From Streptomyces humicola (lineage in GTDB: Bacteria; Actinomycetota; Actinomycetes; Streptomycetales; Streptomycetaceae): a DNA stretch of 64,000 nucleotides. The first letter of the stretch is position 1, and every line of letters begins with the position of its first letter. The stretch lies in assembly GCF_024436035.1 (NCBI RefSeq), contig NZ_JANFNG010000002.1, positions 186,001 through 250,000 on the forward strand, written 5' to 3'. Under the pieces are notes generated by a model. It saw only the letters and a program-made list of their open reading frames with translations, ran no database searches and was not told the origin of the DNA. This document shows, in pieces, positions 1 to 64,000 of the stretch. The position numbers were made by a program, and so were the translations under genes.

Positions 1-774
1 AGCGCCCTCACCCTGCTGGCCCTGGCCGCCGGGGACGCGGCCCGCAGCCGGCGCGCCATCCTCGCCGAGGCCGAGGAGCGGGCCCGCAGGGCCGAGCACG
101 ACCGCGAGAACGAGGCCAGGCGCCGGGTCACCGAGGAGCGGCTGCGCATCGCGCGGGACCTGCACGATCAGGTGGGTCATCATCTGGCCTTGATCAACGT
201 GCAGGCCGGGGTGGCCGATTACGTCCTGGACGAGCAGCCGGCGCAGGTCAGGGAGTCGCTCGCGCACATCCGGCAGGCGAGCCGGGCCGCGCTCGACGAG
301 CTGAAGGACACCGTCGGCCTGCTGCGTGAGGCAGGCGACGCCGCCGCGCCGACCGAGCCGACGGTAGGGCTGTCGGGCCTGGGTGAGCTCGTCGAGTCGT
401 TCCGCAAGTCGGGACTGAGCATCGAGCACGAGGTGGACGGCACGGTGCGTGCGCTCGCCCCGGCGGCGGACCTGACGGCGTTCCGGGTCGTGCAGGAGTC
501 GCTCACCAACGTCTGCAAGCACGCCGCCGGTGCAAGGACCTGCCTGCGCCTCAGTTACCGCCCCGCCGGCCTGCGCATCGTGGTGGAGAACGAGGGGGAC
601 GGCTCCCGGCCTGCTCGTGCTGTCCCCGCCGGTGGTTGCGGGCACGGCATCCGCGGGATGCGCGAGCGGGTCGCGATCGTCGGCGGAAGCCTGAGCGCGG
701 GCCCTCGGCCGGGCGGGGGCTTCCGGGTCAGTGCGATGCTTCCGCTCGCGCCGGAGCCGGAGGTCGTCTCGTGA
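1..774 (+). CDS. Sensor histidine kinase, NarL/DesK type (5' end outside window)
   Basis: This is the cytoplasmic C-terminal part of a two-component sensor kinase. The frame is open from base 1, so the N-terminal sensor and membrane part lies outside the window. A charged coiled-coil-like stretch leads into a HisKA_3 dimerisation box around bases 140-190 (RIARDLHDQVGHH), where the first His is the predicted phosphorylation site. An HATPase domain follows: the N-box is near base 480-520 (VVQESLTNVCKHA) and a G-box-like GHGIRGMRERV is near base 640. The stop overlaps the GTG of the response regulator by 4 bp (GTGA), so the pair is translationally coupled. The stimulus cannot be inferred from this part. 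Confidence 0.93.
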   Translation, partial: SALTLLALAAGDAARSRRAILAEAEERARRAEHDRENEARRRVTEERLRIARDLHDQVGHHLALINVQAGVADYVLDEQPAQVRESLAHIRQASRAALDELKDTVGLLREAGDAAAPTEPTVGLSGLGELVESFRKSGLSIEHEVDGTVRALAPAADLTAFRVVQESLTNVCKHAAGARTCLRLSYRPAGLRIVVENEGDGSRPARAVPAGGCGHGIRGMRERVAIVGGSLSAGPRPGGGFRVSAMLPLAPEPEVVS

Positions 775-1448
775 CGATCCGTGTGCTGCTCGCCGACGAC
801 CAGGCGTTGCTGCGCGCGGGCTTCAAGGTGCTGATCGACTCCACGCCGGGGATGGAGGTGGTGGGCGAGGCCTCCACCGGGCGCGAGGCCGTGCGGCTCG
901 CCCGTGAACTGCGCGCCGACATCGTGCTGATGGACATCCGGATGCCGGACATGGACGGTCTGGTGGCCACGCGGATGATTACCGAGGACGAGGACCTCGC
1001 CGGGGTGCGGGTTCTGGTGCTGACGACGTTCGAGATCGACGCGTACGTCTTCCAGGCGCTGCGCGCCGGGGCCAGCGGCTTCCTCGGCAAGGGCGCCGAC
1101 CCCAAGGAGCTGATCGAGGCGATCCGCACGGTGGCGGCGGGTGATGCGCTGCTGTCGCCGATGGCGCTGAAGGCCATGATCGGGCGCTTTCTCGCCCAGC
1201 CCGACCGCGGCCCGGTCGACCAGCCGGCGCCGGGGCTGCTCGATGTGCTGACCGGCCGTGAGCGGGAGATCCTCGTCCACGTCGCGGGCGGTCTGTCCAA
1301 CGAGGAGATCGCCGGCCGGCTCGCGCTCAGTCCGCACACCGTCAAGACGCATGTGAACCGCGCGATGACCAAGCTGAAGGCTCACGACCGTGCGCAGCTC
1401 GTGGTGATCGCCTATGAGACGGGGCTGGTCAAGCCTGCCGTCCAGTGA
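771..1448 (+). CDS. Response regulator, NarL/LuxR family
   Basis: This 225-residue transcription factor is the partner of the upstream kinase. The receiver domain starts immediately after the GTG start (VTIRVLLADDQALLRAG). It carries the acidic pair DD near residues 8-9, the predicted phospho-acceptor Asp in VLMDIRMPDMDG near residue 55, and the Lys of FLGKGADP near residue 105. A C-terminal GerE/LuxR helix-turn-helix covers about residues 155-215 (LTGREREILVHVAGGLSNEE, then SPHTVKTHVNRAMTKL). The GTG start is chosen because it overlaps the kinase stop and puts the receiver at the N-terminus. An in-frame start further upstream would run through the kinase gene. Orphan target genes are unknown. 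Confidence 0.95.
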   Translation: MTIRVLLADDQALLRAGFKVLIDSTPGMEVVGEASTGREAVRLARELRADIVLMDIRMPDMDGLVATRMITEDEDLAGVRVLVLTTFEIDAYVFQALRAGASGFLGKGADPKELIEAIRTVAAGDALLSPMALKAMIGRFLAQPDRGPVDQPAPGLLDVLTGREREILVHVAGGLSNEEIAGRLALSPHTVKTHVNRAMTKLKAHDRAQLVVIAYETGLVKPAVQ

Positions 1449-1553
1449 CCGCAGCGCGCGGCCGGCAGCCGCCGCAGCACATGAGCAAACCTGTCAAAAC
1501 GGTCATGCAGAATCTACGCTGATGTCACAAGCGCACCGTCACGGAGGTGGGCC

Positions 1554-1841
1554 ATGAGCCGCCGTCGCCACTTCCATATGGACCAGGCCGGCCATTCCAT
1601 CACGGTGAACGTGCGCTCCGGCCATACGGCCGAGGCGGAGGTGCTGGTGGACGGCAAGGAGGTCGCCGTCAAGCAGCTGCACGGCTCGGGAACGAGCCTG
1701 CTCTGCGCCGAGCTGCCGGAGGAGCCGGTCCGCCCGTTCCAGGTCCGCATACGGCTTCCGAGGATGGGGTCCGGCACCCCCTCATGTGTGCTGCAACTCG
1801 ACGGGGTCGAGCAGGCGATGCCGGAGCGGGCAGGCCCGTAG
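1554..1841 (+). CDS. Small hypothetical protein
   Basis: A 95-residue protein with no recognised domain. It has a good ribosome-binding site (GGAGGTG about 5 bases before the ATG) and GC-biased third positions, which support real coding. The sequence is rich in short beta-strand-like segments (HSITVNVRSG, AEAEVLVDGKEVAVKQL, FQVRIRLP) and has no signal peptide or membrane segment, so a small cytosolic beta-rich protein is plausible. It stands alone between the two-component operon and a leftward gene. Function unknown. Confidence 0.6.
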   Translation: MSRRRHFHMDQAGHSITVNVRSGHTAEAEVLVDGKEVAVKQLHGSGTSLLCAELPEEPVRPFQVRIRLPRMGSGTPSCVLQLDGVEQAMPERAGP

Positions 1842-1850
1842 CGGCGCCGA

Positions 1851-2120
1851 TCAGTGGCGGAGCACGCCCTGGGCGGGCAGGCCGGGTGCGGCACCGGTCC
1901 GGGCGGGGTCGCGGTGGCGCGTGGGCCAGTCGCCGGGCTGCAGCGGTGCGGGGTGGCGTGTGCCGGAGGCCACTGTGAGGGGTGTGGCCGGTGTGCCCGA
2001 GGAGGGCGGGGAGGCACGGCCTGAGGAGCAGGTGGCGACCGCGACGAGCACGGCCGCCACCACGGTCCGCAGCAGCGCCCGAGGCGTCGTACCGCCATCA
2101 TCCGGTCCTCGCTCCCCCAC
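1851..2120 (-). CDS. Small exported or lipoprotein-like hypothetical protein
   Basis: An 89-residue leftward reading frame. Residues about 14-33 form an Arg followed by a hydrophobic stretch (LLRTVVAAVLVAVATCSS) with a Cys, which resembles a secretion or lipoprotein signal although the lipobox is not canonical. The remainder is Pro/Thr/Gly/Ser-rich and low in hydrophobicity, as in a short extracellular tail. The GTG start at 2120 sits directly behind GAGGGAG, closer than usual, so the exact start is uncertain. No family is recognised. It could be a chance frame, but the signal-like N-terminus argues for a small cell-surface protein. Confidence 0.42.
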   Translation of the reverse strand: MGERGPDDGGTTPRALLRTVVAAVLVAVATCSSGRASPPSSGTPATPLTVASGTRHPAPLQPGDWPTRHRDPARTGAAPGLPAQGVLRH

Positions 2121-2276
2121 CTCCCTCTACGGTGCATCCGGAAGGCGCAGAACGCGGGCCGGCCCATCAACCCCGAGATCCTCTTTCGTATCGTGGATGA
2201 TACTTTCCATCTAGCGGAGGGCAGTTGTAGCTTCCGCCAATGCCGGGTCCGGCGAGCGAAGCGGAGGGGAAGGCAC

Positions 2277-3062
2277 GTGACATACAGCTGCCGGCGGACG
2301 GCGGGCCGAGGCCGCCTGCTGCGCGAGCCGAACGATCCGCTCGCCCCCGCCTACGGACGGCTGCTGACCGACGACGAACTCCTCGACGTGGGACGGCACC
2401 TGCGCCGTGAGATCGACACCACCGCCTCGTACACGCAGCGTGCCGCCGCCGTCCTGGGGTCCGTGCCACGGCCCGCCCGGACCGGCATGGTCGCGCGCGT
2501 CTGGGACGACGACCGCGCCGCCGTCGCCGCCCTGCTCGACGGGCTCGGGGAGCTGCCGAGACAGCTTGCGCCGCCGCTGGTCGTCGACCTGTTCCGCGGG
2601 CCCGGCACGGTCGGGTTCCACCTCGGGCGGCGCCTGGGCGGGACGGTGTTCGCCGCCGAACCCGACACCGTCGTCCACGAGGTGACCAGCCATCAGCTCG
2701 CACAGGCCGGCGCGCGGGTGAGCCTGCACAACATCGGCTGCCGCGAGCTGCCGCAGATCCTCGCTCCCCGCGGCCCGCGCGACGTGTACCTGGTGGAGCC
2801 GCCGTGGCGCGGGCCCGAACCGGGCCGCGACATCGACCTGCGCCGCACCGAGCCGCCGATCCAGGTCATCGTGCGGGACATCGGCCGAGCCCGGCACGGC
2901 AGGCCCTACATCCTTGTGCTGAAGACGCACGAGCGCATCAGCGTGGAGTCGGCGGAGCGTGCGCTCGGCGGCGCGCGGCACCTGCGCTCCTACGTACCGC
3001 CGCCGCTGCGGGAGGGCGGGCTGCCGCGGGCCTTCTACGGCCTGTTCGCGATGCCGGGCTGA
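2277..3062 (+). CDS. Class I SAM-dependent methyltransferase-like protein (TGS1-like motifs)
   Basis: About 261 residues. The GTG start at 2277 is chosen because GGAGGGGAAGG lies just upstream; an in-frame ATG at 2193 would add 28 Arg/Cys-rich residues. The central region has a Rossmann-type motif I (VVDLFRGPGTVGFHLGRRLG, about residues 110-130) followed by an acidic end of strand 2 (FAAEPD). A motif IV VEPPWRGPE lies near residue 175. The PPW-GP arrangement resembles RNA-cap guanine-N2 / TGS1-type and related methyltransferases. The substrate is not evident; RNA is only a guess from that resemblance. The N-terminal 80 residues are not recognised. It is monocistronic, upstream of the MscS gene with a 110-bp gap. 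Confidence 0.65.
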   Translation: MTYSCRRTAGRGRLLREPNDPLAPAYGRLLTDDELLDVGRHLRREIDTTASYTQRAAAVLGSVPRPARTGMVARVWDDDRAAVAALLDGLGELPRQLAPPLVVDLFRGPGTVGFHLGRRLGGTVFAAEPDTVVHEVTSHQLAQAGARVSLHNIGCRELPQILAPRGPRDVYLVEPPWRGPEPGRDIDLRRTEPPIQVIVRDIGRARHGRPYILVLKTHERISVESAERALGGARHLRSYVPPPLREGGLPRAFYGLFAMPG

Positions 3063-3173
3063 GCGGTGGCGTCGACGGCGGCACCGGGCGGGGTACACGC
3101 CTGGAACCAATGCAAGTACGTTCGGATAGGTTCGCACCCGTAATCCGCACACCGTGGAGGGATCCGAGGACCC

Positions 3174-4292
3174 ATGGAAACCGTGCTGCGACCGCTGACC
3201 GTGGCCGGCAGCGCCGTTGCCGTCACCCTGGCCGTCGGGTGGACGGCCGATCGCATGCTGCGACGCGCCGACGCCCGCCATCCGGAGACCCCGCTGTGGC
3301 AGCTGCTGCGCCGCTGCCGGCTTCCGCTGCAGGTGGCGCTCTGCGCGGGCCTGTTGCTCGGCGGCTACCGCGCCGCCCACGTGGGGCGCGGCCATGAGGA
3401 AGCCATCGAGCAGGTGCTCGTCCTGGTGCTGATCGCCGCCATGGCATGGCTGGTGATGCACGGAGTCGGGGCCGTCGTCGAGACCGGGTACGCGCGGTAC
3501 GCCGCTGCCTCCCACGACCCGGCCCGGCTGCGCCGGGTACGCACTCAGGTGACGCTCATCCAGCGCGTTGTCACCGCGGCCGTCGGGATCGTCGCGGCCG
3601 CCGTGATGCTGATGCAGTTCCCGGCGATGCGGGCGGTGGGTACGTCGGTGCTGGCGTCGGCCGGGGTCATCGCCGCCGTCGCCGGCATCGCGGCCCAGTC
3701 CACGCTCGGCAACCTCTTTGCCGGTCTGCAGATCGCCTTCGGCGACATGGTGCGCATCGGCGACACGGTCGTCGTCCAGGGCGAGTGGGGCACCGTCGAG
3801 GAGATCACCCTGACCTATCTGGTCGTCAGCACGTGGGACGAGCGCCGTATCACGATGCCCGTCTCGTACTTCACCAGCAGGCCGTTCGAGAACTGGTCGC
3901 GCGGCAGCGCCCAGATGACGGGGACGGTCTTCTTCCACCTCGACCACGCCGTGCCGGTCGACCTCATGCGCGAGCGCCTCCACCAGGAGCTCAAGGAGTG
4001 CGAGGCATGGGACGGCCGTGCCTGGAGCCTGGTGGTCACCGACACCACCCCGACGACGATCCAGGTGCGCGCGCTCGCCACCGCCAAGGACTCCGCCGAC
4101 CTGTGGACGCTTCGGTGCACCATCCGCGAGCGGCTCATCGACTGGCTGCGCTGCGAGCATCCGTACGCCCTGCCGCGGGTGAACACCGCTCCCGCTCCGG
4201 GACACGATGCCGCCCCCGACCGCGGCGCGGCCGCGGGCCCGCGCCCGGGCGACATCGGCCCCGGGCCCGGGACGGCTCCGCCGCCGAGCTGA
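3174..4292 (+). CDS. Mechanosensitive ion channel, MscS family
   Basis: A 372-residue membrane channel that would open under membrane tension to release solutes during hypo-osmotic shock. Four hydrophobic segments are visible (about residues 7-24, 50-66, 80-100 and 123-165). The last contains the Ala/Gly-rich pore helix SVLASAGVIAAVAGIAAQST and then LGNLFAGLQIAFGDMVRIGD, the hallmark MscS signature. A beta domain (VQGEWGTVEEITLTYLVV) and an alpha/beta C-terminal domain follow. The last 45 residues are Pro/Gly/Ala-rich and probably disordered. The ATG is preceded by GAGGA. It has one transmembrane segment more than E. coli MscS, which is common in actinobacteria. Confidence 0.93.
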   Translation: METVLRPLTVAGSAVAVTLAVGWTADRMLRRADARHPETPLWQLLRRCRLPLQVALCAGLLLGGYRAAHVGRGHEEAIEQVLVLVLIAAMAWLVMHGVGAVVETGYARYAAASHDPARLRRVRTQVTLIQRVVTAAVGIVAAAVMLMQFPAMRAVGTSVLASAGVIAAVAGIAAQSTLGNLFAGLQIAFGDMVRIGDTVVVQGEWGTVEEITLTYLVVSTWDERRITMPVSYFTSRPFENWSRGSAQMTGTVFFHLDHAVPVDLMRERLHQELKECEAWDGRAWSLVVTDTTPTTIQVRALATAKDSADLWTLRCTIRERLIDWLRCEHPYALPRVNTAPAPGHDAAPDRGAAAGPRPGDIGPGPGTAPPPS

Positions 4293-4313
4293 GCTCCTGC
4301 CGCGCGCAGCGCC

Positions 4314-4688
4314 TCACCTGCCGCGCAGCCGCTCCAGATCGCGGCGTTCACGCTTGGTGGGTCGGCCCGTGCCGCGGTCGCGAAGGGGGACGGTCACGGC
4401 CTCCTCGCGCGGTGGCGGCGGCGGACTGTTGTCGACGTAGCACTCCGCGGCGACGGCCGCGCCGACCCGTTTGCGCACGATGCGGGAGACGACGACGATC
4501 CGCTCACGCCCGACGTGGTAGAGCCGCACCTCGTCGCCGGAGCGCACCGGGTGGGCCGGCTTGACCCGCTCGCCGTTGACGCGCACATGGCCGCCACGGC
4601 AGGCGGACGCGGCCAGCGACCGGGTCTTGGTGAGCCGCACCGACCAGATCCAGCTGTCGACCCGCACGGTCCCCTCGTCTGAAGCCAT
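4314..4688 (-). CDS. S4-domain RNA-binding protein (Hsp15/HslR-like)
   Basis: A 124-residue basic protein with an S4 fold in residues about 9-70 (VDSWIWSVRLTKTRSLAASA, then VRVNGERVKPAHPVRSGDEV). This is the pattern of heat-shock protein 15, which recycles stalled 50S subunits with peptidyl-tRNA. A basic, proline-containing tail (RPTKRERRDLERLRGR) ends the protein. The ATG at 4688 is chosen over an upstream in-frame start because the S4 domain begins right after it and the upstream extension would overlap the divergent phosphatase. It is transcribed divergently from the phosphatase gene with only 37 bp between starts, so the promoters overlap. Confidence 0.88.
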   Translation of the reverse strand: MASDEGTVRVDSWIWSVRLTKTRSLAASACRGGHVRVNGERVKPAHPVRSGDEVRLYHVGRERIVVVSRIVRKRVGAAVAAECYVDNSPPPPPREEAVTVPLRDRGTGRPTKRERRDLERLRGR

Positions 4689-4725
4689 GCACCCGACTCT
4701 ACGACCGCGCCGTACCCTGATCGCC

Positions 4726-5223
4726 GTGCACATCTGTTTCGTCTGTACCGGGAACATCTGCCGCTCCCCCACTGCCGCGCTCGTCTTCGCCGAACAGCTG
4801 CGCCGCGCCGGGCTCGACGACGTCGTCGAGGTGAGCAGCGCGGGCCTGGGACCGTGGCACGTCGGGGAGTCGATGGACGAGCGGGCGGCGGCGGTGCTGG
4901 CCCGGCGCGGCTATCCGACCGGGCACGTCGCGGCCCAGGTGGACTCCGGGCATCTCGACGCCGACCTGCTGCTGGCAATGGACTGCGGTCACGACAAGGC
5001 TCTGCGCCGGCGCCTGGACGATCCCGACCGGGTCAGGCTGCTGCGCTCCTTCGATCCCGGCGCGGGCGAGGATCTGGACGTGCCCGATCCGTACTACGGC
5101 GGTCCTGACGGGTTCGACGAAGTGCTCGCCATGATCGAGGCGGCGATGCCCGGGCTGCTCGCCTGGGTGCGCGACCGGCTCGCCGCACACGGCCACGACG
5201 CCCACGACGCCCACGAGGCATGA
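4726..5223 (+). CDS. Low-molecular-weight protein-tyrosine phosphatase
   Basis: A 165-residue cytosolic phosphatase. The catalytic P-loop C-x5-R is at the very N-terminus (VCTGNICRS, residues about 6-14), and the general-acid Asp is in the DPYYGG motif near residue 125. Length and architecture match the LMW-PTP family (about 150-165). The GTG start puts the P-loop at the expected position, and no upstream in-frame start fits. The gene overlaps the next one by 4 bp (ATGA), so phosphatase and kinase-like product are probably co-translated. Pairing with fructosamine-3-kinase-like genes is known in bacteria and may link both to protein deglycation. Confidence 0.95.
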   Translation: MHICFVCTGNICRSPTAALVFAEQLRRAGLDDVVEVSSAGLGPWHVGESMDERAAAVLARRGYPTGHVAAQVDSGHLDADLLLAMDCGHDKALRRRLDDPDRVRLLRSFDPGAGEDLDVPDPYYGGPDGFDEVLAMIEAAMPGLLAWVRDRLAAHGHDAHDAHEA

Positions 5224-6083
5224 ACGGCACGGACGCGGGTGGGCCCGGGGGCGCGGCGGCGCGACTGACCGGACGCAGCGCACAGTCGGTGCGCCGGCTG
5301 TCGCCGACGATGGCGCAGGTCACGCTCGACGGCGGGGACGTCGTGGTGGTCAAGCGCGGGCACGGGCCCGGTGCGACACGTGCGGAGGCGGCCGGGCTGC
5401 GCTGGCTGGCCGCGGCCGGCGCGGTGCCCCTTCCCGCGGTGCGAGGCGTGGACGACCAGTGGCTGGTGATCGACCGCGTCGCGACGGGGCGGCCGACCGC
5501 GGCGGCGGCCGAGCGGCTGGGGCGCGAGCTGGCGGTGCTGCACGCCGAAGGCGCCCCGGCATTCGGCGCCCCTCCGCCCGGTGGGCCGGCCGACGCGTGG
5601 ATCGGCCTGGCGCCCATGGCCGACGTCCCCGGTGAGAGCTGGCCGCAGTGGTATGCAGAGCGGCGCGTGCTGCCGTATCTGCGCAGGGCGGTCGACGCGG
5701 GGATCATGACGCACGAGGAGGCGGCGGTCGTCGAGCGGGTGTGCGAGCGGCTCGACGAGCGTGCGGGACCTCCCGAGCCGCCCGCCCGCCTGCACGGCGA
5801 TCTGTGGAGCGGGAACGTGCTGTGGGGCGGCGACGGACAGGCGTGGCTGATCGATCCGGCGGCGCACGGCGGGCACCGGGAGACGGATCTGGCGATGCTG
5901 CAGCTGTTCGGCTGCCCGCATCTTGAGCACGTGCTCGCCGGCTACCAGGAGATGGCGCCGCTCGCCGGCGGCTGGGCCGGCCGCGTCGGCGTGCACCAGC
6001 TGTTTCCGCTGCTCGTGCATGCCGTGCTGTTCGGACGCGGGTATGCCGGACAGGCCGTGGCCGCGGCCAGGTCGGCCGGTTGA
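5220..6083 (+). CDS. Fructosamine kinase / aminoglycoside phosphotransferase family protein
   Basis: A 287-residue small-molecule kinase of the FN3K family. These phosphorylate ketosamines on glycated proteins, leading to their spontaneous breakdown. Visible motifs are the nucleotide-binding Lys in VVVVKRG near residue 45, the catalytic loop LHGDLWSGNVLW near residue 195, and the metal-binding IDPAAHGGHRETDLAML near residue 212, all diagnostic of fructosamine kinases. The start overlaps the phosphatase stop (ATGA), so the two form an operon. The closest alternative is a generic APH-family kinase, but HGDLWSGN with the GHRE extension favours FN3K. Confidence 0.9.
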   Translation: MNGTDAGGPGGAAARLTGRSAQSVRRLSPTMAQVTLDGGDVVVVKRGHGPGATRAEAAGLRWLAAAGAVPLPAVRGVDDQWLVIDRVATGRPTAAAAERLGRELAVLHAEGAPAFGAPPPGGPADAWIGLAPMADVPGESWPQWYAERRVLPYLRRAVDAGIMTHEEAAVVERVCERLDERAGPPEPPARLHGDLWSGNVLWGGDGQAWLIDPAAHGGHRETDLAMLQLFGCPHLEHVLAGYQEMAPLAGGWAGRVGVHQLFPLLVHAVLFGRGYAGQAVAAARSAG

Positions 6084-6197
6084 CCGCGGCCGGGCGGCCG
6101 GGCGGCCGGCACAGGAAATGCACATTTTTCCAGAGACACCTTGAATTGAAGCAAACAAACCACGTATAGCTGGAAAAACCATGACAAGGTGCGCCGG

Positions 6198-6533
6198 ATG
6201 CAGGAGACACCGGACTGTGGCGTCCCCCCGCCCTCGACCGAGGAGTTCCTGCGCATGGTGCACGGAGCCGACCCCGCTCCCCACCCCGTTCCCGAACCGA
6301 CGCCCCACGCCGACCCCGGGCCGGCCCTCGACTGCGACGAGTGCCGTGGTGGGGGCACCGTGATCACCGCGCAGGGCCGTCACGAGCTGTGCCCCGCCTG
6401 CCAGTCGGCCGCCCCGCGCCAGGGGCACGACACCCCCCTCACCCGGACAGCCGCGCATGTGGGCACAGCGCCGCGGGAAGAATCTGGCAGGAGGGCAGTG
6501 ATCGGCTGTCCCGTGAGATCGGAGCCCCCCTGA
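6198..6533 (+). CDS. Small hypothetical protein with a CxxC...CxxC zinc-ribbon-like motif
   Basis: A 111-residue frame starting at an ATG with AAGGTG upstream (a GTG 9 bases earlier is also possible). Residues about 44-66 hold CDECRGGG and, 16 residues after the second Cys, CPAC. The spacing resembles a treble-clef or DnaJ-type zinc site. The rest is Pro/His/Ala-rich and low in complexity. The 3' part overlaps the area where the next gene could start. No family is recognised. It is probably a small metal-binding protein, but a chance frame cannot be excluded. The upstream 110 bp is unusually AT-rich for this genome and may hold its promoter. Confidence 0.45.
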   Translation: MQETPDCGVPPPSTEEFLRMVHGADPAPHPVPEPTPHADPGPALDCDECRGGGTVITAQGRHELCPACQSAAPRQGHDTPLTRTAAHVGTAPREESGRRAVIGCPVRSEPP

Positions 6534-6562
6534 GCAGCGAGTTCCGCGCAGCGGCCCTGGAC

Positions 6563-7648
6563 GTGCCCACGTTCGGCGTTGAGGAGGAGTTCCTTCTCGT
6601 CGACCGCGAAACGTGCGTCCCCTCACCGTGCGCGTCCATGGTCCTCAAGAACGCTGGGGACGTGCTCGGCGACCAGGTCCAGGCCGAGCTGTTTCCCACC
6701 CAGGTGGAGACGTGTACCCGTCCGGTCCGCACTCTCGACGAACTGCGGAAGGATCTGGTGCGGCTACGCTCGGCCGTTGCCGCCGCCGCGGCGGAGTCCG
6801 GGTGCCTGGTGGTCGCCTCCGGCACCGCGGTGGTGCCGGCGTCCGGTCCGTTCGAGGTCACCGGCTCCTCGCGGTATCTGCGGATGGCGGCCGAGTTCGG
6901 CGCCGTCACCGATGAGCTGGGCAGTGGGGTGTGCGGCTGCCACGTGCACGTCGCGGTGAGCTGCCGCGACGAGGCCGTGCGGCTGGGCAACCACGTACGG
7001 CTCTGGCTTCCCACAGTCGGCGCGCTCGCCGCCAACTCGCCGTTCCGCAACGGCTCGGACAGTGGGTACGCCAGCTGGCGGGCGATGAGCTGGTCGCAGT
7101 GGCCGGGCGTGGGCCCGGCGCCGATGCTGCCGGACGCCGCGGCCTACGACGCGCTGGTCGATTCCCTCATCGCCTCGGGGTTCATGCTCGACCGGGGAGG
7201 GATCTACTGGTACGCCCGGCCGTCCGAGCACTGCCCGACGCTGGAGGTCAGGGTCGCGGACGTCAACTGCGATCTCGACATCGTGGTGCTCGTCGCGGCT
7301 CTCGTACGTGGGCTCGTGGCCGTACTGCTGGCCGCGGTGCGCATGGAGGAGTCCGCCCCCGCTGTCCCCGACCGGCTGCTGCAGGCCGCGCACTGGCGGG
7401 CCGCCCGCGACGGGCTCGCGGGCCTCGGCGTCGATCTCGCCACCGGCCGGACCCGGCCCGCCGTGGAACTGGTCGAGGCGCTGATCGACCGGGCCGCGCC
7501 GGGGCTGGAGGCGGCGGGCGACTTGGACACGGTGCGGGGGCTGTGGCAGCGGGTGCGCGCCCAGCGGGGCGGTGCGGCACGGCAGCGCGCGGTGTACCGC
7601 AGGCGCGGCGATCTGCGCGACGTGGTGGACGCTGTGACCGTGCGGTGA
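6563..7648 (+). CDS. Carboxylate-amine ligase, GCS2/YbdK family
   Basis: About 361 residues of the glutamate-cysteine ligase type 2 family. These ATP-dependent enzymes join a carboxylate (often Glu) to an amine such as Cys. The family's N-terminal signature follows the chosen GTG directly (PTFGVEEEFLLVD), and VCGCHVHVAV near residue 130 contains the conserved metal-binding/catalytic HVH. PTLEVRVADVN near residue 225 is the second conserved block. Length fits the family (about 370). The start is uncertain: no strong ribosome-binding site precedes 6563, and upstream candidates are only CTG codons. In a mycothiol-producing organism the true substrate is unclear. Confidence 0.9.
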   Translation: MPTFGVEEEFLLVDRETCVPSPCASMVLKNAGDVLGDQVQAELFPTQVETCTRPVRTLDELRKDLVRLRSAVAAAAAESGCLVVASGTAVVPASGPFEVTGSSRYLRMAAEFGAVTDELGSGVCGCHVHVAVSCRDEAVRLGNHVRLWLPTVGALAANSPFRNGSDSGYASWRAMSWSQWPGVGPAPMLPDAAAYDALVDSLIASGFMLDRGGIYWYARPSEHCPTLEVRVADVNCDLDIVVLVAALVRGLVAVLLAAVRMEESAPAVPDRLLQAAHWRAARDGLAGLGVDLATGRTRPAVELVEALIDRAAPGLEAAGDLDTVRGLWQRVRAQRGGAARQRAVYRRRGDLRDVVDAVTVR

Positions 7649-7812
7649 GCGACGCCTGCGCGGCCGCCGGGCCGCAGACGACAACGACACGACAACGACG
7701 GCCGTACCACTGCGCCGGGCTGGCGGATAAGCGAACAAGGGCAGGGAAGCACTGCGTGACCGGTCGGCGATCTCCGGGTGCGGGGCGTCCGGCGGGCCCG
7801 CATCCTGAAGGC

Positions 7813-8055
7813 ATGAGCGAGCACGCAGCCAAGGGCGAGCCGCCCCGGCCCCGTGTGGAGGTCGCCGAGTTCGCCAAGGACACCAGGTACCGCCTGGTCC
7901 GCATCGGCGAGGCATCGTGGGAGCCGCTGGAGCGCGAGGAGTTCGAGGTGGAGGTGCGGCGCGCGTACCCGGACATCGACCTGCACGACGCGAAGCAGGT
8001 GCACTGGGCGGACCGGCCGTGGGAGTGGCCCGCGTGGCATCAGGGCGAGGCCTGA
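7813..8055 (+). CDS. Small conserved-looking hypothetical protein
   Basis: An 80-residue acidic protein starting at ATG 7813, with GAAGG just upstream. The body is compact with alternating charged and aromatic residues (DTRYRLVRIGEASWEPLERE, then a Trp-rich C-terminus DRPWEWPAWHQG). It has no signal, membrane segment or recognised motif. Codon bias is typical of the neighbourhood. It lies between the GCS2 ligase and an enoyl-CoA hydratase with gaps that suggest its own promoter. Function unknown. Confidence 0.6.
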   Translation: MSEHAAKGEPPRPRVEVAEFAKDTRYRLVRIGEASWEPLEREEFEVEVRRAYPDIDLHDAKQVHWADRPWEWPAWHQGEA

Positions 8056-8135
8056 CGGCGGCGTCTTGCCGGGGCCCTGCCGGTCCGGCAGGATGCGGGG
8101 CCAGACGGTGGCAACCACGGTGACAGGGGATCACG

Positions 8136-8900
8136 TTGAGCGTCCGCGTCGAACGGAGCGGTCCCGTCACCACCGTCGTGCTCTCCCGTCCCGGGAGCCG
8201 TAACGCGGTCGACGGCGCGACGGCGGCCGCGCTGGCAGACGCCTTCCGCGCCTTCGACGCCGACGAGAGTGCACGGGTGGCGGTGCTGTGGGGCGAGGGC
8301 GGGACGTTCTGCGCAGGGGCCGACCTGAAGGCCGCGGGAACCGAGCACGGCAACCGCGTCGCGCCCGACGGCGACGGGCCGATGGGGCCCACCCGGCTGA
8401 GGCTGTCCAAGCCCGTGATCGCCGCGGTGAGCGGGTACGCCGTCGCGGGCGGTCTCGAACTCGCCCTGTGGTGCGACCTGCGGGTCGCGGAGGAGGACGC
8501 CGTCTTCGGCGTCTTCTGCCGCCGCTGGGGTGTCCCCCTGATCGACGGCGGGACGGTGCGGCTGCCCCGGCTGATCGGCACCAGCAGAGCGCTCGACCTC
8601 GTTCTGACCGGTCGGCCGGTACCGGCGCCGGAGGCCCATGCGATGGGTCTGGTCAACCGGCTGGTCCCGGCCGGGCAGGCGCGCGCAGCGGCCGAGGCGC
8701 TGGCGGCGGACATCGCCCGCTTCCCCCAGGCGTGCCTGCGCAGCGACCGCGCGTCCGTGCTGGAGCAGCACGGGCTGACCGAGGCCGAGGCGATGGCGCG
8801 GGAGTTCTCACACGGGCAGGCGGTGCTGGGCGAAGCGCTCGCCGGAGCGGCCCGGTTCGCCGAAGGCGCGGGCCGCCACGGCGACTTCGGCTCGCTCTGA
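8136..8900 (+). CDS. Enoyl-CoA hydratase/isomerase family protein
   Basis: A 254-residue crotonase-fold enzyme acting on acyl-CoA thioesters, probably in fatty-acid or aromatic-acid beta-oxidation. The start is a TTG behind AGGGGATC. The oxyanion-hole elements are visible: FCAGADLKAAG near residue 60 and AVAGGLELALWCDLRVAEED near residue 107. The downstream helix has WGVPLIDGGTVRLPRLIG (about residues 133-150), where the position equivalent to the second catalytic Glu is not obvious. It may therefore be a member with altered chemistry. The C-terminal trimerisation helices are complete (family length about 255). It appears to be a single gene convergent with the next. Confidence 0.9.
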   Translation: MSVRVERSGPVTTVVLSRPGSRNAVDGATAAALADAFRAFDADESARVAVLWGEGGTFCAGADLKAAGTEHGNRVAPDGDGPMGPTRLRLSKPVIAAVSGYAVAGGLELALWCDLRVAEEDAVFGVFCRRWGVPLIDGGTVRLPRLIGTSRALDLVLTGRPVPAPEAHAMGLVNRLVPAGQARAAAEALAADIARFPQACLRSDRASVLEQHGLTEAEAMAREFSHGQAVLGEALAGAARFAEGAGRHGDFGSL

Positions 8901-8944
8901 CGCCTTCGACGAGGCGGGGCGGCGCGCGGGGGTGCAGTGCGCAG

Positions 8945-9394
8945 TCAGCGCACCGCGCCGTAGGAATGCATGTCCAACAGGCGGGTACGGGCGGTCTCCA
9001 GGCGGTGTGCGAGCACTTCGGCGACGGCCCGGACGAGGGCGAGACCGAGGGCGGGCTCCTCGTCGCACAGCGCGCGCACCTCGGCGCCGTCGAACTCATA
9101 GGCGCGCACCGGGCTGAGCGCTTCGGCCCCGAAGTCCCAGGTGTACGGCGCGAACATCCAGGACCAGCCGAGCAGGTCGCCGGGGCCGAGGGTGTCGACC
9201 GTCACGGGCCGCTTGCCGGGGACCTTCAGGTCGAGGGTGACGGCGCCGGAGCGGATGACCCAGAACCGGTCCGCGGTGCCCCGCTCCTCGAAGATCCGGG
9301 CGTCCTGGGGGAAGGACACCTCGCGGGCGAGCTCCATCAGGCGCTCCCGGTGCTGGGCGGGCAGGGCCCGGAGCAGTCGCGTGGCAGCTGTCAT
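8945..9394 (-). CDS. Cyclic nucleotide-binding (cNMP/CRP-type) domain protein
   Basis: A 149-residue protein consisting of one CRP-like beta-barrel sensor domain and a C-terminal helix, without a DNA-binding domain. Recognisable strands include FPQDARIFEERGTADRFWVI, then SGAVTLDL and TLGPGDLLGWSWMF, where the GDLLGWS segment replaces the canonical phosphate-binding cassette. True cAMP binding is therefore doubtful. The start ATG 9394 has GAGGAGGG upstream. It is divergent from the wax-ester synthase gene with about 280 bp between, and could sense a ligand or the membrane state. The partner protein is not visible here. Confidence 0.85.
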   Translation of the reverse strand: MTAATRLLRALPAQHRERLMELAREVSFPQDARIFEERGTADRFWVIRSGAVTLDLKVPGKRPVTVDTLGPGDLLGWSWMFAPYTWDFGAEALSPVRAYEFDGAEVRALCDEEPALGLALVRAVAEVLAHRLETARTRLLDMHSYGAVR

Positions 9395-9581
9395 ACCCAA
9401 CCCTCCTCGCTGCCCCTCCTCGCCGCGCGTTTGCTGCGGGCATGTCCTCTTCAGACCACACCAGGCGGGCGGTCCCGGCAACTCGATCAGCGGCCGGAAG
9501 CGGTGCCGACGCGGCACCCACACGACACCGGTACCGCACCGGCGCGGTACCGACCGGTAACCGTCCGTGATGCGGACATGC

Positions 9582-9610
9582 TTGACGGTAGTCGGCGCCC
9601 GTGGTTTAAC
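9582..9610 (+). promoter_or_regulatory. Candidate sigma-70 (HrdB-type) promoter for the acyltransferase gene
   Basis: TTGACG at 9582-9587 and TTTAAC at 9605-9610 are separated by 17 bp, about 60 bp before the GTG of the wax-ester synthase gene. The -35 match is good and the -10 is weak. Inferred by eye. Confidence 0.4.
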
Positions 9611-9672
9611 TGCAAATCCGCTACCCCTCACCCAAGCCGTCCGACTCGGCACCCGACGGGAGAGCACACTCT

Positions 9673-11019
9673 GTGGGCGATGACCTGCTGGCACCGCTGG
9701 ATCTCGCTTTCTGGCACCTGGAGTCCCCCGACCACCCCATGCACCTCGGCGCGTTGGCGACGTTCGAGCCGACCGCGGGCACCGGCCCGGAGCGGGCCGC
9801 CGAGTTGCTCGTGGCGAGGGCATCCGCGATCCCGCGGCTGCGGATGCGGGTGCGCGGCGTCCTGCTGCCACCGGGCGGCGCGATGTGGTCCAAGCAGCGG
9901 AGCTTCGACGTCTCCCGCCATGTGCATCCGGTGTGGCTCACCGGTGAACAGGGGCCGGCCGAACTGCACGGCCTCGTCGGCGAACTGATGGAGCGGCCGC
10001 TCGACCGGGCACGGCCGCCCTGGGAGATCTACGTCATCGCGCACCCGGACGGCGGGCCGTTCTCCGTGCTCGTCAAGCTGCACCACGCACTCGCCGACGG
10101 TTTGCGCGCGGTCGCCATCGGGGCAGCCCTGCTCGACCAGGGAATGCGGCAGCTCCCCTCCTCCGCAGCCACGAAGGCGCCGGCCGGTCCGCGGCTGGTG
10201 ATACCGGACCCGCGCCGACTTGCCACCAGTCTCCGCTCCCGCCTGGACGACGCCGAGCAGGTCGTGGGCATCGGCACGGCGGTGATGCGGGCGACCTTGG
10301 ACTCGCGCCGCTCCGCCGCGCTGGCGACGGCGCCGAGTGCGACGCGGCGGGTGGCCACCGCCGTGCTGGACCTCGACGACCTGCACAGGATCCGCAGGAC
10401 CGGCGGTGGCACGGTCAACGACGTCCTGCTGACGCTGGTCGCCGGGATGCTGCGCCGCTGGGCCCTGGAACGCGGAGAGGAACTGAGCGGCGGTGATCCG
10501 CGGGCGCTGGTCCCCGTATCGCGCCGCCGTCCCGGCACCGTCGTGCGGGCCGGCAACACCCTCTCCGGCTTCCTCGTCCGCCTCCCGGTCGGCGAGGCCG
10601 ATCCGCTCGAGCGACTGCGCGCGGTGCGGACGGTCATGGACCGCAACAAGGCGGCCGGCCCGGGGCGGGGACCGGGCGCGGTGGCGATGCTCGCCGACTA
10701 CGTGCCGCCGCTGGGCCACCGGCTGGGCGCCCCCCTCGCCGGGTTCGCGGCGCGGCTCCTCTACGACGTCCTCGTCACCAACGTGCCGCTGCCCGGCTCC
10801 GAACTCTCCCTGGGCGGCTGCCCGCTGACGTCGCTGTACCCGCTGGCGCCGCTGGCCCGCGGCCAGTCGGTGTCGGTCGCGATGTCCACGTACCGCAGGC
10901 GTGTCCACTTCGGGCTGCTCGGCGACGGCCGGGCCGTTCCCGACCTCGACCGGCTCGCGGCGAGCGCCCACGACGCGCTGGCCGAGCTCGCCGACGCGTG
11001 CGCGGTCCGTCCGGTCTGA
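9673..11019 (+). CDS. Wax ester synthase / diacylglycerol acyltransferase (WS/DGAT)
   Basis: A 448-residue acyltransferase that uses acyl-CoA to esterify fatty alcohols or diacylglycerol, for neutral-lipid storage at the membrane or lipid-droplet surface. The catalytic HHxxxDG motif is present (KLHHALADG, near residue 140), and the N-terminal region starts with the family pattern (LLAPLDLAFWHLESPDHPMH). The C-terminal half contains the conserved VSRRRPG...GNTLSGFLVRLP and LVTNVPLPGSELSLGGC segments. Length matches the family (about 450). The GTG start sits shortly after a candidate promoter. It faces a CoA-transferase gene tail to tail with a 4-bp gap. Both act on acyl-CoAs, but no functional link is shown. 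Confidence 0.95.
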   Translation: MGDDLLAPLDLAFWHLESPDHPMHLGALATFEPTAGTGPERAAELLVARASAIPRLRMRVRGVLLPPGGAMWSKQRSFDVSRHVHPVWLTGEQGPAELHGLVGELMERPLDRARPPWEIYVIAHPDGGPFSVLVKLHHALADGLRAVAIGAALLDQGMRQLPSSAATKAPAGPRLVIPDPRRLATSLRSRLDDAEQVVGIGTAVMRATLDSRRSAALATAPSATRRVATAVLDLDDLHRIRRTGGGTVNDVLLTLVAGMLRRWALERGEELSGGDPRALVPVSRRRPGTVVRAGNTLSGFLVRLPVGEADPLERLRAVRTVMDRNKAAGPGRGPGAVAMLADYVPPLGHRLGAPLAGFAARLLYDVLVTNVPLPGSELSLGGCPLTSLYPLAPLARGQSVSVAMSTYRRRVHFGLLGDGRAVPDLDRLAASAHDALAELADACAVRPV

Positions 11020-11023
11020 TCCC

Positions 11024-12181
11024 TCACGGCAAGGGGGCCTCGGGCGGGCCGCCGAGCCAGGCGCGCAGTGCTTCCCCGTGCTCGTCGAGCCGGGGCGGCG
11101 CGGACGGCTCCGCGACGCCGGTCGCGGACAGCCGCAGCGGGCTCCGCATCTGCGGCACCCGGCCCTCCCCCACCTCGACGACGGGGTCGAGCCCGAGCTG
11201 CCGCGCCAACTCCACGGCGTCACCGAGATCGTTGACGGGCCCGCAGGGCACCGACGCCGCCGTGAGCCTTTCGGTCCAGCCACGCGCGGTGTCACCGGCG
11301 AGCCGCTCTTCGAGAGCGGCGGCCAGCTCGTCCCGGTGGCGCACCCGGTCGCGATTGCGCACGAAGCGGGGGTCGTCGGCGAGTTCCGGCGCCGCCAACG
11401 CCTCGGCAAGGGCCCGGAATTGCCGGTCGTTGCCGACGGCGACGGCCAGCAGCCCGTCCCGGCAGGCGAGCGTCTCGTAAGGGGCGATGCTCGGATGCCG
11501 GTTGCCCATGCGGCCGGGGCTGCGCCCGGTGGCGAGATAGCCGGACGCCTGGTTGACGAGGGAGGCGAGGAGCGAGGAGAGCAGGTTGACCTCGACGAGC
11601 TGTCCGCGCCCGGAGCGGTCGCGGTGGCGCAGCGCGGCCAGTACGGCGGTCGTCGCGTCCTTCGCGGTGAGGACGTCGACGAGGGCCACGCCGGCTTTCA
11701 GCGGTTCGCCGTGAGGTTCTCCCGTGATACTCATCAGCCCGCCGACGGCCTGGACGACGAAGTCGTAGCCGGGCAGATGCGCGCCGCCCCCGGAGCCGAA
11801 GCCGCTGATGGAGCAGTAGATCAGGCCGGGGTTGGCGGCGAGCGAGCTGTCGTGGTCGAGGCCGTACTTGGCGAGCGCGCCGGGCCGGAAGTTCTCGATG
11901 AGCACGTCGGCCCGGCGGGCGAGTTCGCGTGCGGCCGCGGCGTCGTCGGGGTCGGCGAGGTCGAGGGCGATGCCGCGCTTGCCCCGGTTGGCGCTGTCGA
12001 AGTACGCGGCCGTGCCGTCGGCTGCGAACGGTGGGCCCCACGCACGCGTGTCGTCCCCGCCGCCGGGCCGCTCGACCTTGACGACGTGAGCGCCGAGGTC
12101 GCCGAGCGTGGCGGCGGCGAGCGGTCCGGCCAGCACCCGGCTGAAGTCGGCGACGAGAATGCCGTCGAGCGGCAGCGACAC
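11024..12181 (-). CDS. CoA-transferase family III (CaiB/BaiF)
   Basis: About 385 residues. Family III enzymes move CoA between carboxylic acids such as oxalate, carnitine or bile acids. Conserved segments: LDGILVADFSRVLAGP at the N-terminus, GAHVVKVERPGGGDDTRAWG, YFDSANRGKRGIALDL, and the nucleophile-containing ADVLIENFRPGALAKYGLD, followed by YCSISGFGSGG. The GTG start at 12181 has AAGGGAGAA upstream. An ATG at 12226 would add 15 residues and also has a purine-rich leader. The catalytic Asp expected in the family lies in the LMSITGEPHG...VDVLTAKDA region. Substrate cannot be told from sequence. Confidence 0.92.
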   Translation of the reverse strand: MSLPLDGILVADFSRVLAGPLAAATLGDLGAHVVKVERPGGGDDTRAWGPPFAADGTAAYFDSANRGKRGIALDLADPDDAAAARELARRADVLIENFRPGALAKYGLDHDSSLAANPGLIYCSISGFGSGGGAHLPGYDFVVQAVGGLMSITGEPHGEPLKAGVALVDVLTAKDATTAVLAALRHRDRSGRGQLVEVNLLSSLLASLVNQASGYLATGRSPGRMGNRHPSIAPYETLACRDGLLAVAVGNDRQFRALAEALAAPELADDPRFVRNRDRVRHRDELAAALEERLAGDTARGWTERLTAASVPCGPVNDLGDAVELARQLGLDPVVEVGEGRVPQMRSPLRLSATGVAEPSAPPRLDEHGEALRAWLGGPPEAPLP

Positions 12182-12302
12182 GGTCGTTCTCCCTTCGCGG
12201 GACGGTGAGCTCAGCGTGGCGCCCATCCTCGCCTCTCCTCCCCTCGTGCAGAACCCGCCGCCGCGTCCAACGGGCGCGTGTGTTCCGCGCCACCGCGGCC
12301 AG

Positions 12303-12698
12303 TTACATGATCACGGCGTTGGCCAGCACGATGAGCAGCCCCACGGCGGCGTCGCCCGCCCCGATGAGCAGCACCGTCTGGCGCCGGTACCCGGCACGGT
12401 GCGCCGCGAACCCGCCCCAGACGAAGAGCACGACGGTGTTGCGCCACCGTCGGCAGGCAGGCGACGAGGACCGGCCATTAGCGGGCCCCGGCCGTGGCGA
12501 GCCTGCGCCAGCGGTCGGCGCCGCTCGCCTGCTCGCGCGCGGATATGTGGTACGCGTAGGCGTGCGCCAGGGGGCCGCGGCCAAGGTGAACAGGATCCAG
12601 CAGGCGTCGTACAGCGGTGTGCAGCACGAACCCTGCCGTTGCAGCGCGCCGAGCAGGGCACTGGTGAGGACGGTCCCGTAGACGCCGCCGAAGAGCAT
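12303..12698 (-). pseudogene. Decayed small membrane protein
   Basis: Translation across all three leftward frames reconstructs one membrane protein with several lesions. The N-terminal part (MLFGGVYGTVLTSALLGALQ...DACWILFTLAAAP) shifts frame in the GC-rich run at about 12570-12580. It continues as LAHAYAYHISAREQASGADRW to a TAA at 12478-12480. The same frame then goes on as WPVLVACLPTVA, and near 12440-12450 it jumps back to the first frame for NTVVLFVWGGFAAHRAG and a final helix (VLLIGAGDAAVGLLIVLANA). From memory, intact actinobacterial relatives are about 150-170 residues with this helix order. A 156-residue frame (start 12773) spans the region, but its middle is Arg/Pro-rich shadow sequence. 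Confidence 0.62.
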
Positions 12699-12806
12699 GC
12701 GCGAGCGTCCGGGGTCCGGGGTCCGAGGTGCGGCGGTGTCTGCGGGGTAATCAGCAATTCGCATGAACCGCACCGGCCGAACAGCCGATACGGCCGGGTG
12801 CGAGCG

Positions 12807-12845
12807 CCGCGGGCCCGGCCCCCCTTGAGGGAGCCGGGCCCGCGG
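12807..12845 (-). terminator. Strong hairpin, likely terminator of the S53 peptidase gene
   Basis: A perfect 13-bp inverted repeat (12807-12819 with 12833-12845) with a 13-base loop lies 24 bp beyond the stop of the leftward S53 gene. Confidence 0.75.
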
Positions 12846-12868
12846 TGCGTGCGAATGCTGCCGCTGTC

Positions 12869-14260
12869 TCAGTCGTGCGCGCGGCTCGCCTGCGCGAGGG
12901 CGGGGACGAACCTGGCCGCGTCCACGGTGCCGACGCCGGTCGCCATGTCGTAGCCGTCGACCGCGGTGTAGCCGGTGACGCCCTGGTAGCTGTTGTTGGT
13001 GCCGTCGTTGACGTCGACGATGCCGGTCATCGGGTTGTCCGCGGACTCCTTGTCGAGCGCGTAGAGCGCGTCGTGGATGTCGCCGAGGCGGTGGCCGGCG
13101 TACTGGTCGGCAAGGGCGATGATCCCCGAGAAGAGCGGGCTGGCCTCACTGGTGCCGCCCGCTATGCCCCAGCCAGTGGCGGACGGATCGAAGCTGGAGT
13201 AGGTCCACGCCCCGCCGTTGACTGCCGCGGACATCGACACATCGGGGGTGCCACGGCGGCTGCCGACCACGTCCCGCACGCCGTCCTGGAAGGCCGGGCG
13301 GCTGAAGACGTGGGACTGGCCTCCCCCTCCGGCGCCGTTGTCGTTGTAGACGCTGTCCGGGCGCGTGCGCCGTCCCTCGTCGTCCAGGTGCAGCTGGGTG
13401 CCTCCGACGGAGGTGACGAGCGGGTCGGAGGAGGGCCAGGAGTTGACGCGGTACTTGTAGAAGCCGGTGCCGTCGGCCGTGCTGTCGGTGGCTCCGCCGT
13501 CGCCGGACGAGGCGAGCACGGTCACATGGTGCCTGGCCGCGTCCTTGAAGGCGAAGCGCAGGTTGTCGATGCTGGAGAAGTCGCCCTTGTCGAAGCCCGG
13601 GAAGGTGTTCTCCGTCGCTCCGAAGCTCTGGGATATCACGTCACCGACACCGTGGTCGATCATCGACTTCTCGGCGGCCATCATCTGGGGCAGACCGGTG
13701 ACCCCCTCGGTCTCGGCGACCGCGGTCTCCACCAGGACGATCCTCGCGCCGGGCGCGACGGCGTGAGCCATCTCGACATCGAGGGTCGTCTCGCCCGCCC
13801 ATCCGGCCATGGTCGAGTCCTTCGGGTTCCACGGCGGGACGTTCCCCCACTTGACGATGTCGATCTTCGTGGTCGGGATGCCGAACTGCTTGCTGTAGAC
13901 GTCGAGGTCGTGCTGGGCTGTCGGCGAGCCGAACGAGTCGACGATGACGATGGTGCGTCCCTTGCCCGTGATCCCGGCCCGGTACAGGGGGCCGAGGTCG
14001 TAGGCCTGCCGGTACTGCAGCGGGTTGTAGCAGGCTATCTTCCACTTGGATTCGCACTGCTCGATGGTGAGCGGGCTGCTCACGTTGCGGGCGAGCATGT
14101 TCCCGGCGATCGCGGGGACCGCCTGGGTCGCCGGCGCTGAAGTGGCCGCCGCGGCAGAGGCGGGCCCGGCCAGGGGCGCTGCGAACGCCGCAACGGCGGC
14201 CAGGGCGGTGGCCCCGGTGGCTGCGACCGCTGCTCTTGGCCGGGTTCTGGCTATGCGCAT
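12869..14260 (-). CDS. Secreted S53-family serine-carboxyl peptidase (sedolisin)
   Basis: A 463-residue extracellular protease. A Sec-type signal peptide (RTRPRAAVAATGATALAAVA...PASA, residues 1-36) is followed directly by the catalytic domain (about 90-455). The long activation propeptide of classical sedolisins is missing or very short. Catalytic residues expected in the family are visible: Glu and Asp in GWAGETTLDVEMAHAVAPGA, the oxyanion Asp in LASSGDGGATD, and the Ser of GGTSEASPLFSG. A C-terminal calcium-site-like segment (TGIVDVNDGTNN...GYDMATGVGTVD) is present. The ATG has AAGGAG 5 bases upstream, among the best ribosome-binding sites in the window. Family members act at acidic pH. 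The 287 bp upstream holds its promoter region and nothing else recognised. Confidence 0.95.
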   Translation of the reverse strand: MRIARTRPRAAVAATGATALAAVAAFAAPLAGPASAAAATSAPATQAVPAIAGNMLARNVSSPLTIEQCESKWKIACYNPLQYRQAYDLGPLYRAGITGKGRTIVIVDSFGSPTAQHDLDVYSKQFGIPTTKIDIVKWGNVPPWNPKDSTMAGWAGETTLDVEMAHAVAPGARIVLVETAVAETEGVTGLPQMMAAEKSMIDHGVGDVISQSFGATENTFPGFDKGDFSSIDNLRFAFKDAARHHVTVLASSGDGGATDSTADGTGFYKYRVNSWPSSDPLVTSVGGTQLHLDDEGRRTRPDSVYNDNGAGGGGQSHVFSRPAFQDGVRDVVGSRRGTPDVSMSAAVNGGAWTYSSFDPSATGWGIAGGTSEASPLFSGIIALADQYAGHRLGDIHDALYALDKESADNPMTGIVDVNDGTNNSYQGVTGYTAVDGYDMATGVGTVDAARFVPALAQASRAHD

Positions 14261-14547
14261 GAAATCTCCTTGTATGGAGGGACGGCGCGCAGGACGGATG
14301 CCGCGATCCCACCGGGCGGATCATGGACAGGACAAGAGTGTTTAATTTCTACTATCAAATGCTTTACCTGTGGGTCATTTTCTTTGCACGCCCATGGGCC
14401 GTCAGGGGTGTCATTCGTCGACGAAGACGGACATACAACCCTTCGGAGTGATCGGGAGTCAGCCGTTCGTCACGTGTCGCCCGTCGCCGTCCGCCCGGTT
14501 GTCTCATCCGTATGCCGGACTCCGCGGTGCGGCGGTACGCCGGGATG

Positions 14548-15238
14548 TCAGTGGCCCGCGGGAAGCGGGACCACCTCGGCCGGCGCCTCCTCCTCAGACG
14601 CCGCGACCGCTCCGCGCAGCGGCACGTGACGGATGAACCAGGCGATGACGAACCCGGCCGCCGCGACCACCGCCGCCCAGAAGAAGATCGCACCGATGCC
14701 GCTGGCCACCGCCTCCTGGAACAGATGCCGGGCGGCCTCGGGCAGCGACTTGAGCACCTGTGGCGTCATCCGGGCGCTCGACCCGCCACTGGCGCCTGCA
14801 TGTCCGGCACCGTGCGAGGTCAGATATTCCGTCAGCCGGCTGGTGTAGATCGCGCCGAGCACGGAGACACCGAGCGAACCGCCCATGTTGCGCAGGAAGG
14901 TGGACGCTCCGGTGGCGGCGCCCATGTCGCGCACCGGCACGCTGTTCTGGGCGATGAGCGTGGTGGTCTCAATCAGCCCGCCCACGCCCGCGCCGAGGAC
15001 GACCATGTAGAGCGAGGTGGTCAGGCTGGAGGTGCCGGTGCCCATGGTGGCGAACAGGCCGAGGCCCACGGCCATCAGGGCGCCGCCCGCGATCGGCAAG
15101 GGCCCGGTAGCGTCCGGTCCGGGTGATGTAGGCGCCGCCGGCCATGCCGCTCATCGCGACCAGAATCTGGCGCCTGCTGAAGCGCGGCGGCTGCGCCACC
15201 GCGGAGCCGGCCCCGGCGGCCGGGGGACGAGTGGCCAT
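14548..15238 (-). pseudogene. MFS drug-efflux transporter (DHA2/EmrB type) with internal deletion and frameshift
   Basis: The first 31 residues are a normal transporter N-terminus (ATG 15238; SRRQILVAMSG). The sequence then jumps directly to the late-domain segment GGAYITRTGRYRAL, which in intact DHA2 proteins lies some 300 residues further on, so most of the transmembrane segments are gone. One extra T in CCCTTGCCG near 15100 shifts the frame, and the C-terminus resumes as PIAGGALMAVGLGLFATMG to the stop at 14548. That part retains about four membrane segments and the MGGSLGVSVLGAIYTSRL motif. The divergent TetR gene and two operator copies are intact. The 14548-15099 frame could still be translated as a 183-residue fragment. 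Confidence 0.82.
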
Positions 15239-15254
15239 GGCGAATCATTCCTTA

Positions 15255-15311
15255 CTTACCGGTCGGCAAGGTTCATCGCTCATGAGGGCAGACTGCTTAC
15301 CGGTCGGTTAG
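15255..15311. promoter_or_regulatory. Two TetR-type operators between the MFS remnant and the TetR gene
   Basis: Two near-identical imperfect palindromes, CTTACCGGTCGGCAAG (15255-15270) and CTTACCGGTCGGTTAG (15296-15311), lie in the divergent region with centres 41 bp apart. This is the usual arrangement for autoregulation of a TetR-efflux pair. Binding by the adjacent regulator is inferred. Confidence 0.65.
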
Positions 15312-15403
15312 CAAGTTGGCCGGACTGCCATGCGCCGGCCGTGATGCGGGAGGATCGGATCAGGCAGCTCGGGGGACGAGAAGAAGGACGGGAAAAACGG
15401 AGC

Positions 15404-16036
15404 ATGAGCACGGCACACCGGCGCAAGGGCAGTGACACCAAGGCCGAGATCCAGGACGTGGCGCTCGCGCTGTTCACCGAGAGGGGATACGACGCCACCT
15501 CGATGCGCGAGATCGCCGAGCACCTGGGGATCACCAAGGCGGCGCTGTACTACCACTTCGCCGGAAAGGAAGAGATCGTCCGTGCCCTGATCGAGGAGCT
15601 CTTCACCGGGCTGGACGAGCTCACCGCCTGGGCCCGCGAACAGCCGCCGACGCCCGCCGTGCGCGGCGAGGTGCTCATCCGCTGGGCGAAGCTCTCCGGC
15701 CGGCGCGGCCTGCAGATGTCCCGCTTCGCCGCCGCCAACCAGCAGGTGCTCCACGATCTGGCGCCCGATCGCGGCGGCATGGTCGGACGCGTCGGTGAGC
15801 TCGTCACCGCACTGCTCGGTCCCGATGCGACAGTGCGCGACCAGGTGCGGGCGCGCGTGGCCCTGTTCAGCATCAGCGTGGCGGCGGTGGCCGGGCAGGG
15901 TCTGGACATCGACGACTCCGAGCTGCTCGGCATCATCCTGGACACGGCCTTCGATCTGATGCCGGATGCGCAGCGCCCGGCCGCCACCGGTGCGGGTACC
16001 GGCACCGGTCCGCAGTCCACGGGTCCGCGGAGCTGA
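15404..16036 (+). CDS. TetR/AcrR-family transcriptional regulator
   Basis: A 210-residue repressor. The N-terminal helix-turn-helix covers residues 10-57 (AEIQDVALALFTERGYDATS, then MREIAEHLGITKAALYYHFA), the TetR consensus. The C-terminal ligand-binding half is less conserved, and the last 20 residues are a Thr/Gly-rich tail. ATG 15404 is chosen because the HTH follows after a short basic leader; the long upstream in-frame extension would run into the divergent gene. Two matching palindromes lie about 95-150 bp upstream. Its expected target, the adjacent MFS transporter, is disrupted, so only autoregulation may remain. A perfect hairpin follows the stop. Confidence 0.93.
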   Translation: MSTAHRRKGSDTKAEIQDVALALFTERGYDATSMREIAEHLGITKAALYYHFAGKEEIVRALIEELFTGLDELTAWAREQPPTPAVRGEVLIRWAKLSGRRGLQMSRFAAANQQVLHDLAPDRGGMVGRVGELVTALLGPDATVRDQVRARVALFSISVAAVAGQGLDIDDSELLGIILDTAFDLMPDAQRPAATGAGTGTGPQSTGPRS

Positions 16037-16043
16037 GACAGGG

Positions 16044-16078
16044 CCGGGCCCCGGCGGCGCGATGCGGCCGGGGCCCGG
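16044..16078. terminator. Hairpin between convergent TetR and S53 genes
   Basis: A perfect 12-bp inverted repeat (16044-16055 with 16067-16078) with an 11-base loop starts 8 bp after the TetR stop. It can serve both convergent genes. Confidence 0.75.
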
Positions 16079-16130
16079 TGTCGCTCCCGGAAGCCCGGGT
16101 GGTGCAGGTGGTCCAGGTGGTGCGGGTCGG

Positions 16131-17408
16131 TCAGCCCTTGAACGCCGTCGTGCCGTTCGGCGTGCCGAGACCGGTCGGGCCATCAAAGCCCTGTCCTGCG
16201 TTGCACAGGTAGCTGGGCGAGCAGCTGCCGTTGGAGCCGGAGGTGACGTCGTTCAGCGCCGAGGCGTTCTTGTACGGGAACGAAGCCGGGTTGCTGCCCG
16301 AGGACGGCTTGCCTGCATCGGCGTAGACGCTGGCGATGATCGGCGACGAGGCGCTGGTGCCGCCGTACACATTCCAGCCGCTCGCCTGGTAGCTGTCGTA
16401 GACCGCGACGCCGGTGCTGGGGTCGGCGACCGCGGAGACATCGGCGACGGTGCGCTTGGAGCAGCCGCTGTCCGTCTGCCAGCTGGGCTTGGACTCGTAC
16501 TGCGAGCACCCGGAACCGGTGCCCTCCCCTCCTGAGCTGGAGCCCCACACCGTCTCCGACCAGCCGCGCGAGCTGGAGTCCTTCTTGAGCGAGGTACCGC
16601 CGACGGCAGTGACACCCGGCGAGGCCGCCGGGTACTCCACGCCGTAGCCGGAGTCACCGGCGGATGCGGTGATCACGACGCCCGGGTGGTTGAAGTAGCT
16701 GCTGTCGGCGGAGGTGTCCGAGGAGTCCTCGGAGCCGCCGTAGCTGTTGGAGACGAAGCCGGCGCCCTGCTTGACAGCCTGGTTCACCGCAGCGCCGAGA
16801 TCGCTCATATTGGCCGAGTTGGCCTCGACGAGGACGATGTGGGCGTTGGGCGCGATCGCCGAGACCATGTCCAGGTCGAGGGAGATCTCACCGGCCCAGC
16901 CGGAGTCGGCGCTCGGGTAGGTCGTGCCGCCGTTCTGGTCGATCTTCTTGAAGCAGCCGTTCGCGGTCGAGCAGGCCGGCAGGCCGTACTGCGAACGGTA
17001 CGTCGCCAGGTCCGACTCGGCGTTGGGGTCGTCCTGCGCGTCCACGATCGCGACGGTCTGGCCCGATCCGCCGTCAGAGGGCAGGTTGTATGCGCCCTGC
17101 AGGTCCTTCGGGCCGAACCCGGAGGGCGTGGCGTTGGGCGACAGCGAGAGTTTCTGGGCGACGTCGGTGCGCTCCAGGGCGTTGCACGCCATCTCGCCGA
17201 CGCTCTTCGGCACCGAGCACAGACGCTTGACGTCGTTCTGCGGATGGGCGGTGGGGGTGGTGGACGCGCCTGCGGGCGCCGCGATGGTCATGGCTCCGCC
17301 GGCGAGGACGGCCGCCGAGGCGCTTGCGAGTAGGATGTTGCGGCGCTTGCGGTGCCGCCTGGCGGAACTCCTGGAACCAGAAGTCTCGGGTGTATCGGAT
17401 ATGGCCAA
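16131..17408 (-). CDS. Secreted S53-family peptidase (sedolisin-like)
   Basis: 425 residues from a TTG at 17408, chosen because GGGAGGG lies 7 bases upstream. An Arg/Lys-rich N-region (SSARRHRKRRN) and hydrophobic core (ILLASASAAVLAGGAMTIAA) form a signal peptide of about 50 residues. The catalytic domain starts near residue 85 (GFGPKDLQGAYNLP). The E and D residues are in GWAGEISLDLDMVSAIAPNA, the oxyanion Asp in ITASAGDSGYG, and the nucleophile Ser in GGTSASSPIIAS. Six or more Cys residues suggest disulfides. A C-terminal CSPSYLCNAGQGFDGPTGLG segment matches sedolisin-like proteins of actinobacteria. It is convergent with TetR. It differs clearly from the S53 gene 2 kb away, so the two are not a recent tandem duplication. 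Confidence 0.94.
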   Translation of the reverse strand: MAISDTPETSGSRSSARRHRKRRNILLASASAAVLAGGAMTIAAPAGASTTPTAHPQNDVKRLCSVPKSVGEMACNALERTDVAQKLSLSPNATPSGFGPKDLQGAYNLPSDGGSGQTVAIVDAQDDPNAESDLATYRSQYGLPACSTANGCFKKIDQNGGTTYPSADSGWAGEISLDLDMVSAIAPNAHIVLVEANSANMSDLGAAVNQAVKQGAGFVSNSYGGSEDSSDTSADSSYFNHPGVVITASAGDSGYGVEYPAASPGVTAVGGTSLKKDSSSRGWSETVWGSSSGGEGTGSGCSQYESKPSWQTDSGCSKRTVADVSAVADPSTGVAVYDSYQASGWNVYGGTSASSPIIASVYADAGKPSSGSNPASFPYKNASALNDVTSGSNGSCSPSYLCNAGQGFDGPTGLGTPNGTTAFKG

Positions 17409-18100
17409 CGAACGGCCCTCCCTGGGGGGATGGGGACAGCGCACGGCCGAGCCCTCGTGAGGCCTCCGCTCCGTGCACGGTCCCGGGATATGGGTACTCG
17501 TGCGTTTGGTGCTGCCCCGCGGCGGTAGGGCACCGCGGGGGTGGGGGGTGAGCGGGGAGAACGGCGGCAGCCATGTGCATGACACCAAGTAACCGACTGC
17601 CACCCCGCCCAGTGGTGTCTCGCGTGCTCAGGAAGCTAGCGGAACCCGTAGCTCCCGACAAGGGCAAAGTTCCGCGGGAAACACGGATGTTCGCATCCCA
17701 GCGAGATCGAAAGCCCTTACCCGAACGGCCTCCGACAACATCTCGTTCCCGCAAAATGGGCTTGGATCAAGGGTCATGACGGCGGTTACTGCCACTGAGG
17801 GACCGGACACCGCCCGGGCGGCGTATGCCACAGTCCTGTCACAGCTTCGGCGGCACGCTCCGACGAGAACAGGACATATATGTTCATGTCCCTCTAAAAG
17901 CCCTCTTGCTCCGCCAGAGTTACGCCGCATCAGGCCTTCCTCACCCGATCGGGTAGAGCGAGCCGCGGGCACGGGGAGCGCGGGCAGCGCCCGTGACGTG
18001 CGCCGTTGCGCTTGCGCGCGCTCTGATGTCCGTTCACGCTCTTCGGCAACCGGCGGTTCTCGCGCTGAGCCCGCCCTCGATTGCCGCCCACGATTCCGGA
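17409..18100. other. Long divergent intergenic region
   Basis: Nearly 700 bp separates the starts of the S53 peptidase (leftward) and the acyltransferase (rightward). It is less GC-rich than its flanks around 17640-17900. It contains several open frames with poor coding character and no ribosome-binding site. No repeat, RNA gene or known operator was recognised. It probably holds the promoters and 5' leaders of both flanking genes. Confidence 0.4.
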
Positions 18101-20008
18101 ATGAGCATCGAATCCCTGCAACCGGCGCCGGAGCCGGCGCCGGAGCCCGTCGAGGCCGCGCGTGTGCGCGGTCTCGACGGGCTGCGGGCGCCGGCCGTCG
18201 CCTCGGTGGTCGTGTACCACCTGGGTGCGCCCTGGCTGCCGGGCGGATTCCTCGGGGTCGATCTCTTCTTCGTGATCAGCGGATATCTGATCACCAGTCT
18301 GCTCACCGCCGAGTGCCGCAGGTCGGGACGGTTCCGAATGCGGGCCTTCTGGGTGCGACGCGCCCGGCGGCTGCTGCCCGCCCTGTGGGCGATGCTCACG
18401 GCGGCCGCGTGCGCGGCCACGCTGACCGGCGGTGACGCCTGGGCCGGGCTGCGCGGGAACGCGGTGGCCGCACTGACGTACAGCAGCAACTGGTGGCAGA
18501 TCGCCCAGCATGACACATACTTCGCGCAGTTCGGCGCCAAGCCCGTGCTCCAGCACCTGTGGTCGCTCGCTGTGGAGGAGCAGTTCTACCTGCTGTGGCC
18601 GCTTCTGCTGTGGGTCGTGATGGCAGCGGTGCGCAGGCAACGGCATCAGGCGGTGTGCGCCGCCGCCCTCGCGGCCGTCTCGTTCACGGCGATGGGCCTG
18701 TTGTACACGCCGGACGCCGATCCCTCCCGTGTCTACTACGGCACCGACACGCACGGCGGCGCGCTGCTGCTCGGTGCAGCCGCCGCGCTGCTGCTGCCGC
18801 TGGGACGCGCCGCGACGCTGCGCGGAACGGACCGCCTGCGCACGATGGATCTGCTCGGCGCGGCAGGGCTCGTGGTGCTCGCGTGCGCCGCGGCGCTCTT
18901 CGACGGCACCGGAGCCGTGGCGTTCCGCGGCGGTCTGGTGGTGGCGTGTCTGGCGTCCGTCGCGCTGACCGTGGCCGCTGCGGGACCGGGGCTGCTCGGC
19001 CGGGCGCTGTCGTGGGGACCGCTGGTGTGGGTGGGACGCCGTTCCTACGGGATCTATCTGTGGCACTGGCCGGTGATCGCCACCTTGGCCAACACCCTGC
19101 CGGACGCCGCCACGACCGCTCCCGTGCGGATCGCCGCGCTCGCGGTGACCGCCGTCCTGGCCACGGCTTCGTACCGGTGGCTCGAAGAGCCGGTGATCCG
19201 GCTCGGCATGCGCGGATACCTGCGCGTGCTCCGCGCTCGCCACCGTGCGCTCGCCGCCGTGCGCCCGCGACAAGCGCACGCAGTGGCGCTCACGGGCGTG
19301 GGCGTCGTGGGGGTGGCTCTCGTGGGCGTGGCGCGCGCGCCGTCCGACAGCGGACTCCAGGCGCAGATCGAGGCGGGCGCACGCGCCGCTGCCGCTGCGG
19401 GCGGCGCTCCGCACGGTGAGGGTGCGCCGCCCCGGGGAGCCGCACCCGTCACGACGGACATGCACCCCCGCGCCGCGGACGATCCGGATGAGCAGGACCG
19501 GCCGGATCAGGACGACGCGTCAGCGACGTTCGACGGCAAGGACATCACCGCAGTCGGCGACTCCGTGATGCTGGCTTCGGCGGGCGCCCTGGAGAAGCAG
19601 TTCCCGGGCGCCGAGGTGGACGCCGAGGTGGGACGGCAGATGGCGGCGGCGCCCGGTCTCCTCGGACAACTGCTCGCCCAGGGGCGGCTGCGCCGCACGG
19701 TGGTGATCGGCCTCGGCGCCAACGGCCCGTTCCCTGACTCCGTCCTCGACCGCATCGTGCGGATCGCCGGCCCTGCCCGCACCGTCGCCTTCGTCAACGT
19801 CCATCTCCCCAGACCCTGGCAGAACGAGGTGAACGCCGCGCTCGCCCGTGCCGCCCGGACCCACCCGACGGTGCTCGTCGTCGACTGGAACGGTACCGTC
19901 GCCGGCCGTGACGACCAGCTGTGGTCCGATCACACCCATCCCCGCCCGTCCGGCGCGGCGCTGTATGCAGGCGCCGTCGACTCGGCCCTGCGGGCCAGGC
20001 AGCGATGA
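18101..20008 (+). CDS. OafA/acyltransferase-3 membrane protein with C-terminal SGNH domain
   Basis: A 635-residue membrane protein that probably O-acylates a cell-envelope glycan or secreted metabolite. The N-terminal acyltransferase-3 domain begins RGLDGLRAPAVASVVVYH. It has GGFLGVDLFFVISGYLITSL, then FWVRRARRLLPALW and LQHLWSLAVEEQFYLLWPLL, with about ten membrane segments to residue 440 and YGIYLWHWPVIATL near 310. The C-terminal extracellular SGNH domain (about 485-635) has block I TAVGDSVMLAS, block III GLGANGPF, and the Asp/His pair in WSDHTHPRPSG. A Gly/Ala/Asp-rich linker joins the two. ATG 18101 is chosen because the conserved RGLDGLR follows at the usual distance. It converges on a regulator gene with a 48-bp gap. 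Confidence 0.94.
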   Translation: MSIESLQPAPEPAPEPVEAARVRGLDGLRAPAVASVVVYHLGAPWLPGGFLGVDLFFVISGYLITSLLTAECRRSGRFRMRAFWVRRARRLLPALWAMLTAAACAATLTGGDAWAGLRGNAVAALTYSSNWWQIAQHDTYFAQFGAKPVLQHLWSLAVEEQFYLLWPLLLWVVMAAVRRQRHQAVCAAALAAVSFTAMGLLYTPDADPSRVYYGTDTHGGALLLGAAAALLLPLGRAATLRGTDRLRTMDLLGAAGLVVLACAAALFDGTGAVAFRGGLVVACLASVALTVAAAGPGLLGRALSWGPLVWVGRRSYGIYLWHWPVIATLANTLPDAATTAPVRIAALAVTAVLATASYRWLEEPVIRLGMRGYLRVLRARHRALAAVRPRQAHAVALTGVGVVGVALVGVARAPSDSGLQAQIEAGARAAAAAGGAPHGEGAPPRGAAPVTTDMHPRAADDPDEQDRPDQDDASATFDGKDITAVGDSVMLASAGALEKQFPGAEVDAEVGRQMAAAPGLLGQLLAQGRLRRTVVIGLGANGPFPDSVLDRIVRIAGPARTVAFVNVHLPRPWQNEVNAALARAARTHPTVLVVDWNGTVAGRDDQLWSDHTHPRPSGAALYAGAVDSALRARQR

Positions 20009-20056
20009 CCGCCGATGTGTGACGACGTCCTGCGCACCGCACGAGCCCGACCGGGA

Positions 20057-21040
20057 TCACAGAAGTCCGGCACGGGCGGCCTGGATGCCCGCCTGGAAAC
20101 GGGTGCGCGCGCCCAGGGCGTCCATCACCTCACGTACCCAGCGCTGCACCGTGCGCGTCGAGACGCCGAGTTGGCGGGCGATGCTGTCGTCGGTGAACCC
20201 GGCGGAGAGCAGGGTGAGCAGCTCCGCCCGGCGGTCAGCGGCCGCACGCTCCGGCGGCGGCGCCCCGGGCACCCGTACGGCCCGGTGCCAGTACGCCTCG
20301 AACATCCCGGTCAGCGCGTCGAGCAGCGACGAGGCCCGGACCAGGAGTGCCGCGCGCAGTTCGGAGCCGGCCGCGACCGGCAGCATGGCCCACCGGTCGT
20401 CCACCACGGCGAGTTTGCAGGGAAGTTCCGGCAGCAGCCGCGCCTCCTCCCCCGCCCCTACGACGTCGCGGATCTCCGCGAGGCGTCCGGGAGCCCCGAC
20501 CGATCCCGCCTCGTACACCGCTCTGATGCGCACTCCGCGTGCGATCAACGACCGCTCCAGGTCCACGTCCGCACGGGCGATATGCGGTGGTTTGTCGAAA
20601 AGCAGCAGCTGACGCCGCGCCCCGTCCTGCAACTGCCTCCAGCGGTCGGCTATCGCGGCCTGGCCAGTCACCACCTCCACCAGGTCGTCCGCCTGCGGCT
20701 GTTGCACACGGCGGTAGGCGCGCATCAGCTCGCCGACCCGGCCCCGGGTGCGGCACAGCTCCTCCTCGCGCCGCAGCAGCAGCGCTTCGACGGCGACGTC
20801 GGGAGCCGCGGCCGACCAGCGGACGGGATCACGTCCCGCCCGGTGGACCAGGCCGTACGAGGCGAGTGCGACGAGAATCCGTTCGGCGCGGCGCTCGGTG
20901 ACAGACAGTTGGTCCGCGAGCTGCGCCGGTGTGCAGTGGGGGGCGGCGAGCACGCGCAGATATGCGCTCTGCTCCGCCTCGGGCAGGCCGAGGCCGTCGA
21001 GCAGGCCGCCGGGGGCTGTACGGAATGCGTGGGGGGTCAC
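20057..21040 (-). CDS. TrmB/LuxR-type transcriptional regulator
   Basis: A 327-residue regulator combining an N-terminal winged-helix segment (about 15-80, LTDQ-like: LGLPEAEQSAYLRVLAA, then TPAQLADQLSVTERRAERIL), a central sensor-like domain (VEVVTGQAAIADRWRQLQDG...LLLFDKPPHIA) and a C-terminal LuxR-type HTH (about 265-315, RRAELLTLLSAGFTDDSIAR, then QLGVSTRTVQRWVREVMDAL). The GTG start has GAAGGG about 7 bases upstream. This architecture is common in actinomycetes, where such proteins often sit beside secreted-enzyme or natural-product genes. The divergent neighbour is the G1 peptidase 197 bp away, a plausible target. Confidence 0.88.
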   Translation of the reverse strand: MTPHAFRTAPGGLLDGLGLPEAEQSAYLRVLAAPHCTPAQLADQLSVTERRAERILVALASYGLVHRAGRDPVRWSAAAPDVAVEALLLRREEELCRTRGRVGELMRAYRRVQQPQADDLVEVVTGQAAIADRWRQLQDGARRQLLLFDKPPHIARADVDLERSLIARGVRIRAVYEAGSVGAPGRLAEIRDVVGAGEEARLLPELPCKLAVVDDRWAMLPVAAGSELRAALLVRASSLLDALTGMFEAYWHRAVRVPGAPPPERAAADRRAELLTLLSAGFTDDSIARQLGVSTRTVQRWVREVMDALGARTRFQAGIQAARAGLL

Positions 21041-21237
21041 CGTTTGCGCCCTTCGGTTACCGGATCGTCCTCCCCCGCAAGGGGAAGACAGGTCCTGCGC
21101 CAGGCATCATGTCATGTTCTGGCCATGACGTGTTCCGGACGCCGTCGGGCTCTTGAGCGCCGTGACAGGCCGCGGTCACCATGAGCCCGGTCCGAATCGG
21201 CCCGACCTTTCCTCCACCCCCCACAGGAGACCGGTAG

Positions 21238-22011
21238 ATGGGCACGCAATCAGGCACCAGACAGAACATCACCTTCGGCCCCCGCAGGAGCCGGATGACC
21301 GCGGCCGCGATGCTGCTCGCGGCGGTGACGCTCGCCCCGGCGAGCGCCGGACAGGCGGCGGCATCGGCTGCGGGCTTCGGCCCCCTCGCGGCTCCCTTCC
21401 AGGACAGCAACTGGGGCGGCTACGTGGCCACGGGCAGCTTCAGCTCGATCAGCGGCTCGTGGACCGAGCCCCAGGTCACGTGCAACTCCTCCAACGACCT
21501 GTTCGCCCCCTGGGTGGGCCTCGACGGTTACGGCTCGCAGACCGTCGAGCAGACCGGGGTGCAGACCGACTGCTCCAGCGGGCAGCCGGTGCTCTCCGCC
21601 TGGTACGAGATGTACCCGGCCTCCCCCGTCTACTGGAGCGATCCGGTCTCCGAAGGAGACAGCCTCAGCGCATCGGTGGTCTCCAACGGCGGTGGCAACT
21701 ACACCCTGACCCTCACCGACAACACCAAGGGATGGAGCGAGCACACCACCCAGAACCTCAGCGCCCAGAACGCCAGTGCCGAGGCGGTCATAGAGTCCCC
21801 GACCTCGAGCTACCCGTCGTTCAGCCGGCTGGACTTCAGCGGTGTCACCGTGGACGGGCAGGCGTTCGACGCCGCGAATCCGCAGGCTCTCGACAGCGGT
21901 GGTTATGTACCGGGTCCGTTGTCCAGCGGTTCGTTCTCCATGATGCCGGGCGGCGCCGTGGCACGCACTCACGTCCAGCACGGCACCAGGCCGAGGGTCA
22001 TCCGCTACTGA
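21238..22011 (+). CDS. Secreted G1-family glutamic endopeptidase (eqolisin)
   Basis: A 257-residue extracellular acid protease. A signal peptide covers residues 1-46 (RRSRMTAAAMLLAAVTLAPA...AAASA). The mature domain opens with the family signature SNWGGYVATG and SFSSISGSWTEPQV. It contains APWVGLDGYGSQTVEQTGVQ, whose Gln matches the catalytic Gln of scytalidoglutamic peptidase, and WYEMYPASP, which holds the catalytic Glu. SSYPSFSRLDFSGVTVDG is the typical late strand pair. The size fits a bacterial G1 protein without a long propeptide. The ATG has GGAG upstream. G1 peptidases work at low pH, which matches the two S53 enzymes nearby. Confidence 0.94.
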   Translation: MGTQSGTRQNITFGPRRSRMTAAAMLLAAVTLAPASAGQAAASAAGFGPLAAPFQDSNWGGYVATGSFSSISGSWTEPQVTCNSSNDLFAPWVGLDGYGSQTVEQTGVQTDCSSGQPVLSAWYEMYPASPVYWSDPVSEGDSLSASVVSNGGGNYTLTLTDNTKGWSEHTTQNLSAQNASAEAVIESPTSSYPSFSRLDFSGVTVDGQAFDAANPQALDSGGYVPGPLSSGSFSMMPGGAVARTHVQHGTRPRVIRY

Positions 22012-22034
22012 GTACCCGCACCCGCCGGTACAGC

Positions 22035-22069
22035 GTGCGGCGGCCCGTCGTGAGGACGGGCCGCCGCAC
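22035..22069. terminator. Bidirectional hairpin between G1 peptidase and DUF1345 genes
   Basis: A perfect 15-bp inverted repeat (22035-22049 with 22055-22069) and 5-base loop lies between two convergent stops, 23 bp from one and 3 bp from the other. Confidence 0.82.
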
Positions 22070-22071
22070 GG

Positions 22072-22893
22072 TCACTTCAGGATGCCGACCGCCCGGGAGA
22101 TCACCAGCACCATCGTGAGCAGCGAGACCGCCGATTGCGCGAGCATCAGTATCTTCGCCCACCGGGAGAGCGGCATCACATCGGTCGGGCTGAACGCGGT
22201 CGCGTTGGTGAACGCCATGTACAGGTAGTCCAGGAACCCCGGCTCCCAGTCGCGGGGAGCCAGATGGGAGTCCTGCATCTGCGGGAAGAGGAAGTCCGGG
22301 AACTCGTTGTGGCCGGCGGCACGGGCGGCGGGCCCGCCACGGTCCCACTCCCAGTACCAGAGCGCGAAGGCGATGACGTTGGTGATCCAGATCCCGGCGC
22401 CCGTCATGAGCAGCGGCCCGGCGTCCTGGCCCTCGGTGCCCGCCACCAGGCCGCGCACCAGCGCCACCGCCGACCAGCCGTTGGCCAGGCTGACCAGCGC
22501 CGCGAGCAGCAGACTCGCGGAGCGCAGGGCCCTGGAGTGGCGCTCGATACGGACGGGATTGGCCACGACCAGCCCGATGAGCAGAACGACCTCGAGCAGC
22601 GGCAGCAGCCAGTGCGGGCGGAACGACAGTCCGGCGGGCAGCGCCCACTGCACGGCCAGGGCGACGAGGACCGCGATCCCCACCGCCCAGCGCTGCTCGC
22701 CGCGGGTCGCGCGCCGCCACGCCGGCAACGCCCCTGCCGATGCGGCGTGCCCGGAGCGCCCCTCGAACCCCTGCACGCCGCCTTCCAGCAGCTTCTCCAT
22801 ACGGTCGAGCCGGGCGTGCAGTTGTCCGGTCACCTGCCGGAGCTCCTCCGCCGCGCCGACCGGTTCCTTGCCGTTCCCCTCCGCGTTACGCAT
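22072..22893 (-). CDS. DUF1345-family integral membrane protein
   Basis: 273 residues from ATG 22893. A coiled-coil-like N-terminal stretch (AEELRQVTGQLHARLDRMEKL) precedes about six membrane segments (from near 70 to the C-terminus). The segment DYLYMAFTNATAFSPTDVMP near residue 225 is typical of the DUF1345 family and resembles an ion-channel pore/selectivity region, so a cation-channel role is possible but unproven. WYWEWDRGGP near 165 is another family block. The gene is convergent with the G1 peptidase gene, and its start is 61 bp downstream of the fumarylacetoacetase stop. Confidence 0.85.
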   Translation of the reverse strand: MRNAEGNGKEPVGAAEELRQVTGQLHARLDRMEKLLEGGVQGFEGRSGHAASAGALPAWRRATRGEQRWAVGIAVLVALAVQWALPAGLSFRPHWLLPLLEVVLLIGLVVANPVRIERHSRALRSASLLLAALVSLANGWSAVALVRGLVAGTEGQDAGPLLMTGAGIWITNVIAFALWYWEWDRGGPAARAAGHNEFPDFLFPQMQDSHLAPRDWEPGFLDYLYMAFTNATAFSPTDVMPLSRWAKILMLAQSAVSLLTMVLVISRAVGILK

Positions 22894-22953
22894 GCGCCCA
22901 TTGTGCTCACCTGCGCCGCCTTCGCCCAATCGGGTGCCGGCGAGCCCTGCGGG

Positions 22954-24183
22954 CTACGGCAGCGCGGGGGCCACACGGCCCGACACCTCGCCGAAGCCGA
23001 CGCGCGTGCCGCCGGGCCCCGGCGCCCATGCCGTGATCGACACCTCGTCGCCGTCGTGCAGGTACTCGAGCGCCGATCCGTCGGGGAGCTTCAGCGGCTC
23101 CCGGCCGCCCCAGGTCAGCTCCAGCAGGCAGCCGCGCTGGCCGGGTTCGGGGCCGCTGACCGTGCCGGAGGCGAACAGGTCGCCGGTGCGCAGGGTGGCG
23201 CCGTTCACCGTCATATGGGCGAGCTGCTGGGCGGCGGTCCAGTACATCGCGGCAAACGGCGGCCGGGAGATCACCTCGCCGTTCACCGCGACGTCCAGCC
23301 GCAGGTCCAGCCCCCACGGCTGATGGCCGGCGTCGTCGAGGTACGGAAGGAGCGGGGTGTCGCGCGGGGGCGGCGCGACACGGGCGTGCTCCAGCGCGTC
23401 GAGCGGGACGATCCACGGCGACACGGACGTGGCGAACGACTTGCCGAGGAAGGGGCCGAGCGGCACGTACTCCCATGCCTGGATGTCGCGCGCCGACCAG
23501 TCGTTGACGAGGCAGACGCCGAAGACGTGGTCGGGCAGGGCGTCCAGCGGCACGCGCTCGCCCGGACGGGTAGGGGTGCCCACCACGAAGCCCACCTCTG
23601 CCTCGAAGTCCAGGCGCACCGAGGGCCCGAAGACCGGGGACGGGTCGTCGGGGCCCTTGCGCTGACCGGCGGGCCGGACGATCTCGGTGCCGGAGACGAC
23701 GACCGTGCCCGCCCGGCCGTGGTAACCGATCGGCAGGTGCTTCCAGTTGGGCGTCAGTGCGGCACCGTCCGGACGGAAGATGCGTCCGACGTTGCCGGCG
23801 TGGTGCTCGCTCGCGTAGAAGTCAACGTAGTCGGCGACCTCGAACGGCAGCCGCAGCGTGACCTCGGGGAGCGGGTGCAGATGCGGCTCGATGTCGAGGC
23901 GGTACGCCGGATCGGTGAGCCACGCCGTCAGTGTCCGGCGCACGCGCCGCCACACCGGCCGTCCGGCCGCCATCAGCGGCCCGAGGTGCGGCGCGCAGAG
24001 CAGGTCGGCGTCGGCCGAGGCCAGCGCACGGGCTGCGGCTCCGGCGTCGAGCACGTGGTCGCCGATGCGGACGCCGATCCTTGCGCGGCCCGGATCGCCG
24101 GCGGTGGTGAAGACTCCGTAGGGGAGGTTGTGCGGGCCGAACGGGCCGTCGGCGGCCGCATCCAGCGGGCTGGTGTGTGGCAT
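22954..24183 (-). CDS. fahA: Fumarylacetoacetase
   Basis: A 409-residue hydrolase cleaving 4-fumarylacetoacetate to fumarate and acetoacetate, the last step of the homogentisate (Phe/Tyr) pathway. The N-terminal SH3-like domain (GPHNLPYGVFTTAG, then RARIGVRIGDHVLDAGA) and the metal-binding catalytic domain are both present. YVDFYASEHHAGNVGRIFRP carries the metal Asp/active His. IGYHGRAGTVVVSGT, LDFEAEVGFVVG and CLVNDWSARDIQAWEYVPLG follow, all diagnostic. Length is standard (about 400-420). ATG 24183 has GGCGAGG upstream. The rest of the homogentisate pathway is not in the window. Confidence 0.96.
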   Translation of the reverse strand: MPHTSPLDAAADGPFGPHNLPYGVFTTAGDPGRARIGVRIGDHVLDAGAAARALASADADLLCAPHLGPLMAAGRPVWRRVRRTLTAWLTDPAYRLDIEPHLHPLPEVTLRLPFEVADYVDFYASEHHAGNVGRIFRPDGAALTPNWKHLPIGYHGRAGTVVVSGTEIVRPAGQRKGPDDPSPVFGPSVRLDFEAEVGFVVGTPTRPGERVPLDALPDHVFGVCLVNDWSARDIQAWEYVPLGPFLGKSFATSVSPWIVPLDALEHARVAPPPRDTPLLPYLDDAGHQPWGLDLRLDVAVNGEVISRPPFAAMYWTAAQQLAHMTVNGATLRTGDLFASGTVSGPEPGQRGCLLELTWGGREPLKLPDGSALEYLHDGDEVSITAWAPGPGGTRVGFGEVSGRVAPALP

Positions 24184-24259
24184 GGGTGATGCCTCGCCTT
24201 CCACGTCGCGGGTGAACGCGGTGATCAGGCTACGGGCATCGGCGCCCGGGTGGGCAGGC

Positions 24260-24290
24260 GGCGTGGCCCCTGTCGGTCAGGGGCCACGCC
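24260..24290 (-). terminator. Hairpin after the winged-helix regulator gene
   Basis: A perfect 13-bp inverted repeat (24260-24272 with 24278-24290) with a 5-base loop lies 9 bp beyond the leftward stop at 24299. Confidence 0.82.
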
Positions 24291-24298
24291 GGCCCGCG

Positions 24299-24862
24299 TC
24301 AATCGCCGTCGGCGGGCGCGTACTTGTAGCCGACACGGCGGACGGTGATGATCCCGTCGCGGTGCCGGGGACCGAGCTTGCGGCGCAGCCGGGCGATGTG
24401 GACGTCGACGGTGCGCCCGTCACCGACGTGGCCGTACCCCCACACGGTGTTCACCAGCTGGTCGCGGGTGTGCACCCGGTGGGGATGGGCCACCAGATGG
24501 GCCAGCAGCTCGAATTCGAGGTACGTCAGGTCGAGCGTGCGGCCGTCGACGGTGGCCGTCCGCCGCTCGGGATCGATGCGGATCGCACCGTGCGGCGCCT
24601 CCCGGACGGCAGTCGCCGCCGGTGGTGCGGTGCGGCCGTCCGCCGCCTCGGCCTGCCGTTCGGCGGGGACGAGCACCAGATAGCCGACCATCGGCGGCTG
24701 TCCGGCACCGGCGGGCACGGTGTGCCCGGGAGCAGGCATCCAGGTGGCGCCCGGTGGCAGGAAGTCCGGGACGGGGACGGATTCGATGCCGTCGTCGGGC
24801 CGTACCGCGCGCAGGCGCTGGCGGGCAGGGAGCGGGGCATGCAGGGACTGGGTGTTCGACAT
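24299..24862 (-). CDS. Stand-alone winged-helix (OmpR-type) DNA-binding regulator without receiver domain
   Basis: 187 residues. The C-terminal 95 residues form a full OmpR/PhoB DNA-binding domain (AIRIDPERRTATVDGRTLDL, LTYLEFELLAHLVAHPHRVH, TRDQLVNTVWGYGHVGDGRT, VDVHIARLRRKLG, RVGYKY). The N-terminal 90 residues are Pro/Ala-rich and have no phospho-acceptor Asp or receiver fold. They end in a short hydrophobic strand (PMVGYLVLVPAERQAEAADG). Such proteins occur in actinomycetes as phosphorylation-independent regulators. ATG 24862 begins the protein. It is followed by a strong hairpin, so it is monocistronic. Targets unknown. Confidence 0.85.
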   Translation of the reverse strand: MSNTQSLHAPLPARQRLRAVRPDDGIESVPVPDFLPPGATWMPAPGHTVPAGAGQPPMVGYLVLVPAERQAEAADGRTAPPAATAVREAPHGAIRIDPERRTATVDGRTLDLTYLEFELLAHLVAHPHRVHTRDQLVNTVWGYGHVGDGRTVDVHIARLRRKLGPRHRDGIITVRRVGYKYAPADGD

Positions 24863-25158
24863 GGGCTTTCGGCTCTCTCGCGCGTAGGGGCGTCGGTGGA
24901 CGTCGTGCGCGGGGCCGGGCGCCTGCGGCTGTGCCAGGGAGGTGCCGGTGCCGGTTCAGCCGTGGGTCCGGGGCCGCGCGAAGACCGCGCGACAACACAG
25001 CCGGTCGAAGTGGTGCGCCTGCCGGGACGGCCAGAACGGCTCAAGGTCGGTGCGACCTGTCGCGGTGTCAGTGAGGCTGGCCATGACCCCATTGAATCAG
25101 ATGCGGCGGGTGCGGCGCCGCCCCGGTTGCCATACGCACCCGCCGACGGGGTCGGCTG

Positions 25159-25593
25159 ATGTCAGCGGCCGCGTCCGGTGCCGGCGCTTGCGGCGGCACC
25201 GGGGCTCACGGCGCGGGGCCACCGCCATGTCCGGCAGGCGCTGCTCGACGCGCGGTCGGCGCGGCGGCGTGGGAGCAGGCGGCGGCCGCGACGGCGCACG
25301 GCACGATGGTGATGGAGGCACACCTGCCGGGGAGTGAGGCGACCGCCGTCCCGGAGGCGGGCGGCCTTGCGACCGCCCTGCGGGAGGCGATCGCATCGGG
25401 CGCGCGGGCGGCACGGGAGGGCCGGGTACCGCGGTGGACGGGCGTGGCGGAGGCCATGACCGCGGTGGAGGCGCGAGGGGGCGAGGGGAATGCGTACGAC
25501 GTGCTGGTACGGGGCGCTGAGCTCGTCACGGAGTCGCTCGACGACCTGGCGAGGGCCGGTGCGCCGGCACGGTTCGGGCCGCGCGCCGGATGA
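25159..25593 (+). CDS. Small Ala/Gly-rich hypothetical protein
   Basis: A 144-residue frame at 25159 without a clear ribosome-binding site. The first 45 residues are low-complexity (Ala, Gly, Cys, Pro), and the true start may be internal, for example the GTG near 25310 giving about 94 residues (MEAHLPGSEATAVPEAGGLA...). The C-terminal part is helical and charged (DVLVRGAELVTESLDDLARA). A strong hairpin starts within its last codons and extends past the stop, which supports a real transcript ending here. No family recognised. Confidence 0.42.
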   Translation: MSAAASGAGACGGTGAHGAGPPPCPAGAARRAVGAAAWEQAAAATAHGTMVMEAHLPGSEATAVPEAGGLATALREAIASGARAAREGRVPRWTGVAEAMTAVEARGGEGNAYDVLVRGAELVTESLDDLARAGAPARFGPRAG

Positions 25594-25611
25594 CGCGCGG
25601 CCCGAGCCGTG
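25568..25611. terminator. 18-bp hairpin spanning the end of the small hypothetical gene
   Basis: 25568-25585 pairs with 25594-25611 over 18 bp with a single G-T wobble and an 8-base loop. It overlaps the stop at 25591-25593 and lies 7 bp from the convergent stop at 25618, so it can serve both genes. Confidence 0.8.
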
Positions 25612-25617
25612 TGCAGG

Positions 25618-27300
25618 TCAGCGCAGCGGAAGCACCTGGGTGTGCTCGCGCTGGACGGCCTGCAACTGCTGCGGGTCCAGGCCGAGCAGCGACAGGATGG
25701 TCGGGGCGATCTGGGCGGTCTGGACGTCGCCGGACTTGGTCTTGCCGGAGGCGACACCGGCTCCGCAGACCACGAGCGGGACATTCAGGTCGTCCGAGTG
25801 GGCACCGCCGTGCTCGGCGATCTTCGACTTGCCGCCGGTGTAGACGACGCCGTACTTGGCGATGCCGAAGAGGTCGGGGACACGGGGGTCACCGGGCTTG
25901 ACGCCGAAGTAGTGGGCGGCGTCAGCGCCCGCGTAGACCTTGCTGAGGCCGCTGTTGGTGAAGGCCTTGGGGTTGCCGTTGATGTCGTTGCCCTGGCCGC
26001 TCTGCGCCAGCAGGTACTGCTTGGCGAACGCGGTGGCCGCGGCGGTGCGGTCGTTGAGCCACAGCAGCATGCCGTCGTCGTCCACCGAGTGGGCGACGAG
26101 GTCCCCGGTGCCCGGGTGCGCCTTCTTCCAGGCGGCGTTGAGGCCGTCGAGGAGGGGGCCGTCGTCGATGCGGGTCAGCGCGTTGGGGTCGGTCGGCGAC
26201 TGGCCGTGCTTGGCGGAGAGGATGATGTCGGTGCTGGAGGCGAGGCCCTTGGCCTGGATCTCCTTCACCATCGCGCCGACCTCGGTGTTGATGTAGTCGA
26301 GGTTCTTCTGCAGCAGCGGGCCGGGGACGCCCTTGGAGACGTAGCCGCCCTTGAGGCCTTCGGATGTGGGCAGTTTCTGCGCGGTGGACACCGACTGGAA
26401 GTTCATGCCGAAGATGCCCGGGGTACCGACCTTGTGGCTGCCGCTGTGGTCGTAGCCGTCGATCTCGTTGAGGACGGCCTTGACCTTGTAGCTGTCGTAC
26501 TGCTCGGTGGCCTTGTTGTCGGTCGTCCAGTCACCGCCGGCGGGGTAGCCGGGGGCGTTGCTGTTGATCTCCGGGGAGAACTGGTCCTGGATGCCGTTGC
26601 CGGACAGTCCGTTGAGGATGTCGTACGCGATGTGCTTGTCCGACCAAGCGGTGCGCAGACCGGCGCTGCGGGCCACGTTGAAGACGGTGTTCACCTGCAG
26701 GTAGGAGTGCGGGTAGACCGGCTTGCAGGTGGTGGGGTCGACCGGCAGCTTGCTCGGGTCGATGAGGTCCGCCGGGGTGCCGGTCATCTGCAGGATGCTG
26801 TTCGGCAGGCCCGACAGGCCCTGGCCGGCGTCGATGCTGGCCTTGTTCTTGTCGATGTCCTCGGTGAGGTCCACCTCGGCGCCGGGCTTGACGCCCTTGC
26901 AGTTGGTGGTGCCCGCGGGGAGCAGGACGTGGTTGTACGTGTCGTCGTAGTACACGCCGGTGGTGCCCGGGCCGCCGCCGGTGACCTGGGCGACCATGCC
27001 GGGGAAGGAGTCGGAGGGCGTGGTGGTGTGCGCGTTGGTGTACTGCACGCCGCCGTTCACCAGCTTGGCCAGCGCCGAGCCGGGATGCTTGGCGACGTAC
27101 CAGGCCAGGTCCGACTGGTGCAGGCCATCGACGGAGAGCAGCAGGACGTGCTTGGCGGCTGCGGCCTTCTGCGGCCCGGCGGCGGGGCCGGTGAGCTGTG
27201 AAGCCGCAGCCAGGGAACCCCCGGCGAGAGTCGCAGCGACTCCGAGGATGGCGGCCAGTCGTATCGAACGGCGGGTCACAAATGTCTCCCGATATCTCAT
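25618..27300 (-). CDS. Secreted alkaline-phosphatase-superfamily phosphodiesterase/nucleotide pyrophosphatase
   Basis: A 560-residue exported hydrolase. The signal peptide is at residues 1-49 (TRRSIRLAAILGVAATLAGG...). The metal-binding start of the superfamily follows as HVLLLSVDGLHQSDLAWYV near residue 52. The nucleophile Thr is probably in HTTTPSDSFPGMVAQVTGG near 92, and later metal ligands are in SAKHGQSPTDP and AEHGGAHSDDLNVPLVV. The arrangement resembles type I phosphodiesterases/phosphonoacetate-hydrolase-like proteins that cleave phosphodiester bonds outside the cell. The start is ATG 27300; an internal GTG a few codons on (VTRRSIRL) is also possible. It is probably a phosphate-scavenging enzyme, though no PHO box was recognised. 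Confidence 0.9.
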   Translation of the reverse strand: MRYRETFVTRRSIRLAAILGVAATLAGGSLAAASQLTGPAAGPQKAAAAKHVLLLSVDGLHQSDLAWYVAKHPGSALAKLVNGGVQYTNAHTTTPSDSFPGMVAQVTGGGPGTTGVYYDDTYNHVLLPAGTTNCKGVKPGAEVDLTEDIDKNKASIDAGQGLSGLPNSILQMTGTPADLIDPSKLPVDPTTCKPVYPHSYLQVNTVFNVARSAGLRTAWSDKHIAYDILNGLSGNGIQDQFSPEINSNAPGYPAGGDWTTDNKATEQYDSYKVKAVLNEIDGYDHSGSHKVGTPGIFGMNFQSVSTAQKLPTSEGLKGGYVSKGVPGPLLQKNLDYINTEVGAMVKEIQAKGLASSTDIILSAKHGQSPTDPNALTRIDDGPLLDGLNAAWKKAHPGTGDLVAHSVDDDGMLLWLNDRTAAATAFAKQYLLAQSGQGNDINGNPKAFTNSGLSKVYAGADAAHYFGVKPGDPRVPDLFGIAKYGVVYTGGKSKIAEHGGAHSDDLNVPLVVCGAGVASGKTKSGDVQTAQIAPTILSLLGLDPQQLQAVQREHTQVLPLR

Positions 27301-27393
27301 GGCGCAAGCGGCGATGCTCGGCTCGCGACATGAGTAGTCGCCGGGTTTGTACGGACGACGGCCGGAAGTTGAACGCTCAGCAAACCTGGCAAG

Positions 27394-29448
27394 TCAGCGT
27401 CGCCGCATGACGGCGGGTTCGTGGCGCCTGAGCATGCTGGTGACGAGGACCACTCCGGCGAGACCGAGCGCGACGAGAACGCCGACGTCCAGGCCCCATT
27501 GGGTGGTGGTGTGCGCCCACAGCGGATCGGAGAGGTCGGGATGCCTGGTGTCCGCCGGGGGGCCGATGCGGTTGAGGCTGATGGTGGCGGCCTGGGCGGC
27601 GACAGCCCACCGGGAGGGGGCGAGCCAGGAGAGCTGTGCCAGGCCGGTCTGGTTGAACAGCGGGAAGACGGCGCCGGTGGACATCACCTGGATGAGCGTT
27701 GCCAGCACCAGCAGCGGCATGGTCTTCTCGGCGGTGCGCACCAGGGCGGAGATGATGAGGCCGAGCATCATCGAGGTGACGGCGAGCAGCACCACGACGA
27801 GGACGAGTTCGACGGCTGACGGGGAGAGCAACAGTCCCGACGTCGGCAACCGCCGTCCCCACAGCCCGATTCCGGCCACCGCAAAGCCCTGCACACCGGT
27901 GATCACGCCGAGGACGATGACCTTCGAGACCGCGTAGGCGGATCTGGACAGGCCGGTGGCGCGTTCACGTTGGTAGATCACGCGTTCCTGGACGAGTTCG
28001 CGCACCGAGTTGGCGGTGCCCGTCAGGCAGGCGCCGATCGCCAGGACCAGCAGCACGACCTGTGCGTCGACGTTGAAGTTGGGCGCACAGGCCCTCAGGT
28101 CGACGCCTGCCTGGCTCGCCGCCATGAGCCCGTAGGCGGCGGGCGTCGCGTAGCTGAGCACCCCCATGATCAGCGGCAGGACGACGAGGAGGAAGACGTG
28201 CCCGCGGTCGGAGGCGATCACCGAGCAGTTGCGCCGAACCAGCGTCACCAGCTGGGAGGACCAGCGTTGCGGGTCGCGCGGCTTCTTGGCGCCGGCGCCG
28301 GCGTTGCGCCCGGCCTTCCCTGCCTCCTTCCGGTCCTCGGGGGGAGCCGGCCGCTGCGCGTCGGCCGAGTACCGCTCGTACACGGCCGATTCGCGGTACT
28401 CACGCGACCACGCGCGGTCGGGGTGCTGGTCGAAGTCCTGGAAGACGTCGGCCCAGTCCTGGTACCCGAAGAATTCCAGAGCCTCCTTGGGCGGTCCGAA
28501 GTAGGCCGCCTGCCCGCCCGGTGCCAGTACCAGCAGCCGGTCGCACAGCTCCAGATTGGCGACGCTGTGTGTGGAGACCACCACCGTGCGCCCGTCGTCG
28601 GCCAGATCACGCAGCATCTGCATCACCTGCCGGTCGAGCCCCGGGTCGAGACCGGAGGTCGGTTCGTCGAGAAACAGCAGCGACGGTTTGGTGAGGAGTT
28701 CCAGAGCGACCGAGACCCGCTTGCGCTGGCCGCCCGACAGCGCGGTGATGCGGTTGTCCGCGCGGTGTGCAAGCCCCAGCTCGTCCAGCACCTCGTCGAC
28801 GCGCCGGTCCCGCTCGGCCTGTGAGGTGTCGCGGGGGAAGCGCAGCTTCGCCGCGTAACGCAGCGCGGTGCGCACCGTCAGCTGGGTGTGCAGGATGTCG
28901 TCCTGCGGCACCAGGCCGATGCGCTGGCGCAGTTCGGCGAAGTGTTCGTACAGATTGCGGCCGTCGTAGAGGACCTCGCCCTCGTCGGCCGGCTGATAGC
29001 CCGTCAGAGCACGCAGGAGTGTCGACTTGCCCGACCCGGAGGGGCCGACAACGGCGACCAGAGAGTTCGACTCCAGGCTCAGGCTGATGTCGTCGAGCAA
29101 CGTCTTCATGCTGCCCTTGTGCTTGACCCTGGTCGTCAGCGCCCGGGCGGAGAAGGATATTTCACGGCTGTCGGTGAATTCCTCCAGCCGGTCGCCGACG
29201 AGACGGAACTTGCAGTGGCCGATCTCCACCGTGTTCTCGGGGCCGAGCGTGCGGCGGGTGACCGCCAGACCATCGACGTATGTGCCGCCGAAGCTGTTGA
29301 GGTCGACTATCTCGTATCCGCCGCCGGAAGCCGGTCGCAGCTCCGCGTGGTACCGCGACACCCACAGGGTGGTTACGACCAGGTCGTTGTCCGGAGCCCG
29401 ACCGATCCTGACAACCCGCCCGGTGGTGGACGGCCGTTCGTCTGCCAT
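27394..29448 (-). CDS. FHA domain-ABC ATPase-ABC2 permease fusion transporter
   Basis: A 684-residue half-transporter. An N-terminal FHA domain (about 10-85: GRVVRIGRAPDNDLVV, VSRYHAEL, LNSFGGTYVDG) would bind phosphothreonine peptides. The ATPase (about 100-335) has Walker A VVGPSGSGKSTLLRALTG, signature ALSGGQRKRVSVALELLT, and Walker B LLFLDEPTSGLDPGLDRQ. It is fused to a six-helix ABC-2 permease (about 425-675), as in ABCG-type exporters. The FHA domain implies control by a Ser/Thr kinase, as known for mycobacterial Rv1747. No kinase gene is adjacent. ATG 29448 directly precedes the FHA fold. A further FHA domain found in Rv1747 is not seen here. The substrate is unknown. Confidence 0.93.
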   Translation of the reverse strand: MADERPSTTGRVVRIGRAPDNDLVVTTLWVSRYHAELRPASGGGYEIVDLNSFGGTYVDGLAVTRRTLGPENTVEIGHCKFRLVGDRLEEFTDSREISFSARALTTRVKHKGSMKTLLDDISLSLESNSLVAVVGPSGSGKSTLLRALTGYQPADEGEVLYDGRNLYEHFAELRQRIGLVPQDDILHTQLTVRTALRYAAKLRFPRDTSQAERDRRVDEVLDELGLAHRADNRITALSGGQRKRVSVALELLTKPSLLFLDEPTSGLDPGLDRQVMQMLRDLADDGRTVVVSTHSVANLELCDRLLVLAPGGQAAYFGPPKEALEFFGYQDWADVFQDFDQHPDRAWSREYRESAVYERYSADAQRPAPPEDRKEAGKAGRNAGAGAKKPRDPQRWSSQLVTLVRRNCSVIASDRGHVFLLVVLPLIMGVLSYATPAAYGLMAASQAGVDLRACAPNFNVDAQVVLLVLAIGACLTGTANSVRELVQERVIYQRERATGLSRSAYAVSKVIVLGVITGVQGFAVAGIGLWGRRLPTSGLLLSPSAVELVLVVVLLAVTSMMLGLIISALVRTAEKTMPLLVLATLIQVMSTGAVFPLFNQTGLAQLSWLAPSRWAVAAQAATISLNRIGPPADTRHPDLSDPLWAHTTTQWGLDVGVLVALGLAGVVLVTSMLRRHEPAVMRRR

Positions 29449-29616
29449 TGTTCCTCATGACTCGATAGCGCTCGTCTGTGCCCCGGGGCCGTCCGACCGG
29501 TATGCGCGCACGTCGAAGCGCCGGCTGCGCACCGGCGAGCCCCCCAGGCGCGCACAGGTTATCCGTCGAACCTGAGAGCGGACGCACAGGCTGGGCAGAG
29601 ATCCGTCATATACGGG

Positions 29617-30483
29617 TCAATGGCGGTTGATCAGGACAGAAGGCAGCCCGTAGACGCGGCAGGCGGTCTCCCCGTACACCGCGGCCTGCTCGGAGGCGGT
29701 CAGGCCGGCGGTCAGCATCCGGGCGGCGGCGAGCACCTCGGCGTAGGACGCGGCGAGCCGGCAGACCGGCCAGTCAGAGCCGAACATCAGCCGCCGGGGA
29801 CCGAAGGCGTCGAGCACGATGTCGGCGTACGGGCTCAGGTCCTGCACCGTCCAGCTGTCCCAGGCCGCCTCGGTCACCATTCCCGACAGCTTGCAGACCG
29901 TGTTGGGCAGCGCCGCAAGCGCCCGCACGAGGTGGGCCCACGGGTGCAGCTCCCCCGAGGCGATCGGCGGCTTGCCCAAATGGTCGAGTACGAAGGTGAG
30001 TTCCGGTAGTCCGGCGGCGGCGCTGAACGCGGCGGCGAGCTGGTGCGGCTGGACGACGAGGTCGTAGACGAGTCCCGCGTCGGCGACCGCGGCCAGACCG
30101 CGCCGCACGTCGGGGCGGAGCAGCCACTGCGGGTCGGGTTCGCTCTGCACCTGGTGGCGGATCCCCACCAGGTGGTCGCCGCCGGGCAGTTGGCGCAGCC
30201 GGGCGAGGGCGCCGGCGACCTCGGGTGCGGTCAGATCGGTCCAGCCGACGACGCCGGCGACGAGCTCGCTCTCGTCCGCGATCCGCAGGAACTCCGGGGT
30301 CTCCTCGGCCACGGTGACGGTCTGCACGAGGACGGTCGCGGTGACGCCCGCGGCACGGGCCTCGGGTTCGAGGTCACGGAGTGAGAAGTCGCGGCGCAGC
30401 GGGGCGAGGGCGTCGCCGGTGATCCAGTCCTGGTCACGGACGGACAGGTCCCACACGTGATGGTGCGCGTCGACGAGCGGCAT
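29617..30483 (-). CDS. Amidohydrolase family lactonase, probable L-fuconolactonase
   Basis: A 288-residue TIM-barrel hydrolase of the amidohydrolase_2 family. It would open L-fucono-lactone to L-fuconate in the non-phosphorylative L-fucose pathway. VDAHHHVWDLSVRDQDWITG at the N-terminus holds the HxH site, DHLGKPPIASGELHPW near residue 180 the next conserved block, and MFGSDWPVC near 240 the metal/catalytic Asp. It is last in a leftward operon and starts 5 bp after the mutarotase stop. ATG 30483 is used; a GTG overlapping the mutarotase stop is a close alternative. The role is inferred mainly from the fuconate dehydratase and mutarotase neighbours. Related lactones (rhamnono-, 2-pyrone-dicarboxylate) are alternatives. 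Confidence 0.86.
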   Translation of the reverse strand: MPLVDAHHHVWDLSVRDQDWITGDALAPLRRDFSLRDLEPEARAAGVTATVLVQTVTVAEETPEFLRIADESELVAGVVGWTDLTAPEVAGALARLRQLPGGDHLVGIRHQVQSEPDPQWLLRPDVRRGLAAVADAGLVYDLVVQPHQLAAAFSAAAGLPELTFVLDHLGKPPIASGELHPWAHLVRALAALPNTVCKLSGMVTEAAWDSWTVQDLSPYADIVLDAFGPRRLMFGSDWPVCRLAASYAEVLAAARMLTAGLTASEQAAVYGETACRVYGLPSVLINRH

Positions 30484-30488
30484 CTCCC

Positions 30489-30800
30489 TCACAACTCCCA
30501 CACCACGGGAAGCGGCGCGTGCGCGCCGTCCGACGAGTAGTCGTGGGCGACGTCGAGCAGTTCGCCCATGCGCGCCTGCCAGGCCACATTCACCGGCAGC
30601 TCCCGCAGCCGCGCTATCAACCCGGCGTAGTCGTCGACCTCCAGGAGGTGGAAGAGGTCGGTGCCGCTGCGCCAGATCGTCCACGAGCGGGCGCCCGCGG
30701 CGCGGATGGCCGCGACGAGCTCCGCGGGCACCTCGCGGTGCGCAGCCTCGTACTCCTCGATCCGGTCGGCACGGACCTTCGTGTGCAGGGCGATTCGCAT
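30489..30800 (-). CDS. L-rhamnose/L-fucose mutarotase (DUF718 family)
   Basis: A 103-residue small enzyme interconverting alpha and beta sugar anomers. It matches the RhaM/FucM ferredoxin-like fold: MRIALHTKVRADRIEEYEAA at the start, and WTIWRSGTDLFHLLEVDDYA near residue 42. The conserved His, Tyr and Trp positions are present. The ATG is preceded by GGAGGAG. The gene is the third of four in the leftward L-fucose operon, 2 bp after the reductase stop, so translation is likely coupled. In this context L-fucose is the most likely sugar. Confidence 0.9.
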   Translation of the reverse strand: MRIALHTKVRADRIEEYEAAHREVPAELVAAIRAAGARSWTIWRSGTDLFHLLEVDDYAGLIARLRELPVNVAWQARMGELLDVAHDYSSDGAHAPLPVVWEL

Positions 30801-30802
30801 GG

Positions 30803-31774
30803 CTATGTCTCCTCCGGGGTGGGCACGTCGTCCGGCAGCAGGCCCGCGGCGCGCAGTGCGCGCCACAGCGCGGAGGGGACCGGCCGGCTCAGCATCGATG
30901 CCGCGTCGTCCGCCTCGGCGGCCGTGCGCATCCCGACCAGGACGCTGGCGACCGCCGGATGGCCGAACGGGAAGCGCAGGGCCGCGGCGCGCAGCGGCAC
31001 GCCATGGCGTTGTGCGATGTCCCGGATGCGCAGGGCCCGCTCCAGCAGGGCGTTGGGGGCGGCGGTGTAGTCGTAGGTGGCGCCGGGCCTGGGGTCGGCG
31101 AGCAGGCCGGAGTTGAAGACGCCGCCGATGACGACCTTCTTGCCGCGGTGTTCGGCCTCGGGGAGGAGCTCGGCGAGTGCGCTCTGGTCCAGCAGGGTGT
31201 AGCGGCCGGCGAGCAGGACGACGTCGATGTCGGTCTCGCGCAGGAATCGCGCGGGCACCGCGGCCTGGTTCATGCCGATGCCGATGGCACCGACGACGCC
31301 TTCGTCCCGCATCCGTTCGAGCGCGGGGTAGGCCTCGTCGAGTGCCTGGCGTACGTGGTCGTCGGGATCGTGCAGGTACAGCAGGTCGACGCGGTCGAGG
31401 CCGAGCCGGGTCAGACTCGCCTCGACGCTGCGCCGTATACCGTCGGCGGTGAAGTCCCAGACCCTGCGGTGGGTGGCTGGCACCGCGAAACCGTGCGCCA
31501 TGTCGTCCCCGCCCGCCGTGTCGGCGGGTTCGAGCAGTCGTCCGACCTTCGTGGAGACGATGTACTCGTCGCGGGGGCGGCTGCGCAGGGCGGCGCCGAG
31601 CCGTCGTTCGGACAGGCCGAGGCCGTAGTGCGGTGCGGTGTCGAAGTAGCGGACTCCGGCGCGCCAGGCGGCGTCGACGGCTCCGGCCGCCTCCTCGTCG
31701 CCGACGGGGGTGAACAGGTTGCCGATCGCCGCGCCCCCGAAGGAGACACCTGTCAGCTCGACACCGCCGGTCAT
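30803..31774 (-). CDS. Aldo/keto reductase, probable L-fucose (aldose) dehydrogenase
   Basis: A 323-residue NAD(P)-dependent enzyme, probably oxidising L-fucose to its lactone as the first pathway step. AKR landmarks: [15 protein letters not shown] at the N-terminus, [20 protein letters not shown] with catalytic Asp/Tyr near residues 45-50, [12 protein letters not shown] with the catalytic Lys near 75, and [15 protein letters not shown] with the catalytic His near 130. The sequence is of the D-threo-aldose/L-fucose dehydrogenase type ([19 protein letters not shown]). It overlaps the dehydratase stop by 4 bp (ATGA) and is the second gene of the operon. Confidence 0.91.
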
Positions 31775-33120
31775 GCCGTCATCCCCTGCTGCTCCTGCCG
31801 GGTGGCAAGGTCGGCGGCCCAGAACGCGCCGCCGGGATAGGTGTACGTGGCGATGGCCTCCGGCCGCATGGCCGCGGAGAATCCGGGGGCGGTCGGTGCG
31901 GTGTAGTGGCCGTCCCGGATGCGCACTGGATCCACGAAATGCCCATGCAGATGATCCACGTACTCGATCACCCGGTCCCGCGTCGTCCCCGACACGGCCA
32001 CGAAATCGAACATCGACAAATGCTGCACCAGCTCGCACAGCCCCACTCCACCCGCGTGCGGGCACACCGGCACCCCGAACTTCGCCGCCAGCAGCAGAAT
32101 TGCCAGGTTCTCGTTGACCCCGCCGACCCGGGCCGCGTCGATCTGCAGCACATCGATCGCCTCCGCCTGCAACAGCTGCTTGAACACGATGCGGTTGTGC
32201 GCGTGCTCACCAGTCGCCACCTTCACCGGAGCCACCGCCCTGCGGATCGCCGCATGGCCCAGGATGTCGTCCGGGCTCGTCGGCTCCTCGATCCAGTACG
32301 GGTCCGACTCCGCCAACGCCCCCACCCATTCGACGGCTTCGCGTACTCCCCAGCGCTGATTGGCATCGATCGCGATCCGCACTCCGGGCCCCACCGCCTC
32401 CCGCGCCAGCCGGCACCGCCGCACGTCGTCGGCCAGATCCGCCCCCACCTTCAACTTGATCTGCCCGAACCCCTGCCCCACCGCCTCCCGCGCCAACCGC
32501 ACGAGCTTGTCGTCTGCATAGCCCAGCCACCCCGGCGAGGTCGTGTACGCCGGGTAGCCCCGCTCCAGCAGCACCCGCTCCCCCTCCACACGCCCGTCCG
32601 CCCGCGCCCGCAGCAACGCCAGTGCGTCGTCCGGGCTGATCGCATCGTCGATGTAGCGGAAGTCCACCTGCGAGACCAACCACTCGGGGGAGGCATCCGC
32701 GAGCAACTTCCACAACGGCTTCCCCGCCCGCTTGGCGGCCAGGTCCCACACGGCGTTGACCACGGCGCCGATCGCCATGTGCATCACGCCCTTCTCGGGG
32801 CCCAGCCACCGCAGCTGACTGTCGCCCACGAGGTCCCGGTGGAGCGATCCGGGGTCGCCGCACACCTCCTCGACGCGGCGGCCCACGACATGCCGGCGCA
32901 GGGCGTCGATCGCCGCGACCTGCACGTCGTTCCCGCGACCGATGGTGAAGGTGAACCCATGCCCTTCGACGCCGTCACCCGCGTCCGTCCGCAGCACCAG
33001 ATACGCCGCCGAGTAATCGGGATCGGGGTTCATCGCATCGGAACCGTCGTGCTCCCGCGAGGTGGGGAAGCGGATGTCGTAGGTGTGGACTCCGGTGATC
33101 CGGGAGGAGGTCGCGGACAA
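31771..33120 (-). CDS. L-fuconate dehydratase (enolase superfamily)
   Basis: A 449-residue enzyme converting L-fuconate to 2-keto-3-deoxy-L-fuconate. The TTG at 33120 is preferred because AAAGG lies 7 bases upstream; a GTG at 33135 lacks a ribosome-binding site. The capping domain has [18 protein letters not shown], typical of fuconate dehydratases. The barrel carries the catalytic Lys motif [20 protein letters not shown] near residue 215, the metal ligands in [20 protein letters not shown] and ATGEHAHNR, and the His in [11 protein letters not shown]. It leads the L-fucose operon. A perfect palindrome sits 25 bp upstream of the start. Confidence 0.94.
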
Positions 33121-33145
33121 GGGGACGCCTTTCACTCACGGGCGC

Positions 33146-33162
33146 CAGACATCGGATGTCTG
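33146..33162. promoter_or_regulatory. Palindromic operator upstream of the L-fucose operon
   Basis: CAGACATCGGATGTCTG is a perfect 8-bp inverted repeat around one central base, 25 bp upstream of the fuconate dehydratase start. Its form suits a GntR/FadR-type dimer. No such regulator gene is in the window. An 11-base match to the core recurs at 33225. Confidence 0.6.
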
Positions 33163-33222
33163 CCGATGACTCTGGACTCTACGATCCCGCACCTTGGAAG
33201 GCAAGGGCGCCAATGACGTCAA

Positions 33223-33235
33223 GTCATCCGATGTC
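33223..33235. promoter_or_regulatory. Second partial copy of the L-fucose palindrome
   Basis: GTCATCCGATGTC contains, on the opposite strand, the core GACATCGGATG of the 33146 palindrome. It lies between the fucose operon and the FUSC-protein gene, so one regulator may control both directions. Confidence 0.5.
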
Positions 33236-33328
33236 CGCGGAGGTCGCAGCCCTGCGCATGCCGATTTCACCCCGGTGGCGGGGGCGCCCTGCCGCGTCCC
33301 AGCCGCACCACCGGGGGAGAGTGGCACC

Positions 33329-34519
33329 GTGCGTGCCATCCCCGCCCCGCTGGTCGGCCTCATCAAACGGCGCAACGAGCCCGTCGTGGTGCAGATGGCG
33401 CGCTCGACCCTGGCTGCGGTCCTCTCGTACGTAGCCGCGCTGCGGCTCTCCCCCAACCCCATCCCGCTCACCGCTCCGCTGACGGCGCTGCTCGTCGTCC
33501 AGGTCACCCTCTACACCACACTCACGACGGGGGTGCGCAGGGTGCTGAGCGTGGTCGCGGGCGTGCTGATCGCCGTGGCGTTCAGTGAACTCGTGGGCCT
33601 GAGATGGTGGAGTCTCGGGCTGATCATTCTCGCCTCGCTGCTCGTCGGCCACATGATCCGCGTCGATGAGTTCGTGGCGGAGGTGGCGATCAGCAGCATG
33701 CTCATCCTCGGCGTCTCCACCCCCTCGAGCCAGGCACTCGACCGGGTGATCGAAACGGTGATCGGGGCCGTGGTCGGGGTACTCGTCAACGCCGTGATCG
33801 CACCTCCGGTCTTCGTGCAGCCCGCGGGCGAGGCCGTCCAGGAACTCTCCGGCACGATGGGACGGCTGCTGCTGCGCATCGGCGAAGAACTGCGGCACGG
33901 CGCATCGGCCGACCAGGCAGCCGCCTGGCTCCACGAGGCGCGCAGGCTCGACAACGAGATCGCGAGGTTCGACGAGTCGCTGCGCCGAGCGGAGGAGAGC
34001 ACCAAGCTCAACCCTCGCGTGCGGCAGGGCGCCATGGCACGGTTGATCCTGCGCAGCGGCCTCGACACCCTCGAAGTGTGCGCCGTGCTGCTGCGCACGC
34101 TGTGCAGGGTGCTGACGGACCTCGCCCGCACCCACCACGAATCGGTGTACGGGGCCGAGATCGCCGCAGGCCTGGACGATCTGTTCACGCACCTCGCCGT
34201 CGCGGTGCAGAGCTTCGGCCGTCTGATCACCGCCCAGGTCACCGAGGGCGCCGAGCGCGCGGAGTCGGAGCTGGCACGCGCGCTTGAGGCCGCCCGCGAG
34301 GACCGGGAGCGGATCGCGGCCCTGCTGCGCTACGAGACGGAACAGTGGCAGAGCTGGGAGCTGCACGGTGCCCTGCTCGCCAACATCGACCGGCTGCTGG
34401 ACGAGCTCGACGTCGAGAAGCGTGCACGATGGCTGGAGGGGCAGTACGCCGACAGACCGGTCAGGCACCGCGGCATGCTGGCCCGCCTGCGCAGGCTGCG
34501 CCTCCCGTTCTCCTCCTGA
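33329..34519 (+). CDS. FUSC / aromatic acid exporter (ArAE)-like membrane protein
   Basis: 396 residues from a GTG with GGGGGAGAG about 8 bases upstream. The N-terminal 170 residues hold about five membrane segments (for example LTAPLTALLVVQVTLYTTL, WWSLGLIILASLLVGHMI, VIGAVVGVLVNAVIAPPVF) that match the FUSC-like half-domain. The C-terminal 220 residues are a long cytosolic helical, coiled-coil-rich region (AAWLHEARRLDNEIARFDES, AERAESELARALEAAREDRE). Such proteins are proposed exporters of aromatic acids or stress compounds. It is divergent from the fucose operon and shares its palindrome-containing upstream region, but a link to fucose is only positional. Confidence 0.87.
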   Translation: MRAIPAPLVGLIKRRNEPVVVQMARSTLAAVLSYVAALRLSPNPIPLTAPLTALLVVQVTLYTTLTTGVRRVLSVVAGVLIAVAFSELVGLRWWSLGLIILASLLVGHMIRVDEFVAEVAISSMLILGVSTPSSQALDRVIETVIGAVVGVLVNAVIAPPVFVQPAGEAVQELSGTMGRLLLRIGEELRHGASADQAAAWLHEARRLDNEIARFDESLRRAEESTKLNPRVRQGAMARLILRSGLDTLEVCAVLLRTLCRVLTDLARTHHESVYGAEIAAGLDDLFTHLAVAVQSFGRLITAQVTEGAERAESELARALEAAREDRERIAALLRYETEQWQSWELHGALLANIDRLLDELDVEKRARWLEGQYADRPVRHRGMLARLRRLRLPFSS

Positions 34520-34535
34520 CCGCTGAGACGATGTG

Positions 34536-34559
34536 CGTATCCGTATCCGTATCCGTATC
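34536..34559. repeat. Hexanucleotide tandem repeat, 4 x CGTATC
   Basis: Four perfect head-to-tail copies of CGTATC occupy 34536-34559, starting 16 bp after the FUSC stop. On the minus strand they translate as alternating Arg-Ile at the end of the fucosidase remnant. Confidence 0.9.
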
Positions 34560-35045
34560 CGGCCGGCGCTCACCGCCGCGGGCAGGGTGAGGATGCGGCT
34601 CAGTCCGACGACGGTGGCGGCCGCCACCTGCTGCCATCCGGAACCGTCCGGGATGTCGACGGCGAACTGCTCGACGCGCTGGCCGTGGTGGCCGTCCTCG
34701 CCGAGCCGGATGCGGCCGAAGGTGACGGTCCCGGGCAGCTCGGCGGCAAAGGTGCCGGTGGTTGCCGCGTCCGGCGGTGACCAGATGGTGGTGACGGGAG
34801 CGTGCATCAGCCTGTCGTGCCCGTACGTGGCGTCGACCGCGGCACGGAAGGCGGCACGGAAGGCGGTGAGCGAGGCCACGTCGGTGTCGTCGATGCGGCC
34901 GTTCACGGCCGGGGGCACGTTGACGAGGAGCACGGCGTTGCGGCCGACGGGCTGCTCATAGAGCGCGACGAGCTGCGCGGGCGTCTTCGGCTGCTCTCAA
35001 GCGTTCCTCCAACTCCGCGAGCGCCGCGGCCTCCACCGGCGTCAC
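34536..35045 (-). pseudogene. Alpha-L-fucosidase (GH29) remnant
   Basis: A leftward frame carries a late segment of a GH29 alpha-L-fucosidase: TPAQLVALYEQPVGRNAVLL, VNVPPAVNGRIDDTDVASLT, and a C-terminal beta domain (VTFGRIRLGEDGHHGQRVEQ, then WQQVAAATVVGLSRILTLP). It enters the CGTATC repeat and has no stop before reading antisense into the FUSC gene, so the end is lost. Upstream, a GTG overlapping the LacI stop (35043-35045) begins VTPVEAAALAELEERLRAAE in another frame and stops after 30 codons. The catalytic domain, about 300 residues in intact enzymes, is absent. Position beside the fucose operon fits an ancestral fucosidase. Junction near 34990-35000. Confidence 0.72.
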
Positions 35046-36178
35046 GTACTACGTGGACTGCGTCCACGGGGTGCGCCCGTGCTCTCGCGCACGACGAGCT
35101 CGGGCAGCGGGACCTGGACCGTGCGGGCGGGGACGCCGTCCAGCAGATCGGTCAGCTGCTGGGCCGCGGCCTGTCCGAAGGCGATCGTGTCCCGGGCGAG
35201 CGCGGTGAGCCAGGGGTGCGTCATCCGGCACAGCACGGAGTCCTCCCAGGCCACGACGGACAGGTCGCGCGGGATGGACAGGCCGCGGGCGGCGGCGACG
35301 GAGGCTCCGGCCGCCGCCATCACGTCGTTGTCGTAGATGATCGCGGTGGGCGGGGTCTCGTCGTCGAGCACCCGGCGGGTGGCGGCGGCGCCCTCGGTGT
35401 CGGAGTAGTCGGTGGTCACCGACCGGACGCCGGTGAGCCCGAGGCGGCCGGCCTCGTCACGCAGCGAGCGGATGCGCCGCTCGGTGTGGGCGAGGCCGGG
35501 CAGACCCGCGATGTGCACGATCCTGCGATGGCCGAGCGAGTGCAGGTGATCGGCGATGAGCGCCATGGCGCCCGCGTCGTCGGCCCACAGGGTGGACAAC
35601 GACGCGTACTGCTCCCCGGACGGGCCGCCGTGCTCCCCCGAGCCCATCCCGCCGATGACGACGGTCGGCAGTCCCAGCGAGTCCAGCAGACCGGGGCGCG
35701 GGTCGAACGAGCGCGGGTCCACCACCAGGACGCCGTCGACCCTCCGCTCGGCCCACCAGCGCCGGTATGTCGCGCACTCGGCGTCGATGTCCTCCACCAC
35801 CTGGAAGAGCAGACCGAGTTGACGCTGGGCGAGCACCTGCTGGATCCCGGAGATCAGCTGCAGAAAGAACGACTCGACGCCGAGGGTGCGGGCGGGACGC
35901 GCCAGGACGAGGCCGACGGTGCCCGCGCCCTCACCGGACAGCGCCCGGGCCGCGGAACTCGGCCGCCAGCCGAGCTGTTCGGCGACACGCCGCACCCGGT
36001 CCCGGGTCACTTCGGAGACGCCGGGCCGGTCGTTGAGGGCGAAGGAGACTGCGCTCTCGGAGACGCCGGCGCGCCGGGCGATGTCCTTCATCGTCGGGCG
36101 GCGTGCGGGAGTCCGGCGGGCCGGACGCGCCGGGGCGGAGGACGGCTCCTCGGCCGGTTGTTGGGGATGTGATGTCAT
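35042..36178 (-). CDS. LacI-family transcriptional regulator
   Basis: A 378-residue repressor. A Pro/Ala/Arg-rich leader precedes the helix-turn-helix (RPTMKDIARRAGVSESAVSF, then ALNDRPGVSEVTRDRVRRVA, about residues 28-75). A periplasmic-binding-like effector domain follows (TVGLVLARPARTLGVESFF to the C-terminus), with VDGVLVVDPRSFD and PTAIIYDNDVMAAAGA blocks. ATG 36178 has GGGGAGAGG upstream; an in-frame ATG at 36232 is less likely. It is divergent from the sugar ABC permeases and mannosidase, its probable targets. An 11-bp inverted repeat lies between the two. The stop overlaps a GTG that begins the decayed fucosidase gene. Confidence 0.94.
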   Translation of the reverse strand: MTSHPQQPAEEPSSAPARPARRTPARRPTMKDIARRAGVSESAVSFALNDRPGVSEVTRDRVRRVAEQLGWRPSSAARALSGEGAGTVGLVLARPARTLGVESFFLQLISGIQQVLAQRQLGLLFQVVEDIDAECATYRRWWAERRVDGVLVVDPRSFDPRPGLLDSLGLPTVVIGGMGSGEHGGPSGEQYASLSTLWADDAGAMALIADHLHSLGHRRIVHIAGLPGLAHTERRIRSLRDEAGRLGLTGVRSVTTDYSDTEGAAATRRVLDDETPPTAIIYDNDVMAAAGASVAAARGLSIPRDLSVVAWEDSVLCRMTHPWLTALARDTIAFGQAAAQQLTDLLDGVPARTVQVPLPELVVRESTGAPRGRSPRST

Positions 36179-36235
36179 ACGTACCCCTCTCCCCGTTCCG
36201 CGTCTGCGACGTCCAACCTGACGGGCCGTCATGGA

Positions 36236-36273
36236 CTAATGCGCTTGAGTGCGGTGACTATAAAGCGCATTAG
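36236..36273. promoter_or_regulatory. Perfect inverted repeat, candidate LacI-family operator pair
   Basis: CTAATGCGCTT (36236-36246) and AAGCGCATTAG (36263-36273) are exact reverse complements separated by 16 bp, in the region between the LacI gene and the sugar-transport operon. Each arm contains TAATGCGC, the half-site type seen in actinobacterial LacI operators. It may be two half-operators or a cruciform-type site. Confidence 0.6.
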
Positions 36274-36428
36274 CCATAGGCCGCAACTCACCCCTTCCAC
36301 CGCATCTGACCTGTGGGTTTAACACTGCCGTCGAATTCCTGTCGATGAATGTGTTGACAATCCCGCGAGCAGCAATGCAGGTTGTGCTGGCGTGTCCGCC
36401 ACCGCCCGTCCGAGCGAAGGAGTCCCCC

Positions 36429-36461
36429 GTGCGACCGGCTGATGGAGCAGGGCCGACGTGA
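36429..36461 (+). pseudogene. Ten-codon frame, probable scar of a deleted sugar-binding-protein gene
   Basis: AAGGAG at 36417-36422 is followed at normal distance by GTG 36429. The frame ends after 10 codons at a TGA (36459-36461) that overlaps the permease start as GTGA. This is where the extracellular solute-binding protein gene of such operons normally lies. The signals at both ends of a gene are there but the body is not. Confidence 0.45.
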
Positions 36462-37372
36462 CAGAGGTGACTGAGGTGACAACGATGCCATCCGTGCGCG
36501 GCCTGCGCAGACAACTGCCGACCAGCCCCTGGCTGTTCTTGGCGCCCGGGCTGCTGGTGATCACCGCCTTCAGCCTCTACCCGTTCGTCAACACGCTGGC
36601 GCAGTCCTTCACCAACGACCACACGCTGGTCACCGGGCAGTTCGTGGGGCTGGCCAACTACGACCAGCTCCTTCACGACCCGCAGTTCTGGACGGGTCTG
36701 CGCAACAGCAGTCTGTACGTGGTGTGCGTCGTGCCGTTCACCGTCGTCCTGCCGCTGCTGCTGGCGATGCTCGTGCAACGGCAGATACCCGGCATCGGCT
36801 TCTTCCGCGCCGCCTTCTACACGCCGGTGGTGGCCTCCGTCGTCGTGGTCGGCCTGATCTGGGTGTGGATGCTCGACGACCGAGGCCTGATCAACGGCAT
36901 CCTGCAGGCGCTCGGCGCGGGCAAGGTGAACTTCCTCAGCGACCCGTGGCTGATCCTCTTCAGCGCCATGACAGTCACGGTCTGGAAGGGCCTCGGCTAC
37001 TACATGATCATCTACATGGCGGCCCTGGCCAACATCCCGATCGAGCTGCACGAGGCTGCAGAGGTCGACGGCGCCGGCGCGGTCCGGCGGTTCTTCTCCG
37101 TCACCGTGCCCGCCGTGCGCCCGACGATGGTGCTGGTCGCCGCGCTCTCCGCCGTCTTCGCCTTCAAGGTCTTCTCCGAGGTCTATCTGATGGCCGGACC
37201 CAATGGCGGGCCGGCGGGCGAGGACACCACGCTCGTCATGCTGATCACCCAGGTCGGCCAGGGCCTGACCGGTCAGGTCGGCTACGCCTCCGCCATCTCC
37301 GTCGTGCTGTTCGTGGTCACCCTCGGCCTGATGCTGCTGGTGCTCCGCACCGACCGCAGGGAGGAGTCATGA
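36458..37372 (+). CDS. Carbohydrate ABC transporter permease (MalF/CUT1 type)
   Basis: A 304-residue inner-membrane permease with six membrane segments (starting LFLAPGLLVITAFSLYPFVN). The ATPase-docking EAA loop is at ELHEAAEVDGAGAVRRFFSV near residue 200. The N-terminus repeats VTEVTEVTT because GTGAC-GAG is tandemly repeated in the DNA, so the exact start is ambiguous among several GTGs and one ATG (36485). It overlaps the next permease by 4 bp. A binding protein and an ATPase are not in the window; CUT1 systems in streptomycetes usually share a distant ATPase (MsiK type). Confidence 0.92.
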   Translation: MTEVTEVTTMPSVRGLRRQLPTSPWLFLAPGLLVITAFSLYPFVNTLAQSFTNDHTLVTGQFVGLANYDQLLHDPQFWTGLRNSSLYVVCVVPFTVVLPLLLAMLVQRQIPGIGFFRAAFYTPVVASVVVVGLIWVWMLDDRGLINGILQALGAGKVNFLSDPWLILFSAMTVTVWKGLGYYMIIYMAALANIPIELHEAAEVDGAGAVRRFFSVTVPAVRPTMVLVAALSAVFAFKVFSEVYLMAGPNGGPAGEDTTLVMLITQVGQGLTGQVGYASAISVVLFVVTLGLMLLVLRTDRREES

Positions 37373-38289
37373 GCGCCGCACTCACCACCGCTCCGCAGAG
37401 CGCTGCAGCCGAGGAGACATCGACGCGGCTACGCAGGCGACGCCGCAACGCCCTCGCAGGACGGCGGCTTCCCGCCCGGCAGTTGGTGCTGCGTTATGTA
37501 CTGCTGCTGGCGGTGCTCGCGATCTCGGTCGGACCGTTCCTGTGGGAGCTGTCCACCGCGCTCAAGGGCCCGCACGAGGACATCTACAGCTACCCGCCGA
37601 AGCTGTTGCCGTCCTCCCCCACGCTGCAGAACTTCTCCGGCGTCGGGAGGATCATTCCGGTCTGGGACTACGCGTTGAACTCCCTGAAGGTGGCCTCGGC
37701 CAATGTGGTGACCAACCTCGTCGGCGCCTCGATGGCCGGTTTCGCCCTCGCCCGGCTGCGGTTCCGCGGCCGGCGGACGGCGACGGTGCTGTTCATCGTG
37801 GCGATGCTGGTGCCGCAGGAGAGCACGCTGATCGCTCAGTTCCTGACGATGCGCCAGCTGAACCTGAACAACACACTGATCGCGGTGGTGCTGCCGGGCT
37901 GCATCAACGCGATGAACGTCCTGCTGATGCGCAACGCCTTCGCGAAGTTGCCGTACGAGATCGAGGAGGCGGCCGTCGTCGACGGCGCCAACGTGTGGGA
38001 GCGCTTCTTCCGGATCGCGCTGCCCTCGGTGAAGGGCACCCTCGCCGTGGTGGCGATCTTCGCCTTCATGGGGTCGTGGGACGACTTCCTGTGGCCGTTG
38101 ATCGTGCTCAGCAATCCCGGCAACTACACGCTCACCATCGGGCTGAACTATCTGCACGGCACGTTCTCCGACGACCAGCGGATGGTCGCGGCGGGCACGA
38201 TCATCGCCGTGGCCCCGCTGATGGTGATGTTCGCCTGCCTGCAGCGCTACTTCTTCAAGGGCGTTGGCGAGGGAGCCGTCAAGGGCTGA
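37369..38289 (+). CDS. Carbohydrate ABC transporter permease (MalG/CUT1 type)
   Basis: A 306-residue second permease of the importer. A charged N-terminus (TRLRRRRRNALAGRRLPARQ) precedes six membrane segments, and the EAA loop is at YEIEEAAVVDGANVWERFFR near residue 200. The start overlaps the upstream stop (ATGA), so the two permeases are co-translated as expected for the heterodimer. The downstream GH5-like and GH38 genes suggest the imported substrate is a mannose-containing oligosaccharide. A 75-bp gap separates it from the hydrolase genes. Confidence 0.93.
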   Translation: MSAALTTAPQSAAAEETSTRLRRRRRNALAGRRLPARQLVLRYVLLLAVLAISVGPFLWELSTALKGPHEDIYSYPPKLLPSSPTLQNFSGVGRIIPVWDYALNSLKVASANVVTNLVGASMAGFALARLRFRGRRTATVLFIVAMLVPQESTLIAQFLTMRQLNLNNTLIAVVLPGCINAMNVLLMRNAFAKLPYEIEEAAVVDGANVWERFFRIALPSVKGTLAVVAIFAFMGSWDDFLWPLIVLSNPGNYTLTIGLNYLHGTFSDDQRMVAAGTIIAVAPLMVMFACLQRYFFKGVGEGAVKG

Positions 38290-38364
38290 CCGCCCCCGCC
38301 CCTTGCCCGTACTCCCGCGCCGCCCAGCCCGCCCAGCTCACCTCACCAAGGACTCACCCCGAGC

Positions 38365-39648
38365 ATGACCGCTCACGACAGCACTTCCCGAGCCACACCC
38401 ACTCCCCGGTTCGGCGTCAACTACACGCCCACCACGGGCTGGTTCCACCACTGGCTCGACTTCGACCTCGACGCCGTCCGCGCCGACCTCGACTCCATCG
38501 CCGCGCTCGGCCTGGACCACATCCGGGTCTTCCCGCTGTGGCCGCTCTTCCAGCCGAACCGCACGCTCATCCGGCCAGGCGCCGTCGAACAGCTGGTCCA
38601 GCTGGTGGACGCGGCGGGCGAACGCGGCCTCGACGTGAACGTGGACGGGCTCCAGGGCCACCTGTCCAGCTTCGACTTCCAGCCGTCGTGGACCGTCACC
38701 TGGCACCGCCGCAACATCTTCACCGACCCCGACGTCGTCGCGGCGCAGGAGGAGTACCTGCGCACCCTCGCCGCCGCGCTCGCCGACCGCCCCAACTTCC
38801 TCGGCATGACGATCGGCAACGAGATCAACCAGTTCTCTTCCGGCCCGCATCCCGACCCCGACCGCATCACCCCGGGGCAGGCGGCGGCCTGGCTGCGGCG
38901 CGTGCTCGACGCCTGTGAACGCGGCGCGCCGGGCGGCTTCCATCTGCATGCGGAGTACGACGCGGCCTGGTACCAGGACGACCACCCCTTCACGCCGGCG
39001 CACGCGGCCTGCCTCGGCGCCGCCACCGCGGTCCACTCATGGGTGTTCAACGGCACCGCGCAGCAGTACGGCCCGCGCTCCGCCGCAACCGTCCACCACG
39101 CCGCATACATGATCGAACTGTCGAAGGCCTGGGCCGACGATCCGCACCGCCCGGTCTGGTTGCAGGAGGTCGGCGCGCCGCATCCGCACATCGCCACGGC
39201 GGATGCCGCCCGGTTCACCGACTCGACCGTCGCCGCCGCCCTCGACTGCCCCGATCTGTGGGGCGTCACCTGGTGGTGCTCGCACGACGTGGACCGCGCC
39301 CTCGCCGACTTCCCGGAGCTCGAATACAGCCTCGGGCTGCTCACCAACGACCGCCGAGTCAAACCGGCAGGGCGCAGCATCGCCCGTATTGTCGGGGCAT
39401 GGCGGGACGACCAGCACGCGCACCATGCGGCGCCCAGGACCACCGCGCTGATCGTCGACGCCGGGGACGAGGACACCGCGCCGCACCGCTCGGTGTGCGG
39501 TCCCGGCGGCAAGGTCTTCGACGCGTTCATGCGGCTGGCGGAGGCGGGCGCGCGGCCCACGACGGTGCTCGCGGCACGGGCCGACGACCGCAAGCACCTC
39601 GCAGCCCGTGGCATCACCGAGGTCGTCGCACCGGGAGACGTCCGCTGA
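38365..39648 (+). CDS. Glycoside hydrolase, GH5-like (clan A TIM barrel)
   Basis: A 427-residue enzyme without a signal peptide, so it is cytosolic. It begins PRFGVNYTPTTGWFHHWLDF and has barrel strands such as LDHIRVFPLWPLFQPN. The predicted acid/base Glu is in MTIGNEINQFSSG (near residue 155) and the nucleophile Glu in PVWLQEVGAPHPH (near 272), the usual Asn-Glu and late Glu pair of clan GH-A. The C-terminal about 90 residues (TTALIVDAGDEDTAPHRSVC...) look like part of an extra domain. Context between CUT1 permeases and an alpha-mannosidase points to an imported mannoside. The exact GH family is uncertain. Confidence 0.83.
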   Translation: MTAHDSTSRATPTPRFGVNYTPTTGWFHHWLDFDLDAVRADLDSIAALGLDHIRVFPLWPLFQPNRTLIRPGAVEQLVQLVDAAGERGLDVNVDGLQGHLSSFDFQPSWTVTWHRRNIFTDPDVVAAQEEYLRTLAAALADRPNFLGMTIGNEINQFSSGPHPDPDRITPGQAAAWLRRVLDACERGAPGGFHLHAEYDAAWYQDDHPFTPAHAACLGAATAVHSWVFNGTAQQYGPRSAATVHHAAYMIELSKAWADDPHRPVWLQEVGAPHPHIATADAARFTDSTVAAALDCPDLWGVTWWCSHDVDRALADFPELEYSLGLLTNDRRVKPAGRSIARIVGAWRDDQHAHHAAPRTTALIVDAGDEDTAPHRSVCGPGGKVFDAFMRLAEAGARPTTVLAARADDRKHLAARGITEVVAPGDVR

Positions 39649-39714
39649 AGGCCCACGGAACTGTGCACCCGGAACCCGGAACCCCCACCTCCCAGTACCC
39701 CTGGAGCAGCTGAT

Positions 39715-42700
39715 ATGCACGACGACCGCAGCCTGGTCGAGTCCCGTCTCAAGCGCGTCCTCGACGAGCGGATCCGCCCCGCCCTGTATCCGCGGTCCGT
39801 TCCGCTCGACGTCGGCATCTGGCACGCGCCCGGCGAACCCGTGCCGGTCGCCGAGGGCCTGGCCGCTCCCCGTACCCCCATCGCGCCGGGCACGGCGTGG
39901 GGAGCGCCGTGGGGCACCAGCTGGCTGACGGTGTCGGGCACGGTGCCGGCCGAGTGGGCGGGGCGGGCGGTGGAGGCGCTGCTGGACCTCGGGTTCGACG
40001 AGAACATGCCGGGGTTCCAGTGCGAGGGCCTGGTCTACCGGGCCGACGGCACACCGGTGAAGGGCCTCAACCCGCGCAACCAGTGGGTGCGCATCGGTGC
40101 GCCGGTGGCCGGCGGGGAGAAGGTGCTGCTGCACATCGAGGCCGCGTCGAATCCCGTGATCCTCGACTACCACCCCTTCCTCCCCACCGGTCTGGGCGAC
40201 AAGGAGACCGCGGGCGACGAGCCGCAGTACCGCATCGCACGGATGGACCTGGCCGTCTTCGACGAGACGGTGTGGGAGCTCGTCCAGGACCTGGAGGTGC
40301 TCGGCGAGCTCATGCAGGAGCTGCCGGTGGAGGGTGCGCGCCGCTGGCAGATCCTGCGCGCGATCGACCGGGCGCTCGACGCGATCGACCTGCAGGACGT
40401 GGGCGGCACGGCCGCTGCCGCGCGCGAGCGGCTCGCCGGTGTGCTCAGCGCGCCCGCCGAGCCCTCCGCGCACCGCATCAGCGCCGTCGGCCACGCGCAC
40501 ATCGACTCCGCCTGGCTGTGGCCGCTGCGCGAGACCGTGCGCAAGGTGGCGCGGACGACGGCGAACATGACGGCGCTGCTCGATGACGAGCCGGAGTTCG
40601 TCTACGCGATGTCGCAGGCCCAGCAGTACGCATGGATCAAGGAGCACCGGCCCGAGGTTTACGCGAAGGTGAAGAAGGCGGTCGCCGAGGGCCGGTTCGT
40701 CCCGGCCGGCGGCATGTGGGTGGAGTCCGACACCAACATGCCCGGCTCCGAGGCGATGGCCCGTCAGTTCGTGCACGGCAAGCGCTTCTTCCTCGACGAG
40801 TTCGGCATCGAGAACGAGGAGGCGTGGCTCCCCGACACCTTCGGCTTCGCCGCGGGACTGCCGCAGATCATCAAGGCGGCGGGTTCCAAGTGGCTGCTGA
40901 CGCAGAAGATCTCGTGGAGCCAGGTCAACAAGTTCCCGCACCACACCTTCTGGTGGGAGGGGATCGACGGAACCCGGATCTTCACGCACTTCCCGCCCGT
41001 CGACACCTACAACTGCTCGATGAAAGGGCAGGAGATCGCCCACGCCGTACGCAACTTCAAGGACAAGGGCGCAGCAGGCCGCTCCCTCGCGCCCACCGGC
41101 TACGGCGACGGCGGTGGCGGCACGACACGCGAGATGATCGCGAAGGCGGCGCGGATGCGCAGCCTGGAGGGGTCGGCGCGGATCGAATGGGAAAAGCCGG
41201 CGGCATTCTTCGCCAAGGCTCAGGCCGAGTACCCCGCCCCGCCGGTGTGGGTGGGCGAGCTGTATCTGGAGCTGCACCGCGCGACGCTCACCAGCCAGGC
41301 GAAGACCAAACAGGGCAACCGGCGCAGCGAACACTTGCTGCGCGAGGCGGAGTTGTGGGCGGCCACGGCAGCGGTGCGGGCCGGCTCCCCGTACCCGTAC
41401 GAGCGGTTGGACAGGGTGTGGAAGACCGTTCTGCTCCACCAGTTCCACGACATTCTGCCGGGCTCGTCGATCGCGTGGGTGCACCGCGAGGCGAAGAAGA
41501 CGTACGCGGCGGTGGCCGAGGAGCTGGAGTCGGTCATCGCGGACGCACAGCGGGCGCTCGCCGGTGACCCGGCGTCGGGTTCCGTGCTCGTCTTCAACGG
41601 CGCGCCGCACAGGCGCGGCGGGGTGCCCGCGGGCGGTGCGCGGCCCGCAGCGCCGGCCGAGGGCCGGTGCACCGTCTCCGAGCGGCCGGGCGGCGGCTTC
41701 CTGCTCGACAACGGGCTGCTGCGGGTCGGGATCGACGAGCGGGGCCTGGTGGTCTCCGCGTACGACGTGGCGGCCGGGCGCGAGACGGTCGCCCCCGGCC
41801 GGGCGGCCAATCTGCTGCAGATCCACCCCGACTTCCCCAACATGTGGGACGCCTGGGACGTCGACGCGTTCTACCGCAACACGGTCACCGATCTGACGGA
41901 CGCCGACGAGGTCGCGGTGGCGGACGACGGCCCGGATGCGGTGTCGGTGCGCGTGGCGCGCTCCTTCGGCGGCTCGCGCGTGACCCAGGTGCTCACGCTC
42001 ACGGCCGGCGAGAAGCGTCTCGACATCGACACGGAGGTGGACTGGCACGAGACCGAGAAGTTCCTCAAGGCCGCGTTCCCCGTCGATATCCATGCCGACC
42101 GGTACGCCTCCGAGACGCAGTTCGGGCACCTGTACCGTCCGACGCACACCAACACCAGTTGGGAAGCGGCGAAGTTCGAGGCGTGCAACCACCGCTTCGT
42201 CCACCTGGAGGAGCCCGGCTGGGGGGTCGCGATCGTCAACGACTCGACGTACGGGCACGACGTGACCCGTACCGTCCGCGCGGAGGACTCGGGCACGACC
42301 ACGACCGTGCGGGTCTCGCTGCTGCGCGCCCCGCGCTTCCCCGACCCGCACACCGACCAGGGCGTGCACCGCTTCCGCCACGCGTTCCTTCCCGGTGCGG
42401 GAATCGCCGACGCCGTCCGCGAGGGCTACCGCATCAACCTGCCCGAGCGCCGCGTCCCCGGTAACGCCGAGGTCGCTCCGCTGGTGGCGGTGGACGACGA
42501 CGCGGTGGTGGTCTCGGCCGTCAAGCTCGCCGACGACGCGAGCGGGGACGTGATCGTACGGCTCTACGAGTCACGCGGCGGAAGGGCGCGCACCCGCCTG
42601 ACCGCCGGTTTCGACGCCGACGGCGTCACGGCCTGCGACCTGCTGGAGCGTCCGCTGCGGGACGTATCCACTCGCCCGGTACTCGAAGACGACGGCGTGG

Positions 42701-42759
42701 AGCTGCGGTTGCGCCCGTTCGAGATCGTCACCCTGCGGCTGTCCCGGCACGGACACTGA
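39715..42759 (+). CDS. Alpha-mannosidase, GH38
   Basis: A 1014-residue cytosolic exoglycosidase removing alpha-linked mannose. After a 250-residue N-terminal domain, the catalytic GH38 domain begins ISAVGHAHIDSAWLWPLRET, whose His and Asp bind zinc. GMWVESDTNMPGSEAMARQF and EEAWLPDTFGFAAGLPQIIK (catalytic Asp region) follow, and HHTFWWEGIDGTRIFTHFPP is the next conserved block. The beta-rich C-terminal domains run from about residue 640 to the end (ALL-beta, ends RLRPFEIVTLRLSRHG). Length fits class II-like bacterial enzymes (about 1000). The ATG has GGAG 8 bases upstream. It is the last intact gene of the sugar operon. A large antisense frame over it is a codon-bias shadow. Confidence 0.95.
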   Translation: MHDDRSLVESRLKRVLDERIRPALYPRSVPLDVGIWHAPGEPVPVAEGLAAPRTPIAPGTAWGAPWGTSWLTVSGTVPAEWAGRAVEALLDLGFDENMPGFQCEGLVYRADGTPVKGLNPRNQWVRIGAPVAGGEKVLLHIEAASNPVILDYHPFLPTGLGDKETAGDEPQYRIARMDLAVFDETVWELVQDLEVLGELMQELPVEGARRWQILRAIDRALDAIDLQDVGGTAAAARERLAGVLSAPAEPSAHRISAVGHAHIDSAWLWPLRETVRKVARTTANMTALLDDEPEFVYAMSQAQQYAWIKEHRPEVYAKVKKAVAEGRFVPAGGMWVESDTNMPGSEAMARQFVHGKRFFLDEFGIENEEAWLPDTFGFAAGLPQIIKAAGSKWLLTQKISWSQVNKFPHHTFWWEGIDGTRIFTHFPPVDTYNCSMKGQEIAHAVRNFKDKGAAGRSLAPTGYGDGGGGTTREMIAKAARMRSLEGSARIEWEKPAAFFAKAQAEYPAPPVWVGELYLELHRATLTSQAKTKQGNRRSEHLLREAELWAATAAVRAGSPYPYERLDRVWKTVLLHQFHDILPGSSIAWVHREAKKTYAAVAEELESVIADAQRALAGDPASGSVLVFNGAPHRRGGVPAGGARPAAPAEGRCTVSERPGGGFLLDNGLLRVGIDERGLVVSAYDVAAGRETVAPGRAANLLQIHPDFPNMWDAWDVDAFYRNTVTDLTDADEVAVADDGPDAVSVRVARSFGGSRVTQVLTLTAGEKRLDIDTEVDWHETEKFLKAAFPVDIHADRYASETQFGHLYRPTHTNTSWEAAKFEACNHRFVHLEEPGWGVAIVNDSTYGHDVTRTVRAEDSGTTTTVRVSLLRAPRFPDPHTDQGVHRFRHAFLPGAGIADAVREGYRINLPERRVPGNAEVAPLVAVDDDAVVVSAVKLADDASGDVIVRLYESRGGRARTRLTAGFDADGVTACDLLERPLRDVSTRPVLEDDGVELRLRPFEIVTLRLSRHGH

Positions 42760-42775
42760 GCGGAAGGCAACGCCC

Positions 42776-42914
42776 ATGGACATCCGACGTCCCGGCGCTG
42801 AGCCACCAGCCGTCGTACTCGATGCTCGACCGGTCGCTGGAGGTCGGCGCACCGCCGCTCACCGAAGACGAATTCACCGCGATCGACGCGCCGGCGAAGC
42901 CCTCGGGGAGCTGA
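42776..42914 (+). pseudogene. Aldo/keto reductase remnant
   Basis: An ATG with GGAAGG upstream (42776) starts a gene-like frame 16 bp after the mannosidase stop. After about 3 codons the readable homology is in another frame: VPALSHQPSYSMLDRS, the mid-protein strand of YghZ/Kv-beta-type aldo/keto reductases (compare HQPSYSMLNRWVE), then directly PLTEDEFTAIDAPAKPSGS, their C-terminus. The first half, including the Asp-Tyr-Lys-His tetrad, and a later stretch are missing. A strong terminator follows the stop. It would originally have been the last gene of the sugar operon. Confidence 0.68.
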
Positions 42915-42920
42915 GGGCGT

Positions 42921-42974
42921 GCCGGACGGCGCCGGTCCCTGCCGGTGCGGTGCGAGGGACCGGCGCCGTCCGGC
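42921..42974. terminator. 20-bp perfect hairpin, bidirectional terminator
   Basis: 42921-42940 is the exact reverse complement of 42955-42974, with a 14-base loop. It lies 6 bp after the reductase remnant and 2 bp beyond the convergent stop at 42977, separating the sugar operon from the conservon. Confidence 0.88.
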
Positions 42975-42976
42975 GT

Positions 42977-43603
42977 CTATGCGCCGTGTGAGTCGTCGAC
43001 CAGCTGTGCCGCGTACAGGCGGCTGGCGTGCTCGACGAGAGCGGTCAGCACCTCCTTGCCGGAGGCGCGCTCCCGTGCGTCGCACAGCACGACGGGCGTC
43101 CCCGGATCCAGGTCGAGCGCCGAGCCCACCTCCTCGGCACGGTAGTGGCGGGCGCCGTCGAAGCAGTTGACCGCGACGATGAACGGGATGCCCCGATGCT
43201 CGAAGTAGTCGACGGCCGGGAAGCAGTCGCGCAGCCGCCGGGTGTCGGCGAGCACGACGGCACCGAGCGCGCCCTGGGCCAACTCGTCCCACATGAACCA
43301 GAACCGGTCCTGCCCGGGGGTGCCGAACAGGTAGAGCGCCAGGTCCTCGTGGATGGTGATCCGGTCGAAGTCCATGGCCACCGTGGTGGTGGCCTTGTCC
43401 TCGACGCCGTCGAGGCTGTCGACCGGACGTCCGGCCTCGGTCAGCCGCTCCTCGGTGCGCAGCGGGCGGATCTCGCTGACCGAGCCGACCAACGTGGTCT
43501 TGCCCGCACCGAAGCCTCCGGCGACCATGATCTTCAGCGCCATGAAGTTACTGGACGGCGCGGACCTGGCGGGGTTCGGTGCGTCAGAGCGCTCGGAGAC
43601 CAT
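42977..43603 (-). CDS. cvnD: Conservon GTPase-like ATP/GTP-binding protein CvnD
   Basis: A 208-residue small G-protein of the actinobacterial conservon. The P-loop is GGFGAGKTTLVGSVSE near residue 30, a conserved SEIRPLRTEERLTEAG block follows, the DTxGQ-like switch is FGTPGQDRFWFMWDEL near 92, and the base-recognition motif AVNCFDGARHY is near 145. It acts with CvnA-C as a membrane-associated, GPCR-like signalling module. Its start overlaps the end of cvnC by 20 bp, as usual in these operons. It is the last gene of the leftward operon, ending at a very strong hairpin. All switch motifs look intact. Confidence 0.95.
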   Translation of the reverse strand: MVSERSDAPNPARSAPSSNFMALKIMVAGGFGAGKTTLVGSVSEIRPLRTEERLTEAGRPVDSLDGVEDKATTTVAMDFDRITIHEDLALYLFGTPGQDRFWFMWDELAQGALGAVVLADTRRLRDCFPAVDYFEHRGIPFIVAVNCFDGARHYRAEEVGSALDLDPGTPVVLCDARERASGKEVLTALVEHASRLYAAQLVDDSHGA

Positions 43604-43961
43604 CGATCACTTTCTTGAGAAGCCGTGCGTCCGGCAATCGGGCAGGGGGTACAGGGCGGCTGACCTGGATCAGCCCGGCGGCGAGCAGGTCGCTGAGCAG
43701 TACGCGCACGACTCCGAGGGGCAGACCCGCGTCGGAGGCGATGTCCGCCACCGGCCGGGCCCGCTGCGCGCACAACTGCAGGATCGCGTTCTGCTCGGGT
43801 GAAAGCATCGTCGCGTGCTCGTCCGGTTCCACGGCCTGGACGACCGCCATGAGGTCGAACACCTCGCTGCCCGGTCTGGCGCGCCCCGCCGTCATCGCGT
43901 ACAGCCGTACCAGCGGCCCCGCTTCGTCGTCGTACCAGTGCGGCGTGGAGGAGTCGATCAT
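43584..43961 (-). CDS. cvnC: Conservon protein CvnC (DUF742)
   Basis: A 125-residue DUF742 protein. The family opening WYDDEAGPLVRLYAMTAGRA is present, followed by a winged-helix-like body (MLSPEQNAILQLCAQRARPV, then PLGVVRVLLSDLLAAGLIQV) and the C-terminal PDARLLKKVIDGLRAL. The role in the complex is not established, although the fold suggests DNA or protein binding. It overlaps cvnD by 20 bp and starts 10 bp after the cvnB stop. Intact. Confidence 0.94.
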   Translation of the reverse strand: MIDSSTPHWYDDEAGPLVRLYAMTAGRARPGSEVFDLMAVVQAVEPDEHATMLSPEQNAILQLCAQRARPVADIASDAGLPLGVVRVLLSDLLAAGLIQVSRPVPPARLPDARLLKKVIDGLRAL

Positions 43962-43971
43962 GAAGAATCCT

Positions 43972-44358
43972 TTATTCCGGTTCCGCGAAGCCGCTCGCCG
44001 CTCCGGCCCGGGTGGGCGTCTCCAGATGCTCGCCGACCCGCCTGACCAGTCGGGCCATCTCGTAGGCGACGAGACCCACGTCGGCGGAGGCGTCGGTGAA
44101 GACCGACAGGCACGATCCGTCCCCGGCGGCGACGACGAAGAGGAAGCCGCCCTCCAGCTCGACCATGGTCTGGATCACCGAGCCGGCACCGAAGTGCCGC
44201 CCGGACCCCTTGGCGAGGCTGTGGAAGCCCGACGCGATCGCGGCGAACCGCTCGCCGTCGTCACGCGTCATGTCCGCCGAGGCACCGACCGGCAGGCCGT
44301 CCCCGGAGAGCACCACCGCCTGCGTGATCTCCGCGACCCGGGAGAACCAACTCGTCAA
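43972..44358 (-). CDS. cvnB: Conservon roadblock/LC7 protein CvnB, apparently frameshifted near its start
   Basis: The roadblock fold (AVVLSGDGLPVGASADMTRD to the end) is intact. The N-terminus is not. An ATG at 44401 overlaps the cvnA stop as ATGA and begins MTGDIRQSAELNWLLDELV, exactly as family members start. The continuation SRVAEITQAVV is one frame over: the minus strand reads TTGGTTCTCC where TTGGTCTCC would keep frame (about 44343-44348). The annotated frame from a TTG at 44358 lacks the conserved LNWLLDE helix and has no ribosome-binding site. This is either a real one-base insertion or a sequencing error. Family proteins are about 135-140 residues. Confidence 0.8.
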   Translation of the reverse strand: MTSWFSRVAEITQAVVLSGDGLPVGASADMTRDDGERFAAIASGFHSLAKGSGRHFGAGSVIQTMVELEGGFLFVVAAGDGSCLSVFTDASADVGLVAYEMARLVRRVGEHLETPTRAGAASGFAEPE

Positions 44359-44397
44359 GAAGCCAGTTGAGTTCGGCGGACTGCCGGATGTCGCCGG

Positions 44398-45606
44398 TCA
44401 TCGTGATTCATCTCCTCGGGGCGGGATCTCGCTCGACTCGTGCTCCTCCGGGGCCGCCTCCGGGGGCCGCTGCGCACCGGTGCCGCGGCCGCGCGCCCAA
44501 CCGGCGCGCAGCGACGCCATCGTGGCCCGCGCCTGCTCCGGGGAGCGGCGGGACGGACCGGACGCGGTGGCATCGCGCGGTACGAACCGGGGCGGGGTCT
44601 CCGGGCGGCCGCGCAGCGGAGGCGCGAGGCTCGCCTGCCGGGTGCGGCGCGGCAGCGGTTCCGCGGGACCGTCGGCCGCCGCCTTGCCCGCTCCTTCGCC
44701 CATGCCGTGTCCGCTTCCTCGGCCGCTCCCGTGGCCGTTGCCGTTGCCGTTCTGCGAGGGAGCGCCGCCGTCCCGGGCTGGGCCTGCGGCGGGAGCCGGC
44801 GTCGTGTGGGGCACGGGGATGCTCCCTCCGGGCGTCCGCGGCCGGGCGGGGCCCGCGGGCTCGCTCTCCGGGGCGCGGCGCTGGGCGGGGAACGGCACGG
44901 CGTCGCCCTGGCGGTCGGCGGCGCGCAGCTGCGCCGGGCGGGGGCGGTCCTCGGACCGGTCGTCCTGGCCGGCCCGGGCGTGGGTGCCGGCCGTGGACGC
45001 GACCTCGGCTGGTACCTGTTCGGCGGGCTCGGCCTCCAGCAGGGCTTCGGGCAGCAGGACGACGGCGGTCACGCCGCCGTACGCGGAGCGCTGCAGCGAC
45101 ACCGACACGCCCTGCCGGTGGGCGAGCCGGTTGACGACGAACAGGCCGAGCTGTTCGGTGTCGAGCAGGTCGATCCGTCTTACGTCGGCGATGCGCTGGT
45201 TGGCCTCTTCGAGCGCCTCCTTGCCCATGCCCAGACCGCGGTCCTCGATCTCCACCACGACGCCGGAGCCGACCTGCTGGCCCCGGGCGAGGACCCGGGT
45301 GTGCGGGGGCGAGAACGAAGTGGCGTTCTCGACGAGTTCGGCGACCAGGTGGGTGAGGTCGGCGACGGCGGCACCGGTGAGGTGGACGTCGGGAATCTGC
45401 GTGACGTCGACCCGCGGGAAGTCCTCGACCTCCGAGACCGCTGAGCGCACGACGTCGAGCAGCGGCACTGGCCTGCGCCAGCCGCGGCCGGGCGCCGCGC
45501 CGGAGAGGATGATCAGGGACTCCGCATGGCGGCGCATGCGCGTGGTCAGGTGGTCGAGCCGGAAGAGGTCCTCGAGCTCCGCCGGGTCCTCGTTGCGGCG
45601 CTCCAT
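44398..45606 (-). CDS. cvnA: Conservon sensor kinase-like protein CvnA, N-terminally truncated
   Basis: About 402 residues from ATG 45606. The conserved histidine-kinase-like dimer segment is present (LFRLDHLTTRMRRHAESLII), as are the HATPase N-box LVAELVENATSFSPPHTRVL, the G1 region EIEDRGLGMGKEALEEANQR, and LGLFVVNRLAHRQGVSVSLQ. A long Pro/Gly/Arg-rich tail ends the protein. Typical CvnA proteins have membrane segments and a 250-400-residue extracellular sensor before this point. Here coding homology begins at 45606, and the upstream sequence is the start of an unrelated MHYT gene in another frame. The product could at best be a soluble ATPase fragment, and no good ribosome-binding site precedes it. 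Confidence 0.72.
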   Translation of the reverse strand: MERRNEDPAELEDLFRLDHLTTRMRRHAESLIILSGAAPGRGWRRPVPLLDVVRSAVSEVEDFPRVDVTQIPDVHLTGAAVADLTHLVAELVENATSFSPPHTRVLARGQQVGSGVVVEIEDRGLGMGKEALEEANQRIADVRRIDLLDTEQLGLFVVNRLAHRQGVSVSLQRSAYGGVTAVVLLPEALLEAEPAEQVPAEVASTAGTHARAGQDDRSEDRPRPAQLRAADRQGDAVPFPAQRRAPESEPAGPARPRTPGGSIPVPHTTPAPAAGPARDGGAPSQNGNGNGHGSGRGSGHGMGEGAGKAAADGPAEPLPRRTRQASLAPPLRGRPETPPRFVPRDATASGPSRRSPEQARATMASLRAGWARGRGTGAQRPPEAAPEEHESSEIPPRGDESR

Positions 45607-45704
45607 GTGCAGCGCAGTCCGAGGGCCGACCCGACACACGCCATGACGTATGCGAGGACAGGCGAAACCCATCCGGCGCCGCTGAAATCGTGCATGCCAC
45701 CCAC
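45607..45704 (-). pseudogene. 5' remnant of an MHYT-domain protein gene, joined to cvnA
   Basis: A GTG at 45704 (GAAGGGA six bases upstream) and an ATG at 45695 start the frame MHDFSGAGWVSPVLAYVMAC, then VGSALGLRCT. This matches, from memory, the first transmembrane helix of streptomycete MHYT-domain proteins, which continue into further helices. The match ends near 45605-45610, exactly where CvnA homology starts in another frame. One deletion probably removed the rest of this gene and the 5' part of cvnA. Confidence 0.62.
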
Positions 45705-46237
45705 GGCGATTCCCTTCACAAATCGGCGTCGCGCCGTGGGACGCTAACACAGAATACACACGTTGCGTTCACACATAATCACGTTGACAGGAAACAGGTG
45801 CGGGCACGTCTTCGACGCAGCGTCGGGTTACCTGTGAGTCAGGTGGCCATTAGGGCCACCTGAGGCACCGTCGCATGGCTTCCTGCAAGTACAACGCTTC
45901 ACGCCAACTTCCTTTCAAGGAAGGCAATTTGATGACCGTTCCTGAACGCCGTCGACCACCTGTGACCCACGGAACGCGCAACCGCAGACTGTTCCCGTAT
46001 ATCGCGAAGCACGGATGAGAAAGATCATCGTTCAGCAGTTCCGAAATAGACGATAAAGAGGGGCGCACAACACCCACTCGACCATCCAGAAAACGACACA
46101 GAAATCGGACAATGCACCATGGAGCACATAAGCGGCCCGCCACCGCCCACATCGCAAGGATTCACAGGAACCCAACAACGAGACAGTGGCTGGGTTACTC
46201 TTCAGCTGTCCATATTCCGTCTATATCCGAGGCCGCC
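45705..46237. other. AT-enriched intergenic region with a hairpin
   Basis: More than 500 bp between the conservon side and the LysR gene. It is visibly poorer in GC than the rest of the window (for example 45890-46140). It holds a perfect 10-bp hairpin at 45839-45863 (5-base loop) that could be a terminator or regulatory structure. Open frames here lack coding character. No insertion-sequence ends or RNA genes were recognised. Confidence 0.45.
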
Positions 46238-47155
46238 GTGCTCGATCTACGCCATCTCCAGGTGCTCCGCGCGATCGCGCGGCACGGCTCCCTCGCCGCC
46301 GCCGCACGCGCGCTCCACTACAGCCAGCCGACCGTCACGCATCACCTCGCCTCGCTCGAATCGCACTTCGACGCCCAGTTGGTGCGGCGCGGTCCGCGCG
46401 GCGCCGAGCTCACCGAGATCGGCGAGGTGCTGCTGCCGCACGCGGAGGCCGTGCTGCAACGTGTCGAACTGGGCGAGCAGGAGGTGCGCGGCATGGTCGA
46501 GCGGGGCGCCGCGACCCTGCGCGTGGGCACCTTCCCCACCGCGGGTGCGCTGCTCCTCCCGCCCGCCGTCCGCACCCTGCACGACCAGGGAGTGCACGTC
46601 TCGCTCATCGAGGGCGAGCTGCCCACTCTCCTCGACGCGTTGCGCGCCCGCGAACTCCAGCTCTCCCTGGTCTTCTCGCAGCCCGGCGACCGGCTCGACC
46701 TGCAGGAGGACTTCGCGCTGTTCCCGCTGCTCGACGATCCGCTGCTGCTCGTGCTGCCCGCGGGCCACCCCTGCGCCGCAATGGACCGGGTGCCGCTCGC
46801 GGCGCTCAAGGACGACGGCTGGATCGTCGGGACGACCGACTGGGACCCGTGCGACCGGCTGCTGTCGTGGGCGTGCGAGCGCGAGGGGTTCGAGCCGGTC
46901 CATGTGCTGCGCACCGACGACTACGGCGTGATCCAGGGGTTTGTGGCCGCCGGCACGGGCGTGGCGCTCCTGCCGCGGCTCGCCCTCGGCCCGCACCGCG
47001 ACGACCTCGCCGTACGACAGGTCGACGGCCCGCCGTTGGCGCGCCAGATCGGCGTCGCCATGCTCCGCACGACGACCGCGGCCAGCGCCCGCCTGCTCCT
47101 CGACGCGCTGCGGACGCAGGCGGCCAGGCTCTGCGCGGGACGGGACGAGGTCTAG
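46238..47155 (+). CDS. LysR-family transcriptional regulator
   Basis: A 305-residue regulator. The winged helix-turn-helix lies at the N-terminus (LDLRHLQVLRAIARHGSLAA, then AARALHYSQPTVTHHLASLE). A LysR substrate-binding domain follows from about residue 90 (ATLRVGTFPTAGALLLPPAV, then FALFPLLDDPLLLVLPAGHP). The GTG at 46238 matches the usual position directly before LDLRHLQ. Longer in-frame starts run into the AT-rich region. There is no divergently transcribed target next to it. A hairpin follows the stop. Confidence 0.93.
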   Translation: MLDLRHLQVLRAIARHGSLAAAARALHYSQPTVTHHLASLESHFDAQLVRRGPRGAELTEIGEVLLPHAEAVLQRVELGEQEVRGMVERGAATLRVGTFPTAGALLLPPAVRTLHDQGVHVSLIEGELPTLLDALRARELQLSLVFSQPGDRLDLQEDFALFPLLDDPLLLVLPAGHPCAAMDRVPLAALKDDGWIVGTTDWDPCDRLLSWACEREGFEPVHVLRTDDYGVIQGFVAAGTGVALLPRLALGPHRDDLAVRQVDGPPLARQIGVAMLRTTTAASARLLLDALRTQAARLCAGRDEV

Positions 47156-47166
47156 GCCCAGGGCCC

Positions 47167-47195
47167 GGCGCGGGATCCCCCCGACCTCCCGCGCC
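47167..47195. terminator. Hairpin after the LysR gene
   Basis: A 9-bp perfect stem (47167-47175 with 47187-47195) and 11-base loop, 11 bp after the stop. An alternative fold uses the repeated GGGATCCC element at about 47172-47179 and 47200-47207. The remaining interval to 47384 shows nothing recognised. Confidence 0.55.
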
Positions 47196-47384
47196 AGAGG
47201 GATCCCGCCATTCACCGCGGACGGCGCGCTCAACCGTCCCCGGTGAAGTGCGCGCCCAGGCCGGAGAGTTGGCAGCAGGCGCCTCCCCCCACACTTCCCG
47301 ATAGTTGAAGGCTCATGCAACCCCTCCAGAAAGCGCTTGCCCTCACTGCGCGGAACCTTCACCCCGTCTGCAGGAGTCGGACGG

Positions 47385-47900
47385 TCACGCCTGCGGCGGA
47401 CTGGCGAGCAGGTCGTAGAGCGCCAGCGGCGTCACATACCCGGGCCACCGGCCGTCGGCGAACAGGTGCACCCCACCGTCGAGGTAGGTCCGGTCCACCA
47501 GTTGGGAGCAGATCATGTGCCGGGACGAGGCGACGTAGCGGCGCAGCCCGGGGGCGGGGATGTGGAAGCGGTGCACCGCGATGGCCAGGTAGTCGGCGAA
47601 CGAGTAGGGCACCCCGACGTAGCGGTGCGCCGCCGCGCAGATCGCCTCCCGCTGGTTCTCGGTGAGCGTCGCGGGGCAGACGTAGACCACGTTGCGCTGC
47701 TCGTACTCCGACAACGGTGCGATGCGGGCACCCCCGGGCTCGGCCTCGATCAGCTGCTCGTCGGGCAGGACGAGGAACGCGTGCTCGTAGTTTTTGAAGC
47801 CGTTCCCGTTGATCCACTGTCCGAATTCGATGAACTTGCCTACGGGGCCGGGGATCTGGGTGAGCCCGATGTCCCCGGGCACGGGTTCGGTGTGGATCAC
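47385..47900 (-). CDS. NlpC/P60-like (YiiX/permuted papain fold) hydrolase
   Basis: A 171-residue protein from GTG 47900 with GGGAGGAGG upstream. It opens with the His block of permuted NlpC/P60 proteins (VIHTEPVPGDIGLTQIPGPV, then GQWINGNGFKNYEHAFLVLP, where YEHAFLV carries a catalytic His). The Cys lies near the C-terminus in SRHMICSQLVDRTYLDGGVH, the reverse order of classical NlpC. VGVPYSFADYLAIAV is a further family segment. There is no signal peptide, so it may act inside the cell or in an unusual export route. The open frame continues upstream to 48236, but that part belongs to a different decayed gene. Confidence 0.82.
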   Translation of the reverse strand: MIHTEPVPGDIGLTQIPGPVGKFIEFGQWINGNGFKNYEHAFLVLPDEQLIEAEPGGARIAPLSEYEQRNVVYVCPATLTENQREAICAAAHRYVGVPYSFADYLAIAVHRFHIPAPGLRRYVASSRHMICSQLVDRTYLDGGVHLFADGRWPGYVTPLALYDLLASPPQA

Positions 47901-48107
47901 GGCTGCGCCTCCTCCCGGCCGGCGGATGACGCCGGCCGCCCGCAACGCGATCCGCTCGCCGGCAACCGTACCGCTGCCGCAAGCGGATCCTGACGGCCCG
48001 TCGGCGAAGGGTTGTCCCGTCAACCGGCCCTGTTTTCCGTATAGCGACGCCCGACGCACTGGGTCAATGACGCTGCGGCGAACCTCCCCCGATCGTGACC
48101 TGCCCGG

Positions 48108-48254
48108 TCCACCGCTCGTAGCCCCGTCCAGGACGTAGGGCATGTTCGTGTACGGGACCGTGCCGTTGAAGTCGTGCCAGGCGCAGAGCCCCGAGTTGGG
48201 GAAGCCGTCGGGCGAGTTGCCGCTCGGGCTCAGCACGACACGGCCATGTCGACG
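48108..48254 (-). pseudogene. Fragment of a secreted protein gene
   Basis: In frame with the NlpC-like gene, but outside it, the sequence encodes GRVVLSPSGNSPDGFPNSGL, CAWHDFNGTVPYTNMPYVLD. From memory this resembles the central part of actinobacterial secreted proteins with CAWHD-G-TNMPYV motifs. No start, signal peptide or continuation (the following family segment with HEYAETITD) is present on either side. The rest of 47901-48377 contains only a hairpin. Confidence 0.5.
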
Positions 48255-48312
48255 TCGCTGCCCGAGATCAAGACGCAGTTACGCACCAATTCCGCCCGCC
48301 TGCCGCACAGTT

Positions 48313-48342
48313 CGGCGCCCCTCCCGCAGAAGAGGGGCGCCG
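48313..48342. terminator. Hairpin downstream of the acyl-CoA dehydrogenase gene
   Basis: A perfect 10-bp stem (48313-48322 with 48333-48342) with a 10-base loop, 35 bp beyond the leftward stop at 48378. Confidence 0.6.
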
Positions 48343-48377
48343 GCGGCGTACGAGGAGTGGAAGCGGTGGGAGCGGCG

Positions 48378-49604
48378 TCAGCGGATGGGCAGACCTGAGA
48401 TGGTGCGGGCGATCACCAGGCGCTGGATCTCGCTGGTGCCCTCGAAGATGGTGTAGATGGCGGCGTCACGGTGCATCCGTTCGACCGGGTACTCGCGGGT
48501 GAACCCGTTTCCGCCGAGGATCTGCATCGCGTTGGCCGTCACCCACTTCGCGGTCTCGCCCGCGTAGAGCTTGGACATCGACCCCTCGGCGGCCGTGAAC
48601 GGCTTGCCCGCGGTCGCCATCCAGGAGGCCCGCCACACCAGCAGCCGCGCGGCGTCGATGCGAGTGCGCATGTCGGCCAGGGTGAAGGCGATGCCCTGGT
48701 TGTCGATGATCGGGCGGCCGAACTGAACGCGGGTCTTGGCGTAGTCGAGCGCCACCTCGTAGGCGGCGCGGGCGATGCCCACCGCCTGGGCGCCGACAGC
48801 GGGGCGGGAGGCCTCGAAGGTGGCCATCGCCGCGTTCTTGATCCGCTCGCCGCCGTTGCGCTGCTTCTCCCGTGCCCGCGCGAGCCGCTCGTCGAGCCTC
48901 TCCTTGCCGCCGAGCAGGCAGGAGCCAGGGACGCGCACGTCCTCCAGGACCACTTCCGCCGTGTGGGAGGCGCGGATGCCGTGCTTCTTGAACTTCTGGC
49001 CCTGGGAGAGCCCGGGGGTGCCCGGCGGGACGATGAAGGAGGCCTGGCCGCGAGCGCCGAGCTCGGGGTCGACGACAGCGACGACGATGTGGACATTGGC
49101 GATGCCGCCGTTGGTCGCCCAGGTCTTGGTGCCGTTGATCACCCACTCGTCCTTGGCCTCGTCGTAGACGGCGCGCGTGCGCATCGCCGAGACGTCGGAG
49201 CCGGCGTCCGGCTCGGAGGAGCAGAAGGCGGCGACCTTGACGTCGTCGGGCGTGCCGAACATCTGCGGGACCCAGGTGCCGATCTGCTCCTCGGTGCCGT
49301 TGGCGAGCACGCCGACGGCGGCGAGTGTGGTGCCGACGATCGACAGGCCGATGCCCGCATCACCCCAGAAGAGCTCCTCCATCGCCACCGGGATACCGAG
49401 TCCGGTCGGGTCGAAGAAGGCCTGGGCGTAGAAGTCCATCGAGTACAGGCCGATCTTCGCGGCCTCCTGGATCACCGGCCAGGGCGTCTCCTCGCGCTCG
49501 TCCCACTCGGCGGCGGCCGGGCGCATGACGTCGGCGGCGAATCCGTGGATCCAGTCGCGCACGCCCTTCTGGTCGTCGTTGAGCTCGAGTGTGAAGTCGC
49601 CCAT
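48378..49604 (-). CDS. Acyl-CoA dehydrogenase
   Basis: A 408-residue FAD flavoenzyme introducing the alpha-beta double bond in acyl-CoA oxidation. Signatures: [20 protein letters not shown] (family signature 1), [20 protein letters not shown], the middle beta domain [20 protein letters not shown], and the C-terminal helical domain with [20 protein letters not shown], then [18 protein letters not shown]. The last of these contains the catalytic Glu (FEGTSE). ATG 49604 has GGAGG upstream. The divergent TetR gene and its perfect operator suggest acyl-CoA- or fatty-acid-responsive control. Confidence 0.95.
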
Positions 49605-49706
49605 CGTTTTCCTCCACGCAGTTCCCACTGCACCTTGGTCGCTCACCGCGCCGTGATGTGCTGACGGCACTGTGGTATGCCGACGGTGCTATGCTCCGCC
49701 GACACG

Positions 49707-49725
49707 GTGTTACTAACGGTAACAC
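49707..49725. promoter_or_regulatory. TetR-type operator between acyl-CoA dehydrogenase and TetR genes
   Basis: GTGTTAC-TAACG-GTAACAC is a perfect 7-bp inverted repeat with a 5-bp spacer. A weaker related element, GTTACCGACCGGTAGC, follows at 49732-49747. It is placed between the two divergent starts, consistent with joint control by the adjacent TetR protein. Confidence 0.7.
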
Positions 49726-49859
49726 CAGTCTGTTACCGACCGGTAGCCCTGTCAAGTCGCGACTCCAGCGCAGGTCATCCGGTCCGGGGGTGTTACGTTG
49801 CGCTGCGTAGGAGCAAACAGCAGAGGCGATCCGGATACCGGACGGGCGGGGAGGCTCGG

Positions 49860-50510
49860 GTGCAGACCAGCCAACGACTGGACCAGCAGCAGGCGGCGGA
49901 GCGCCGTCGCCGGGAACTGCTCGAAGCTGCCGACCGGGTAGTGCTCCGGGACGGGCCCGAGGCATCGATGAATGCCATCGCCGCCGAGGCCGGAATCACC
50001 AAGCCGATCCTCTACCGCCACTTCGGCGACAAGAACGGGCTGTACCGGGCCCTCGCACAGCGCCACACCGACGCGCTGCTCGTCACCCTGCGGACCGCCC
50101 TCGACACCCCCGGCGCGCGGCGCGAGCGCGTCGAGGCCACACTCGACGCCTATCTCGCGGCGATCGAGGCGCGCCCCCAGGTATACCGCTTCCTGATGCA
50201 CCCCACCGAGGCCGAGACCGCCCCGGACAGCGAGAAGGGGTTCGACGTCGGACGCCACACCGCGCCGCTGCTGCGCCGGCTGGGCGAGGAGCTGGCGAAG
50301 ATCATCGCCGAGCGCCTCGACCTCGGCCCCAACAGCGAGGAGCTTGCGCGGGTGTGGGGCCACGGCATCGTCGGCATGATGCACGCCGCCGGCGACTGGT
50401 GGCTGGGCGAACGCCCCTGCTCCCGCGCCCAGTTGGTGCGGCACCTCGCCGATCTGCTGTGGGGACGTCTCGCGGCCGCGGGCGACATCCCCGGCGGGCC
50501 GGGGCTCTGA
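49860..50510 (+). CDS. TetR/AcrR-family transcriptional regulator
   Basis: A 216-residue repressor from a GTG with GGGGAGG upstream. The N-terminal HTH is clear (RRRELLEAADRVVLRDGPEA, then SMNAIAAEAGITKPILYRHF, GDKNGLYRALAQRH), and the C-terminal ligand domain is of the fatty-acid/acyl-CoA-responsive type (WGHGIVGMMHAAGDWWLGER). It is divergent from the acyl-CoA dehydrogenase, with a perfect palindrome in between, so it probably represses that gene and itself. The next gene (deformylase) is convergent. Confidence 0.93.
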   Translation: MQTSQRLDQQQAAERRRRELLEAADRVVLRDGPEASMNAIAAEAGITKPILYRHFGDKNGLYRALAQRHTDALLVTLRTALDTPGARRERVEATLDAYLAAIEARPQVYRFLMHPTEAETAPDSEKGFDVGRHTAPLLRRLGEELAKIIAERLDLGPNSEELARVWGHGIVGMMHAAGDWWLGERPCSRAQLVRHLADLLWGRLAAAGDIPGGPGL

Positions 50511-50544
50511 GCGGCCTCGCCGATGCCACGGCTGCAGGGGCGGT

Positions 50545-51084
50545 TCACCGCGCCCAGGGCGCACGCCGCGCGGCCCGCAGTGCGCGGCGCCTGCGCAGCC
50601 CCGCGAGCCGGTCGGTGAACAGCCCGCCGTCGAGGTGGTCGCACTCGTGCTGGAGGCAGCGGGCGAAGAACCCCGTCCCGGTGACGAGCAGCGGCCTGCC
50701 GTGCCGGTCGCTTCCTTCGACCACAGTGCGGTCGAAGCGCGTCGTGGGGGCATACACCCCCGGCAGTGAAAGGCAGCCCTCGGACCCGGCGACGGTGACC
50801 CCGTCAGCGGTGGCCACCCGCGGGTTGATCACGTGCCCGAGGTGGCGCCGCTCCTCGTCGTCCGGGCAGTCGTAGACGAACACCCGTAGCGGCACGCCGA
50901 TCTGAGGCGCCGCAAGACCCACGCCGTCGTAGGCGTACATCGTGGCGAACATGTCCTCGATCAGCCGGGCCAGCTCGTCGCCGAAGTCGGTCACCTCGGC
51001 GCTCGCGGCACGCAGTCCGGGGTCGCCGAGGAGCCTGACCGGCCGGACGGTTCCGCTGGATCCGGGGATGGTGCCGCGTCGCAT
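50545..51084 (-). CDS. def: Peptide deformylase
   Basis: A 179-residue metalloenzyme removing the N-formyl group from nascent proteins. All three diagnostic motifs are present: GVGLAAPQIG near residue 55, EGCLSLPG near 103 and QHECDHLDG near 144, giving the Cys and two His metal ligands and the catalytic Glu. The C-terminus is Arg/Ala-rich. It is divergent from murT with a short shared promoter region. It is a second-type deformylase of the kind streptomycetes often carry in several copies. Confidence 0.96.
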   Translation of the reverse strand: MRRGTIPGSSGTVRPVRLLGDPGLRAASAEVTDFGDELARLIEDMFATMYAYDGVGLAAPQIGVPLRVFVYDCPDDEERRHLGHVINPRVATADGVTVAGSEGCLSLPGVYAPTTRFDRTVVEGSDRHGRPLLVTGTGFFARCLQHECDHLDGGLFTDRLAGLRRRRALRAARRAPWAR

Positions 51085-51308
51085 GGCGGCAAGGGTACGG
51101 CGCCGCGGACGCCGCGGTGCAGAGCGGGCGCCGGGACTCGATAGGCTGATCCGTGACCGAAGCCTCCCGCCCGGCGGAACGGCGCGGACCGCGGGAGTTT
51201 CCCGGCCGCGGCGCAGCGCCGACGACCGCGGGCTTCCTCCCCCTCACGGCGGCGGAAGCCGCCGTGGGCGGGTGGCCCGGTGCCGGACGCGAGGAGGATC
51301 GAAGGACG

Positions 51309-52547
51309 ATGGCAGGCAACACGGAGCCGCTGTCGACGCGGGCCAAACTGGCCGTGACGGCGGGGAAGGCCGCAGCAGCGGTGTCGCGCGCCGCGGGCCG
51401 CGGCAGCGGATCGGTGATCGGCGGCCGGGTCGCACTCAAGCTCGACCCCGAACTGCTGGCCCGGCTCGCGCACCACCTGGATGTGGTGCTGGTGTCGGCG
51501 ACCAACGGCAAGACCACCACCACCCGGCTGATCGCCGAGGCACTGCGCGCCGGCGGCGAGGTGGTCTCCAACGCCCTGGGCGCCAACATGCCGGCCGGCA
51601 TCACCTCCGCGCTCGCCGGCGGCTCCTCTGCCCGCTACGGCGTGATCGAGGTCGACGAGAAGTACCTCGCGGGCGTCGCCCGCGACGTCTCCCCCAAGGC
51701 CATCGCCCTGCTCAACCTCTCCCGCGACCAGCTCGACCGCGCCTCCGAGACCCGGATGCTCGCCGAGAAGTGGCGCGAGGGCCTGTCCGGCACCGATGCG
51801 GTGGTGGTCGCCAACGCCGACGACCCGCTGGTCGCCTGGGCCGCCTCCTCGTGCCCGACCGTGGTCTGGGTCGCCGCAGGCCAGGAGTGGAAGGACGACG
51901 CCTGGTCGTGCCCGTCGTGCGGTGGCGTGCTGCAGCGCCCCGGCGACGACTGGTTCTGCGGCGACTGCGGCTTCCGCCGCCCCGTCGCCACCTGGGCGCT
52001 GTCCGGGGACTACGTCGTCGCGCCGGACGGTGTCGCCTGGCCGATCCAGCTGCAGCTGCCCGGCCGCGCCAACAAGGCCAACGCCGCGACGTCGGCCGCC
52101 GTCGCCGCGATCTTCGGGATCGCCCCCAAGAACGCGCTCGACCGCATGTACCACGTCCAGGCGGTCGCCGGGCGCTACGACGTCGTCCAGTACCAGGGCC
52201 GTGACCTGCGGCTGCTGCTCGCGAAGAACCCAGCGGGCTGGCTGGAGACCTTCTCGCTCATCGACGGCCCGCCCGCGCCGGTGATCTTGTCGGTGAACGC
52301 CCGCAGCGCCGACGGCACCGACACCTCCTGGCTGTGGGACGTGGACTACACCCGGCTCGCCGGGCACCCGATCTTCGTCCTCGGCGACCGCAAGCTGGAC
52401 CTGGCGGTACGGCTCGAAGTCGCCGGTCTCGACTTCCACGTCTGCACGGATCTCGCGGAGGCCGCGCGCTCCGCGCCCCCCGGTCGGATCGAAGCCATCG
52501 CCAACTACACCGCGTTCCAGGACCTCCGCCGCCTGATCGGCAACTGA
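51309..52547 (+). CDS. murT: Lipid II isoglutaminyl synthase, Mur-ligase subunit MurT
   Basis: 412 residues. With GatD it amidates the alpha-carboxyl of D-Glu in lipid II. The Mur-ligase P-loop is VSATNGKTTTTRLIAEAL near residue 65. LNLSRDQLDRASETRMLAEK is the central-domain signature, and a Cys4 zinc ribbon (CPSCGG...WFCGDCGF, near residues 205-225) is the insertion characteristic of MurT. The DUF1727 C-terminal domain follows (LLLAKNPAGWLETF to the end). ATG 51309 has GAGGAGGATCGAAGG upstream; a longer in-frame extension from 51153 is unlikely. It is followed 21 bp later by gatD. Confidence 0.95.
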   Translation: MAGNTEPLSTRAKLAVTAGKAAAAVSRAAGRGSGSVIGGRVALKLDPELLARLAHHLDVVLVSATNGKTTTTRLIAEALRAGGEVVSNALGANMPAGITSALAGGSSARYGVIEVDEKYLAGVARDVSPKAIALLNLSRDQLDRASETRMLAEKWREGLSGTDAVVVANADDPLVAWAASSCPTVVWVAAGQEWKDDAWSCPSCGGVLQRPGDDWFCGDCGFRRPVATWALSGDYVVAPDGVAWPIQLQLPGRANKANAATSAAVAAIFGIAPKNALDRMYHVQAVAGRYDVVQYQGRDLRLLLAKNPAGWLETFSLIDGPPAPVILSVNARSADGTDTSWLWDVDYTRLAGHPIFVLGDRKLDLAVRLEVAGLDFHVCTDLAEAARSAPPGRIEAIANYTAFQDLRRLIGN

Positions 52548-52568
52548 CCCCCGGAAAGGTTTGCGAGC

Positions 52569-53297
52569 ATGAGCGATTCCAGCCTGCGCCTGGTGTGGGT
52601 CTACCCCGACCTGCTCAGCACCTACGGCGACCAGGGCAACGCCCTCGTCGTCGAGCGGCGCGCGAGGCAGCGCGGCCTCGACGTCACCCGTATCGACGTG
52701 CGCTCCGACCAGCAGGTCCCCACCTCGGGTGACATCTATCTGATCGGCGGCGGCGAGGACCGTCCGCAGCGGCTCGCCGCCGAGCGGCTGCGTCGCGACG
52801 GGGGCATCAACCGGGCTGTCGCCAACGGCGCCATCGTCTTCGCCGTCTGCGCCGGATACCAGATCATCGGCAACGAGTTCATCAACGACCTGGGCCGCGT
52901 CGAGCCGGGGCTCGGCGTCCTCGACGTCCGCAGCGTGCGCAACGAGGGCGCCCGGCACGTCGGCGACGTCCTCGCCGACGTCGACGAACGGCTCGGTCTG
53001 CCGCCGCTGACCGGCTTCGAGAACCATCAGGGCAACACGGTGATCGGCCCCAGCGCCCGGCCGTTCGCCCGGCTGCGCTACGGCGGCGGGAACGGCACCG
53101 GCGACGGCACCGAGGGCGCATGGTGCGACACCGTCTTCGGTACCTACATGCACGGCCCGGTCATGGCACGGAACCCGCAGATCGCGGACATGCTGCTGAA
53201 GCTGGCACTGGACGTGAACGCGCTGCCGCCGGTGGACGAGCGGTGGTACGAGGCACTGCGCGCCGAGCGCATCGCAGCGGCGAGCCAGCCGGCCTGA
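52569..53297 (+). CDS. gatD: Lipid II isoglutaminyl synthase, glutamine amidotransferase subunit GatD
   Basis: A 242-residue class I-type (CobB/CobQ-like) amidotransferase providing ammonia to MurT. WVYPDLLSTYGDQGNALVVE opens the protein. The nucleophile Cys is in FAVCAGYQIIGNEF near residue 97, and GFENHQGNTVIGPSARP and the catalytic His in TYMHGPVMARNPQIADMLL near 195 match the GatD family. It forms an operon with murT (AAAGG before the ATG). All catalytic residues expected are visible. Confidence 0.95.
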   Translation: MSDSSLRLVWVYPDLLSTYGDQGNALVVERRARQRGLDVTRIDVRSDQQVPTSGDIYLIGGGEDRPQRLAAERLRRDGGINRAVANGAIVFAVCAGYQIIGNEFINDLGRVEPGLGVLDVRSVRNEGARHVGDVLADVDERLGLPPLTGFENHQGNTVIGPSARPFARLRYGGGNGTGDGTEGAWCDTVFGTYMHGPVMARNPQIADMLLKLALDVNALPPVDERWYEALRAERIAAASQPA

Positions 53298-53469
53298 CGA
53301 TCACCGCCCGCGGCGCCGTCGCACGGCGGCGCCGCCAACTTCCCGGCAACCGGAACGAAACCGGCAAGTCGGGTCGCATTTCCCTCGCCCCGGTAGGGTG
53401 GCGGGGTACCTCTCCGGACGACGGGGTCCGGCCGACCGGTCATCTGCAGGTGCAGGAGTAGCGAGAGCA

Positions 53470-54495
53470 ATGCGTATTGGTGTGCTGACCAGCGGCGGCG
53501 ACTGCCCCGGACTGAACGCCGTCATCCGGTCCGTCGTGCACCGGGCCGTAGCCGACCACGGCGACGAGGTCATCGGCTTCCACGACGGGTGGAAGGGCCT
53601 GCTCGAATGTGACTACCGCAAGCTCGATCTCGATGCGGTCGGCGGTATCCTGGCCCGGGGCGGCACCATCCTCGGCTCCTCCCGGGTACAGCCCGCCCAT
53701 CTGCGCGACGGCGTGGAGCGGGCCAAGGGCCATGTGCAGGACCTCGGCCTCGACGCCGTCATCCCGATCGGCGGCGAGGGCACCCTCAAGGCGGCCCGCC
53801 TTCTCTCCGACGCCGGGCTGCCGATCGTGGGCGTGCCCAAGACGATCGACAACGACATCGCCTCGACCGACGTCACGTTCGGCTTCGACACCGCGGTGAT
53901 GGTGGCGACCGAGGCACTCGACCGGCTCAAGACCACCGCCGAGTCCCACCAGCGGGTGCTCATCGTCGAGGTGATGGGCCGCCACACCGGCTGGATCGCC
54001 CTGCACTCGGGCATGGCCGCGGGTGCGCACGCCATCGTCGTCCCCGAGCGGCCGTTCGACATAGACGAACTGACGCGGATGGTCGCCAAGCGGTTCGAGG
54101 CGGGCAAGAAGTTCGCCATCGTGGTGGCCTCCGAAGGCGCCAAGCCCCGTGAGGGCACGATGGAGTTCGACACCGGTGGCACCGACGTCTACGGCCACGA
54201 GCGGTTCGCGGGAGTCGCCCGGCAGCTCTCGGTGGAGCTGGAGCAGCGGCTGCAGAAGGAGGCCCGCCCGGTGATCCTCGGCCATGTGCAGCGCGGCGGC
54301 ACGCCCACGGCGTACGACAGGGTGCTCGCCACCCGCTTCGGCTGGCACGCCGTGGAGGCCGCGCACAACAGCGAGTTCGGGATGATGACGGCACTGCGCG
54401 GCACCGACATCACGCTGGTGCCGCTGGCCGAAGCGGTCGAGCACCTCAAGACGGTTCCGGCCGAGCGCTACATCGAGGCCGAGTGCGTCCTGTGA
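53470..54495 (+). CDS. pfkA: 6-phosphofructokinase
   Basis: A 341-residue glycolytic kinase. Motifs: LTSGGDCPGLNAVIRSVV at the N-terminus, IPIGGEGTLKAARLL near residue 100, the substrate site VGVPKTIDNDIASTDVTFGF with the catalytic TIDND near 125-130, and VMGRHTGWIALHSG near 165. By recalled rules, the Gly in GGEGT (rather than Asp) favours ATP as donor, while the Lys in PKTIDND is shared with PPi-type and actinobacterial ATP enzymes (group III). ATP use is therefore likely but not certain. ATG 53470 follows AGGAGTAGCGAGAG. A hairpin terminator follows. Confidence 0.96.
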   Translation: MRIGVLTSGGDCPGLNAVIRSVVHRAVADHGDEVIGFHDGWKGLLECDYRKLDLDAVGGILARGGTILGSSRVQPAHLRDGVERAKGHVQDLGLDAVIPIGGEGTLKAARLLSDAGLPIVGVPKTIDNDIASTDVTFGFDTAVMVATEALDRLKTTAESHQRVLIVEVMGRHTGWIALHSGMAAGAHAIVVPERPFDIDELTRMVAKRFEAGKKFAIVVASEGAKPREGTMEFDTGGTDVYGHERFAGVARQLSVELEQRLQKEARPVILGHVQRGGTPTAYDRVLATRFGWHAVEAAHNSEFGMMTALRGTDITLVPLAEAVEHLKTVPAERYIEAECVL

Positions 54496-54530
54496 CGCGC
54501 TGACCGGCCGACAGCAGCACAGTCAGCCAC

Positions 54531-54568
54531 GAGCCGCCCCCGCCCGGACCGCCGGACGGGGGCGGCTC
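54531..54568 (+). terminator. Hairpin after the phosphofructokinase gene
   Basis: A perfect 12-bp outer stem (54531-54542 with 54557-54568) with an additional internal pairing, 36 bp after the stop. Confidence 0.75.
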
Positions 54569-54678
54569 TACTCTGGAGCGGGCGCACCGGTCCGAATCGG
54601 CACAATGTCGTGCACACCACGGCATGGCCGTGGCGGGGACGAGGCACGAGCGCCGCCGCAGGCGTCAGGAGAGAGCGG

Positions 54679-55656
54679 ATGGATCACAGCGGGCACGGCA
54701 TGGTCGGGCAGGGCATGGCGGGCATGCAGATGGACCTGCCCCCGTTCACGCTCGGGCGGGGCCTGGAGTACAGCAACGACCCGTTCTTCCTGATCGGCTG
54801 CCTGCTCGCGCTGGGTCTCTACGGCTGGGGCGTGGTACGGCTGCGCCGCCGCGGTGACGCCTGGTCGGCGGGGCGCGTCGTCGCGTTCACCCTGGGCGTG
54901 GTGACCGTGGCGCTGACCATGTGCACCCGGCTCAACGACTACGGCATGGTGATGTTCAGCGTGCACATGGTGCAGCACATGATCATCAGCATGCTCTCCC
55001 CCATCCTGCTGCTGCTCGGCGCGCCGGTGACGCTCACCCTGCGGGTACTGCCGACGGCAGGGCGGGGCCGCAGGGGGCCGCGCGAGCTGCTCGTCGCACT
55101 GCTGCACAGCCGCTACCTGCGGATCATCACCCACCCGGCGTTCACGATCCCGCTGTTCATCGCAAGCCTGTACGCCCTGTACTTCACGTCGCTCTTCGAC
55201 TTCCTGATGGGCAGCAGGGCCGGACACATCGCGATGATGATGCACTTCCTCGCGGTCGGCCTGGTGTTCTTCTGGCCGATCATGGGTGTCGACCCGGGAC
55301 CGCACCGGCCCGGGTACGTGATGCGGATCCTGGAGCTGTTCATGGGGATGCCGTTCCACGCGTTCTTCGGCATCGCCCTGATGATGGCCACCGCCCCGAT
55401 GGTGAAGACCTTCGAGAACCCGCCTGCCTCGCTCGGGGTGAACGCCCTGGCCGACCAGCACGCCGCCGGCGGTATCGCCTGGGCCTTCAGCGAGATCCCC
55501 TCGGTGCTCGTGCTGCTCGCGCTCGTCTTCCAGTGGTACGTCTCCGAGCAGCGCCAGTCCCGGCGCAAGGACCGGGCGGCCGACCGGGACGGCGACCGGG
55601 AGCTGGCGGCGTACAACGCCTACCTGGCCTCGCTGCAGGGGAACGGCCGAGGCTGA
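54679..55656 (+). CDS. Cytochrome c oxidase assembly protein, CtaG/Caa3_CtaG family
   Basis: A 325-residue membrane protein with about seven helices. The His/Met-rich N-terminus (MDHSGHGMVGQGMAGMQMDL) can bind copper. MVMFSVHMVQHMIISMLSPI near residue 95 and MMMHFLAVGLVFFWPIMGVD near 195, then MGMPFHAFFGIALMMA near 225, are the conserved His/Met blocks of the Caa3_CtaG family, which helps insert copper into cytochrome oxidase. ATG 54679 has GGAGAGAG upstream. The tail is charged and cytosolic. Whether it serves the aa3 oxidase or a general copper role is unknown. Confidence 0.93.
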   Translation: MDHSGHGMVGQGMAGMQMDLPPFTLGRGLEYSNDPFFLIGCLLALGLYGWGVVRLRRRGDAWSAGRVVAFTLGVVTVALTMCTRLNDYGMVMFSVHMVQHMIISMLSPILLLLGAPVTLTLRVLPTAGRGRRGPRELLVALLHSRYLRIITHPAFTIPLFIASLYALYFTSLFDFLMGSRAGHIAMMMHFLAVGLVFFWPIMGVDPGPHRPGYVMRILELFMGMPFHAFFGIALMMATAPMVKTFENPPASLGVNALADQHAAGGIAWAFSEIPSVLVLLALVFQWYVSEQRQSRRKDRAADRDGDRELAAYNAYLASLQGNGRG

Positions 55657-55768
55657 GCCCGGCGATATGGGGCGAACCCGTGGCGCACGGCGCTGCCCGG
55701 AGCGAGGATGGATCCACGGGACGCGACCGCAGCCGGTGCGGGCGGCCCGGTGGGGAGGTGGGTCTTCG

Positions 55769-55927
55769 ATGCCGGGATCCGCGCGGGCGACGGCAGTGCT
55801 CACCGTGGTGGCCCTCGTTGCGGCGTGCGCCTACTCGGTGACGCTCGGAGGGAACGGGTGGCTGTGGTCCGGCTGGGTGCTCCTCCTGCTGCTCACCGCC
55901 GGCTCGTTGGCGACCAGGGACGACTGA
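55769..55927 (+). CDS. Small membrane protein (52 residues)
   Basis: ATG 55769 has GGGGAGG at good spacing. The product is almost entirely two hydrophobic helices (ATAVLTVVALVAACAYSVTL and WLWSGWVLLLLLTAGSLA) with a short polar end. The stop is 16 bp before plsC, so it probably shares that transcript. No family recognised. Small hydrophobic proteins of this form occur next to lipid and respiratory genes in streptomycetes. Confidence 0.6.
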   Translation: MPGSARATAVLTVVALVAACAYSVTLGGNGWLWSGWVLLLLLTAGSLATRDD

Positions 55928-55943
55928 GCGAAAGGCGCCTGCA

Positions 55944-56657
55944 ATGTTCTACTGCGTGCTCAAGTACGTACTGCTCGGCCCGCTGCTCAGACTGCTGTTC
56001 CGCCCGCAGATCGAGGGATTGGAGAACATCCCGGAGGAAGGCCCGGCGATCGTTGCCGGCAACCATCTCTCCTTCTCCGACCACTTCCTGATGCCGGCGA
56101 TCCTTCCCCGCAGGATCACCTTCCTCGCCAAGCAGGAGTACTTCACCGGGCCCGGCCTGAAGGGAAGGCTGATCGCGTCGTTCTTCCGCAGCGCCGGGCA
56201 GATCCCGGTCGACCGCACCGGCGGGACGGCGGCGCAGTCCGCGGTGCGCGAGGGGCTCGCGGTGCTGGGGCGCGGTGAGCTGATGGGCATCTACCCGGAG
56301 GGGACCCGCTCCCACGACGGCCGGCTGTACAAGGGGCGTACGGGGGTGGCGGCGATGGCCATCGTCTCCCGGGCACCGGTGATCCCGTGCGCGATGGTCG
56401 GCACGTTCGAGATCCAGCCGCCGGGAAGGATCGTCCCGAAGATCCGCCGGGTGCGGATCCGCTTCGGCAAGCCGATGGACTTCTCCCGGTTCGCGGGGAT
56501 GGAGGGCGAGCGGTACGTGCTGCGGTCGGTCACCGACGAGATCATGTACGCGATCATGAACCTCTCGCGCCAGGAGTACGTCGACCGCTACGCCAGCGAG
56601 GTCAAGGCTGAGCTCCAAGCGAACACGACCTCCTCCCAGCTGCGCAGGATCGCCTGA
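55944..56657 (+). CDS. 1-acyl-sn-glycerol-3-phosphate acyltransferase (PlsC-like)
   Basis: A 237-residue membrane-associated acyltransferase making phosphatidic acid. The catalytic HX4D motif is AGNHLSFSDHFLMPA near residue 42. The other family blocks are SAGQIPVDRTGG near 85 and GIYPEGTRSHDGRLYKGRTG near 118 (EGTRS glycerol-phosphate site), then VIPCAMVGTFEI. The N-terminal hydrophobic helix anchors it. The ATG has AAAGG upstream. Length is standard. Confidence 0.94.
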   Translation: MFYCVLKYVLLGPLLRLLFRPQIEGLENIPEEGPAIVAGNHLSFSDHFLMPAILPRRITFLAKQEYFTGPGLKGRLIASFFRSAGQIPVDRTGGTAAQSAVREGLAVLGRGELMGIYPEGTRSHDGRLYKGRTGVAAMAIVSRAPVIPCAMVGTFEIQPPGRIVPKIRRVRIRFGKPMDFSRFAGMEGERYVLRSVTDEIMYAIMNLSRQEYVDRYASEVKAELQANTTSSQLRRIA

Positions 56658-56676
56658 TCCCCGTAGCCTCCGGGCC

Positions 56677-57723
56677 ATGACGAGAACAGCTGTGGTGATC
56701 GGGGCCGCAGGTCAGATCGGACGGCCCGTGGTCCGCGCGCTCGCCGAGGACGGCTGGCGCGTGCGGGCCGCCTCGCTCGGCGGTCACCGGGACGGGACGT
56801 GGCCGGACGAGGTCGAGGCGATCGCGATGGACCGCGAGGACACCGCCGCGCTCACTCAGGCGCTCGGCGACGGCTGCAACGTCCTGGTGGACTGCGTCGC
56901 CTACGGCGAGGAACACGCGGCCCAGCTGATCGGCCTTGCGGGGCGGATCGGTTCTGCGGTGGTGATCTCCAGCGCCGCGGTGTACGAGGACGAGCGCGGG
57001 CGCAGTCTGGACACCCAGAGCGAGCCGGACGGATTCCCCGAGCTGCCGGTCCCGGTGCCGGAAGCGCAGCCGACGGTCTCACCCGGCGGGGAGAGCTACG
57101 CCTCCCGGAAGGCGGCGCTGGAGCGGGAGTTGCTCGCGGCGGAGGACCGGCTGCCGTGCACGCTGCTGCGCGCGGGCACCGTCCATGGCCCCTTCAACCG
57201 GCGGCCGCGCGAGCTGTACTTCGTCAAACGGGCGCTGGACCGGCGGCCCGTGCGGATGCTCGCCTACCGCGGCGAGAGCCGTTTCCACCCGGTCCACACG
57301 GCGAACATCGCCGAGCTGGTGCGGCTGGCCGCGCTGAAGCCCGGATCGCGGGTGCTCAATGCCGGTGACCCGCAGGCGCCGACGGTGGCGGAGATCGGCT
57401 CGGCCATCGACGCGGTGATGGGGCATCGCTCACGGACCGTGCTCCTGGACGGGCCGCCGCAGGCGGGCACCGTGGGTGCCACTCCGTGGTCGGTGCCCCG
57501 GCCGATGGTGCTCGACATGTCCGCGGCCGAGCGCGAGTTGGGGTACCGGCCGGCGACGGGATACGAGGAGTCGCTGCCCGCCACCGTGGAGTGGATGGTC
57601 GCCGAACTCGACGGCCGGGACTGGCGCGAGGCCTTCCCGTTGATGGCCGAGACCTACGACCCGCACGGCGACCTGTTCGGCTACGCGGCCGAGGACGCGT
57701 GGCTCGCGGCACACGGCGGGTGA
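56677..57723 (+). CDS. NAD-dependent epimerase/dehydratase family protein
   Basis: A 348-residue extended/atypical short-chain dehydrogenase. The nucleotide-binding motif is AVVIGAAGQIGRPVVRALAE at the N-terminus. An active-site Ser/Tyr-Lys analogue is visible as VISSAAVYED and YASRKAALERELLA (YxxxK-like spacing: Y-ASR-K). The C-terminal half binds an unknown sugar- or reductase-type substrate (LNAGDPQAPTVAEIGSAIDA). It starts 19 bp after plsC without an obvious ribosome-binding site. Substrate unknown. Confidence 0.9.
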   Translation: MTRTAVVIGAAGQIGRPVVRALAEDGWRVRAASLGGHRDGTWPDEVEAIAMDREDTAALTQALGDGCNVLVDCVAYGEEHAAQLIGLAGRIGSAVVISSAAVYEDERGRSLDTQSEPDGFPELPVPVPEAQPTVSPGGESYASRKAALERELLAAEDRLPCTLLRAGTVHGPFNRRPRELYFVKRALDRRPVRMLAYRGESRFHPVHTANIAELVRLAALKPGSRVLNAGDPQAPTVAEIGSAIDAVMGHRSRTVLLDGPPQAGTVGATPWSVPRPMVLDMSAAERELGYRPATGYEESLPATVEWMVAELDGRDWREAFPLMAETYDPHGDLFGYAAEDAWLAAHGG

Positions 57724-57743
57724 CCGGCGGGCGTGCCGGTCAC
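57720..57743. terminator. Hairpin over the epimerase stop
   Basis: A perfect 9-bp stem (57720-57728 with 57735-57743), 6-base loop, beginning in the last codon of the epimerase and ending 13 bp from the convergent DUF1707 stop. Confidence 0.6.
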
Positions 57744-57755
57744 CGGGCGGGTGTC

Positions 57756-58403
57756 TCAGTGCCAGTCGCCCCAGCCCCAGTTGCCCCAGAGCCAGCCGGT
57801 GCGCCCGCGGCACACCCGCACATGCCCGAAGAGCGAACGCCCGGTGATCCGGATGACCGGGCCGCCGTCCTCCTTGGGGCCGCTGCGACCGCGCTGGGAG
57901 CGCTTGCCGAACACGGCGGTGCCGGTGTCGTACACCTGGGCGTTCTCCGGCACATAGATCTCGATCTTGCCGCAGAAGGATCCCGCCTCGATGACGACCT
58001 CGCGGCGGGTGAAGATCGCGTGACGCAGGTCGAGCACGACGGCGCCGAAGCGGGAGCGTACGACGGTGTGCGGCGGCACCGGCCACTGACCGCCGCGCCT
58101 GATCTTGCTGAACAGCGCCGTGACTCGCGCGTCGTCGAGGTGTACGGGCAGAGCGGCGGGCTCGGACGGCTCGGGCAAGTCGGCGGTGAGCGGGGCGAGT
58201 TCTTCCCGGGTACGGGCGGCATAGACCGCTTCGAGGCGTTCGGCGTGTTCGTCCGCGGCCAGCCGTCCGGTCGCCAGCGCGTCGGCGAGCACCGCCGCCA
58301 CCCGGTCGCGCTCCTCGTCCGAGGCGCGCATCGCGGGTGCGGAGCCGGGCAGCTTGGCGAGACGGCCGCGCTCCGGCGCGGGTTCGGAGGCTGCTGCGGG
58401 CAT
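57756..58403 (-). CDS. DUF1707 / LiaF-type cell-envelope response protein
   Basis: 215 residues from ATG 58403 with GAGGGAG upstream. The DUF1707 domain is at residues 25-80 (MRASDEERDRVAAVLADALA, then TGRLAADEHAERLEAVYAAR). It is followed by a beta-helical LiaF/DUF2154-like C-terminal domain (SRFGAVVLDLRHAIFTRREV, IEIYVPENAQVYDTGTAVFG, GRSLFGHVRVCRGRTG) ending in Trp-rich WLWGNWGWGDWH. No membrane segment is evident. Such proteins respond to cell-wall stress. A TATCGCGATA palindrome lies 68 bp upstream. Confidence 0.88.
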   Translation of the reverse strand: MPAAASEPAPERGRLAKLPGSAPAMRASDEERDRVAAVLADALATGRLAADEHAERLEAVYAARTREELAPLTADLPEPSEPAALPVHLDDARVTALFSKIRRGGQWPVPPHTVVRSRFGAVVLDLRHAIFTRREVVIEAGSFCGKIEIYVPENAQVYDTGTAVFGKRSQRGRSGPKEDGGPVIRITGRSLFGHVRVCRGRTGWLWGNWGWGDWH

Positions 58404-58470
58404 GGCTGCTCCCTCGGCTCTCGACGGCGGGCTTCCGCAGTGGTCCGCGGACGCGACTGCAGTCAAGCTA

Positions 58471-58480
58471 TATCGCGATA
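58471..58480. promoter_or_regulatory. TATCGCGATA palindrome
   Basis: A perfect 10-bp palindrome in the upstream region of the DUF1707 gene, next to a minus-strand TTGACT. This motif type is used by several actinobacterial repressors. The regulator is unknown. Confidence 0.4.
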
Positions 58481-58511
58481 GGCCGCCTTGGCAACAGGGC
58501 GGACCGGCGCA

Positions 58512-58762
58512 GTCACCCTTCCAGTGCCCGGCGGCAGCGTTCGAAGAAATCGCGCTCGGCCGCATTCCTGGTACGGGCGATCGCCACCACGTAGGCCCGT
58601 GCCGCTTCGGTCGTGCGGCCCAGGCGCCGGGGCAGATCGGAGCAGATCGGCGTGGATGGCGTGGAAGAGGTGGTAGCCGTCGAGGTCAAGGCCGTCGACG
58701 CGGGCGAGCGCTGCCTGTGCTCCCTCGACCTCGGCGACCGCTACCGCTCGGTTGAGTGCCAC
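58512..58762 (-). pseudogene. ECF sigma factor, C-terminal remnant with frameshift
   Basis: Leftward, 58762 to about 58630 encodes VALNRAVAVAEVEGAQAALA and VDGLDLDGYHLFHAIHADLL, the C-terminal helical (TPR-like) end of the large ECF sigma factors with a DUF6596-type domain. The frame shifts by one near 58620-58630. It then continues RRLGRTTEAARAYVVAIART and RNAAERDFFERCRRALEG to a TGA at 58512-58514, as in intact relatives. The sigma-2 and sigma-4 DNA-binding regions are absent upstream, so about 300 residues are gone. Confidence 0.75.
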
Positions 58763-58948
58763 ACAGGGCTCGGGGTGAGTGGGCCGGGTCAGTGGCGGCT
58801 ACGTTGCGCCGAAGCCGTGAGACAAAAGCCGCACCCGGCGAAGGACAATGCCGCCTCGCGGCGCGCCACCGTCGCCGCGAGGCCGCACGACCGTGAGAGG
58901 CTGAATCACGGCGGACATGCCCGCGGGCCTGGCAGGAAAGGATTACCG

Positions 58949-59458
58949 GTGAAGAGCTCGGATCTGCTGGCCGATGCGTTCAGCCGCATCCAGGAGACGG
59001 TGTACGAGGCCGTCGAAGACCTCGGCGCCGACGAGCTGTCGGCGCGGATCGACGGCCGGGGCAACTCCATCGCCTGGCTCGTCTGGCACCTGACACGCAT
59101 TCAGGACGACCACATCGCCGACGTCGCGGGCACTGAGCAGATCTGGACCGCCCAGGGCTGGGCGAACCGCTTCGCCCTGCCCTTCCCCGCCGCGTCAACC
59201 GGCTACGGCCACACCCCGGCCGACGTGGCCAAGGTGCGTGTGGACTCCCCGTCACTGCTCACCGGCTACTACGACGCGGTGCACGAGCACACCGTGCGGT
59301 ACGTCCACGGCGTCAGCGCCGCCGCGCTCGACCGCATCGTCGACGAAAGCTGGACCCCGCCCGTGACACTGGGCGTCCGGCTGGTGAGCGTCATCGCCGA
59401 CGACCTGCAGCACGCGGGCCAGGCCGCCTTCATCCGCGGTGTGCTGCGACGCATGTGA
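58949..59458 (+). CDS. DinB/DUF664 family protein (mycothiol-dependent enzyme superfamily)
   Basis: A 169-residue four-helix bundle protein. The metal-binding His pattern of DinB-like proteins is present: WLVWHLTRIQDDHIADVAGT near residue 45-62 and the third His in [17 protein letters not shown] near 155. An aromatic-rich loop (IWTAQGWANRFALPFPAAST) matches DUF664 proteins, some of which use mycothiol or other actinobacterial thiols. The GTG start has AGGAAAGGA upstream. It converges on ureD with a 29-bp overlap of coding ends. Confidence 0.88.
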   Translation: MKSSDLLADAFSRIQETVYEAVEDLGADELSARIDGRGNSIAWLVWHLTRIQDDHIADVAGTEQIWTAQGWANRFALPFPAASTGYGHTPADVAKVRVDSPSLLTGYYDAVHEHTVRYVHGVSAAALDRIVDESWTPPVTLGVRLVSVIADDLQHAGQAAFIRGVLRRM

Positions 59459-60232
59459 CCGCACGGTCGAGGAGCTGCCGCACGCGAAGCGCGTCCGGGG
59501 CGATCGCAGTGGCGAGAACGGCCGGGCCGGCGAGCGGCGCCAGCACCGCGTCGCCGTCACCCGACGTGTCACCGAGCAGGCGCGGCTCGGGCGAGGTGTC
59601 GTCGAACCCGAGGCCGGCGACGAGGAGTTGCCCGGCCGCGTGGTACTCCCCGAGGACGGCCGGCCCCGCCCAGCCCGGCACATCAGGTCCGAAGGCGAGC
59701 TCCTGGTCGAGGAGCGGACGTCCGTCGTGACGGACGAGCAGCCTGCTGACGAGGCGTCCGGTCTCCTCCCGTGCACGCCCCAGCACCTGCTCCTCGCGGA
59801 GCACGAGGCGTGCGCCCGGGGCGAGTTCGACACGCGTGGTCATGATGAGATCGCTGCCTGCCGCGGCGATCACCGGCTCGGGCAGCCAGTGCAGTTCCGC
59901 GCCCTCACCGACGGTGAGCCGTAGGTCGTACGAGGCGCGTCCGCCCGTACGCCCCGGCAGCGACACCGTGGCGGCCGACGCCCCGACGGTCAGCCGTGCT
60001 TCGGCGCCCACCGTCACCTCCACGACGATCCGGTCGCCTCCCAGCGGCGCGCTCATCGCGCCGACCACCGTCACGTGTGTGTCCGGCCCGGACGCCCGCG
60101 TCCGGCGCAGCGCGAGCGGCCCCTCCCCTGCGAGCACGGGCAGCGCGGTGCCACCGCGCCCATCGGCCACGGCGACGATGCGCGCGGTGGCCCGGACGCC
60201 CGCACGCGGGACGCTGCCGGCAAGGGCGGTGG

Positions 60233-60236
<4 letters not shown>
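59430..60236 (-). CDS. ureD: Urease accessory protein UreD
   Basis: A 268-residue chaperone that, with UreF and UreG, loads nickel into urease. Recognisable segments: [20 protein letters not shown] near residue 45, [20 protein letters not shown] near 68, and [30 protein letters not shown], then [20 protein letters not shown]. It is more divergent than the other subunits, as usual for UreD. It is the last gene of the leftward urease operon and overlaps ureG by 4 bp. Its 3' end overlaps the convergent DinB gene. Confidence 0.92.
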
Positions 60237-60931
<695 letters not shown>

Positions 60932-60966
60932 GGTGTGCTCCGGGTGCTGCGTGCGGTGCGGGGAGG

Positions 60967-61665
60967 CTAGGAGGCGAAGAGCCGTACGGGCCAGGCGGCG
61001 TGCTGTTCGGCGGCGATGTCGAGCAGCGGGGCCGATGCGGAGGGCAGGGCGTCGGTGCCGTCTTCGAGCGCGCGGCGGGCCGCGTCGGCGGCGGCCGCGG
61101 CGGTGGCGTCGAGTTCCGGGGCGAGCCGCGCCAGGACCGCTGTGGCGTCGAACGGGTCGAGGCTGAGGAGGCGTACCGCGGCAGTGGACGGTCCGCTGAC
61201 GGATTCGTACGCGGCGACGTGCGCGGCGTCCAGGGATCCGAGGCCGGCGGCGGCCGCGGCCAGGCCGAGCACCACGGGCTGGTGGGCGCCGCGGGGGCGT
61301 GCCTTCGCCAGCGTGTCGAGTGCGGGCGACGGCCATGTGGCCCTGGCGGCGCGCATCATCTGACGTCCGAGCTTGCGGGCGGTGGCGCGCAGCGCGGGCG
61401 AGGGGGTGCGGGCGTCGGCGGCCTCGTCGAGGAGGACGGGGTCGAGCCCGGCAGCGGCCGCGGCGGCGAGGGCCGCGGCCACCAGACCCACCGTGTGCAG
61501 ACGGCCGCGGCAGAACGATTCGAGTGTTGCCGCGTCACGCAGGCGGCCCGACTTCACGGCGGCTTCGGCCCCGCCGGAGTGCGCGTGCCCGCCCGCCGGG
61601 AACCGTCCGTCGGCGAGCACCAGCAGCGCGCCCCTGGCGGCGTCGGCGTGCGATGCGGTTCTCAT
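60967..61665 (-). CDS. ureF: Urease accessory protein UreF
   Basis: A 232-residue helical accessory protein. The conserved start [19 protein letters not shown] is present, followed by [20 protein letters not shown] and [20 protein letters not shown] near residue 165. It is Ala-rich, as actinobacterial UreF proteins are. It activates UreG within the UreDFG complex. It begins 20 bp after ureC. Complete. Confidence 0.94.
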
Positions 61666-61685
61666 CAGGTACTCACAGGTGCTCG

Positions 61686-63407
61686 TCAGAAGAGGAAGTA
61701 GCGCTGGGCCATCGGGAGTTCAATGGCGGGTTCCGGGTCGACGACGTCCCCGTCGATGCGGACGGTGAAGGTGTCGGCGTCGACCTCGACGCGCGGCAGC
61801 GCGTCGTTCTCCCGCATGTCGGCCTTGGTGACCGCGCGGGTGGAACCGATCGCGCAGAATCGCTTGTCCAGGCCCAGTCGTTCGGCGAGGCCGTCATCGA
61901 GGGCGGACTGCGTCACGAAGTTGACCGAGTTGGCGGCCGGTGCCCGTCCGGTGGCCCCGAACATCGGCCTGGGCAGCACGGGCTGCGGCGTCGGGATCGA
62001 GGCGTTGGCGTCGCCCATCTGTGCGTAGGCGATCTGGCCGCCCTTGATCACCAACTGCGGCTTGACGCCGAAGAACGCAGCTTCCCACAGCACCAGGTCG
62101 GCGAGCTTGCCCTCCTCGACCGAGCCGATCTCGGGGTCGAGCCCCTGGGCGACGGCCGGGTTGATGGTGTATTTGGCGACATATCGACGAGCCCGATGGT
62201 TGTCGGCCCGCCCGTCGCCCGGGAGCGCGCCGCGCCGTCGCTTCATTACATGCGCGGTCTGCCAGGTGCGCAGCACGACCTCGCCGATCCGTCCCATCGC
62301 CTGGGAGTCGGAGGAGATCATCGAGATCGCGCCCAGGTCGTGCAGGACGTCCTCGGCGGCAATGGTCGAGGGCCGGATCCGGGACTCGGCGAAGGCCAGG
62401 TCCTCCGGCACCGCAGGGTTGAGGTGGTGGCAGACCATCAGCATGTCGAGGTGTTCCTCGACGGTGTTGACGGTGTGCGGGCGCGTCGGGTTCGTCGAGG
62501 ACGGCAGCACGTTGGACCGGGAGACGACCGTGATGATATCGGGCGCGTGGCCTCCGCCGGCACCTTCGGTGTGGTAAGCGTGGATGCCCCGGCCGGCGAT
62601 CGCCGCGAGGGTGTCCTCGACGAAGCCGGCTTCGTTCAGGGTGTCGGTGTGGATGGCGACCTGTGCGCCGCTCTCCTCGCACACCGTCAGACAGGCGTCG
62701 ATGGCGGCCGGAGTCGCACCCCAGTCCTCGTGGATCTTGAAGCCGACGGCTCCGGCCCGCAGTTGGTCGCGCATCGACTCGGCGCTGACGGTGTTGCCCT
62801 TGCCGAGCAGGCCGATGTTGACCGGCGACGACTCCAACGCCTCGAAGACACGGGCGAGATGCCAGGCGCCGGGGGTGATGGTGGTCGCCTTGCTGCCCTC
62901 CGCGGGGCCGGTGCCGCCGCCGACCAGCGTGGTGATCCCCGAGGCGAGCGCCTCGTCGACGAGCTGCGGGCAGATGAAGTGGACGTGGGCGTCGATGGCG
63001 CCCGCGGTGAGTATCTTGCCGTTGCCGGCGACGATCTCGGTCTCCGGGCCGATGACGAGGGCGGGGTGGACGCCGTCCATCGTCTCGGGGTTGCCGGCCT
63101 TCCCGACGGCGACGATGCGCCCGTCCCGGATGCCGACATCGGCCTTGACGATGCCCCAGTGGTCGAGCACCACGGCGCCGGTGATGACGGTGTCCGGCGC
63201 GCCCTGGGCGCGGGTGACCCGGGACTGGCCCATCGACTCGCGGATCACCTTGCCGCCGCCGAAGACGGCTTCGTCGCCCGCGAGTCCGGGACCGCCGGAC
63301 AGGTCGCGCTCGATCTCGATCAGCAGGTCGGTGTCGGCGAGACGTATGCGGTCGCCGGTCGTCGGGCCGAACAGATCGGCATAGGCGGCACGGGTCAGCT
63401 CGGTCAT
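61686..63407 (-). CDS. ureC: Urease subunit alpha UreC
   Basis: The 573-residue catalytic subunit hydrolysing urea to ammonia and carbamate. Nickel ligands and active-site residues appear intact: [12 protein letters not shown] near 133-144, the carbamylated Lys in [17 protein letters not shown] near 218, [17 protein letters not shown] near 273, the mobile-flap [20 protein letters not shown] near 320 with the catalytic His, and the Asp in [20 protein letters not shown] near 360. Length matches bacterial UreC (about 567-573). The start overlaps the ureB stop as ATGA. Confidence 0.97.
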
Positions 63408-63730
63408 GCGTCCTCACCGGTCGTTTCCAGGGGTCCTGCGGTCTCGCCGCGCAGGCCGGCGACGACGCGGTCGCCCGCGATGGCGACCAGTTCGACCTCG
63501 ACGGGGATGCCGGGCTCGAAGCGCACCGCCGTGCCGGCGGCGATCGCGAGGCGGCGGCCCCGAGAAGCGGCACGGTCGAAGTCGAGGCCCGGGTTGGCCT
63601 CGGCGAAGTGGTAGTGGGAGCCGACCTGGATGGGCCGGTCGGCGGTGTTGAGCACGGTCAGCCGGGTCACCGGCTTGCCCTCGTTGAGGGCCACCGGCGT
63701 GCCCGCGTACAGGATCTCTCCGGGGATCAT
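63404..63730 (-). CDS. ureB: Urease subunit beta UreB
   Basis: A 108-residue structural subunit. It starts with the family pattern [20 protein letters not shown] and contains [20 protein letters not shown] near residue 38 and [11 protein letters not shown] near 65. It overlaps ureC by 4 bp and begins 16 bp after ureA. Complete and typical in length. Confidence 0.96.
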
Positions 63731-63746
63731 GGTGCGGCCCGTCCCG

Positions 63747-64000
63747 TCAGATGATGGGGTCGTGGACGGTGACGAGCTTGGTGCCGTCCGGGAAGGTGGC
63801 CTCGACCTGCACGTCGTGCAGCATCTCCGGGATGCCCTCCATGACCTCGTCCCGGCTGAGGACCTTCCGGCCGGAGGACATCAGTTCGGCGACGGTCCGG
63901 CCGTCGCGGGCGCCTTCAAGGATGTGTGAGGTGATGAGCGCGACCGCCTCCGGGTGGTTGAGCCGAAGCCCTCGCGCGCGTCGCTTTTCGGCCACGTCGG
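63747..64000 (-). CDS. ureA: Urease subunit gamma UreA (5' end outside window)
   Basis: The C-terminal part of the gamma subunit: [40 protein letters not shown], the [20 protein letters not shown] segment, and [14 protein letters not shown] at the end. The first residues of the family (about 17) lie beyond base 64000, so an apparent start at 63995 is only an internal Val. It leads the ureABCFGD operon. Confidence 0.94.

Follow-up and report, generated by a model that had tools for sequence, protein, structure and literature searches.

Comparison with complete operons of related bacteria showed that the window (the whole stretch of 64,000 nucleotides of Streptomyces humicola DNA analysed here) carries an MHYT–cvnA–cvnB–cvnC–cvnD operon with an internal deletion of approximately 2.1–2.4 kb. 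The cvnA–D genes make up a conservon, an actinobacterial G protein system according to the accessible text of PMC13343842 and PMC8510531. We consider it likely that the window holds a recently disabled conservon, one point against this being that its unbroken conserved positions would also fit continued use. A disabled regulatory operon is by itself ordinary, and the part worth following is the pairing of MHYT and cvnA genes, which the window exposes and which occurs in Streptomycetaceae and Pseudonocardiaceae. Little is understood of the signals that conservons perceive, and the MHYT–cvnA pair offers a concrete candidate for a conservon input, namely a diatomic gas perceived through copper.

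The MHYT–cvnA join and the deletion

The GTG at 45704 on the minus strand is the start of a truncated MHYT gene, which opens with VGGMHDFSGAGWVSPVLAYVMACVGSALGLRCT and has the SD-like sequence GAAGGGAA 5′ of the GTG. The out-of-frame tail of the remnant is terminated by a stop at 45546, and the core of cvnA begins at ATG 45606 in a frame different from that of the remnant (Table 1). When the remnant was compared with the N-terminus of the MHYT protein of one relative (L069), 29/32 residues were identical, with one extra residue in the window. In the DNA alignment of the join, the right 100 bases fell within cvnA and the left flank within the MHYT gene in 8/8 relatives tested, all 98 bases of the left flank being aligned in five of these and the last 69 in three. 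The relatives keep the MHYT repeats, which are gone from the window, the 52-codon remnant giving no Pfam match of any kind. The cvnA core is 71–79% identical to its closest orthologues. A chance resemblance of the MHYT start was rejected: judging from the identity to L069 and from the alignments of the join to the relatives, the likeness of the join region to an MHYT gene and cvnA is not due to chance. The initial annotation had described an out-of-frame fusion of an MHYT-gene start to a headless CvnA at this site; its coordinates proved right, and the alignments of the relatives agree with it.

Table 1. Features of the remnant operon, listed in the direction of the genes (coordinates are positions in the window)
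Feature	Position	Strand	Description and evidence
Conserved 5′ block TGTGTTAGCGTC	45740..45751	(-)	35 bases 5′ of the MHYT start; candidate promoter element
Truncated MHYT gene	45546..45704	(-)	52 codons in total, of which ~32 are genuine (first membrane helix) and the rest out of frame
Deletion join between MHYT gene and cvnA	45606..45607	(-)	Comparison with relatives and DNA alignment
Headless cvnA	44398..45606	(-)	DHp helix 2, ATPase domain, and C-terminal tail; HATPase_c E 1.5e-9, alignment, model
cvnB (roadblock domain)	43972..44401	(-)	One-base frameshift near 44345; Robl_LC7 (E 1.4e-20) in the frame after the shift
cvnC (DUF742), intact	43584..43961	(-)	E 1.6e-35; alignment
cvnD (Ras-like small GTPase), intact	42977..43603	(-)	PF03029 E 1.2e-34

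An intact MHYT gene lies directly 5′ of a full cvnA in 22/22 of the nearest orthologues (L056–L066, L069–L078, and L131), and the arrangement in the window is therefore the product of an internal deletion. The sizing of the deletion against complete operons, as proposed in the initial annotation, showed that 2,080–2,401 bases between equivalent points are missing from the window; the range was drawn from 20/22 relatives, the motif match being false in L056 and none being found in L078. A complete segment between the two pieces in relatives had been put forward beforehand as a finding that would speak against the fusion. The segment is present in all 22, which are distant relatives, and supports a deletion. 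From these other genera and species, we infer that the deletion took place in the S. humicola lineage. The sister species (G001) showed neither an MHYT nor a cvnA match at the thresholds used and no match at 1e-30 to the LysR or mannosidase gene that flank the operon in the window, the site being uninformative there.

As to what has been lost, the CvnA of L069 contains a NIT domain (2.7e-33) together with HATPase, and the adjoining protein contains three MHYT stretches recognized by Pfam. NIT and HATPase were both present in 9/9 further CvnA proteins, seven of them MHYT-linked. The two breakpoints have a few bases in common in some of the relatives, as might be left by end joining. We searched the whole genome (7.07 Mb, 78 contigs) and found no PF03707 match; the heads of the other CvnA proteins of this genome are at most 36% identical to the L069 head, and the lost head was not found elsewhere. 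A location of the head or of the MHYT gene on another contig was rejected, as neither turned up there in the genome search.

A tree was built from 75/77 loci (L077 and L145 were dropped because of length or a stop) and 8/11 additional relatives. The window core fell inside the MHYT-linked clade, and the MHYT-linked rows and the window formed one group (100/99), the window itself being labelled MHYT-linked on account of its remnant.

The remaining cvn genes and the 5′ block

The entire N-terminal half of CvnA and its membrane helices are absent from the window, and Pfam gave no NIT match in the window CvnA; of the combination of membrane helices and ATPase domain, only the ATPase domain remains. 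The cytoplasmic part of L074 CvnA was modelled with AlphaFold2 (mean pLDDT 82.5); in the model, a long helix (residues 45–102), a turn, and a second helix (residues 106–132) precede the ATPase fold. Since the window CvnA starts at the equivalent of L074 residue 99 in the alignment, all of the first long DHp helix except its tip is predicted to be lost. The earlier proposal that CvnA had lost its membrane sensor was thus borne out but understated, as DHp helix 1 is lost too according to the alignment and the model.

The nearly invariant DHL histidine is retained with a start at 45606 and lost with a restart at ATG 45537, which sits eight bases past the MHYT stop; no SD-like sequence was found 5′ of ATG 45606. 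The LHRQ histidine is absent from the window and falls short of near invariance across the wider alignment; a histidine of CvnA8, H183, is published in the accessible text of PMC13343842.

The open frame of the window cvnA (456) is the shortest of the 117 cvnA matches obtained from 249 Streptomycetaceae genomes (E ≤ 1e-80). Apart from the window and G104 (519), the remaining 115 have open frames of at least 785, a measure that can overstate gene length, so that small truncations would escape it. G104 (L196/L205) was rejected as a second headless cvnA, since its short open frame reflects a gap in the assembly, where runs of N occur; with a cvnD piece placed before cvnA, this operon looks like a scaffolding error. 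The S. humicola genome itself holds nine other cvnA matches, which have long open frames and no stops.

CvnB is not encoded in one open frame: the gene has one extra base near 44345 in comparison with 10 relatives (protein alignment with 21 relatives), a second lesion that the initial annotation had missed. The downstream frame is open from TTG 44358, and the roadblock domain is still recognisable in it. CvnC with DUF742 and CvnD with its small GTPase domain are intact, as had been thought, according to both the Pfam matches (Table 1) and the alignments; cvnD is 71–84% identical to the cvnD genes of the relatives and aligns with 21 of them. The genes keep the A–B–C–D order on one strand, and their nearest relatives lie in intact conservons, in agreement with a conservon by descent.

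Upstream of the MHYT gene, GTGTTAGCGTC is exact in 8/11 relatives and has near matches in the other three. Since the 5′ block is retained in the window, transcription of the remnant operon may continue from it. A scan of 42700–46300 revealed no sigma-70-like promoter and terminator-like matches close to expectation, and Rfam gave no match within the operon. Elsewhere in the window, 62956–63243 on the plus strand matched Rfam 5_ureB_sRNA (59.1 bits, gathering 40); the probable source of this match is a urease gene encoded on the opposite strand and not a known sRNA. An ORF at 47385–48236 may consist of two pieces run together: its second half gives a weak permuted papain-like (C92) match, and its long N-terminal stretch matches nothing in Pfam.

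The MHYT–cvnA gene pair

In this CvnA clade, the MHYT gene accompanies cvnA almost without exception, lying 5′ of it on the same strand in 114/117 cvnA matches from the 249 Streptomycetaceae genomes. The three exceptions are: (i) the window, (ii) G122 (L209), in which a cytochrome P450 gene (E 3.7e-82) replaces the MHYT gene 5′ of cvnA and CvnA keeps its NIT domain, and (iii) G073 (L210), in which the ORF upstream of cvnA has no Pfam match. From the MHYT side, at least 114 of the 138 matches listed (down to E 4.4e-83) were paired with cvnA. When 18 more of the 138 listed MHYT loci were inspected, 16 were paired with cvnA, plus one by another comparison; two loci (L227 and L228) showed no cvnA match in the stretch around the MHYT gene, and five of the 138 listed matches were left out of the pairing count. 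Within the set of 77 loci, the MHYT gene was present in 18, from Streptomyces, Saccharopolyspora, and a Pseudonocardiaceae MAG.

In 51/51 conservon-type MHYT proteins, the M and H residues were identical at each of the three MHYT motifs, and a NIT sensor was found in 8/8 MHYT-linked CvnA proteins tested. At four loci (L215, L216, L219, and L225), MHYT and cvnA occur together with no detectable cvnB–D match in the stretch, which in L216 extends only ~1.4 kb downstream. These are possible stand-alone sensor units, and judging from them the pair may be able to travel as its own sensor module. At L220 (G107), beside an intact MHYT gene, both the cvnA match and the cvnB match are divided between two frames, which could stem from error or decay.

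Age and fate of the operon

To judge the extent of decay, ungapped columns that are invariant in the other sequences were scored for breaks in the window (cvnA, 22 orthologues; cvnB, cvnC, and cvnD, 21 each). The cvnA core broke 0/71 such columns (orthologues 0–4), cvnB after the shift 0/41 (relatives 0–4), and cvnC 0/33 (relatives 0–2); cvnD broke 2/95 (relatives 0–3), the window tying with L074 for second place. Since the conserved positions are almost unbroken, long neutral drift is unsupported, and either the damage would be recent or the parts would still be in use. The initial annotation had left the choice between a receptor-free module and a dying conservon; the two lesions in one operon favour a dying or dead one, whereas the unbroken positions fit recency or use.

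As comparison with the relatives shows, the ancestor was an MHYT–cvnA–cvnB–cvnC–cvnD operon, in which MHYT and NIT-CvnA presumably formed a sensor unit that set the GTPase state of CvnD via CvnB and CvnC. The internal deletion joined MHYT codon ~32 to the cvnA core, so that the MHYT protein is gone and CvnA is left with DHp helix 2, the ATPase domain, and the tail only. With transcription from the kept 5′ block, a short one-helix MHYT peptide would be made and cvnA would be started poorly. Together with the cvnB frameshift, this would result in no working receptor and in little or no full CvnB, and CvnC and CvnD would be deprived of regulated input.

It is improbable, in our judgement, that the remnant operates as a working receptor-free module, in which a soluble CvnA ATPase fragment made from an internal codon would be constitutively active or act together with another conservon, CvnC and CvnD remaining in use. 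The unbroken conserved positions of cvnA, cvnB, and cvnC would fit such a module, as would the cvnA frame being open from 45759, the kept 5′ block, and the nine other cvnA genes as possible partners, but the usual dimer bundle is unlikely without DHp helix 1, cvnB is frameshifted, ATG 45606 has no clear ribosome-binding site, and no other headless case was seen among the 117 cvnA matches.

An assembly or sequencing error, the truth being a full operon or an in-frame fusion of the MHYT helix to CvnA with an unbroken cvnB, appears very unlikely. The assembly is a draft in 78 contigs, both frame offsets (at the join and in cvnB) are of one base and could be single-base assembly errors, and L220 has its frames broken in cvnA and cvnB as well, which is what such errors would give. 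A single-base error explains the offsets but not the missing 2 kb, which did not turn up in the rest of the assembly; moreover, the join is located within a long contig, and long, stop-free open frames are seen in the nine other cvnA matches of this genome. That the two pieces were brought together from two places by a rearrangement is hardly credible, since MHYT and cvnA adjoin each other, with order and strand conserved, in all but three of the 117 cases and the window retains the 5′ block of an MHYT–cvnA operon, even though the genes flanking the operon in the window were not found beside the operons of relatives, save for weak LysR matches in two loci. A recently disabled conservon thus remains our preferred reading of the window.

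Comparison with known systems

The gene order and the CvnA core, CvnB, CvnC, and CvnD domains of the window match those of the conservon cvnA–D (PMC13343842, PMC8510531). The window differs from it in that CvnA is without the sensor, membrane helices, and DHp helix 1, and cvnB is frameshifted. A further difference is that the ancestral operon was headed by an MHYT gene; no mention of MHYT was found in the accessible text of PMC13343842 and PMC8510531, the word itself being absent from that of the latter. Likewise, no report of an MHYT–conservon or MHYT–roadblock pairing was found in the literature searched, which covered a minority of subscription papers; the related searches led to work on a Pantoea diguanylate cyclase and on coelimycin.

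Conservon accessories are known: according to the accessible text of PMC13343842 (2026), CvnE (a P450) and CvnF (a GAF protein) occur overwhelmingly with CvnA proteins lacking sensor domains. The MHYT gene is similar to these in being an extra gene that adjoins cvnA and may feed signals to CvnA. Unlike them, the ancestral extra gene here is an MHYT gene located upstream, and the CvnA proteins paired with such genes carry a NIT sensor (8/8 tested). No P450 or GAF gene of the CvnE/CvnF type lies beside the operon, the neighbours tested being a GH38 mannosidase and a LysR regulator.

CoxC is an MHYT–LytTR CO-responsive regulator whose MHYT domain senses CO with copper (accessible text of PMC11347149). 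It shares a membrane MHYT domain with the conservon-type MHYT proteins, but in CoxC this domain is joined to a DNA-binding one in a single protein, whereas the conservon-type MHYT is a protein of its own, next to one that is histidine kinase-like. Because one MHYT domain senses CO through copper, MHYT and CvnA make up a plausible sensor unit; the analysis of their possible physical or functional coupling covered gene neighbourhood and motif conservation. We regard as evenly balanced the further proposal that the MHYT proteins constitute an unreported class of conservon accessories, acting as copper-dependent membrane sensors of a gas (CO, NO, or O2) together with a NIT-domain CvnA. If this is true, part of the actinobacterial G protein systems would listen to CO, NO, or O2 in addition to a NIT ligand, and the window would be a natural knockout of both inputs by one deletion.
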